Source of the DNA: Bacteroidales bacterium
Lineage (GTDB): Bacteria > Bacteroidota > Bacteroidia > Bacteroidales > UBA10428
Length of the DNA stretch: 37,454 nucleotides
NCBI GenBank assembly: GCA_016938235.1
Contig: JAFGVA010000101.1
Span: 1 to 37,454 of the forward strand
Direction of reading: 5' to 3'
The notes under the pieces are model-generated. The model was not told the origin of the DNA. It worked only from the letters and a program-made list of their open reading frames with translations, and did no database searches. Both the position numbers and the translations under genes were made by a program. The first letter of the stretch is position 1. Each line of letters begins with the position of its first letter. Below are positions 1 through 37,454 of this stretch, one piece after another.

Positions 1-93
1 TGAGTGAGTGAATGAATGAATGAGTGAATTGAGGGATTAGAGGCTGAACTCAGCAAACATCATTCTAAATTCAGAATTCAGAATTCAGAATTC
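1..93. repeat. Short tandem repeats at the window edge
   Basis: Two simple repeat tracts lie upstream of the helicase gene. Positions 1-28 hold seven copies of a 4-bp TGAR unit (TGAG or TGAA). Positions about 67-93 hold just over three copies of an 8-bp unit, ATTCAGAA. Neither contains a gene. Both look like the non-coding low-complexity spacers common in Bacteroidota. The left end is cut by the window, so the full length is unknown. Confidence 0.75.
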
Positions 94-118
94 TCCCTAT
101 AATAATTACTTTTACAGT

Positions 119-3100
119 ATGCGGGAACTAATGATTATAAATGCATCTGCAGGATCGGGTAAAACCTTTAACCTGACAAGGGAATTTCTTAAGCTGGTTG
201 TAAAAGATACATCTTACCAATACTTTAGAACCATACTTGCAGTGACCTTTACAAACAAGGCTACCGCCGAAATGAAAAAAAGAATTCTTGATGAATTGCA
301 TTTGTTGGCAAGTGGAAAAGAATCGGATCATTTAGAAGAACTTGTTAAAGTGACCGGGAAAGGTGAAAGCGAAATCAGAAAAAAGTGTTTCAACATTCTT
401 CAATATATTCTTCATGGTTATTCCTGGTTTAAAATTGAAACCATCGACACCTTTTTCCAGGGAGTAATTCGGTCTTTTTTAAGGGAATTAGGCATACCCG
501 GGCATTTTACTACCGAAATAGACACCGCGCAATTGCTTGATGAAGCGGTGGATTCTTTTCTTGATTTGCTTGAAAACGACCAGCAAATGCTTCAGTGGCT
601 AATGGAGCACATAGAAACCAAAATTGAAAACGAGAAAAACTGGTCTGTAAAAAAAGAATTAATTCAAATCGGAAAGGATTTATTCAAAGAGGTTTATATC
701 GAAAATTCAAAAGAACTCGAAAAAGAGCTGAGCGACTTAACGGTAATTAACAAGTATAAAAACGAGCTAATTTTAATATCCCGGAACTTTGAGAAAGAAA
801 TTACCGGCATTGCTGCAAAGGCTATACATGAAATTGAAAGTCTTGGCTTAACCAATGAAGATTTCCATTTCAAAGCTTCGGGACCACAAAACTTTTTCTA
901 CAAAATAATTAACAAAGACTATAGTGAGCCAAACTCCAGGGTTACTGATGCGCTGTCGGATCCAAAAAAATGGGCAAATAAATCGGGTAACAGAAAAGCG
1001 GAAGTCGAAAACCTGGGAGAAAATAAATTAACTCCATTGGCTAACCAGATTATAGAATTCATCGAAAAACATCAGTCAAAATACTATGCTTCAAAGCTGG
1101 TATTAAAGCAAATATATTTGCTTGGATTAATTACCCGTATTTCTGAACAGGTAAAAACAATTAAGCAGGAAAAGGGCATAATGCTAATTTCAGATTCGGC
1201 TCCCTTTATTCACAGGATAATCGACCATAACGACACTCCCTTTATTTATGAAAAAATCGGGAACCGTTTTCATCACTTGCTAATCGATGAATTTCAGGAT
1301 ACCTCAAAACTTCAATATCAGAATTTTAAACCGCTTATAAGCAATAGCCTGTCGGAAGGTCATAAATGCCTGGTTGTTGGCGATATAAAGCAATCGATTT
1401 ATCGCTGGCGTAACAGTAACTGGGAAATTCTTGCCAAAAATATAAAACAGGATTTTGACCAGGCCTTTACCGAAATAAACCTCGACACCAATTTCCGCAG
1501 CTGTTCGGATATTATTCGGTTCAACAACTTGTTTTTCAGGGAAATGATAAATGAGTTTGAGCCAATTATACCCCAATCAAAGAAAGATTATATTCCGCTT
1601 AATGAATTATATAAAGATGCAGAACAAAACATTCCGGCAAAGAAAAAACCTAACGAAGGCTGGATACATTATGTTCCTTTCCCGAAGGAGGAATGCAGAC
1701 AAAACAAACTCTATTTCGGAGAAACTCTCGTTCGTGATATAAACCGGCTATTAGAAAAAGATTATCAACCGGGAGATATTGCAGTATTGGTAAGAAGTAA
1801 AAAAGAAGGCACCCTGATTGCCGAGTTTATTGTTGATGCCGATAAAAAAAATTTATTTTCTAAATCTGTTGGAGTAATATCGAATGAGTCACTTTTGTTA
1901 AACAACTCAATAGCGGTTAAAACACTTATTGCAGCATTAAAATTCACTTACGATACCGATGATAAGTTAGCCGCAGCTGAACTACTTTCCTCATTCATCA
2001 ACCTGAAAGGTGAATCACAGGAGGAAGTAAAATTTCCGCCAGGTATTCTCAATCCAATGTGCCTAGATGAATTAATCAAACCCGGGTTTTCAGAGCAGTG
2101 TAAAGCAATCCGTAACGAAGGATTATTCCTTCTGGTAAAAAGACTGGTTGAAATGCTTAACTTAAATTCTGTAATAAGCGAAACTGTTTATCTCGACTCG
2201 TTTCTGGATATTGTTTACCAGTATAGCAATTCTGAAATAAATGACATTTATGGTTTTCTGGAATACTGGAATGATGAAGGATCCGAAAAAACCATTTCAG
2301 CAGCTGAAACATCAGGAGCAATCAGAATACAGACAATACATCGCTCAAAAGGTTTGGAATATCCGGCTGTAATAATCCCCTTTACCAACTGGGACATTTA
2401 CCCAAAAACAAACTCTTTACTTTGGATTAAACCCAATTCTGAACCATTCAACAAAATACAGGTTCTTCCGGTTTCAATAACAGGGGAACTGTCAAAAAGC
2501 GACTTTTCAGAACAATATTCCGAAGAAGAATATCATACCCTAATCGATAACCTGAATGTGCTGTATGTGGCCTTAACCAGGGCTGCCAATTGCCTGCTTA
2601 TCTATTCAAACACTTCAGGTGACAAGAAAAATATTCTTGGAAAACTTGTTGAAAATGTTTTTAAAAAGATCGATAATCAGTTTAATAATTCAAAAGAAAT
2701 TGAAGGTTTTTCGTTTGGCGAAATTCCTCCTGTTAAAAAAGAAAGCAACTCAGCAAATGTTCTTTACCTCGAGAATTCAGACTCGGAATTTAAAATTCCT
2801 GACATCAGAATAAAATGGCAGGCCGAGGAATTTCTAAGAAAAAAGGAACAAAAAGACCCAAGAACTTTGGGAAAAATTTTCCACTCAATAATGGAAGATA
2901 TTAAAACCAGTATGGATGTAGATTTCGCGCTAATGAAAGCCCTGCACACCGGAATAATTGATAAAAGTGAATTGCAGGATTTTAAACAAATCTTAAATGA
3001 TGCGCTCAGTTATTCCGAAGCTAAAAACTGGTTCAGTAACAAATACAAAATATTAACCGAAGCTTCTATTTTACTGCCGGAGGGAAGTACCAGAAGACCA

Positions 3101-3289
3101 GACCGGATATTAATTTCAGAAGATAGTGTAATTGTTATCGATTATAAATTCGGACAGGAAGAAGAAGAGTCAAAACATAAAAAGCAAGTTTCGAACTACA
3201 TGAAGCTTTTAAGCGATATGGGCTATAAATCTGTTCAGGGTTTTATCTGGTATGTGTTCGAAAAAGATATTGTGGAGGTAATATCATGA
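119..3289 (+). CDS. addA: AddA-type UvrD helicase / PD-(D/E)XK exonuclease
   Basis: ATP-dependent helicase-nuclease subunit that resects double-strand DNA breaks for recombination, acting with the AddB-type protein encoded two genes downstream. Visible motifs are Walker A (NASAGSGKT, residues 8-16), Walker B/motif II (DEFQDT, about 390), motif V-like IHRSKGLEYP (about 740), motif VI LYVALTRA (about 815), and a C-terminal RecB-type nuclease core with RRPDRI (about 992) and IDYK (about 1005). The length of 1056 aa is normal for the family. The start is uncertain: ATG at 119 gives four extra residues, while ATG at 131 gives MIINASAGSGKT, which resembles the short N-termini usual in Bacteroidota homologues. 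A TACTTTTA -7-like box at 107-114 would also favour the later start. The stop overlaps the next gene's ATG, indicating translational coupling. Confidence 0.9.
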   Translation: MRELMIINASAGSGKTFNLTREFLKLVVKDTSYQYFRTILAVTFTNKATAEMKKRILDELHLLASGKESDHLEELVKVTGKGESEIRKKCFNILQYILHGYSWFKIETIDTFFQGVIRSFLRELGIPGHFTTEIDTAQLLDEAVDSFLDLLENDQQMLQWLMEHIETKIENEKNWSVKKELIQIGKDLFKEVYIENSKELEKELSDLTVINKYKNELILISRNFEKEITGIAAKAIHEIESLGLTNEDFHFKASGPQNFFYKIINKDYSEPNSRVTDALSDPKKWANKSGNRKAEVENLGENKLTPLANQIIEFIEKHQSKYYASKLVLKQIYLLGLITRISEQVKTIKQEKGIMLISDSAPFIHRIIDHNDTPFIYEKIGNRFHHLLIDEFQDTSKLQYQNFKPLISNSLSEGHKCLVVGDIKQSIYRWRNSNWEILAKNIKQDFDQAFTEINLDTNFRSCSDIIRFNNLFFREMINEFEPIIPQSKKDYIPLNELYKDAEQNIPAKKKPNEGWIHYVPFPKEECRQNKLYFGETLVRDINRLLEKDYQPGDIAVLVRSKKEGTLIAEFIVDADKKNLFSKSVGVISNESLLLNNSIAVKTLIAALKFTYDTDDKLAAAELLSSFINLKGESQEEVKFPPGILNPMCLDELIKPGFSEQCKAIRNEGLFLLVKRLVEMLNLNSVISETVYLDSFLDIVYQYSNSEINDIYGFLEYWNDEGSEKTISAAETSGAIRIQTIHRSKGLEYPAVIIPFTNWDIYPKTNSLLWIKPNSEPFNKIQVLPVSITGELSKSDFSEQYSEEEYHTLIDNLNVLYVALTRAANCLLIYSNTSGDKKNILGKLVENVFKKIDNQFNNSKEIEGFSFGEIPPVKKESNSANVLYLENSDSEFKIPDIRIKWQAEEFLRKKEQKDPRTLGKIFHSIMEDIKTSMDVDFALMKALHTGIIDKSELQDFKQILNDALSYSEAKNWFSNKYKILTEASILLPEGSTRRPDRILISEDSVIVIDYKFGQEEEESKHKKQVSNYMKLLSDMGYKSVQGFIWYVFEKDIVEVIS

Positions 3290-4227
3290 GCTACTCCTGG
3301 GGTACAGAGCGCAGGTTTAATGCTGCATCAAACTATTTCAGAGACTATTTTGGTGCCAGGGTTCAGAAGGTCACCATCGATGCCGGTTTTACCTGCCCCA
3401 ACCGCGATGGAACAAAATCAACCGGAGGATGTAGTTTTTGCAACAACGATGCCTTTAATCCATCCTACTGTAACCCTGAAAAATCGGTCACCCAGCAAAT
3501 AAATGAGGGCATATCCTTTCATGAAAAAAGGTATAAATCAGCAGGTTCTTACCTTGCTTATTTTCAGGCTTATTCCAATACTTACGCAACGGCACATCAC
3601 CTTGAAAAACTTTATAACGAGGCGCTGTCAATCCCAGGAATAACCGGGCTTATAATTGGCACCAGACCTGATTGCATTAACGATGATATTCTGCAATTGT
3701 TAATACAAATTGCCGAAACTAAATTTTTAGTAATTGAATTCGGAATAGAATCGGTTTACAATGAAACACTTCAACGAATTAACCGGGGACATAGCTTTGA
3801 AGATTCTACCGAAGCAATAAAACGCTGTAATGAAGCAGGGCTTAAATGCGGGGGGCATTTAATATTCGGATTGCCCGGAGAAAGCAGGGAAATGATGCTA
3901 CAGTCTGTCGATAATATTTCAGAACTGGGATTACATACCATTAAATTTCACCAGTTACAAATAATTAAAGGCACAAAAATGGCTTCAGAATATCAGGATA
4001 ACCCCCAGTCTTTTAACTTATTTACCATCGATGCCTATATTGAATTTATTGTAAAGTATATCGAAAGACTTAATCCTGAAATTGTGATTGAACGACTTGC
4101 CGGTGAAACCCAACCCTGGAACAACCAGGGGGTGATTTGGAACTTGCGGTACGATCAGGTTTTGCAACTCATCGAGAAGAAAATGAAAGAAGAAGATACC
4201 TGGCAGGGAAAATTTTATAAACCTTAA
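3286..4227 (+). CDS. YhcC-like (TIGR01212 family) radical SAM protein
   Basis: Radical SAM enzyme resembling E. coli YhcC; the substrate of the family is not known to me. The cluster-binding cysteines are C37, C49 and C52 (spacing C-x11-C-x2-C, in the context CPNRDG...GGCSFC), which is the unusual spacing of this family rather than the classical CxxxCxxC. Further typical pieces are IGTRPDC, EFGIES near the middle, and GGHLIFGLPGE in the SAM-binding half. The 313 aa length is typical. The ATG overlaps the helicase stop by 4 bp, and the AddB-type gene begins 8 bp after its stop, so it is sandwiched in one transcript between the two nuclease subunits. This placement suggests co-expression but does not prove a role in repair. 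Confidence 0.88.
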   Translation: MSYSWGTERRFNAASNYFRDYFGARVQKVTIDAGFTCPNRDGTKSTGGCSFCNNDAFNPSYCNPEKSVTQQINEGISFHEKRYKSAGSYLAYFQAYSNTYATAHHLEKLYNEALSIPGITGLIIGTRPDCINDDILQLLIQIAETKFLVIEFGIESVYNETLQRINRGHSFEDSTEAIKRCNEAGLKCGGHLIFGLPGESREMMLQSVDNISELGLHTIKFHQLQIIKGTKMASEYQDNPQSFNLFTIDAYIEFIVKYIERLNPEIVIERLAGETQPWNNQGVIWNLRYDQVLQLIEKKMKEEDTWQGKFYKP

Positions 4228-4235
4228 AACAGTTA

Positions 4236-7136
4236 ATGGTTATGAGCCACCCATATAAGCCCTTTTTAAAGCAGGTTGCCGAATATGTGTATGAACATTA
4301 CAAAAATAATATGCACGAGCTTAGTATCATTTTCCCCAATAAAAGAGCTCGTCTATTTTTTAATAAGTATTTAACCGAGATTACCGTTAAGCCCATTTTC
4401 TCGCCAGCTTATTACACCATTAGTGAGTACATGCAAAAACTATCGGGCGAAGTTCTGGCTGACCAGTTCACACTGCTTTTTACACTTTACGAAGTTTACA
4501 TTCGTATTTCCGGATCTAAGGAATCTTTTGATAATTTTCTCTTTTACTGCGAAATGCTTCTTGCCGATTTCGACGATATAGACAAATACCTTGTGAACCC
4601 GGAGCATTTATACCAGAACCTCTATGAATTAAAGGAACTAGAAGCCTACCACGATTATCTTACTGAAGAACAGTTGAAGGCAATCTTGCAATTCTGGAAG
4701 GTATTTACCGAAAATAACCCGGATTCGCCAGAAAAGAAGAATTTCTCCAGTCTTTGGCTGGTTCTGAAAAAGATATATTTCGAATTTAACAAAGAACTCG
4801 ACAAGCAAGGTATAAGCTACGAAGGTAAAGCCGCCCGAAAGGCAATAGAGAAACTAGCTAAGGGCGAAACAGAAATACAGGAAGATAATGTGCTGTTTGT
4901 TGGATTCAACGCGCTGAATAAATGTGAGGAAAAACTGTTTAAACATTTAAACGACAATAAAAAAGGAAAGTTTTTTTGGGATCACGATGAATATTACATC
5001 GAAAAAGGAGAATTCCATGAAGCTGCTTTTTTCCTGAAAACATTAATTAGGGATTTCCCGAAACCCTTTGATTTCGAAACCGATAATCACAACCTAAAGA
5101 AAGGTAAAAATATCAGAATTATTGATATCCCGACACAAACCGGACAGGCAAAAGCATTACCCGAATTGATGAAGAATCTGCCGGCAGACTGGCTGAAAGA
5201 ACCATCGGAAACGGCAATAGCCCTTGCCGATGAATCCTTGTTAATTCCGGTTCTCACTTCGCTTCCGGCCGACATCAAAGAGGTAAACATATCTATGGGT
5301 TATCCGCTTAAAGATTCGCTGGTATATAACTTCATAAACATTCTTCTCGATTTGCACAATAACAAACGGGCAGCTGCAGGTTCAGAACTATTCTACCATA
5401 AAGATGTTATTCGGCTTATACAACATGGCTTCATGCGAACATACCTGGAACATAAACTTCAGGAAATTTCGAAGGAGATACAAAAGTCTAATCTGATATT
5501 TGTTCAACTATCGTGGTTAAAAGAAAAACACGCTATTTTTGGACAGTTTTTGCAAAAAGATATTGCTGCCGGAAACTTTACAGAATACCTGATTCAGGTA
5601 TTAGACAATGTTCCTGAGGCTCTTGCAAGCCTTAACGAAAAAAGCCGGGAAATTGAAAAAGAAGCACTGGCAAGAATAATGGGCCAGCTCCGCAGAATTA
5701 ACGATGTTTTTTCCAGCTCAAAAATTGATTATTCGTTCCGAAGCCTGGTGAAATTAATTGCTAAGGTGTTGCAGGGAACTTCTATCCCTTTTAATGGTGA
5801 ACCTCTTTCTGGTTTGCAAATAATGGGCATACTCGAAACCAGAACCCTTGATTTTAAAAATCTTATTGTACTGTCGATGAATGAGGGCACTTTCCCTAAA
5901 TCAGGAAATGTTCCATCGCTTATTCCGTATACTTTACGAAATGCATTTAAACTGCCAACCGTTGAGCACCAGGACGCAATATTTGGCTACTATTTTTACA
6001 GATTATTACAAAGAGCCGGGAATATTCAACTTGTTTATTGCTCATCGGTAAACGATGCACAGAAAGGGGAACCCAGCAGGTTTATTCAGCAAATTGATTA
6101 TGAACCCCTATTTAAAACCGAAAAGCTTACCCTGGGATATAAAGTTTATCCGCAATCAGTAAAAAGTATTAAAGTCTGTAAGTCTGCCGAAACCAGAAAT
6201 ATTTTAAAACATAAATATTGTGGCGAAAATTCCAGGCTTATGTCGCCAAGTGCGATAAATACCTACCTAAACTGCCAGCTTCGGTTTTATTTCAGATATA
6301 TTGCAGGAATACCCGAGCCTGAAGAAATTCTGGAAGAAGTTGAAGCTAACACGCTGGGAAGTATTTTGCACAAGTCCATGCAGATTCTATACTCCAAAAT
6401 CATAAATAAAGTTAGTAATAAAGAAGACTTTGAGTATATTAAGAAAAATAAAAAAAGCATAGAAGATGCTGTTATTCAGGCATTCTGGGAAGAATACATT
6501 TCACCGGATGGCAAAAAAGAATTTCCCGGAGTCGATAAAGCTGAAATAAAAGGTAAAAACATACTGGTAAAGCTTGTAATTATTAAGTATGTAAACCAGC
6601 TTATCGACTATGACAGCCAAAATGCACCTTTAACTATACTGAGCCTTGAAGATATACATGAGGCAGAATTAGCTATTGATGATGAGATTACCCTAAAAAC
6701 AGGCGGTTATATCGACAGAATTGATAGCAAGGAAGGTTTTATAAGAATTGTTGACTATAAAACCGGTAAAACAGATCAGGAATTCTTCTCGGTTGAAAAT
6801 CTTTTTACAGATGGTGCAGATAAAAGAAACAATGCTGCTTTTCAGATTCTTCTCTACTCGCTGGTATATTCAAAAAACAATAAGTCTGAAAAAACAGTGC
6901 CGGCTTTGTTTTTCCTGAGAAATCTGGGTAATAAAAACTATCTTCCTAACCTCAGGATGGGAAAAAGTAAGGAAATAATTGCTGATTATTCTCCCTTACA
7001 TGATGAGTTCTCAGAAAAATTGATGGAAACCCTGCAGGATATTTTTTCAGAAACCGGTGTATTTATGCAAACCGAAAGTGAAAAATACTGTTCTTATTGT
7101 CCTTATATTAACATCTGCAACCGAAATAAAAAATAA
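4236..7136 (+). CDS. addB: AddB-type PD-(D/E)XK nuclease with Fe-S cysteines
   Basis: Second subunit of the AddAB-type double-strand break resection complex. The C-terminal third carries the nuclease: a cysteine in LNCQLRFYFRY (about 680), GSILHKSM, then GYIDRID and RIVDYKTGK, and a terminal CSYCPYINIC cluster about ten residues from the end. The four cysteines match the 4Fe-4S staple known in AddB/RecB-like nucleases. The N-terminal region (FPNKRARLFF, about residues 33-42) lacks a recognisable GxxGxGKT loop, so this subunit probably does not hydrolyse ATP at that site. This is usual for distant AddB homologues in Bacteroidota. The length is 966 aa. ATG codons at 4236 and 4242 are both possible starts. 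It lies 8 bp after the radical SAM gene. Confidence 0.87.
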   Translation: MVMSHPYKPFLKQVAEYVYEHYKNNMHELSIIFPNKRARLFFNKYLTEITVKPIFSPAYYTISEYMQKLSGEVLADQFTLLFTLYEVYIRISGSKESFDNFLFYCEMLLADFDDIDKYLVNPEHLYQNLYELKELEAYHDYLTEEQLKAILQFWKVFTENNPDSPEKKNFSSLWLVLKKIYFEFNKELDKQGISYEGKAARKAIEKLAKGETEIQEDNVLFVGFNALNKCEEKLFKHLNDNKKGKFFWDHDEYYIEKGEFHEAAFFLKTLIRDFPKPFDFETDNHNLKKGKNIRIIDIPTQTGQAKALPELMKNLPADWLKEPSETAIALADESLLIPVLTSLPADIKEVNISMGYPLKDSLVYNFINILLDLHNNKRAAAGSELFYHKDVIRLIQHGFMRTYLEHKLQEISKEIQKSNLIFVQLSWLKEKHAIFGQFLQKDIAAGNFTEYLIQVLDNVPEALASLNEKSREIEKEALARIMGQLRRINDVFSSSKIDYSFRSLVKLIAKVLQGTSIPFNGEPLSGLQIMGILETRTLDFKNLIVLSMNEGTFPKSGNVPSLIPYTLRNAFKLPTVEHQDAIFGYYFYRLLQRAGNIQLVYCSSVNDAQKGEPSRFIQQIDYEPLFKTEKLTLGYKVYPQSVKSIKVCKSAETRNILKHKYCGENSRLMSPSAINTYLNCQLRFYFRYIAGIPEPEEILEEVEANTLGSILHKSMQILYSKIINKVSNKEDFEYIKKNKKSIEDAVIQAFWEEYISPDGKKEFPGVDKAEIKGKNILVKLVIIKYVNQLIDYDSQNAPLTILSLEDIHEAELAIDDEITLKTGGYIDRIDSKEGFIRIVDYKTGKTDQEFFSVENLFTDGADKRNNAAFQILLYSLVYSKNNKSEKTVPALFFLRNLGNKNYLPNLRMGKSKEIIADYSPLHDEFSEKLMETLQDIFSETGVFMQTESEKYCSYCPYINICNRNKK

Positions 7137-7384
7137 ATTTCAAACATTAATTAATAATTATCGACTGCTGATTTTATTATACAAATACTCGTATTTAAAA
7201 AATATAGCATTGATTTTCTGCTAATTATATAAAAAACAATTAGTTTTAAGACTTATAAGATAGAAATTGAATTTCTATTTTGCTGAATTTCATTAGTTAA
7301 TCAGATTTTAATTTTAAATAAAATAGTTTAAATTCATCGGGTAATTACTAAAATCAACCCATTTTCAAGTCTTTAAGGACAAAA

Positions 7385-7981
7385 ATGAACACACAGGAAA
7401 CAAGATTATTCAAAAACTGGTGGCTACTTTGCTTAAAAGGTATCATAATTTCAATATTTGGATTAGTTATCTTGTTTAATCTTCTGAATTACAAAAAACT
7501 TGTTCAGGCTTTTATCATAATTTCTATGGTAAACGGAGCATTAATTCTTTTTGGCTCCTTTTACTACAAAAAAAACAACCAGCACTGGCTTTACTGGCTT
7601 ATTGAAGGCACTTTTGATTTTTTGCTTGGTCTTGCCGGTTTTATCTTCTTAATGGCAATATCAGTTTTAAAATACCATATTGTTTATGCTTTCCTGATAC
7701 AAATAATTGCACTCTGGGCTCTTATTCATGGAATAATACATACCATTTCAGCAAATAAGGTAAAAAATTATGTTCCTAAAGCAAGAATAGCCTTGTTCTC
7801 TGGAATTGGAATTATTGTACTTTCGTTAGCGTTGCTTATTATTGTTCTGTCGTTAATTGTAGTAGTGAAACCGATCTTCTTTATGATGCCCGATTACTAT
7901 TTTTCGGGTGGACTTTGCATAATCATCGGTATCTTATTATCAACCATTTCAATAATTATGCGGAAAATTTATTCTGAATAG
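7385..7981 (+). CDS. HdeD/DUF308-like multi-pass membrane protein
   Basis: A small integral inner-membrane protein of 198 aa with about six hydrophobic segments: roughly residues 15-32, 40-58, 67-90, 95-115, 135-160 and 175-192. The paired-helix pattern and size resemble HdeD/DUF308 proteins, a family linked to acid resistance in E. coli. That function is not shown here. The gene stands alone after a 248-bp AT-rich spacer (7137-7384) in which I found no clear promoter. It ends 9 bp from the convergent trmD stop, so the two genes share a very tight 3' junction with no visible terminator. The family assignment rests on topology and length rather than a diagnostic motif. Confidence 0.6.
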   Translation: MNTQETRLFKNWWLLCLKGIIISIFGLVILFNLLNYKKLVQAFIIISMVNGALILFGSFYYKKNNQHWLYWLIEGTFDFLLGLAGFIFLMAISVLKYHIVYAFLIQIIALWALIHGIIHTISANKVKNYVPKARIALFSGIGIIVLSLALLIIVLSLIVVVKPIFFMMPDYYFSGGLCIIIGILLSTISIIMRKIYSE

Positions 7982-7990
7982 ACTACATTT

Positions 7991-8671
7991 TTATTCTTCT
8001 TTATACAATCCGGGTCTTCTCTCCTTTGTTCGCTGAACCGACTGCTCATGCCTCCATTCATGAACTAATTTATCGTTTCCTGAAAGTAAAATTTCAGGTA
8101 CTTTCCAGCCCTTATAATTTGCTGGTCGCGTATAAACAGGTGGAGCCAGCAGGTTATCCTGGAATGAATCCGATAAAGCTGAAGTTTCATCGTTCATAAC
8201 ACCTGGAATCAGTCTTATAACTGCATCAGCAATAATTGCAGCCGCCAATTCACCTCCTGTAATAACAAAATCACCTATCGAAATCTCCTTTGTAATTATA
8301 TGATCGCGGATACGCTGATCAACCCCTTTATAATGACCGCAAAGTATTAGCAGGTTTTGATACCCCGACATGGTGTTTGCCATCTTCTGATCGAATAATT
8401 CACCATCGGGCGACATATAAATTATTTCCTCATACTCACGTTCAGATTTAAGCTTGTTAATTAAAATTTCTATGGGTTCAATCATCATTACCATTCCGGC
8501 ACCACCGCCATAGGCATAATCATCAACCTGCTTGTGTTTGTTTGTTGCATAATCCCTGATATTGTGAACAACAATTTTGGCAAGTCCTCTTTGCGAAGCC
8601 CTGTTAAGAATTGAATGACTGAAAGGGCCTTCAAGCAATTCGGGCAATACCGTTAATATATCAATTCTCAT
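7991..8671 (-). CDS. trmD: tRNA (guanine-N1)-methyltransferase TrmD
   Basis: SAM-dependent methyltransferase forming m1G37 in tRNAs read next to the anticodon, which prevents +1 frameshifting. It starts [13 protein letters not shown], as TrmD proteins do. The trefoil-knot region is visible: a YGGGAGMVM segment near residue 56, [12 protein letters not shown] (about 110-121) and [13 protein letters not shown] (about 132-144). The C-terminal domain ends [19 protein letters not shown]. The 226 aa length is normal. It reads from a likely -7 box (8688-8695) very close to its ATG, implying a very short leader. In many bacteria trmD sits with rpsP, rimM and rplS; none is present here. Confidence 0.96.
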
Positions 8672-8687
8672 CCAAATTTATTTTAGG

Positions 8688-8720
8688 CAAAGATAAGGAT
8701 TGAAAAACAAAACAGGCAAA
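8688..8720 (-). promoter_or_regulatory. Probable trmD promoter
   Basis: Read on the minus strand, 8695-8688 is TATCTTTG, a perfect fit to the Bacteroidota -7 consensus TAnnTTTG. A TTTG that could serve as the -33 element lies at 8720-8717, 21 bp away. The trmD ATG is only about 16 bp downstream of the -7 box, so the leader would be very short. Confidence 0.55.
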
Positions 8721-8760
8721 AACAACTTTTATGCAGCTAAGAATAAAGAAACACGGACAT

Positions 8761-9192
8761 TTATTCAGAAAACACCGAATGACTTAATAGCAGTTCAAGT
8801 TCTTCTTCAAATGAAATTCTGCGATGGTAGTCAAACTGATTCGATAAGCTGGTAATGAGGTTCTCTTTTTGTGAATAATGGTAACTTAAAACAATGAAAT
8901 TGGTTTCCCATCCATTAAATTCAGGAAAAACCGATTTTTCGCGCCTCAAAAAATCAATGGTGTTTTGTTGAATTTCCCGAACAATCTGACCTAATGAAAT
9001 TTCAAGGTTAATTTCAATAACAACATGTATATGCTGATTATTACCGGTAACAAGCACAGGTTTGCACTTCATGTTAAAAAGCATACCGTGGATGTAATTG
9101 TACAGAATATCCTGGTTTACCCGGGTTAAAAATTTTTTTTCACTATTGGCCGAAAAAACAATGTGGAAAAGGTTTTGGTTAACAAGTTGCAT
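8761..9192 (-). CDS. IS200/REP-associated (Y1-type) HUH protein, apparently lacking the catalytic Tyr
   Basis: 143 aa, the size of IS200-type and REP-associated transposases, which cut and rejoin single-stranded DNA with an HUH metal site and one tyrosine. The N-terminal core FHIVFSAN, the central HIH (residues 54-56, in NNQHIHVVIEI) and the C-terminal NQ...HRR...FEEEL block are recognisable. In related Bacteroidota proteins the last block reads roughly KYIxNQxxHHR, with the tyrosine as nucleophile. Here the aligned residues are TSLSNQ (114-119), so Ser115 (codon AGC) stands where the Tyr is expected. The reading frame is otherwise intact and has its own likely promoter (9235-9264). It could be an inactivated relic or a domesticated DNA-binding protein. 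No clear subterminal hairpins were found at its flanks. Confidence 0.8.
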   Translation of the reverse strand: MQLVNQNLFHIVFSANSEKKFLTRVNQDILYNYIHGMLFNMKCKPVLVTGNNQHIHVVIEINLEISLGQIVREIQQNTIDFLRREKSVFPEFNGWETNFIVLSYHYSQKENLITSLSNQFDYHRRISFEEELELLLSHSVFSE

Positions 9193-9234
9193 TAAATTAA
9201 TGATTAATAGTTTCTTGGGTTACATACAAATAAA

Positions 9235-9264
9235 CAAAAATAATTCTTGAATTTAAACCTCAAA
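9235..9264 (-). promoter_or_regulatory. Probable promoter of the HUH protein gene
   Basis: On the minus strand, 9242-9235 reads TATTTTTG (exact TAnnTTTG -7 element) and 9264-9261 reads TTTG, a fitting -33 element 18 bp upstream. The ATG lies 42 bp downstream of the -7 box. A clean promoter argues the gene may still be expressed. Confidence 0.55.
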
Positions 9265-9316
9265 TATACCTTTGATGAAACCTTAAATTCAATACATAAA
9301 AGTCGAAATTATATAG

Positions 9317-9330
9317 GTCGTATATACAAC
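9317..9330. promoter_or_regulatory. Near-palindrome in the divergent intergenic region
   Basis: GTCGTATATACAAC is a 14-bp palindrome with one mismatched pair, centred on a perfect GTATATAC. It lies between the divergent HUH gene and the DUF349 gene. It could be an operator, but such AT-rich palindromes also arise by chance. Confidence 0.2.
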
Positions 9331-9399
9331 GATTGTAAAAATTTAGGATAAAATAAAAATGTTAATAATCGTTATAATTAATATAGTTTGGGTAAATCC

Positions 9400-9430
9400 T
9401 TGTACGGTTTGATGGTATTAATTATTTTCG
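9400..9430 (+). promoter_or_regulatory. Possible promoter of the DUF349 gene
   Basis: TATTTTCG at 9423-9430 matches the TAnnTTTG -7 element at all but one defined position. TTG at 9400-9402, 20 bp upstream, could be the -33 element. The ATG follows 32 bp later. The mismatch keeps this tentative. Confidence 0.3.
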
Positions 9431-9462
9431 TAGATATTATAGATTAGTAAAATCAGCATATT

Positions 9463-11652
9463 ATGACTGAAAAAGATCCTAAAGACTCTGTTCAGAATGA
9501 ACAATTCGGTTCTACCGAAAATACGAATGATGAAACTTTTGACAGCTCCACAAAAGCTCAGGAGAACAAGGCGCTGAGTGATCATGAACAAAGCGCTGAA
9601 TCTGAATCTGAATCTGAAACAACAGAAGAAACTCCGGAAGAAACTCCGGAAGAAACTGTTGTACCTATTACTGAATCAGGAGAAAATACATCTGAAGGGA
9701 AAGAAGTAACCGCTCCTGAAGCAGAAACCGGTTCTGATGCAACAGCAAGTGTGGCTGAAGAAGGTGATAAAGTTACTGAGGAAACAAAAGTTGTTGCACA
9801 ATCCGATGAGGAAATTACAGAAAACAATACTGACTCTGCAAGTATTCCTTCATCCGAACCTGTTGAACAGCCCACTAAAAAAGTGGGAGAATCAAACGAG
9901 AATAAGGTCCAAGACCATCTTCCATCATTAGCCGAAATTGACTTTTCGAAGCTTACTAAAGAAGAACTGGTTGACCGATTAAAATTATATATTTCAGAAT
10001 TTCCGATTGAACAAATAAAAGACCATGTCGAAACCATTCGATCTGTTTTTTATAAAAAACATAACGAGGAAATTGCTGACATTCACAAAAAATTTATTGA
10101 CGAGGGGGGCACCGAGGAAGACTTTAAAGTAGAAGATTCGCCGGTTGAAATTGCCATAAAAGACCTTATTAATCTATATCGCCAGAAAAGAGACGAGCTT
10201 TCAAAATCGCAGGAAGAACTGAAAGATGTTAATTTAAACGCTAAATATGAGATTATTGAGGCCATAAAAGAACTGATTAACAGCCAGGAGTCTTTGAACC
10301 AGACCTTTCAGGACTTTAGAAATCTGCAGGACAGGTGGCGCGAAATTGGCCCTGTTCCCCAAAAGAATGTGAAAGACCTGTGGGAAAATTATCATTATCA
10401 TGTTGAAGCATTCTACGATTATATAAAAATTAATAAAGAACTCCGTGACCTCGACTTCAAGAAAAACCTGGATGCCAAGCTTACTTTATGCGAAAAAGCA
10501 GAAGAATTATTAATTGAACCATCAGTTGTTGAAGCTTTCAGAAAACTGCAGGTTTTGCATGATCAATGGCGCGAAATCGGTCCAGTTCCTGCTGATAAAA
10601 GAAATGAACTTTGGGAACGCTTCCGTGATGCAACTTCCAAAATAAACCATAGGCATCAGGAATATTTTGTTAACCTGAAAGATGAACAAAAAAACAACCT
10701 TCAGGAAAAAACTGCTCTCTGTGAAAAAGCTGAAGAAATCGCGGCTGTTGAGATAGACAACGCCAAACTTTGGGAAGAAAAATCGAGAGATCTTATAGAA
10801 TTACAAAAAGTCTGGAAAACAATAGGCTTTGCTCCTAAGAAACATAACACCAAGATTTATGAACGATTCAGGGCTGCATGCGATAAGTTCTTTAATCAAA
10901 AACGTGAATTTTTCGCCAGCAACCGTGAAGAACAAGAAAACAATTTACAGCTAAAAACAGAGCTCTGCATTCAGGCTGAAGCTTTACAAGACAATACCGA
11001 TTGGAAAAAAACCACAAATGATCTGATAAAACTTCAGAAACGGTGGAAAGCTATCGGACCTGTACCAATGAAGAGTTCTGATAAAATCTGGAAACGTTTC
11101 AGGGCTGCATGTGATACATTCTTCAACAACAAATCAAAATTTTTCGAAAATATCGATTCGAGATACGAAGACAACCTAAAACATAAAAACGAGCTTATTG
11201 AACAAATTAAAAACTTTGAACTCTCAACTAATATTGAGGAAAACCTAAAAAAGCTGAAAGAATTTCAAAGAGAGTGGTCCGAAATTGGATTTGTACCCAT
11301 TAAGCTTAAAGACGAAATTCAGGAAAAATACCGCGAAGCCATCAATCAAAAATTTGACCAGCTTAAGGTTGACGATAGTAAAAAATCGGTTCTGAAATTC
11401 AGAAGCCGGATTGAAAGTATAGCATCGAAACCTAATTCTGAGAAACGACTGTCTATGGAGCGCGATAAATGCTATAACAGACTAAAACAACTCGAAAATG
11501 ATATAACTCTTTGGGAAAACAATATCGGATTCTTTGCGAATTCGAAAAATGCAGAATCGATGATTTCTGATGTGGAACAAAAGATAGAATCGGCAAAACA
11601 GAAGATTGAAGACCTGAATGAGAAAATAAATATTATAGACGATTACGATTAA
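9463..11652 (+). CDS. DUF349-repeat coiled-coil protein with acidic N-terminus
   Basis: 729 aa in two parts. Residues 1 to about 150 are low-complexity, rich in Glu, Thr and Ser, strongly acidic and probably disordered. The DNA contains a 12-bp repeat (GAAGAAACTCCG, two full copies and a partial one at 9625-9657) and three TCTGAA units just upstream. From about residue 280 on there are roughly five helical DUF349 repeats of about 70 aa, each with a W(R/K)xIGPVP or W(K/S)xIGFxP signature (RWREIGPVP, QWREIGPVP, VWKTIGFAP, RWKAIGPVP, EWSEIGFVP). A coiled coil closes the protein. There is no signal peptide, so it is probably cytoplasmic. The biochemical role of DUF349 in Bacteroidota is not known to me. 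It stands alone, 136 bp before pyrG. Confidence 0.88.
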   Translation: MTEKDPKDSVQNEQFGSTENTNDETFDSSTKAQENKALSDHEQSAESESESETTEETPEETPEETVVPITESGENTSEGKEVTAPEAETGSDATASVAEEGDKVTEETKVVAQSDEEITENNTDSASIPSSEPVEQPTKKVGESNENKVQDHLPSLAEIDFSKLTKEELVDRLKLYISEFPIEQIKDHVETIRSVFYKKHNEEIADIHKKFIDEGGTEEDFKVEDSPVEIAIKDLINLYRQKRDELSKSQEELKDVNLNAKYEIIEAIKELINSQESLNQTFQDFRNLQDRWREIGPVPQKNVKDLWENYHYHVEAFYDYIKINKELRDLDFKKNLDAKLTLCEKAEELLIEPSVVEAFRKLQVLHDQWREIGPVPADKRNELWERFRDATSKINHRHQEYFVNLKDEQKNNLQEKTALCEKAEEIAAVEIDNAKLWEEKSRDLIELQKVWKTIGFAPKKHNTKIYERFRAACDKFFNQKREFFASNREEQENNLQLKTELCIQAEALQDNTDWKKTTNDLIKLQKRWKAIGPVPMKSSDKIWKRFRAACDTFFNNKSKFFENIDSRYEDNLKHKNELIEQIKNFELSTNIEENLKKLKEFQREWSEIGFVPIKLKDEIQEKYREAINQKFDQLKVDDSKKSVLKFRSRIESIASKPNSEKRLSMERDKCYNRLKQLENDITLWENNIGFFANSKNAESMISDVEQKIESAKQKIEDLNEKINIIDDYD

Positions 11653-11688
11653 TTAGAAACAAAATTATCTGAATTAAATTAAATATTT

Positions 11689-11696
11689 TACTTTTG
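11689..11696 (+). promoter_or_regulatory. -7 element upstream of pyrG
   Basis: TACTTTTG exactly matches TAnnTTTG and lies 92 bp before the pyrG start. No good -33 TTG is at the right distance. The sequence running on from its end, TTTGCGAGTCT (11693-11703), is repeated exactly at 17765-17775 upstream of another gene. Confidence 0.45.
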
Positions 11697-11705
11697 CGAG
11701 TCTAA

Positions 11706-11743
11706 ACCTGTTTAATCTGAGCTGTGATATCAGTTAAGCAGGT
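11706..11743 (+). promoter_or_regulatory. Hairpin in the pyrG leader
   Basis: ACCTGTTTAA (11706-11715) pairs with TTAAGCAGGT (11734-11743) with one G-U pair. An inner CTGA/TCAG stem (11717-11720 with 11730-11733) extends it across a one-base bulge. It lies in the would-be 5' leader of pyrG and is followed by T-rich but not run-like sequence. It may be a leader structure, or a weak terminator of the preceding DUF349 gene; the sequence does not decide. Confidence 0.4.
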
Positions 11744-11785
11744 ATTCTTGTTTATTAATGTTTTAAACAATATTAAAACCCGTAA

Positions 11786-13390
<1,605 letters not shown>

Positions 13391-13406
13391 TATTTAACCA
13401 ATTAGA

Positions 13407-15284
13407 ATGGATAGAAATTCAATATTAGGGATTGTAATAATAGCAGCAATTTTTATTGTTTTTGGAGTTATTAATAAACCCAGCCAGGAAGAACAGGCAA
13501 GAATAAAGAGACAACAAGACTCAATAGCAACTCTCCGACAACAACAGGAGGCTGAAGTTAATAAACAGATAAAAGAACTTGAAAAAACAAGGGCTGCCAC
13601 AGACTCCCTGGCAAGAATTAACAAAGCTGAAAAATTAGGCGATTTCGGTCAGACAGTATATGGTGAAAATGAATTTTACACCATTGAGAATGATTTATTA
13701 GTTCTTAAGGTATCAAAAAGAGGTGGCAGACCATACTCAGTTATGCTTAAAGAGTATCGCACATACGACTCTTTACCTTTAGTTCTTTTTGACGGTGATT
13801 CAACTGTTTTCGGTTTGAACTTTTACAAACAAAACCATGCAATATCAACCAATGATTTATTTTTTAATGTTGACAGTTCATATTCCGAAGGAATTATAGT
13901 TTCAGATAAGCCCGAATCACTTATAATGAGACTTCCCTCTGAAACGGGTGAATATATGGAATTTGTTTACACATTATCACCAGGTTTATACGAAGTTGAT
14001 GTTGATATTAATTTTGTGGGCATGGACGGTATTACAGGTTCAATGCCTAATGCATTAGACTTACAATGGGAAATATTTTCTCCACGACATGAGAAAGGCT
14101 GGAAAAATGAATCGAACTATACAACCCTTTATTATAAACCTTTCAATGAAGATGTAGATTTCTTCAGAGCTCAGGGGAGCAAAGGACCTAAAGAAGAAGA
14201 TATACCAACAAAAGTTGAATGGATTGGATACAAAGGGCAGTTTTTTGCTTCGGTTATTATGTCTGAAAAAGCTTTCGAGAACGCAAGGGTTCAATCAATT
14301 AATATGCCTGAGGAAGGTAAATACATCAAACAGTTTAAATCAGAAATAGGCTTACCCTTTGTGCCAGAAACAAAAACAATTCCGGTAAAGTTTTATTTTG
14401 GCCCTAACAAATTCAAGTTACTTAAAAAACAATATGACGAGAAGAAACTTCACGATATGGTTTCGGTTGGTCGTGGTATTATCAAGTGGATTAACCAGGG
14501 TTTAATAATTAACCTGTTTAACTGGTTACACAAAGGCATTGCAAATTATGGTCTTATTATTCTAATCTTGACTTTAATTATCAAGATAATGTTGCTTCCG
14601 TTAACATTTAGATCTTACATCTCGCAGGCAAAGATGCGGGTAGTTAAACCAATGGTTGACGAAGCCACCAGTAAAATTCCGAAAGATAAAGCCGTTGAAC
14701 GCCAACAGGCAACAATGGCAATATACAAGAAAGTGGGTGTTAGTCCAATGGGTGGTTGTTTACCAATGGTTCTGCAAATGCCTATCCTTTTTGCTATGTT
14801 CCGCTTCTTCCCTACTTCAATAGAGTTAAGACAGCAAAGTTTTCTTTGGGCAACAGACCTTTCAACTTATGATTCAATTTTTGAATGGTCGCAACAAATA
14901 CCCATTCTGAGTAATATTTATGGTAATCACATCAGTTTATTCACTATTCTGATGACCGTTACTACCCTGATAACCATGAAAACAAACAGCAGTGCTCAAA
15001 TGAACGACCAGGGCATGCCGGGCATGAAAACCATGATGTATATTATGCCTGTGACATTCATGTTTGTTTTAAATAATTTCTCAGCTGCACTTACCTATTA
15101 CTATTTCCTTGCAAACCTTATTACTTTTGGCCAGAACTATCTGTTCAAACTATTTGTAAATGAAGATGAAGTTCTGAAGAAGCTTCAGGCAAAAAAGGCA
15201 AAGCCTAAGAAAAAGTCAAAATGGCAACAACGTATTGAGGATATGCAAAAAATGCAGCAGCAACAAATTAAAAAACGTCGGTAA
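13407..15284 (+). CDS. yidC: Membrane protein insertase YidC
   Basis: Inserts proteins into the inner membrane, alone or with SecYEG. It has an N-terminal membrane anchor (residues about 5-22), then a long periplasmic domain (to about 355) of the Gram-negative type. The conserved insertase core follows, with membrane segments near 365-405 (IANYGLIILILTLIIKIMLLPLTF), 450-465, 505-525 and 545-585. The core has the family sequences RSYISQAKM and MGGCLPMVLQMPI. The tail is very basic (KAKPKKKSK...KKRR), as expected for ribosome contact. At 625 aa it is typical for Bacteroidota. It lies 16 bp after pyrG and is followed by a strong intrinsic terminator. Confidence 0.97.
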   Translation: MDRNSILGIVIIAAIFIVFGVINKPSQEEQARIKRQQDSIATLRQQQEAEVNKQIKELEKTRAATDSLARINKAEKLGDFGQTVYGENEFYTIENDLLVLKVSKRGGRPYSVMLKEYRTYDSLPLVLFDGDSTVFGLNFYKQNHAISTNDLFFNVDSSYSEGIIVSDKPESLIMRLPSETGEYMEFVYTLSPGLYEVDVDINFVGMDGITGSMPNALDLQWEIFSPRHEKGWKNESNYTTLYYKPFNEDVDFFRAQGSKGPKEEDIPTKVEWIGYKGQFFASVIMSEKAFENARVQSINMPEEGKYIKQFKSEIGLPFVPETKTIPVKFYFGPNKFKLLKKQYDEKKLHDMVSVGRGIIKWINQGLIINLFNWLHKGIANYGLIILILTLIIKIMLLPLTFRSYISQAKMRVVKPMVDEATSKIPKDKAVERQQATMAIYKKVGVSPMGGCLPMVLQMPILFAMFRFFPTSIELRQQSFLWATDLSTYDSIFEWSQQIPILSNIYGNHISLFTILMTVTTLITMKTNSSAQMNDQGMPGMKTMMYIMPVTFMFVLNNFSAALTYYYFLANLITFGQNYLFKLFVNEDEVLKKLQAKKAKPKKKSKWQQRIEDMQKMQQQQIKKRR

Positions 15285-15303
15285 TATTTAAAAACTATAT
15301 CAG

Positions 15304-15340
15304 CCCCGGTTTGTTTGCTACAAATCGGGGTTTTTGTTTT
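15304..15340 (+). terminator. Intrinsic terminator after yidC
   Basis: CCCCGGTTTG (15304-15313) pairs with CAAATCGGGG (15321-15330) over a 7-base loop with one G-U pair. It is followed directly by TTTTTGTTTT (15331-15340). This is a textbook rho-independent terminator 20 bp after the yidC stop. Confidence 0.92.
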
Positions 15341-15351
15341 ATTTAATATAT

Positions 15352-15426
15352 CGTCATACCTGCGCAGACAGGTATCCATCATTATTAAGTGTTCTCCAAC
15401 CAATCCCTTTCTAAGAAGGGATGACG
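15352..15426. repeat. REP/MITE-like two-hairpin element (75 bp)
   Basis: The element begins CGTCAT and ends ATGACG, a 6-bp terminal inverted repeat. Inside are two similar hairpins, each with a 7-bp stem and a 6-base loop: ATACCTG/CAGGTAT (15356-15362 with 15369-15375) and ATCCCTT/AAGGGAT (15403-15409 with 15416-15422). This is the layout of REP pairs and small non-autonomous elements mobilised by REP-associated HUH transposases. It sits between the yidC terminator and lysA and encodes nothing. Copies elsewhere in the genome would confirm it. Confidence 0.65.
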
Positions 15427-15515
15427 TAATCGATGCCCATTTGAATACAGAACGACTAAAAGCAGGAAAACCAATAACACTATTCTTTTATATCTTTACC
15501 TGAAATACAAACTTT

Positions 15516-16754
15516 ATGGAATTAATCAACAACAAATACCAGATAGATACTATTGATGTAACAAGACTTCCTGAGAAATATGGCTCCCCGGTGTATGTAT
15601 ACAGCACAAAAAAAATGACTGAGCAATATAACAGGCTGAAAAATGCTTTTAAAACGGAGGTTGATCTTCGAATAAACTATGCCTGTAAAGCGCTCACCAA
15701 TATCAATGTATTAAAGCTGTTCAAATCGCTTGGTTCCGGCCTGGATGCTGTTTCAATACAAGAGGTAAAACTTGCCTTGAAAGCCGGGTATAAACCAAAA
15801 GATATTCTGTTTACACCCAATGGGGTGTCGATGGAAGAAATAGACGAAGGAATAAAACTCGGTGTGCACCTGAACATTGACAATATTTCGATACTGGAAC
15901 AATTCGGAGATAAATATGGTGGGAAGGTTCCTGTTGGCATACGTTTAAATCCACATGTTATGGGAGGAGGAAACCTAAAAATCTCTACCGGCCATATCGA
16001 TAGTAAGTTTGGAATTTCGGTCTATCAGTTGCCCCACCTTTTGCGGGTTATCGAAACCAACAAAATGACAATTGACGGCTTACACATGCATACCGGATCC
16101 GATATTCTGGATGTTGAAATATTCATAAAAGCTGCAAATATTATTTTAGAAACAGCAAAAAACTTTAAAAACCTGAATTATATCGACCTGGGTAGTGGCT
16201 TTAAAGTTCCGTACAAACCCGATGATTATTCTACAGATATCGAAGAATTCGGAACAGAAATAACAAAAGCCTATACAGCATTCTGCAAAGATTATGGTAA
16301 AAAGATAACACTGATGTTTGAACCCGGTAAATTTTTGGTTAGCGAGGCCGGCACATTCCTTGTTAGGGTTAATGTTTTGAAACATACACTGGCAACTGTT
16401 TTTGCCGGCGTTGACAGCGGGTTAAACCACCTGATACGTCCCATGTTTTACGATTCCTATCACCATATTGTAAATGTTTCAAATCCTTGTGGCAGGCAAA
16501 GAATATACACGGTTGTTGGGTACATTTGCGAAACCGACACCTTTGGCTGGAACCGCAAAATTAGTGAGATAACCGAAGGCGATATTCTTGCTTTTAAAAA
16601 TGCCGGAGCGTATTGTTTCTCCATGTCATCAAATTATAATTCAAGGTTCAGACCTGCCGAAGTTATCATTCACGAAGGAAAAGATTACCTGGTTAGAAAA
16701 AGAGAAGAAATGGAAGATTTGCTAAGAAACCAGATTGAGATAGACTTCAAGTAA
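15516..16754 (+). CDS. lysA: Diaminopimelate decarboxylase
   Basis: PLP enzyme (alanine racemase fold III) that converts meso-diaminopimelate to lysine, the last step of lysine synthesis. The PLP lysine is K58 in NYACKAL. Further family elements are GSGLDAVS (about 74-81), HMHTGSDI, the phosphate-binding glycine-rich LGSGFKVPY, the FEPGKF segment, the CETDTFG segment from the partner active site, and the GAYCFSMSSNYN segment near the C-terminus. At 412 aa the length is normal. A TATCTTTA box at 15491-15498, one mismatch from the -7 consensus, lies 17 bp before the ATG. The dehydrogenase gene begins 13 bp after the stop, so the two probably form an operon. Related decarboxylases (for example of carboxynorspermidine) are less likely. 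Confidence 0.93.
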   Translation: MELINNKYQIDTIDVTRLPEKYGSPVYVYSTKKMTEQYNRLKNAFKTEVDLRINYACKALTNINVLKLFKSLGSGLDAVSIQEVKLALKAGYKPKDILFTPNGVSMEEIDEGIKLGVHLNIDNISILEQFGDKYGGKVPVGIRLNPHVMGGGNLKISTGHIDSKFGISVYQLPHLLRVIETNKMTIDGLHMHTGSDILDVEIFIKAANIILETAKNFKNLNYIDLGSGFKVPYKPDDYSTDIEEFGTEITKAYTAFCKDYGKKITLMFEPGKFLVSEAGTFLVRVNVLKHTLATVFAGVDSGLNHLIRPMFYDSYHHIVNVSNPCGRQRIYTVVGYICETDTFGWNRKISEITEGDILAFKNAGAYCFSMSSNYNSRFRPAEVIIHEGKDYLVRKREEMEDLLRNQIEIDFK

Positions 16755-16767
16755 AAACACTAACACC

Positions 16768-17715
16768 ATGAATAACATAAATATTGCATTTCTTGATGCG
16801 TCAACAATTGGCAAGGTAAAAGCTATCGATAAAATCAAATCAGCAGGAAATTACAAATCCTACGAACTAACAAAACCTGAGGAACGAATTGATCGAATTA
16901 AAGGAAACCAGGTTATAATTACCAATAAAGTAATTATCGATAAAGAAATTATGGATGCCTGTCCGGATCTTAAGCTTATCTGTATTTCAGCAACAGGTAT
17001 GAATAACGTTGACCTTGACTATGCCGGAAAAAAAGGAATTATTGTTAAAAATGTAGCCGGTTATTCAACCGAGAGCGTTGCTCAATCTACTTTCTCGATG
17101 TTGTTGGGCCTATTAAACAATATAGTGTATTACGACCGGTACGTAAAATCGGGCGAATACGCAAAAAGTCCGATTTTTACACATCAGGGCCGAAGTTATT
17201 ATGAATTGAAGGGAAAACAGTTTGGCATTATTGGGCTGGGAACTATTGGAAAGCGTGTTGCCGAAATCGCCACCGCTTTCGGTTGTAAGGTTGTTTATTT
17301 TAGTACTTCCGGCAAAAATATGGATGCTTCCTACCCTCACTTATCATTCGATGAAATGCTAACAAGTTCAGACATCATTTCTATTCATTGTCCGCTGAAC
17401 GATAAGACCCAAAACCTGTTTGATTATGAGCAATTCAAACAAATGAAATCATCAGCAATACTTTTAAATGCCGGAAGAGGAAAAATCGTGAATGAAACAG
17501 GCCTTGCAAATGCATTAAATGATAATCTAATCGCAGCCGCCGGACTTGATGTTCTGGAATTTGAACCAATTAAAGCCACCAACCCTTTGCTTAGATTAAA
17601 AAACCCTGAGAAACTACTAATAACACCTCATATTGCATGGATTAGTGATGAGTCCCGCGAAAAACTGGTAGAAGGTGTATATAATAATATTACTGAATGG
17701 ATTAAAATGTCTTAA
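16768..17715 (+). CDS. D-2-hydroxyacid dehydrogenase (NAD-dependent)
   Basis: NAD(P)-dependent oxidoreductase of the D-isomer 2-hydroxyacid family (glycerate, phosphoglycerate and hydroxypyruvate type), cytoplasmic. The Rossmann loop is GLGTIGK (residues 156-162). The catalytic Arg is R237 in NAGRGKIV, the Glu lies in the DVLEFEP segment (261-267) and the His is H288 in TPHIAW. At 315 aa it has only the two core domains and no ACT domain, so it is not the classical long SerA. The exact substrate cannot be read from the sequence. It follows lysA by 13 bp. A weak hairpin with a T6 run lies at its stop codon. Confidence 0.9.
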   Translation: MNNINIAFLDASTIGKVKAIDKIKSAGNYKSYELTKPEERIDRIKGNQVIITNKVIIDKEIMDACPDLKLICISATGMNNVDLDYAGKKGIIVKNVAGYSTESVAQSTFSMLLGLLNNIVYYDRYVKSGEYAKSPIFTHQGRSYYELKGKQFGIIGLGTIGKRVAEIATAFGCKVVYFSTSGKNMDASYPHLSFDEMLTSSDIISIHCPLNDKTQNLFDYEQFKQMKSSAILLNAGRGKIVNETGLANALNDNLIAAAGLDVLEFEPIKATNPLLRLKNPEKLLITPHIAWISDESREKLVEGVYNNITEWIKMS

Positions 17716-17739
17716 TTGTGATATCTACAATTATTTTTT
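17713..17739 (+). terminator. Weak intrinsic terminator after the dehydrogenase gene
   Basis: TAATTGT (17713-17719) pairs with ACAATTA (17727-17733) over a 7-base loop and is followed by TTTTTT (17734-17739). The stem has a single G-C pair and overlaps the stop codon, so strength is doubtful. Confidence 0.35.
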
Positions 17740-17818
17740 CTGAAATTAGTATTTACATTTTGTATTTGCGAGTCTTATTTGTACATTAGTTGCCTCTTAG
17801 AAACCCTTTTTACATTTT

Positions 17819-18562
17819 ATGAAACCAAAACCCTGTTATTCGATTTGGATATTTATATTTTTTTTACTTATAGTCAATACGACTTATAGCCAGTCGACTT
17901 CTCCTGACAATCAGCTAATTGAAGAGTTAAATAACGACGTTAAAATTAAATATGGCTCAAACCAGGCTATGGTAAATGGTATATTATACGAAAGTAAATA
18001 TAACAGAGATTTAGGCCATCCTTTCATCGATAAAGAAGAATTTACACTTGAATCCATTGTGATTCAGGATGAATTATACGATCAGACAAAACTAATGTAC
18101 AACATTTACGACCAGTCTGTTGTAATTTTATACGATAATGCTAAAGGAGAGCAAATCAGATATGTACCATCAAATAAGTATATTTCGTTATTTACCCTAA
18201 ATAACAGGGTATTTAAAAAAATGAATATTGGTGGTTTTCAGGATATTTTCTTCCAGGAAATCTATTCCGGAGAAAATGTTAGTTGTGTTTATTACTGGTA
18301 TAAGCAAAGAGAAGAATCTTACCACCAGAGAACCTTTGTTACATTCCAATATCTCGATCCGAAAACAAAACGCTACCTGATTATTCAAAATGAGCTTCTT
18401 AAATACAATTCGAAATATAAATTTGTCAAACTATTCCCGTCCAGGCTACGTAGCGACATTTCGGCCTACATAAAAACCAACAAAATCAAACTAAAAAAAT
18501 CTTCAGATTCCCAGGTTAACGAACTGGTTAATTATTGCGATAAACTATTAAATCAACAATAG
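17819..18562 (+). CDS. Secreted protein of unknown function, first gene of the receptor unit
   Basis: I do not recognise this family. The 247-aa product begins with a clear signal peptide: a basic start, then a hydrophobic run at about residues 9-21 and a likely cleavage after TYSQ. It is therefore periplasmic or outer-membrane associated. The rest is rich in Tyr, Asn, Lys and Ile, has no Cys pair or repeat that I can see, and no T9SS tail. A region around residues 75-165 appears beta-rich. The receptor gene starts 6 bp after its stop, so the two are almost certainly co-transcribed and may work together. Upstream, the 11-mer TTTGCGAGTCT at 17765-17775 also occurs next to the pyrG -7 box and may be part of a promoter. 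Confidence 0.75.
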   Translation: MKPKPCYSIWIFIFFLLIVNTTYSQSTSPDNQLIEELNNDVKIKYGSNQAMVNGILYESKYNRDLGHPFIDKEEFTLESIVIQDELYDQTKLMYNIYDQSVVILYDNAKGEQIRYVPSNKYISLFTLNNRVFKKMNIGGFQDIFFQEIYSGENVSCVYYWYKQREESYHQRTFVTFQYLDPKTKRYLIIQNELLKYNSKYKFVKLFPSRLRSDISAYIKTNKIKLKKSSDSQVNELVNYCDKLLNQQ

Positions 18563-18568
18563 AATAAA

Positions 18569-21382
18569 GTGAAAATATACAGACTTACGAATATCATTCA
18601 TAGTATTATTTTCTTGCTGTTTTTTGCAAATTCACAGTTTTTAGATGCACAAATAAGCGGTCCGACAATTTCTGTAGATTTAAAAGATGCAACTTTCCGG
18701 AAATTTGTTGAAGAAGTATATACACAAACTAATGTCACTATTTCATTCAAAGAAGAATGGGTTGAACACATTAAGGTTAATATTACAGGTTCAAATCTTG
18801 GGCTTAACAGTGCTTTAACTCAGGTTTTAGAAGACTCCGGAATAAAATTCTTTCAAGACCAATCAAACAATATTGTTTTATTTACCGGAAAAGAAATTGT
18901 TGAACAACTTCCTGATTATTCTATATATAAAACAGGAAAAATCAGCAACTCTGACACAAGTAGCGATGGCAGCAAACTAACCGATACCGAAAAGAAATAC
19001 CAGGAGGGTAAAAAAGTTACCCAGTTAGAGCTTGTTACCGTTGGTAACTCAACAACATCAACCGGCGATAAAAGACATATAATAAGGGGAAGAATTACTG
19101 AGGAAGAAACCGGTAATCCAATTTTGGGAGCAACAGTTTTTATTAAAGAATTAGGTATGGGTGCTGCAACCGATAACGATGGCTATTTTAACCTTGCTGT
19201 TAAACAGGGGAAATACCTGGTTGTTGCAAACAGTCTCTCAATGGCTGAAAAAAAATTCTATTTAGAAGTTAACTCAAGTGGTTCTATATCAATACCCCTG
19301 AAAAAAGAATTGCACAACATAATGGAAGTGAAAGTTGTAGCAGACCGACATGACAATGTTACCGGGATGCAGATGGGATACACCAGGGTTACTACAAAAA
19401 ACATTAAAGAAATTCCGGCTGTACTTGGAGAAAAAGACCTCATAAAAGTAGCGCAATTGCTTCCCGGCGTTCAAAGTGCCGGTGAAGGAGCTTCAGGCTT
19501 AAATGTAAGAGGCGGAACAGCCGACCAGAACCTGTTTTACATAAACAAAGTTCCCGTATATAACACTTCACACCTGTTTGGATTTTTCACAAGCTTCAGC
19601 TCCGATATCATTAACGATTTCAGCCTGTATAAAAGCAATATCCCTGCAAAATATGGTGGAAGAGTTTCTTCGGTTTTTGATATTACCACCAGAAAAGGCA
19701 ATAAAAAAGAATTCTTCGGGAAAGGCGGAATAAGCCCTGTAACAAGTCATATTGCCGTTGAAGGTCCTATTGTTAAAGAAAACACCTCGTTTGTGTTAAG
19801 CTATCGTGGTACTTACTCCGATTGGATTTTATCGAGGCTTGACGATGTTAACCTGAGAAACAGCAATGCTTCTTTTTATGATCTTTCTGGTTCTGTAAAC
19901 TCTGAGATTAACGATAATAACCTTGTTAAGTTTTTTGCTTATAACAGTTACGACCAGTTCTCGCTTTCCACTACCGATGATTATAACTATTCGAATACCG
20001 GATCAAGTATAGCATGGAAACATATTTTCTCACCCCGGTTAAACGGCGATTTTGCCCTGGTGTATAGCAAATACGATTTTGGACATAATAATAAAAGCAA
20101 CTTAACAGAAGCTTACCGACAGGTTTACCAGTTAGAGCATACTGAGCTAAAATCTGATTTTATCTATCTGAATGCTCAAAATCACAGGATATCATTTGGA
20201 GAAAGTGCGATTTTCTACAATCTGAACCGTGGAACCATAAGTCCATTCGGAGAAGAGTCAACCCGGATTCCTATTGATCTGGGAATTGAAAAAGGAATTG
20301 AAGGGGCTGTATATGTTTCAGATGAGTTTTCAATTTCACCAAGATTAACAGCTCTTGCCGGAATTCGTTATAGCATGTATACATTAACAGGCCCTGCCAA
20401 AATAAATAAGTATTTTCCAAACTCCCCAATTGATAAAAACAATATTGAAGATACTCTTTCATTTAATGCTAATGAAATTGTTAAGATGTACTCGGGTCCT
20501 GAACCACGAATTGCGCTTAATTACAGTATTGGCACAAACCAGTCAGTTAAAGCTTCTTACAACAGAATAAGACAATACATTTTCATGCTCAGCAATACTA
20601 TTGCTATCTCTCCCACCGACCAGTGGAAGCTTTCCGACTATTACATTAAACCTCCGGTAACCGACCAGGTATCTTTAGGCTATTATCATGATGTGCCCGA
20701 TTGGGGAATAGTTACTTCAACAGAAGTTTATGGCAAATGGACCAAAAATGTTGTTGAATATAAAGATGGAGTAGACTTTATTTCAGATATTCCAACAGAA
20801 ATGTTACTCTTACAGGGCAACCAAAAAGCCTATGGCTTTGAATTTCTTTTTAAGAAAAACACAGGCAAATTTACCGGATGGTTATCATACTGTTATTCCA
20901 GGTCTTTAGTTGATGTTAGCAGCGATATACCTACCGAGCAAATTAATTATGGGAAAGCTTATCCATCGAATTTCGACAGACCTCACAGTGTGAATTTTGT
21001 TTCGACGCTACGCAGTAACAGACGGCTAAGTCTCTCTACAAACTTTGTTTACAGTACGGGCAGGCCAATAACTTATCCGGTGGCAATTTATTATGCCGAA
21101 AACCAGGAAATTCTTCACTTTTCAGAAAGAAATAAGTATAGAATTCCTGATTATTTCAGAGTTGATGTATCGATAAACCTTGAAGGAAACCTTAACAGAC
21201 GGAAATGGATACACAGCTACTGGATGCTTAATGTTTATAATCTTACCGGAAGAAAAAATGCCTATTCGGTTTATTTCGAAGCAGTTAATGGCTTAACAGA
21301 AGCATATAAACTATCGGTATTTGGCCAACCCATTATTACTCTTTCATGGAATTTTAAATTTGGTAATTATGCTAGTGAATAG
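18569..21382 (+). CDS. STN-domain TonB-dependent outer-membrane receptor
   Basis: 937-aa outer-membrane receptor. In order: a signal peptide (about 1-27), an STN domain (about 35-110, starting SVDLKDATFRKFVEEV), a carboxypeptidase-regulatory-like domain (about 170-250; GRITEEETGNPILGATVFI, then TDNDGYFNL), a plug (about 270-375; LNVRGGTADQNLFYI, then FSSDIINDFSLYK) and a beta-barrel to the C-terminus. This architecture imports a ligand with TonB energy, or signals to an anti-sigma factor, but no FecR or ECF sigma gene is adjacent. The start is GTG at 18569; it places the signal peptide at the very N-terminus and no better ATG exists. It overlaps the DUF4249 gene by 14 bp. The ligand is unknown. 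Confidence 0.9.
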   Translation: MKIYRLTNIIHSIIFLLFFANSQFLDAQISGPTISVDLKDATFRKFVEEVYTQTNVTISFKEEWVEHIKVNITGSNLGLNSALTQVLEDSGIKFFQDQSNNIVLFTGKEIVEQLPDYSIYKTGKISNSDTSSDGSKLTDTEKKYQEGKKVTQLELVTVGNSTTSTGDKRHIIRGRITEEETGNPILGATVFIKELGMGAATDNDGYFNLAVKQGKYLVVANSLSMAEKKFYLEVNSSGSISIPLKKELHNIMEVKVVADRHDNVTGMQMGYTRVTTKNIKEIPAVLGEKDLIKVAQLLPGVQSAGEGASGLNVRGGTADQNLFYINKVPVYNTSHLFGFFTSFSSDIINDFSLYKSNIPAKYGGRVSSVFDITTRKGNKKEFFGKGGISPVTSHIAVEGPIVKENTSFVLSYRGTYSDWILSRLDDVNLRNSNASFYDLSGSVNSEINDNNLVKFFAYNSYDQFSLSTTDDYNYSNTGSSIAWKHIFSPRLNGDFALVYSKYDFGHNNKSNLTEAYRQVYQLEHTELKSDFIYLNAQNHRISFGESAIFYNLNRGTISPFGEESTRIPIDLGIEKGIEGAVYVSDEFSISPRLTALAGIRYSMYTLTGPAKINKYFPNSPIDKNNIEDTLSFNANEIVKMYSGPEPRIALNYSIGTNQSVKASYNRIRQYIFMLSNTIAISPTDQWKLSDYYIKPPVTDQVSLGYYHDVPDWGIVTSTEVYGKWTKNVVEYKDGVDFISDIPTEMLLLQGNQKAYGFEFLFKKNTGKFTGWLSYCYSRSLVDVSSDIPTEQINYGKAYPSNFDRPHSVNFVSTLRSNRRLSLSTNFVYSTGRPITYPVAIYYAENQEILHFSERNKYRIPDYFRVDVSINLEGNLNRRKWIHSYWMLNVYNLTGRKNAYSVYFEAVNGLTEAYKLSVFGQPIITLSWNFKFGNYASE

Positions 21383-22598
21383 GGCTAAGAAATATTTAAA
21401 AGGATTTATTCGGCCAGGAAAATATATTCTATATGTTTTCTTTGCAAGTATAGTGTTTGCTGCCTGCATCGAAAAATTCGATCCCAATCTTTCCGATTAT
21501 GATAACCTTTTAGTTATTCAGGGCAGTATTATAAAAAACGACAGCCTTCAAACTGTTGAAATATCACGTTCTTCACCAATGAAGGATCCTCAGATAATAC
21601 CGGTTACCGGTTGCTATGTTGTAGCTGAAGATAAACTGGGCAATGAATTTGTATATCGCGAAAGTAACAAATCGGGAGAATATTATGTTCATATTCCTGA
21701 GGAATACATGAATTATAACAGTGAGTTCAGATTGCATGTTGTTACATCCGACAAGAAGAGGTACGTGTCTGACTATGATGCGATTCTGGAATCGAGCCCG
21801 ATAGATAGTATTTATTTCGAAGAATCAAGCTACCAGAGTTCATCGGAATATTTCCCGAACGGATTGCAGTTTTTTGCTGATTTGAAAGCACCGGATGAAA
21901 ACACAAAAAATTATCGCTGGCTTCTGCAAGAAACATATGAGTATCATAGCCCCTATACTATTGGGGCTATTTATGCAAAACACCTTGATTCAATTTTTAG
22001 TCCTTACGCTGCAGCAGAAAATTTTCCTGAAGTAAAAATTCCTGCGCCTTTAGATACCCTCACAAAATGTTGGGTTATAAGTAATGTGAAAGGCTTGTAT
22101 TCTGCTTCGACCCAAAACCTGATGACAAATCAGAAAAAGAAAATACCGCTTAATTATATCGACGAAACAAATCCAAAACTGAATATCAGGTACAGCCTAT
22201 TAGTAAAACAATATGCTTTAACCGAATCTTCATATGAGTACTGGAACAGAAACAAAGTAGAATCATCAGAATCAGGCGGACTTTACCAAACCCAACCCAG
22301 CCAGTCGAAAAGTAATTTTAGAAATACCGAAGATCCGGACGAAGTTGTTTTGGGTTATTTTTATGCATCGTCATATACAGAAAAAAGAATCTTCTACGAT
22401 GGTCCATTCCATGTGCCCTCCTACTCTTTTTATCATTGCCGTCCAGACACATTTGACGTACTCTTTCATGATAGAGATTTTGTGAAACTTTTTGATATAG
22501 ATGAAAATCCTATGAAAGTCTTGTGGGCAACGGCAGACGATGTTTGTTTTAACTGTACGCTTTATCTGGGTACAAATGTAAAACCCGAATATTGGTAG
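21369..22598 (+). CDS. DUF4249-type outer-membrane lipoprotein
   Basis: 409 aa from the ATG at 21369. This start puts a hydrophobic segment and a lipobox-like FAAC (Cys33) at the N-terminus; an earlier in-frame ATG at 21321 would lie deep in the receptor gene and spoil the signal. The sequence after the Cys (IEKFDPNLSDYDNLLVIQGSI) and the pattern of an N-terminal beta domain match DUF4249 proteins. These commonly follow receptors with STN/carboxypeptidase-like domains in Bacteroidota. It probably sits at the outer membrane as a partner or surface cap of the receptor; this is inference. It overlaps the receptor by 14 bp, and the next gene starts 7 bp after its stop. Confidence 0.83.
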   Translation: MLVNRAKKYLKGFIRPGKYILYVFFASIVFAACIEKFDPNLSDYDNLLVIQGSIIKNDSLQTVEISRSSPMKDPQIIPVTGCYVVAEDKLGNEFVYRESNKSGEYYVHIPEEYMNYNSEFRLHVVTSDKKRYVSDYDAILESSPIDSIYFEESSYQSSSEYFPNGLQFFADLKAPDENTKNYRWLLQETYEYHSPYTIGAIYAKHLDSIFSPYAAAENFPEVKIPAPLDTLTKCWVISNVKGLYSASTQNLMTNQKKKIPLNYIDETNPKLNIRYSLLVKQYALTESSYEYWNRNKVESSESGGLYQTQPSQSKSNFRNTEDPDEVVLGYFYASSYTEKRIFYDGPFHVPSYSFYHCRPDTFDVLFHDRDFVKLFDIDENPMKVLWATADDVCFNCTLYLGTNVKPEYW

Positions 22599-22605
22599 AA
22601 AAAAA

Positions 22606-24294
22606 ATGAAATTAAAAATATTAATAAAGATTATCTGTTTTCTGCTGTTGCTGAAGCCCTTATTAATAGAGGCCCAGGAGAATAATTCCAATTTCGCTGA
22701 TATTGGCAGTTCTGTAAAAGAAGAACTGTTTATTTTCTCAGACAGGGACTTGTATGTAACGAATGAATTTATAAATTTCAAAGTTGACTATCAACAATAT
22801 CCTGTACTTCATATGTCGTGGAGTAAGGTTGTTTATATTGAGCTGATTAAGTCAGACGGTACTCCTGTTGCACAAAAAAAACTTCAGCTTATTAATAATA
22901 AAGCTTCAGGTTATTTAGAGATACCCTCAGATTTATTTTCAGGTATCTATTATCTTAAATCATATACACGTTGGATGCGAAATTTTCCGGTTGAAAACTA
23001 TGCATACAAAGAAGTTAAAATAGTAAATCCGAAAAACAGTTTTACTTTTGATAACCAGGATGATAAAAAATCTTTCCAGGCTAAAAACCTTGATGTTAAA
23101 GCAATTGATATAACTATCGGGACGGATAAAAAGAATTATGAAAAACGTGAAAACGTGAGGCTTGAGATTAGTCAAACTAAAAATTCCGGCCAGCATCAAC
23201 CTTTTTCCATTTCAGTTACAAAAAAAGGCAGTAATAAGATCAACCCAATATCATTTGCAAACCCCGAATCGGAACCAAATGAATTTTCATACAATTTTTT
23301 GCCTGAAATTTATGGTATCTCACTCAGCGGAAAGCTTGAGAACAGACAAACCAAAGAACCTGTAAGTAATGCAATGGTTTTAATGGCTCTTGTGAACGAC
23401 ACCTCTTTTCTTGCAGGTTATAAAACAAACAGTGACGGTAAATTCTTCTTCACTTTCCCAAAATCATTTAATGAGCATGATATTATTATTGAAACCGATT
23501 CAAGCAGCGATTATATTAGCATTAATATCGATGATGAATTCTGCTCAAGGCCTATAAAAATTAGCAACGATGGCTTTAGTTTATCGGATCAGGAGAAAGA
23601 ACTGGTAAAAGAATACTCTATAAATAACCAAATAGAAGAAGCTTATAAAACGACAGATTCAGCAAAAGATACAACAAAACCTGTTGAAATAAGCTTTTAC
23701 GGCTCTCCTACCAGAACCATTCTGACCCATAAATACATTGACCTGCCATTTCTTGAAGAGTTTATTTTTGAGCTTATTGTCGAATTTCAGGTCTCTCACA
23801 GAAAGGGTATACCAACAATTACTCCCCGAGAAAGAAATTCGTTCAGTAATTATCCGACATTAACGCTTATTGATAATGTTCCTATTCTTGACTACAGCAA
23901 ATTTTTCGGTGTTCGAACAAATAAAATAGAGTGCGTTGAAATTGTTGATAAACCATATATTATTGGTGATCAGAAATTTAGTGGTGTTGTGCACGCAAAA
24001 AGCTATGAGAGAAACATTGCTGGCATTGACTTGCCCGATAATTCTATCTTCTTCGATTACAAAATGTTTTCAAAAAACGAAACAAAACTTTCTGGCATTC
24101 ACGATACCCCCGAAAATTATCCGGATAGAAGAAACTGCTTGTATTGGAACCCAGATATCAGCTTCTCTGCTCAACCTCAAATAATAGAATTCAAAACGGC
24201 TGATTTAACCGGAGAATACCAGGTTCTTATTCAGACCTACGATCCGGTAAGTAAGCAGATTCTGTATTCCGAAACAAGTTTTGTGGTAGAATAA
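22606..24294 (+). CDS. Secreted MG2-like protein, last gene of the receptor unit
   Basis: 562 aa with a signal peptide (about 1-23, ending IEAQ). The part after it, ELFIFSDRDLYVTNEFINFK, is the start of an alpha-2-macroglobulin MG2-like domain as found in many Bacteroidota envelope proteins. LKSYTRWMRNF (about 125) is another hallmark. A carboxypeptidase-regulatory-like domain (about 225-290; GKLENRQTKEPVSNAMVLM) follows. Full-length members of this group that I know are often near 800 aa and end in a TonB plug-like domain. Here a short plug-like stretch is possible near 400-470, but the protein stops early. It lies 7 bp after the DUF4249 gene, so it belongs to the same transcript. Its role with the receptor is unknown. 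Confidence 0.72.
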   Translation: MKLKILIKIICFLLLLKPLLIEAQENNSNFADIGSSVKEELFIFSDRDLYVTNEFINFKVDYQQYPVLHMSWSKVVYIELIKSDGTPVAQKKLQLINNKASGYLEIPSDLFSGIYYLKSYTRWMRNFPVENYAYKEVKIVNPKNSFTFDNQDDKKSFQAKNLDVKAIDITIGTDKKNYEKRENVRLEISQTKNSGQHQPFSISVTKKGSNKINPISFANPESEPNEFSYNFLPEIYGISLSGKLENRQTKEPVSNAMVLMALVNDTSFLAGYKTNSDGKFFFTFPKSFNEHDIIIETDSSSDYISINIDDEFCSRPIKISNDGFSLSDQEKELVKEYSINNQIEEAYKTTDSAKDTTKPVEISFYGSPTRTILTHKYIDLPFLEEFIFELIVEFQVSHRKGIPTITPRERNSFSNYPTLTLIDNVPILDYSKFFGVRTNKIECVEIVDKPYIIGDQKFSGVVHAKSYERNIAGIDLPDNSIFFDYKMFSKNETKLSGIHDTPENYPDRRNCLYWNPDISFSAQPQIIEFKTADLTGEYQVLIQTYDPVSKQILYSETSFVVE

Positions 24295-24300
24295 AAGAAT

Positions 24301-24357
24301 AGTCGGGAGTCGGGAGTCGAAATTTGGAAGTTGCCTGCCTACAGGTATTCCTGACAA
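24301..24357. repeat. AGTCGGG direct repeats and a small hairpin, possible decayed mobile remnant
   Basis: Two and a half copies of AGTCGGG lie at 24301-24319. They are followed at 24332-24347 by CCTGCCTACAGGTATT, a small hairpin whose right half (CAGGTAT) is shared with the two-hairpin element at 15352. The match is too short to call a copy with confidence. There is no coding potential in 24295-24406. Confidence 0.35.
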
Positions 24358-24370
24358 TTTAACTCTATTG

Positions 24371-24393
24371 AAAAAACGATAGTAAGTATCGTT
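24371..24393 (-). terminator. Possible terminator after the broken T9SS cargo gene
   Basis: AACGATA (24375-24381) pairs with TATCGTT (24387-24393) over a 5-base loop. On the minus strand the stem runs into a T6 tract (24376-24371). It lies 14 bp past the stop codon of the minus-strand gene. The stem is AT-rich and short. Confidence 0.4.
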
Positions 24394-24406
24394 ATTGTTA
24401 TCGATT

Positions 24407-25339
24407 TCATAGTTTTAATAATTTTGATTTAAAAATTAATCTTTTTGATTTGGCATTATAACAATTCAGAAAATACAAACCCGGGCCAAAATCGTTACCA
24501 AAATCTAATTCACCGGCTATAGTTTTTTGTAATACAATTCTACCGGTAATGTCTGATACCACAATATGATGCATACCCAATTCATCTATTAGTATATGAA
24601 ATAAACCGGTAGTTACATTAGGTTGTATTTTGACAGAAACTGATTCCTGCTCTTTAGTGGTTAAATCTTTTAAGGCAAAGTCGCAGGGTACATCACAACG
24701 CTCAAACCAAGTAGCCATTATCGAAAAATTACTATCGGAATAGCATCTTAAATCGCTATTTGCAGGGAAAGGACAACAACGATCAATATAATAATACATT
24801 CCAAAATAATTCCCAATAATATTATAATAATTAATACCTCCTTGAAGCAAATAGTCCGATAATTCAGGATAACTATTACATAAGAAATTATATTCTTCTA
24901 GTTTTGTTCCATTAAAATCGCAGTAACCTGGTTCACTAACTATCCGCACTCCTTCTACATTGATTATTGTATCCAAACAATAGGATTCGCGCTTATACGA
25001 GGGTACATTAAAAATAACAGTATCGCCAATTTCAGCTGTATAATCAAAAAGAAGATTAAAAGTATCTAAGAAATCCAGGTATACCTTTTCGTTTTCATAA
25101 AGAAATACAAGTGTACTGTCGCGGTTGCTTTTTATAAGATAACATTATTTCCCCCGGACAAGTGTATCTTTTTCAATCCGGAATTGTTCATAATCCCACA
25201 AATTCAGAATACCTGACGATGGATGGGTGTAATGCCACTCAGCACCTATCTGCCCCCAACTTTGGGTTTGAGCTGTACTATTTGCAGCAAAAAATAAACA
25301 CACAATGAAGGGCATCAGAGTTGTTGCTATTTTTTTCAT
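24407..25339 (-). pseudogene. T9SS-sorted secreted protein interrupted by an in-frame TAA
   Basis: Read on the minus strand, one frame codes for 310 codons, broken only by a TAA at 25147-25145 (codon 65). Before it is a signal peptide (MKKIATTLM..., cleavage near NSTAQ) and a start typical of Bacteroidota secreted proteins (WGQIGAEWHYTHPSSG). After it the frame continues for 56 open codons (CYLIKSNRDSTLVFLYENEK...) and then through the Cys-rich middle to a T9SS type A sorting tail (VSDITGRIVLQ ... GPGLYFLNCYN) at the end. No frameshift is needed to join the parts, so a single base change (for example CAA or GAA to TAA) explains the break. The downstream part alone could only start at a TTG without a signal peptide. 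A sequencing error or readthrough remain possible. Confidence 0.82.
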
Positions 25340-25343
25340 AATT

Positions 25344-25475
25344 CTATTTAGTCAAGATCATCGATTCAGTTCCAACAATTTTTCCATCGGTTACAAGAGT
25401 ATACTTATACATCCCAGCTTCAAGTTCGTTAGCATAAATAGTTACGCTTCCATATTCCCTTTGTACCTTTTCCCC
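25344..25475 (-). pseudogene. Orphan C-terminal end of a secreted protein (tail of the type found on S74-chaperone proteins)
   Basis: On the minus strand this short frame encodes VQREYGSVTIYANELEAG and goes on to TDGKIVG and SMILTK before a TAG at 25346-25344. The pattern GSVTI...ELxxGMYxYxLxxDGKxxxTxxMILT is the C-terminal end I know from Bacteroidota secreted tail-fibre/S74-chaperone proteins with T9SS-like tails. Nothing upstream matches the rest of such a protein, and a stop (TAG at plus 25505-25503) closes the frame. The rest of the gene therefore seems to have been deleted. Its stop is only 4 bp before the ATG of the interrupted T9SS cargo gene, as if the two once formed an operon. Confidence 0.6.
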
Positions 25476-25529
25476 TTGGCAAGGCACCAAAACACTCAAC
25501 CAATGCTATGAAATTTTTTCGGAACAATC

Positions 25530-25560
25530 AAACAAAAAGAGGGTGTAAAACTACACCCTC
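25530..25560 (-). terminator. Orphan strong hairpin terminator (minus strand)
   Basis: GAGGGTGTA (25539-25547) pairs perfectly with TACACCCTC (25552-25560) over a 4-base loop. On the minus strand it is followed by C/T-rich sequence ending in TTTTTGTTT (25538-25530 region). No intact minus-strand gene lies upstream of it, so the gene it served seems to be lost. On the plus strand it is followed by TCTTCTCT, a poorer tract. Confidence 0.6.
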
Positions 25561-26004
25561 TCTTCTCTACACACTTTAACTAACCTAAACCTATTGTATT
25601 CCCTCTTTTACCTTACTGTATAAAACATGGCAAACAGAGGGATGTGATAATGAAAAAACAAAACTTTTTTCTACTCATATAAATGTTTGGTTACCGTTTA
25701 TAAAATTACGATAAGACTATCAAAAAAACCAATAATTACTACCTCAAATAGATATTTAGAAATTAATAAATCAAACAATGCTTATAAAACAAGTAAACAA
25801 CAAGTTAATTACATTGTAAAAAAGAGCGTCTGTCTGCCAGCTTCAAAACAAACAGTAAACAATCGGGCAACAGAAAAGTTGAATAATTGTTCGGTTTTAA
25901 TAAAATATCTGCCGGAGACTATTCCTGTGTTTGAACATCTACCTGATATAGGCTTTAAAAAGTAAAAATATCTTATCTTTCACCGAATTTAGTTTTAAGA
26001 ATTT
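25561..26004. other. Gene-free AT-rich spacer before the HTCS gene
   Basis: I see no convincing gene in these 444 bp. A 92-codon open frame (25687-25965, TTG start) is rich in Lys, Asn and Thr, with no domain or signal peptide, and looks like chance. A tiny frame ATGAAAAAACAAAAC (25650-) looks like the start of a signal peptide but stops after ten codons. TATCTTTC at 25974-25981, one mismatch from the -7 consensus, lies 23 bp before the HTCS ATG and may be its promoter. Confidence 0.5.
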
Positions 26005-29000
26005 ATGAGGAAAATTTTCATATTTTTTTTCTGTTTTATACTACTTCAAATTAATGCTCAATCTGACTTCAGGCCTTTTAATACTAAAAACTATAAAGTT
26101 GAAGATGGCCTTTCGCAAAGTTGGGTACTAAGCATACACCAGGACTACATGGGGTTTATGTGGTTTGGAACAGGTGATGGATTAAATCAGTTCGACGGAT
26201 ACAACTTTAAAGTCTTTAAGCATAACCCGCGTTCCAATACCAGTTTAAAAAACAACGAAGTTACAAGTATATGTGAGGATAATAACAACAGGCTCTGGAT
26301 TGGCACCTCTACCGGCATCTGTCTGTATGAAAGAGCCACGGAAACTTTTACATCCGATTCTGCATGGCCCGAAAATTATATTACAGATTTCCTGGTTATC
26401 GGCAACCATATATTAATTACTTCAGATGTAGGCCTCTTTCAATTAGATACAAAAACGAAAATAATCAAACGTTTAAATATTAACGGAACCCCTATTCTTG
26501 ATGGAATTTATTTAACATCAATCGACAAAGACTATTATAATAATATCTGGGTTGGCGGTCATGATGGGCTTTATGTAATCTACGACCACTTTAAGAATTT
26601 AAAAAAAATTGATTATGATTCTTCAAAAAAGACCCCTCAGATGGTTTATATAAGCTCTATTACCTGCGATTCAGACAACAATATATGGGCAGGTACAGAA
26701 ATAAATGGCTTATTCCGACTGAAATATAAAAATCTCAACTCTGTTTTGTTCGAAATTGAAAGCTACCAGACTATTGCCAATAAATCCGGTACCCTAAGTA
26801 AAGGTATGATCCGAACAATGCTTCAGGATTGTAACGGAAACATATGGCTGGCCATTGAAAATGCAGGGTTGGATATAATAAATCCAAACCGGACCATAAA
26901 TGGTAATGCAGAGATTAAGAATATTGCTTTTGACCCTAAAAACGAAAAAGGTATTTCCAGCAATTCAATTCATGCTATTTACGAAGATTCAAGAGGCGAT
27001 TTGTGGTTTGGAACTTATGGTGGCGGTATTAACTTTTATAATACTGCCGGGGAAAATTTCAGGCACATAAAAAGTATTCCGGAAAGAAAAAACAGCTTAA
27101 TAAACAACAATGTTAATGTATTCTTTGAATTAAATTCAGAGATTTGGATAGGAACAGAAGGTGGTTTATCTGTGTATAATGAACAAAAAAAACAGTACAC
27201 ATCCTTTCCAAATGTTACAAACAATACCCATTCAAACAGTTCCGATGCTATTTGGTCAATAACAAAAGATCATGATGGTAATTTATGGATAGGAACCTGG
27301 GCCGGTGGCGTTAGTAAGGTAAATCCGGACAAAATGTTCTTCAGGCAAATGGATATAGGCAGGGACATGAATCCAAACGTATTTTCGGTACTTGAAGACT
27401 CTGACAATCAGATTTGGATTGGCACAATGGGTGGAGGGCTTGTGTTGTATAATCCAGCAACCAAAAAGAATACCGTTTACAGAAACGATTTAAATAATCC
27501 CTATTCAATATCGAACGATTGGGTTCGCCAGGTGTATAATAACAGCCTGAATGAATTGTGGATTTCCACCTCCAGTGCCGTGGACTTATTCGACAGGAAA
27601 AAACAACAATTCATTCATTTCTTTCCAAATATAAACGACACAAATACTATAAGTGGTAAAGGAGCATACGTAATATTCGAAGACAGTAAGAATAATATGT
27701 GGTTTGGAACCGACGTAGGACTCAATTATTTCAAACGTTCCGATTCAAGTTTTGTCTTCTACCAGGAAACCGATGGATTACCAAATAACTCGGTTAAAGG
27801 CATTCTTGAAGATGATCATGGAAATTTATGGATCAGCACAAACCGCGGAATATCAAAATTTGAAAATGCCGTTGATCTGCCATCAAACCCGGTATTTCAG
27901 AGTTTTGATTTAAGTGATGGCCTTCAGGGTAACGAATTCAACAGGAGAGCTGCATTCAAAAGTAGTAATGGCGAAATGTATTTTGGAGGAACAAACGGAT
28001 ACAATGTCTTTCATCCCGACAGTCTGAAAAAAAACGAAACAGAACCCAGGGTTGTACTCACAAATTTATTGGTGTCGAATAAAAAAGTTGAACCAGGCAA
28101 ACACGCTGCTATTGCTAAACATATTAGCATGGCCGGTGAAATTGTACTTAAATATCAGCAAAGTGTTTTTACTATTGAATATGCCGGACTAAGCTTTGTT
28201 AACAGCTACAAAAACCAATACAGTTATATGCTGGAGGGATTCGACAAGGGCTGGAATAATGTTGGAACACAGCGATCAGCAACCTATACCAACCTGAATC
28301 CTGGTGAATACATTTTTAAAGTAAAAGCCTCAAATAACGACGATATTTGGAATACTACCGGGGCCAGTATAAAGATTATTATTTTGCCACCCTGGTACAG
28401 AACAAGCCTTGCCTATTTCATTTACCTCATATTTATTCTTAGCCTGGTTCTCATACTCCGCAGGTTAATATTAATGCGGACCAATTTACAGCACGAAATA
28501 AAACTCAAACAAATTGAAAAGGAAAAACTGGATGAAGTGCATCAGGTTAAAACACAGTTTTACACTAATATTTCGCATGAATTCAGAACTCCGTTAACCT
28601 TAATTATCGGACCTCTGGAGAAAATACTTTCAACCACCAGTTTTAAGCCCGATGTAGGACAACAATTTCAGGTAATTCTTAAGAATGCGCGTAGAATGTT
28701 AAGACTGATTAACCAGTTTCTCGACCTTTCAACAATTGAAGCCGGCTATTTAAAATTATCGGTTCACGAAGGGAATATCCCCCGGTATATACAGGCTATT
28801 TCTGATATCTTTGAGTATGAGGCAAAGCAAAAAAAGATTATTTACAATTTTGAAAGTACGCACGATACATTTCTGGGTTGGTTCGATAGCGATAAAATTG
28901 AAAAAATACTGTATAATCTCTTATCAAATGCTATAAAATATACAGCAGAGAACCAAACCATAAAGTTTATGGTTCAGTTTAATCCACCTGACGAGGTAAG

Positions 29001-30165
29001 TACTAAATTTCCGGGATATATGGAAATGTGGGTAAAAGACACAGGCATTGGAATCAGCGATGAAGAAAAAACACAAATCTTTAACAGGTATTATCAGGCA
29101 AAAAGCACAAGTTCTTCGAATGCCCAGGGTTCTGGCATAGGCTTATCGCTGGTTTCTGGTTTGGTTGAAAAATATGGTGGTAATATTGAGATTAAATCAT
29201 CTCCTGGACAAGGAACTAGTTTTTATGTCAGGCTTCCGTATATGCGTAATATGTTTAGCGAAGAATCTATAGTAAATAAAAGCGAAGAAGATTACCTGTC
29301 GAAACTTGAAAATTATTATCAACCTGCTTCTGATAAGGAACAAATTGAAGGACTAAAAGCTGGTTTTGATAAAACAAGGTCAACGCTTCTTGTTGTAGAA
29401 GATAATGTCGACTTATTAAACTATATAGCTGACCATTTTAAGAAACACTTCAATGTACATGAAGCAACAAATGGCGAAGAAGGTAAAGCAATAGCCCTGG
29501 CCAAAAATCCGGATATAATAGTTACTGACATAATGATGCCGGGCATTGATGGCATGGAGCTATGTAAACAACTCAAACAAAACGAAAAAACAAGTCATAT
29601 ACCAATTATCATACTTACAGCCAAAGCCAGTGACGAAAGTCATGTCGAAGGACTGGGTACCGGTGCTGATGGTTTTCTGTCAAAACCATTTAATATTGAT
29701 GTTCTGGAGGCCAGAGTCCGTAATCTGCTCGATTCAAGAAAAAAACTAAAACAAGCATTTAGTCAGAAAATAAATATTGAACCAAAAGATATTGCAATCA
29801 CTTCGGTTGATGCTACTTTTATACAAAAGGCGATTAACCTGGTTGAAAAGCATATGGCAGATCCCGATTTCAGCACCGACTTTATGAGTAAAGAAATAGG
29901 TATGAGCCGGGCTTCGCTACACAGAAAACTAATTGCACTTACCGATTTACCACCAAGTGGATTTATAAGGGAACTCCGTATGAAACGAGCTGCCCGTCTA
30001 CTGGTTGAAGGGCAAAGAACTGTTTCTGAGGTTCTTTATGAAATTGGAATCAGAAGTCGTTCTTATTTCACCAAAAGTTTTAAGGAAGCTTTTGGTATGT
30101 CTCCAACCGAATATGTTGACGTTCAAAATGGAAAACTGAAGAATAAACCTTCAGAAAATCTTTAA
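26005..30165 (+). CDS. Hybrid two-component system regulator (HTCS)
   Basis: 1386-aa one-protein sensor, kinase and transcription activator of the type that controls glycan-use genes in Bacteroidota. In order: a signal peptide (1-19); a periplasmic double beta-propeller of repeated Reg_prop units (about 30-680, each with (L/I)W(I/F)GT, e.g. GFMWFGTGDGLNQFDGYNF); a Y_Y_Y domain (about 730-795); a membrane segment (about 800-822); a histidine kinase with H858 in ISHEFRTPLT and ATPase motifs NLLSNAIKYT, DTGIGI, GSGIGLSL; a receiver with D1175 in VTDIMMPG and the Lys of LSKPFN; and an AraC-type HTH (about 1280-1375, ending FKEAFGMSPTEYV). All key residues are present. Its likely target is the GH3 gene 118 bp downstream. 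No SusC/SusD pair is in the window. Confidence 0.96.
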   Translation: MRKIFIFFFCFILLQINAQSDFRPFNTKNYKVEDGLSQSWVLSIHQDYMGFMWFGTGDGLNQFDGYNFKVFKHNPRSNTSLKNNEVTSICEDNNNRLWIGTSTGICLYERATETFTSDSAWPENYITDFLVIGNHILITSDVGLFQLDTKTKIIKRLNINGTPILDGIYLTSIDKDYYNNIWVGGHDGLYVIYDHFKNLKKIDYDSSKKTPQMVYISSITCDSDNNIWAGTEINGLFRLKYKNLNSVLFEIESYQTIANKSGTLSKGMIRTMLQDCNGNIWLAIENAGLDIINPNRTINGNAEIKNIAFDPKNEKGISSNSIHAIYEDSRGDLWFGTYGGGINFYNTAGENFRHIKSIPERKNSLINNNVNVFFELNSEIWIGTEGGLSVYNEQKKQYTSFPNVTNNTHSNSSDAIWSITKDHDGNLWIGTWAGGVSKVNPDKMFFRQMDIGRDMNPNVFSVLEDSDNQIWIGTMGGGLVLYNPATKKNTVYRNDLNNPYSISNDWVRQVYNNSLNELWISTSSAVDLFDRKKQQFIHFFPNINDTNTISGKGAYVIFEDSKNNMWFGTDVGLNYFKRSDSSFVFYQETDGLPNNSVKGILEDDHGNLWISTNRGISKFENAVDLPSNPVFQSFDLSDGLQGNEFNRRAAFKSSNGEMYFGGTNGYNVFHPDSLKKNETEPRVVLTNLLVSNKKVEPGKHAAIAKHISMAGEIVLKYQQSVFTIEYAGLSFVNSYKNQYSYMLEGFDKGWNNVGTQRSATYTNLNPGEYIFKVKASNNDDIWNTTGASIKIIILPPWYRTSLAYFIYLIFILSLVLILRRLILMRTNLQHEIKLKQIEKEKLDEVHQVKTQFYTNISHEFRTPLTLIIGPLEKILSTTSFKPDVGQQFQVILKNARRMLRLINQFLDLSTIEAGYLKLSVHEGNIPRYIQAISDIFEYEAKQKKIIYNFESTHDTFLGWFDSDKIEKILYNLLSNAIKYTAENQTIKFMVQFNPPDEVSTKFPGYMEMWVKDTGIGISDEEKTQIFNRYYQAKSTSSSNAQGSGIGLSLVSGLVEKYGGNIEIKSSPGQGTSFYVRLPYMRNMFSEESIVNKSEEDYLSKLENYYQPASDKEQIEGLKAGFDKTRSTLLVVEDNVDLLNYIADHFKKHFNVHEATNGEEGKAIALAKNPDIIVTDIMMPGIDGMELCKQLKQNEKTSHIPIIILTAKASDESHVEGLGTGADGFLSKPFNIDVLEARVRNLLDSRKKLKQAFSQKINIEPKDIAITSVDATFIQKAINLVEKHMADPDFSTDFMSKEIGMSRASLHRKLIALTDLPPSGFIRELRMKRAARLLVEGQRTVSEVLYEIGIRSRSYFTKSFKEAFGMSPTEYVDVQNGKLKNKPSENL

Positions 30166-30283
30166 ATCAAACACTAATCACAAATAATTTAACATTTCAA
30201 ACCAATTTAAATACCTTAGAGTACATGCAAAATACTCAGCTCTTATTAATTTAGTATATGTTAGTAATTAAAAAAATAACTTT

Positions 30284-32899
30284 ATGTTCAAAAGTCTGAA
30301 ATTTATAATCGCTTTATCCGGAATTTTATTCCTTACAACCTGTAAAACATCAAAATATGAATATCCTTTTCAGAATCCGGAATTACCTGTTGATGAACGG
30401 GTTGAAGACCTGGTTTCAAGATTAACTACAGAAGAAAAAGCATCACAACTTATTTATAGCGCTCCAGCTATTGAGCGCCTGGGTATTCCTGCATATAACT
30501 GGTGGAACGAGTGTCTGCATGGCGTTGCCAGGAATGGTTTGGCTACTGTTTTTCCCCAGGCAATCGGCCTGGCTGCTATGTTTGACACAGCACAAATGAA
30601 AGCGATTGCAGAAGTTATCTCTGATGAAGCACGCGCAAAATATAACAAAGCTATATCAAGAGGCGAACATGGTATATACCAGGGCCTTACATTCTGGACA
30701 CCCAATATTAACATTTTCAGAGACCCCCGATGGGGACGTGGAATGGAAACCTATGGTGAAGATCCCTATTTAACAGGAAGCATGGCTGTACCTTTTATTA
30801 AAGGTTTGCAGGGTAATAATCCCAAATATTTTAAAACCATAGCGACTTCGAAACACTTTGTAGTGCACAGCGGACCGGAACCTCAGCGACATGAATTTAA
30901 TTCAATAGCAAGCGAACGCGATTTGATAGAAACCTATTATCCTCACTTCAGGAGAACCGTACAGGAAGCCAATGTGCAGTCAATTATGTGTGCATACAAC
31001 CGTTTAGATGGTGAACCATGCTGTGGCAGCGGTAAACTATTAAACGATCTGTTACGCAATGAATGGGGTTTTAATGGTTATGTTGTTTCTGATTGTTGGG
31101 CATTGGTTGACTTCTTCAATGGTCACTTTGTTTCAGATTCTTCGGAAGATGCAGCGGCTCTTGCCCTAAAGTCAGGCACCGACCTGAATTGCGGTGTGGT
31201 TTACGAAAGTCTGAAAAGTTCACTTGATATAGGTTTAATAACCGAGGAAGACATTGATATTGCTGTAAAAAGACTTTTTAAAGCCAGGTTTCAGCTTGGA
31301 ATGTTTGATCCTGAATCGGAGGTACCATTCTCCAAAATTGGGTTTGATGTTGTTGATTCGGAAAAACACAAAGAAATTGCCCTGGAGACTTCAAGAAAAT
31401 CGATGGTATTGCTGAAAAACGAAAATAAAATCCTTCCGCTCTCAAAAGATATTAAGAAGGTGGCTGTAATTGGCCCAAATGCCAATGATGAGAATCTTTT
31501 GCTTGCAAATTACAATGGCATGCCATCAAAAACAACAACTCCTCTTGAGGGAATTAAAGAAAAACTGGGTAGTAACGCCGAAGTGGTTTATGCCCGTGGA
31601 TGCGATGTGGCAGAGGGATTACCCTTTTTAACAGCAATGCCATCCAGCGTATTGTATACCGACTCAACTCTTACTCAAAACGGGCTTGTAGCTAAGTATT
31701 TCAATTCGCCTGATATCACAGATAAGCCATTTAAGGAAGAAGTGATAAGCCATGTCGATTACAACTGGTGGGATGAAGCACCTGTGGAAGGTATGAAAAC
31801 GGATGGATTTGCAGTTAGCTGGTCGGGTTATTTTGTGCCAGAAGTAAGTGGAAAACATGCGATTGGTGGTGAAGGAAGAAGCGGTTTGCGAATAATATTC
31901 AACAATAACGATACTATTGAAAAATTCAGCGAACATGGCTTGTTTTATATTTACGATGAATTTGTACTTGAAGCCGGACAGGCTTATCCTGTTACGTTTG
32001 AATATTACAATGCGGAAAGAATTGCTATGGCAAAACTACTGTGGGATTTCCCTACCCCTGATTTAGAATCTGAAGCACTTAAAGCAGCTTCAAATTCAGA
32101 TGTTGTTATCATGTTCATGGGACTCTCTCCAAAGATTGAAGGTGAAGAAATGGATGTTGATATTGAAGGTTTCAAAGGTGGCGACAGAACTGTTCTTGGG
32201 CTACCAGAAGTTCAGTTGCAATTAATGAAGAAGATTAAAGCTACCGGAAAACCAATAGTATTGGTATTGCTTAACGGCAGTGCCATCGGCCTGAACTGGG
32301 AAAAAGATAACATACCTGCAATTCTTGAAGCCTGGTATCCTGGTCAAGCTGCCGGAACCGCTATTGCGGATATATTGTTTGGCGATTATAATCCTTCCGG
32401 AAGGCTTCCACTAACTTTCTATAAATCGGTAAAGGATTTACCTCCGTTTGAAGATTATAGCATGGAAGGCAGAACATATAAATACTTTAAGGGAGAACCT
32501 GTTTACGAGTTTGGCTATGGATTAAGTTATTCAGAATTGAAATACAAAAATCTTAATCTGCCAAAAGAAACCAATAAAACCGACGATATTACAATATCTG
32601 TAGAAATAGAGAACCTGAGTGAGATAAACGGCGAAGAGGTTGTTCAGGTTTACCTGACTGCTCCTGAAACAGATTTTTCAACCCCCATTCGCTCATTGGT
32701 TGCATTCAACAGAATACCTGCTCCGGCAAAAACAACAAATCATATTGAATTCACAATTTCGAAAGATAAATTTGTTGTCTATAACGACAAGGGAGAAACA
32801 ATTATTCCAACCGGAGAATATACGCTTTCAGTTGGCGGAAGGCAACCTTCTGAAGAAGTTTTAGATAATGTAGTTACTGGAAAAATAATAGTGAAATAA
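30284..32899 (+). CDS. GH3 family glycosidase lipoprotein (beta-glucosidase/xylosidase type) with PA14 domain
   Basis: 871-aa exo-acting glycosidase, probably anchored at the cell envelope. The N-terminus is a lipoprotein-like signal ending LTTC (Cys20), with Thr at -1, which is not the usual Gly/Ala/Ser. The GH3 N-terminal domain shows YNWWNECLHGVARNG, VFPQAIGLAAMFD, a KHFVVHSGPE segment and the nucleophile D270 in GYVVSDCWA. The GH3 C-terminal domain is split by a PA14 domain (about 455-600; GLVAKYFNSPDI, then GEGRSGLRIIFNN). A fibronectin-III-like domain ends the protein (about 780-870; GEEVVQVYLTAPE). The WWNE...HGVAR type is seen in beta-xylosidase and beta-glucosidase members; the sugar cannot be told from the sequence. 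Regulation by the adjacent HTCS is likely. A strong terminator follows. Confidence 0.94.
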   Translation: MFKSLKFIIALSGILFLTTCKTSKYEYPFQNPELPVDERVEDLVSRLTTEEKASQLIYSAPAIERLGIPAYNWWNECLHGVARNGLATVFPQAIGLAAMFDTAQMKAIAEVISDEARAKYNKAISRGEHGIYQGLTFWTPNINIFRDPRWGRGMETYGEDPYLTGSMAVPFIKGLQGNNPKYFKTIATSKHFVVHSGPEPQRHEFNSIASERDLIETYYPHFRRTVQEANVQSIMCAYNRLDGEPCCGSGKLLNDLLRNEWGFNGYVVSDCWALVDFFNGHFVSDSSEDAAALALKSGTDLNCGVVYESLKSSLDIGLITEEDIDIAVKRLFKARFQLGMFDPESEVPFSKIGFDVVDSEKHKEIALETSRKSMVLLKNENKILPLSKDIKKVAVIGPNANDENLLLANYNGMPSKTTTPLEGIKEKLGSNAEVVYARGCDVAEGLPFLTAMPSSVLYTDSTLTQNGLVAKYFNSPDITDKPFKEEVISHVDYNWWDEAPVEGMKTDGFAVSWSGYFVPEVSGKHAIGGEGRSGLRIIFNNNDTIEKFSEHGLFYIYDEFVLEAGQAYPVTFEYYNAERIAMAKLLWDFPTPDLESEALKAASNSDVVIMFMGLSPKIEGEEMDVDIEGFKGGDRTVLGLPEVQLQLMKKIKATGKPIVLVLLNGSAIGLNWEKDNIPAILEAWYPGQAAGTAIADILFGDYNPSGRLPLTFYKSVKDLPPFEDYSMEGRTYKYFKGEPVYEFGYGLSYSELKYKNLNLPKETNKTDDITISVEIENLSEINGEEVVQVYLTAPETDFSTPIRSLVAFNRIPAPAKTTNHIEFTISKDKFVVYNDKGETIIPTGEYTLSVGGRQPSEEVLDNVVTGKIIVK

Positions 32900-32907
32900 A
32901 TACTTTC

Positions 32908-32953
32908 AAGCCCATCAGGTTTCTATAACCTGGTGGGCTTAGTATTATTTTTT
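32908..32953 (+). terminator. Intrinsic terminator after the GH3 gene
   Basis: AAGCCCATCAGGTT (32908-32921) pairs with AACCTGGTGGGCTT (32927-32940), 14 bp with one G-U pair and a 5-base loop. A T-rich tract ending in T6 (32948-32953) follows. The tract overlaps the stop codon of the convergent minus-strand gene, so the hairpin may serve both strands. Confidence 0.88.
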
Positions 32954-33394
32954 ACTATACGGATTTTCTGGATATTCCTTTTTAAGCCGATTATGGAATT
33001 CATTAACTTTTGACTTATTCCCCAATTGTTCATAGCAATAAATGATATTCATTAATGCCATTTCTTTATAGCTATATTCCGAAAGACTGAACAAAACAAA
33101 GGCCCTGTATTTGTCAATCCAACTGTATTTTGAAAAAAAGACATAACTTTTCTGAAAGGCAAAAGCCGCTCCTTCCAATTCTCTTTTGCGCAGATAGAAA
33201 AGGCCTTTCCTATGCGACTTTGGAACTAATATTTTCATATAGCCCGATAATAACAGATATAAGGACAAGCCTAACAGCCAGGAATTATTAATTCCCAATT
33301 GCTGAAGAATGAGTGCAAATAAGAAGAGAAGTGCTATTTGTGGAATTATAGCGGCATAGCTTATCTTGTGTATTGTGTTTTTCTTTTTACCCAT
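32945..33394 (-). CDS. Small membrane protein with helical, TPR-like tail
   Basis: I do not recognise this family. The 149-aa product has a basic N-terminus and two membrane segments (about residues 13-33 and 38-55). A soluble tail follows with helix pairs reminiscent of TPR repeats (GLFYLRKRELEGAAFAFQKS, about 64-83, and the MALMNIIYCYEQLGN segment further on). There is no signal peptide beyond the membrane segments, so the tail is probably cytoplasmic by the positive-inside rule. It is separated from the PorP-type gene by a 20-bp perfect hairpin, so it may be a separate transcript. No clear promoter was found. Confidence 0.65.
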   Translation of the reverse strand: MGKKKNTIHKISYAAIIPQIALLFLFALILQQLGINNSWLLGLSLYLLLSGYMKILVPKSHRKGLFYLRKRELEGAAFAFQKSYVFFSKYSWIDKYRAFVLFSLSEYSYKEMALMNIIYCYEQLGNKSKVNEFHNRLKKEYPENPYSKK

Positions 33395-33432
33395 AAAATA
33401 TGTTTGAAGCGTAAAGTTAAAATTTTAGGCTT

Positions 33433-33480
33433 ATAATAAAATAAGCTGAGTTCGTATACAAACTCAGCTTATTTTATTAT
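33433..33480 (-). terminator. Long perfect hairpin, probable (bidirectional) terminator after the PorP/SprF gene
   Basis: ATAATAAAATAAGCTGAGTT (33433-33452) and its exact reverse complement (33461-33480) form a perfect 20-bp stem with an 8-base loop that contains GTATAC. The inner half is GC-containing (AAGCTGAGTT) and the outer half is A/T-rich. Each strand therefore shows a stem followed by ATTTTATTAT, a T-rich tract. It lies 16 bp past the stop of the PorP-type gene on the minus strand. Confidence 0.72.
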
Positions 33481-33496
33481 TTGAATAGCACAATTT

Positions 33497-34474
33497 CTAA
33501 TAGGTGTTCAACCATTTATATCTTCGGGCTGTATCTCCAATGCGCATAGAGAAAACAAACTCATGAGAACCAAAATTGGTTTTATGTATTGAACCAAAAT
33601 TATAATCGAATGCATAACCAATATAATAGTTTTCGATTATTACACCTCCAAATACAGATAATGCAGAACCCGTTCTGAATCCAAGCCCTCCCCAATACAT
33701 ACCGTCATAAACACATTTAGCATTTAAATCGAACTGAGCACCAGATTTCTCAGGTATTTTTAATAAAAATGAAGGTTCTATTTCCAAATTACGTGTTACA
33801 CCAATGTTGTAACCTCCAACCAGGTTATGTTGTCTTACAAGCTTGTATTCACCTTCCGCATTTTTGCCAAACTGACCACTGGAATTAAACAGCTGCATGG
33901 TTGAATACCCTCCATATAATGACCTTGAGGTATAATAAACCCCAAAATTCGCATCAGTAATCCAGATTGACTGTTTTTTGCCTGTTAAAATGTCGTCCGG
34001 CGTATCATCCGCAAAAATAAACTGGTCACCCTGAATCTTCAATTGAAATAAAGAAATACCCAATCCGAACGAAAGTTGAGAGTTCCCCAGGCTAATGTGA
34101 TGTGAATAAGTACCGTTTACACCCGTTTTATCTATAGGGCCATTCAAGTCATTGAATAAATAAGCACCCCAACCTGTATTACCAGATTTTGTTTTACGAG
34201 GTTTCTTTTTCCTTACAGATAGTTTGCTTAGTATAAAGCTGTTTCCAAGTATTCTGCTATCAATTGTAATTGCATGCGTTTTTGGTGTTCCCTTAAAACC
34301 CACCCATTGTTCCCTGGCAATCAGGTTTATTGAAGTATATCCCTCACTACCAGCAACCGCTGGATTATATATAAACTTGTTCATTGAATAGTTTGTATAA
34401 CTTGGAAACTGTTGTGACCAACCTTGTTTCAAACAAACAAACAAGAACAGTATAATTACACTCTTTTTTAACAT
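33497..34474 (-). CDS. PorP/SprF family outer-membrane protein of type IX secretion
   Basis: 325-aa beta-barrel outer-membrane protein of the PorP/SprF family. These proteins help attach or secrete T9SS-exported adhesins, as SprF does for SprB in Flavobacterium. A signal peptide (about 1-20, ending WSQ) is followed by the family hallmark PSYTNYSMNKFIYNPAVAG and REQWVGFKGTPKTH (about 55-68). The rest is beta-strand rich and ends in an aromatic-rich strand region (YIGYAFDYNFGSIHK, FSMRIGD). It lies 27 bp after the large adhesin gene on the same strand, the normal adhesin-then-SprF order, so it most likely serves that adhesin. A long hairpin follows its stop. Confidence 0.92.
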   Translation of the reverse strand: MLKKSVIILFLFVCLKQGWSQQFPSYTNYSMNKFIYNPAVAGSEGYTSINLIAREQWVGFKGTPKTHAITIDSRILGNSFILSKLSVRKKKPRKTKSGNTGWGAYLFNDLNGPIDKTGVNGTYSHHISLGNSQLSFGLGISLFQLKIQGDQFIFADDTPDDILTGKKQSIWITDANFGVYYTSRSLYGGYSTMQLFNSSGQFGKNAEGEYKLVRQHNLVGGYNIGVTRNLEIEPSFLLKIPEKSGAQFDLNAKCVYDGMYWGGLGFRTGSALSVFGGVIIENYYIGYAFDYNFGSIHKTNFGSHEFVFSMRIGDTARRYKWLNTY

Positions 34475-34501
34475 GGGGTATATATTTTATGTTTGTCAGA
34501 T

Positions 34502-37454
34502 TTATTTAACAATTGTTATATTTCCTTTTAATATTTCTGTTCCATCGCCATAAAGATCAATTATATAATAGTAATTATCTAATGGCAAGGCTTTTCCGTT
34601 TCTCTTACCATCCCAGGCATTGGCTCTTCCGTATCCACCGTTCATCTGGAATACTTTTCTACCCCACCTGTCGTATACTTCAATAATTGCTTCCGGAAAT
34701 TGTTCGATTCCATTTATTACCCAGGTATCATGTTTTTTATCGTCGTTTGGAGTAAACACATTGGTTATATCTCCTAAAACAGATGATTTACATTCCAGAA
34801 TATTGATAACATCAGAAGCATTACAGCCATTGTAGTCTGTTACCTGGAGTGATATTTCCTGCTCACCGGGGTATATTACAATTGAATTACTCATTGAACC
34901 CGTTGACCAGTTATAGCTGGCAAAATCGCCTGCATCAAGGATGTATCCGTCTATACTACAAATAACAGTATCGTTTCCTAAATCGAGTATAGGTAATGCA
35001 TTAACTATTATGGAAGTTGTGTCTGATGCCTCACAACCGTCTTCATCTTTTACTACCACCCATACATCTCCAGCCTCAGAAACAGTATATGTATTGCCAG
35101 TTGAACTGTTATTCCACGAATACGACTCATATACTTCTGACAGACTGAATGTGTATTCATCACCCTCACAAATCTGCACTGGCTCATCTTCATCAAATTT
35201 AACCGTAGCCTCATTAATGGTAATAGTGAAGTTTACTTCTGAACTACAAATTCCAGAACCATCCCTGATATAAATGGTCATGCTTGAAGATATTTCATCG
35301 GATACTGCATATTGTGTTCCTTCGCCATTGGCTTCCGAATAATAAGCTTGTTGGCCTGTTAAATTAGAACCTGTTATAGCTGGTAAAATAAAACTGTTAC
35401 ATGAGGCTATATCTCCAGGATTAATTATTTGCGGAGCTGAAACAACATCAACTGAAATATAAGATGAATCTCCGGTGCCGCAACTGTTTACTCCGGCAAC
35501 TGATAAATATCCTGAACTTGAACTTGTACCGAAATCAACCGAAATTTCATTGCTGCTACCGTTAATTGTTGCTCCGTTTCCGGTGTAATTCCAGATATAA
35601 CTTGTTGCCTCAGCAATCTCAGATATGCTGTATTCAATTGCTGTCTCTCCCTGGCAAACTTCTACATCGCCGGTAATTGCTCCTGCAGTTGCCGGAGCAG
35701 CTGTATTAACTGTTATAGCAAGAGTATCAGCATCGCTTTGGCCACAAGTATTACTTGCATAAACCAATAGATTTCCTGAAGAAGCAGTATTACTAAAATC
35801 AATTGTTATATCAGTTCCACTGCCATTGATTGTTGTACCAGAACCAGAATAAGCCCAGGTATATGAAGTTGCTCCATCAACTGATTCTATTGAATATTCA
35901 ACCGCAGTTTCTCCCTGGCAAACTTCATTATCACCAGTAATTAATGCCGGTACATCCGGACCACCACTACTTACTGCTATAGTTTGTTTTAATGTGTCGC
36001 TATTACCACAGCCATTGCTGGCAAACACCGATAGCTCGCCGGAACTAGCATTAACTCCAAAGTCAATAGAAACGCTATCAGCAAAGTTGGTAATTATTGC
36101 TCCTATTCCACTGTAGCTCCAGGTATATCCTGTTGCATTTGTTACATTGTCAATCACATAAGGATTATCACTTGAACCAGCACAGACACTTCCAGAACCA
36201 GTTATTACTCCCGTAATTGATGGGCCACCAACATTAACTGTAATAGATAAAGTTGAGCTTGAACCATCGCCACATCCATTACTACCATAAACGCTTAAGT
36301 CACCACTGGTTGCACTTGCATCAAAATCTATTTTGATATCGGTACCTGTGCCAGAAATAGTTGCACCTGTTCCACTATATGTCCAGACATAGTTTGTTGC
36401 ATTAGCTATTGCACCAACACTATAACTAACATTTGTTGTGCCCTGACATAGACTTGATGAGCCAGTAATAGAGCCTGCATCATCAGGTGTTCCTGCTTGC
36501 ACTGTTACTGTTAATGTTTCAGCATTTCCGGTTCCACAACCATTGGAAGGAGTTACTTCTATTGTACCTGATTCGGTTCCAGCATCAACTGTTATTTCAC
36601 TTGTGCCCTGTCCACTTTGGATGGTCCAGTCGGATGGTACTGCCCAGGAATAAGTTATTCCTGCAACTTCTGAAACTGAATAAGTCAGCCCGGTAGTATT
36701 TTCACATGGACCAGTTTCACCAGATATTGTTTCTGTAATTGCCGGAGTGCCAGATTGAATAGTAACTTCCAATGTTGAAGATGCTCCAGAACCACATCCG
36801 TTCGAAGGTGTAACTTCAACAGAACCAGATGTTATTCCTGCTTTCACAACAATACTGTTGGTTCCCTGTCCACTTTGAATAGTCCAGTCAGCTGGTACTG
36901 TCCAGTTATAACTTATTCCTGCTATTTCAGTTACTGAGTAAGTTAAACCAGGTTCATTTTCACATGGGCCTGCTTCGCCTATTATTGTTCCTGCACTTAC
37001 TGGAGCACCTGCTTGTGTTGTTACTGTTAAAGTTGATAGTGTTCCTGTACCACATCCGTTTGAAGGGGTTACTTCTATTGTACCTGAATTGGTTCCGGCA
37101 TCTATCGTGATGCTGCTGGTACCCTGTCCGGCTGTAATGCTCCAATCAGCCGGTACTGTCCAGATATATGTGATTCCTGCTACATCTGTTACTGAATAAG
37201 TCAATCCAGTTGTATTTTCACATGGACCAGCTTCGCCTGCTATGACTCCTGCACTGGTTGGAGCACCTGCTTGTGTTGTTACTGTTAAAGTTGATGCAGT
37301 TCCTGTTCCACATCCGTTTGATGGGGTTACTTCTACTGTGCCTGAGGCTGAACCTGCATCTACTGTTATGCTGCTGGTTCCCTGACCTGCTGTTATGCTC
37401 CAATCTGCTGGTACTGTCCAGGTATATGTGATTCCTGCTACATCTGTTACTGAA
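34502..37454 (-). CDS. Large Ig/PKD-like repeat adhesin with gliding-motility (type B) sorting domain, N-terminus outside the window
   Basis: The frame stays open to the right window edge, so only the C-terminal 983 or so residues are seen; an apparent start near 37204 is only an internal TTG. Repeat type A is 86 aa (258 bp) with the core YxWTVPADW...IEVTPSNGCG (at least four copies). Repeat type B is about 88 aa (264 bp) with the core YxWxYSGxGxxI...GNGCG-like ends and CQGET starts (four copies). Then come two divergent Ig-like units and a SprB/CHU_C-type C-terminal domain: LGDITNVFTPNDDKKHD, IEVYDRWGRKVF, AWDGKRNGKALP. Such a tail directs export by type IX secretion and surface attachment. 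Paired cysteines (CEN, NGCG) occur in each repeat. Partner of the PorP/SprF protein next door. It may act in gliding or adhesion. Confidence 0.93.
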   Translation of the reverse strand, partial: SVTDVAGITYTWTVPADWSITAGQGTSSITVDAGSASGTVEVTPSNGCGTGTASTLTVTTQAGAPTSAGVIAGEAGPCENTTGLTYSVTDVAGITYIWTVPADWSITAGQGTSSITIDAGTNSGTIEVTPSNGCGTGTLSTLTVTTQAGAPVSAGTIIGEAGPCENEPGLTYSVTEIAGISYNWTVPADWTIQSGQGTNSIVVKAGITSGSVEVTPSNGCGSGASSTLEVTIQSGTPAITETISGETGPCENTTGLTYSVSEVAGITYSWAVPSDWTIQSGQGTSEITVDAGTESGTIEVTPSNGCGTGNAETLTVTVQAGTPDDAGSITGSSSLCQGTTNVSYSVGAIANATNYVWTYSGTGATISGTGTDIKIDFDASATSGDLSVYGSNGCGDGSSSTLSITVNVGGPSITGVITGSGSVCAGSSDNPYVIDNVTNATGYTWSYSGIGAIITNFADSVSIDFGVNASSGELSVFASNGCGNSDTLKQTIAVSSGGPDVPALITGDNEVCQGETAVEYSIESVDGATSYTWAYSGSGTTINGSGTDITIDFSNTASSGNLLVYASNTCGQSDADTLAITVNTAAPATAGAITGDVEVCQGETAIEYSISEIAEATSYIWNYTGNGATINGSSNEISVDFGTSSSSGYLSVAGVNSCGTGDSSYISVDVVSAPQIINPGDIASCNSFILPAITGSNLTGQQAYYSEANGEGTQYAVSDEISSSMTIYIRDGSGICSSEVNFTITINEATVKFDEDEPVQICEGDEYTFSLSEVYESYSWNNSSTGNTYTVSEAGDVWVVVKDEDGCEASDTTSIIVNALPILDLGNDTVICSIDGYILDAGDFASYNWSTGSMSNSIVIYPGEQEISLQVTDYNGCNASDVINILECKSSVLGDITNVFTPNDDKKHDTWVINGIEQFPEAIIEVYDRWGRKVFQMNGGYGRANAWDGKRNGKALPLDNYYYIIDLYGDGTEILKGNITIVK
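35430..36480 (-). repeat. Type B Ig-like repeats, about 264 bp each
   Basis: Four diverged tandem copies of a unit of about 88 codons within the adhesin. The marker CTCCCTGGCA recurs at 35647 and 35911, exactly 264 bp apart. The copies are clearly related in protein but much less alike in DNA than the type A copies. Confidence 0.8.
36480..37454 (-). repeat. Type A Ig-like repeats, 258 bp each
   Basis: Tandem copies with an exact 258-bp period: the same segment recurs at 36666, 36924, 37182 and 37440. Comparing 75-bp stretches by eye, 37380-37454 differs from 37122-37196 at about 6 positions, whereas 37122-37196 differs from 36864-36938 at about 17. The array continues past the window edge. 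Confidence 0.88.

What the first reader, a model, noticed from the sequence alone, without database searches (positions are those of the whole stretch)
8761..9192. REP/IS200-type HUH protein with Ser in place of the catalytic tyrosine
The HIH metal motif (54-56) and the C-terminal NQ...HRR block are retained. The position that aligns with the nucleophilic Tyr (KYIxNQ in relatives, no gaps needed over about 20 residues) is Ser115 in TSLSNQ. The frame is intact and preceded by an excellent promoter. An open, expressed but nuclease-dead HUH protein would suggest domestication as a DNA- or hairpin-binding protein. The alignment is from memory of the family, so it needs checking.
Basis: partly seen in the sequence, partly recalled or inferred. 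Interest (0 to 1): 0.55.

Follow-up and report, generated by a model that had tools for sequence, protein, structure and literature searches.

The report
Transposase relative with a displaced catalytic tyrosine
A small DNA-nicking-enzyme gene, kept at a fixed place beside the tRNA-methylation gene trmD, has lost the tyrosine that normally cuts DNA but carries a new tyrosine seven residues further on, and some relatives show the same swap, so the cutting residue may have moved rather than vanished.

Summary
The ORF at 8761-9192 (-) encodes an intact 143-aa Y1/HUH protein with Ser115 where the nucleophilic Tyr should be (Tyr127 of ISHp608 TnpA). It is no lone relic: orthologues (60% and 51% identity) lie between trmD and a DUF349 gene in two more species of the genus, with Leu and Trp there, and the protein is under constraint. 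The four closest other relatives have Tyr.

New: all three orthologues have Tyr122 instead of the first His of the family motif Y---Q--HH. Of 252 relatives scored, Tyr122 occurs in 6 of 8 without Tyr115 and 2 of 244 with it; column 122 covaries most. The six fall in about four lineages; one clade is rejected. One lineage has a double-Tyr sister. His54, His56 and Gln119 are kept in 8 of 8.

My reading: a domesticated TnpA-Y1 subclass 1.2 protein whose catalytic tyrosine has probably moved seven residues. A nuclease-dead hairpin binder is the close rival; loss of Lys75 favours it. Activity, and whether Tyr122 reaches the metal site, are untested.

The parts
8761..9192 (-). Y1/HUH protein gene, 143 aa, catalytic Tyr replaced
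   Evidence: PF01797, 36.5 bits, cut-off 23
9025..9033 (-). HIH metal motif, residues 54-56
   Evidence: His54 in 243 of 244 and His56 in 244 of 244 Tyr115 relatives; both in 8 of 8 non-Tyr115 proteins
8968..8970 (-). residue 75, Gln here; Lys in 241 of 244 Tyr115 relatives
   Evidence: Gln, Leu, Gln in the three trmD-locus orthologues
8848..8850 (-). Ser115 (AGC) at the position of the nucleophilic Tyr
8836..8838 (-). Gln119, aligned with metal ligand Gln131 of ISHp608 TnpA
   Evidence: ligand role from PMC6006769 (passages)
8827..8829 (-). Tyr122 (TAC), replaces the first His of the NQxxHH motif; candidate displaced nucleophile
7991..8671 (-). trmD, neighbour downstream of the gene in three species
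   Evidence: PF01746
9463..11652 (+). DUF349 repeat protein gene, divergent neighbour upstream of the gene in three species
   Evidence: PF03993
7385..7981 (+). DUF308-like membrane protein gene (20.3 bits, below the Pfam cut-off of 25), beyond trmD in the three species

Best explanation
This is a domesticated descendant of a TnpA-Y1 subclass 1.2 protein, single-copy in its genome and held between trmD and a DUF349 gene. Its single-strand DNA processing centre has been remodelled. The metal site (His54, His56, Gln119) is kept, the nucleophilic Tyr115 has been lost, and a tyrosine gained at position 122, seven residues on (about two turns if the helix runs on), takes over as nucleophile. It would still bind a hairpin in single-stranded host DNA and nick it, or nick and reseal it, through a covalent Tyr122 link. 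The same pair of changes arose in about three other lineages, in one of them with a double-Tyr sister. Shown: homology and fold, loss of Tyr115, Tyr122 in all three orthologues, retention of the metal residues, covariation, fixed locus, constraint. Inferred: that Tyr122 reaches the metal site, that it is the nucleophile, and that the substrate is a host hairpin.
For: Tyr122 is in all three trmD-locus orthologues although residue 115 drifts (Ser, Leu, Trp). Of 252 relatives scored, Tyr122 occurs in 6 of 8 non-Tyr115 and 2 of 244 Tyr115 proteins, Fisher p 2e-9, which treats rows as independent. Column 122 ranks first of all columns: Bonferroni 3e-6 over 1472 tests; 0.002 with the trmD clade counted once; 0.056 without it. 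Holding the six as one clade is rejected (AU p 0.0016). In the careful tree L225 (Phe115/Tyr122) is sister to the double-Tyr L172 (99/99; same genus code). L209 has His115/Tyr122, the two residues exchanged. His54, His56, Trp95, Gln119, His123 and Glu131 are kept in 8 of 8 non-Tyr115 proteins, among them the long-branch L123 and L225. MOBF relaxases give a precedent for two working tyrosines 8 apart (TrwC Y18, Y26; abstract start in the listing).
Against: Lys75, near-invariant in Tyr115 proteins (241 of 244), is lost in three of the four lineages, including all three trmD-locus orthologues; canonical activity may need it. Two non-Tyr115 proteins (Phe, Asp) keep His122. The test on independent pairs has too few pairs: 3 the same way, 0 the other way, 1 undecided, median p 0.25. 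Two of the searches behind the census used a profile that already holds Tyr122 rows. In the AlphaFold model Tyr122 lies just beyond the modelled helix (helix 110-119, next one 122-125), pLDDT about 65 there; no coordinates were returned, so the distance to the metal site is unknown. His to Tyr is a one-base transition and so an easy change.
Confidence: 0.45

Rival explanations
1. Nuclease-dead domesticated DNA- or hairpin-binding protein. Loss of Tyr115 and Lys75 removes strand cleavage; the fold and metal-site residues are kept for folding and for binding a structured single strand, perhaps for local regulation. Tyr122 is a binding or packing residue that replaces His once catalysis is gone.
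For: Tyr-to-Phe mutants of three TnpA-REP proteins gave no cleavage product (PMC8266576, passages; for one of them the text says 'not shown'). Lys75 is lost together with Tyr115 in three lineages. The gene is single copy at one locus under constraint.
Against: A binder has no evident need of all three metal residues, yet they are kept in 8 of 8 non-Tyr115 proteins. It does not by itself explain why Tyr is gained at 122 above every other column, or the double-Tyr sister.
Confidence: 0.35
2. Metal-dependent hydrolase: the metal site activates water and the protein nicks a hairpin without a covalent tyrosine link.
For: Metal residues His54, His56 and Gln119 are kept without Tyr115.
Against: No precedent in this family known to me (recall; not searched). 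Does not explain the Tyr122 covariation.
Confidence: 0.08
3. A recently dead relic of a mobile element, without function.
For: The canonical catalytic Tyr is missing, and the gene is absent from the trmD locus in five of the eight genus members with a trmD match.
Against: Intact frames in three species. Differences at codon positions 1/2/3 against G003 are 0.36/0.19/0.60 (trmD 0.28/0.15/0.60). Unconstrained simulation from the window gene left 11, 8 and 0 of 600 frames open at 0.3, 0.6 and 1.0 changes per site, with mean identity 52%, 31% and 17%; observed identity is 60% and 51% with third positions saturated.
Confidence: 0.04

Closest known systems
TnpA-Y1 subclass 1.2 (Quentin et al. 2018, PMC6006769; abstract, outline and passages seen)
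   Same: Y1 fold, length (143 against a median of 148 aa), HUH motif, Trp95, the Q and last H of Y---Q--HH, low copy number, no IS ends seen, Bacteroidota; common ancestry by tree.
   Different: The Y motif is S/L/W---Q--YH. The C-terminal tail is shortened (by eye). Near-invariant Lys75 is lost. The gene has a fixed locus beside trmD.
IS200/IS605 TnpA (ISHp608, ISDra2)
   Same: Best solved-structure matches of the predicted model: Z 12.6 to 13.4, rmsd 2.8-3.6 A, 104-109 residues, for the IS608, ISDra2, 2ec2 and 2f4f entries. Metal residues align.
   Different: No Tyr at the Tyr127 position; below the NCBIfam IS200 cut-off (24.9 against 55 bits); no tnpB beside it.
TnpA-REP / RAYT (class 2)
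   Same: Domesticated, housekeeping-like Y1 proteins (PMC8266576, passages); fold match 4er8, Z 8.6, rmsd 3.3 A, 111 residues.
   Different: Class 2 has Y---NP (PMC6006769); no repeated copy of the locus DNA found. The RAYTs in the passages seen have the catalytic Tyr.
MOBF relaxases (TrwC)
   Same: Precedent for two working tyrosines 8 residues apart in an HUH enzyme (TrwC Y18/Y26, abstract start in the listing).
   Different: Large plasmid proteins with another HUH topology (recall); no relationship was tested.

Membership tests
Pfam Y1_Tnp (PF01797) | score above the gathering cut-off | tested here: met
   36.5 against 23 bits
IS200/IS605 transposase (NCBIfam NF033573) | score above the equivalog cut-off | tested here: not met
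   24.9 against 55 bits
TnpA-Y1 subclass 1.2 | HUH motif | tested here: met
   His54-Ile-His56; residue 53 is Gln, not the consensus Asp
TnpA-Y1 subclass 1.2 | Y---Q--HH motif with nucleophilic Tyr | tested here: not met
   S---Q--YH; Leu and Trp in the orthologues
TnpA-Y1 subclass 1.2 | common descent with Tyr-bearing members | tested here: met
   3-row clade at 100 inside a 7-row set with L035-L038 at 99, SH-aLRT, quick tree
TnpA-Y1 subclass 1.2 | conserved C-terminal tail domain | tested here: not met
   shortened in all three orthologues, by eye on the alignments; the published tail profile was not at hand
TnpA-Y1 subclass 1.2 | low genomic copy number, no IS ends | tested here: met
   one match at E 1e-3 or better in the own genome, the next at E 0.43; no repeated copy of the 791-base locus, next best hit E 0.16 among 40 of 72 candidates scored
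TnpA-REP / RAYT (class 2) | Y---NP motif | tested here: not met
   S---Q
TnpA-REP / RAYT (class 2) | flanking REP palindromes repeated in the genome | tested here: not met
   no repeated copy of the 791-base locus at that sensitivity
HUH endonuclease (active) | ssDNA cleavage with covalent Tyr link | not testable with these tools
   needs biochemistry

The most novel reading that the evidence does not exclude
Relocation of the catalytic nucleophile within an HUH endonuclease active site, recurrent in one bacterial order (recorded as Bacteroidales for the named relatives): Tyr122 is gained by a His-to-Tyr change, double-Tyr forms exist, and the original Tyr115 and often Lys75 are then discarded. 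The trmD-locus lineage is the conserved, domesticated product.
Probability: 0.45. Interest if true: 0.78.

Novelty: new variant of a known kind. Interest (0 to 1): 0.6.

Why it matters
Y1 proteins without the conserved core motifs have been set aside as likely non-functional (PMC6006769 took 722 of 924 sequences forward as likely active; passage). If Tyr122 is a nucleophile, that filter discards working enzymes, the family has a second active-site layout, and natural double-Tyr forms offer a stepwise record of how a catalytic residue moves. If it is not, this is a conserved nuclease-dead HUH protein beside trmD. Either answer follows from a small set of ordinary assays.

Tried and rejected
Lone relic: rejected. 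Another close copy in the genome: none. The Pfam search of the own genome gave 5 matches at E 1 or better, 2 over the cut-off; of the four besides the window gene I read two, L080 and L081, which show class-2-like YIHNNP and YIHQNP motifs by eye. Repeats at the locus: no direct repeats, 11 weak inverted pairs, no second copy in the genome. Rfam: none in the window. PADLOC: none. Viral relatives: two scans, for this protein and for its nearest kin, found none; scans were for alignment depth and gave 15, 1 and 0 loci. dN/dS: of the three orthologue pairs only window/G008 gave a finite dS (dN 0.39, dS 1.90); the other two are saturated. Single origin of the trmD insertion in the species tree: unresolved (2 changes; 0% of bootstrap trees with 1). 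Relics of the gene in the five genus members without it: no hit better than E 2.9. Literature: searches (3 papers listed; 20 listed of 10,069; none; 4 listed) showed no paper on a displaced Tyr in Y1 proteins in the titles and abstract starts listed; the library is open-access only. Seen of the papers: PMC6006769 abstract, outline and 12 of 16 passages; PMC8266576 passages; PMC10359608 abstract start in a listing.

Limits of the counts: the census is not random. It used best-ranked matches of searches with the window protein, A1, the L123 protein and A4; A4 holds the four first non-Tyr115/Tyr122 rows. 15 of 267 distinct rows were dropped for a gap at one of seven positions, L130 (split frame, both Tyr) among them. 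Trees leave out columns 115 and 122 but keep column 75. On the quick tree of 185 rows non-Tyr115 needs 6 changes and Tyr122 5; on the careful subset of 56 rows 6 and 4. In the quick tree L225 pairs with L189 (82), in the careful one with L172 (99/99). L123 plus L225 alone was not tested as one clade; the trmD clade plus L123 and L225 was (AU p 0.026). In one search the second branch simulation is labelled 'sqrt' in the script but used squared lengths (13 of 20,000 reached 4 shared branches; 0 of 20,000 with plain lengths); it rests on the quick tree and on parsimony counts.

Full report
What is there. The ORF at 8761-9192 on the minus strand is intact and encodes 143 residues. It scores above the gathering cut-off of Pfam Y1_Tnp (36.5 against 23 bits) and below the NCBIfam IS200 cut-off. 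An AlphaFold model from 20 aligned sequences (mean pLDDT 77.9) has the IS200/IS605 TnpA fold (Z 13.4, rmsd 3.0, 106 residues to 2ec2; IS608 and ISDra2 entries tied). It is the only close copy of its kind in its genome; a second Y1_Tnp match over the cut-off and a weaker one, both read, have class-2-like motifs.

Family. The passages of Quentin et al. 2018 (PMC6006769) describe TnpA-Y1 subclass 1.2: median 148 aa, Y---Q--HH, mostly Bacteroidetes and Cyanobacteria, low copy, generally without IS ends. Of the 26 relatives aligned besides the three orthologues, 25 show Y---Q--HH (one has Arg for the first His). By descent the window protein is a member; by its Y motif it fails the definition.

The missing tyrosine. 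The alignment is gap-free from Trp95 to His123, and the profile alignment to ISHp608 TnpA places the column on Tyr127 and Gln119 on Gln131. Residue 115 is Ser in the window, Leu in G003 and Trp in G008. Tyr-to-Phe mutants of three TnpA-REP proteins gave no cleavage (PMC8266576, passages).

Locus and constraint. In all three species the gene lies between trmD and a DUF349 gene, with a DUF308-like gene beyond trmD. The genus has nine genomes held, eight with a trmD match; the gene is beside trmD in three. The five others have the DUF349 gene there (5 of 5; one cut by a contig end, E 0.011) and mostly the DUF308-like one (4 of 5), without this gene and without a relic better than E 2.9. The 13 other family loci, at most 1.5 kb of flank each, have no match. 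Between window and G003, differences at codon positions 1, 2 and 3 are 0.36, 0.19 and 0.60, near those of trmD (0.28, 0.15, 0.60). NG86 dN among the three is 0.32 to 0.49; dS is finite for one pair only (1.90). Unconstrained simulation at 0.3, 0.6 and 1.0 changes per site left 11, 8 and 0 of 600 frames open, with 52%, 31% and 17% identity. This is a maintained gene.

Closest Tyr-bearing kin. A scan of the collection of 84,980 species gave six loci: the two orthologues again (Bacteroidales MAGs UBA10428 and Zod_Metabat.800) and four proteins at 43% identity with Tyr, whose flanking ORFs show no trmD by eye. The three Tyr-less proteins form a clade (SH-aLRT 100) inside a 7-row set with these four (99).

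The second change. Residue 122 is His in 240 of 244 Tyr115 proteins but Tyr in all three orthologues. Of 252 distinct scored proteins (267 distinct, 15 dropped for gaps): Tyr115 with non-Tyr122 242, non-Tyr115 with Tyr122 6, Tyr115 with Tyr122 2, non-Tyr115 with non-Tyr122 2; Fisher p 2e-9. The six are the three orthologues and L123 (Phe), L209 (His) and L225 (Phe). A scan of every column and residue ranks Tyr122 first (Bonferroni 3e-6; 0.002 with the trmD clade counted once; 0.056 and still first without the clade). Holding the six as one clade is rejected (AU p 0.0016); the trmD clade with L123 and L225 is disfavoured (p 0.026). L123 and L225 have long branches, so their places are unsure. 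In the careful tree of 56 rows L225 is sister to the double-Tyr L172 (99/99; same genus code), which suggests that Tyr122 came first and Tyr115 was lost later; the quick tree did not show this pair. L357 and the split frame L130 also have both tyrosines. The independent-pairs test is too small to decide (3 the same way, 0 the other, 1 undecided).

What else changes and what does not. Nine positions are at least 90% invariant in Tyr115 proteins. His54, His56, Trp95, Gln119, His123 and Glu131 are kept in 8 of 8 non-Tyr115 proteins. Lys75 (241 of 244) is lost in all three orthologues and in L123 and L225, kept in L209 and in the two that keep His122. So the centre is remodelled at three sites, with the metal site spared.

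Interpretation. Retained metal residues together with gain of Tyr at one position seven residues on, in about four lineages, are best explained by relocation of the nucleophile. HUH relaxases give a precedent for two tyrosines 8 apart (TrwC Y18/Y26, abstract start in the listing). Against it stand the loss of Lys75, the two non-Tyr115 proteins without Tyr122, the ease of the His-to-Tyr transition, the biased census, and the model, in which Tyr122 lies just after the helix at low confidence (in the Tyr-bearing L036 the helix spans 106-120). No coordinates were returned, so reach was not measured. I hold relocation at 0.45 and a nuclease-dead binder at 0.35.

Function. Inference only: binding, and perhaps nicking and resealing, of a structured single strand of host DNA. 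No target was found: no second copy of the locus DNA and no Rfam match in the window. Proximity to trmD may be regulatory or incidental; the one sigma-70-like site upstream of the gene is no more than chance gives.

Noticed in passing
L209 (G126:C1:219917-220312): The two residues exchanged: His at 115 (CAT) and Tyr at 122 (TAT), with Lys75 and the metal residues kept; nearest relatives in the tree are Tyr115/His122.
   Followed up: partly
L172 (G252:C1:1796208-1796612) and L225 (G395:C4:12310-12696): Same genus code, sisters in the careful tree: double-Tyr and Phe115/Tyr122 forms, with different flanking ORFs by eye and both with short tails.
   Followed up: partly
L123/L281 (G040:C32:13566-13982): Very divergent Phe115/Tyr122 protein between what look like cdaA and ribBA genes (recognised by eye, not searched).
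   Followed up: partly
column 75 of the subclass 1.2 alignment; window 8968-8970: A near-invariant Lys (241 of 244) is lost together with Tyr115 in three lineages; its role is unknown to me.
   Followed up: partly
window 119-3289 and 4236-7136: UvrD-type helicase with a PD-(D/E)XK nuclease domain, followed after one gene by a 966-aa protein that looks AddB-like by eye (not searched).
   Followed up: no
window 33497-34474: PorP/SprF type IX secretion membrane protein (PF11751).
   Followed up: no
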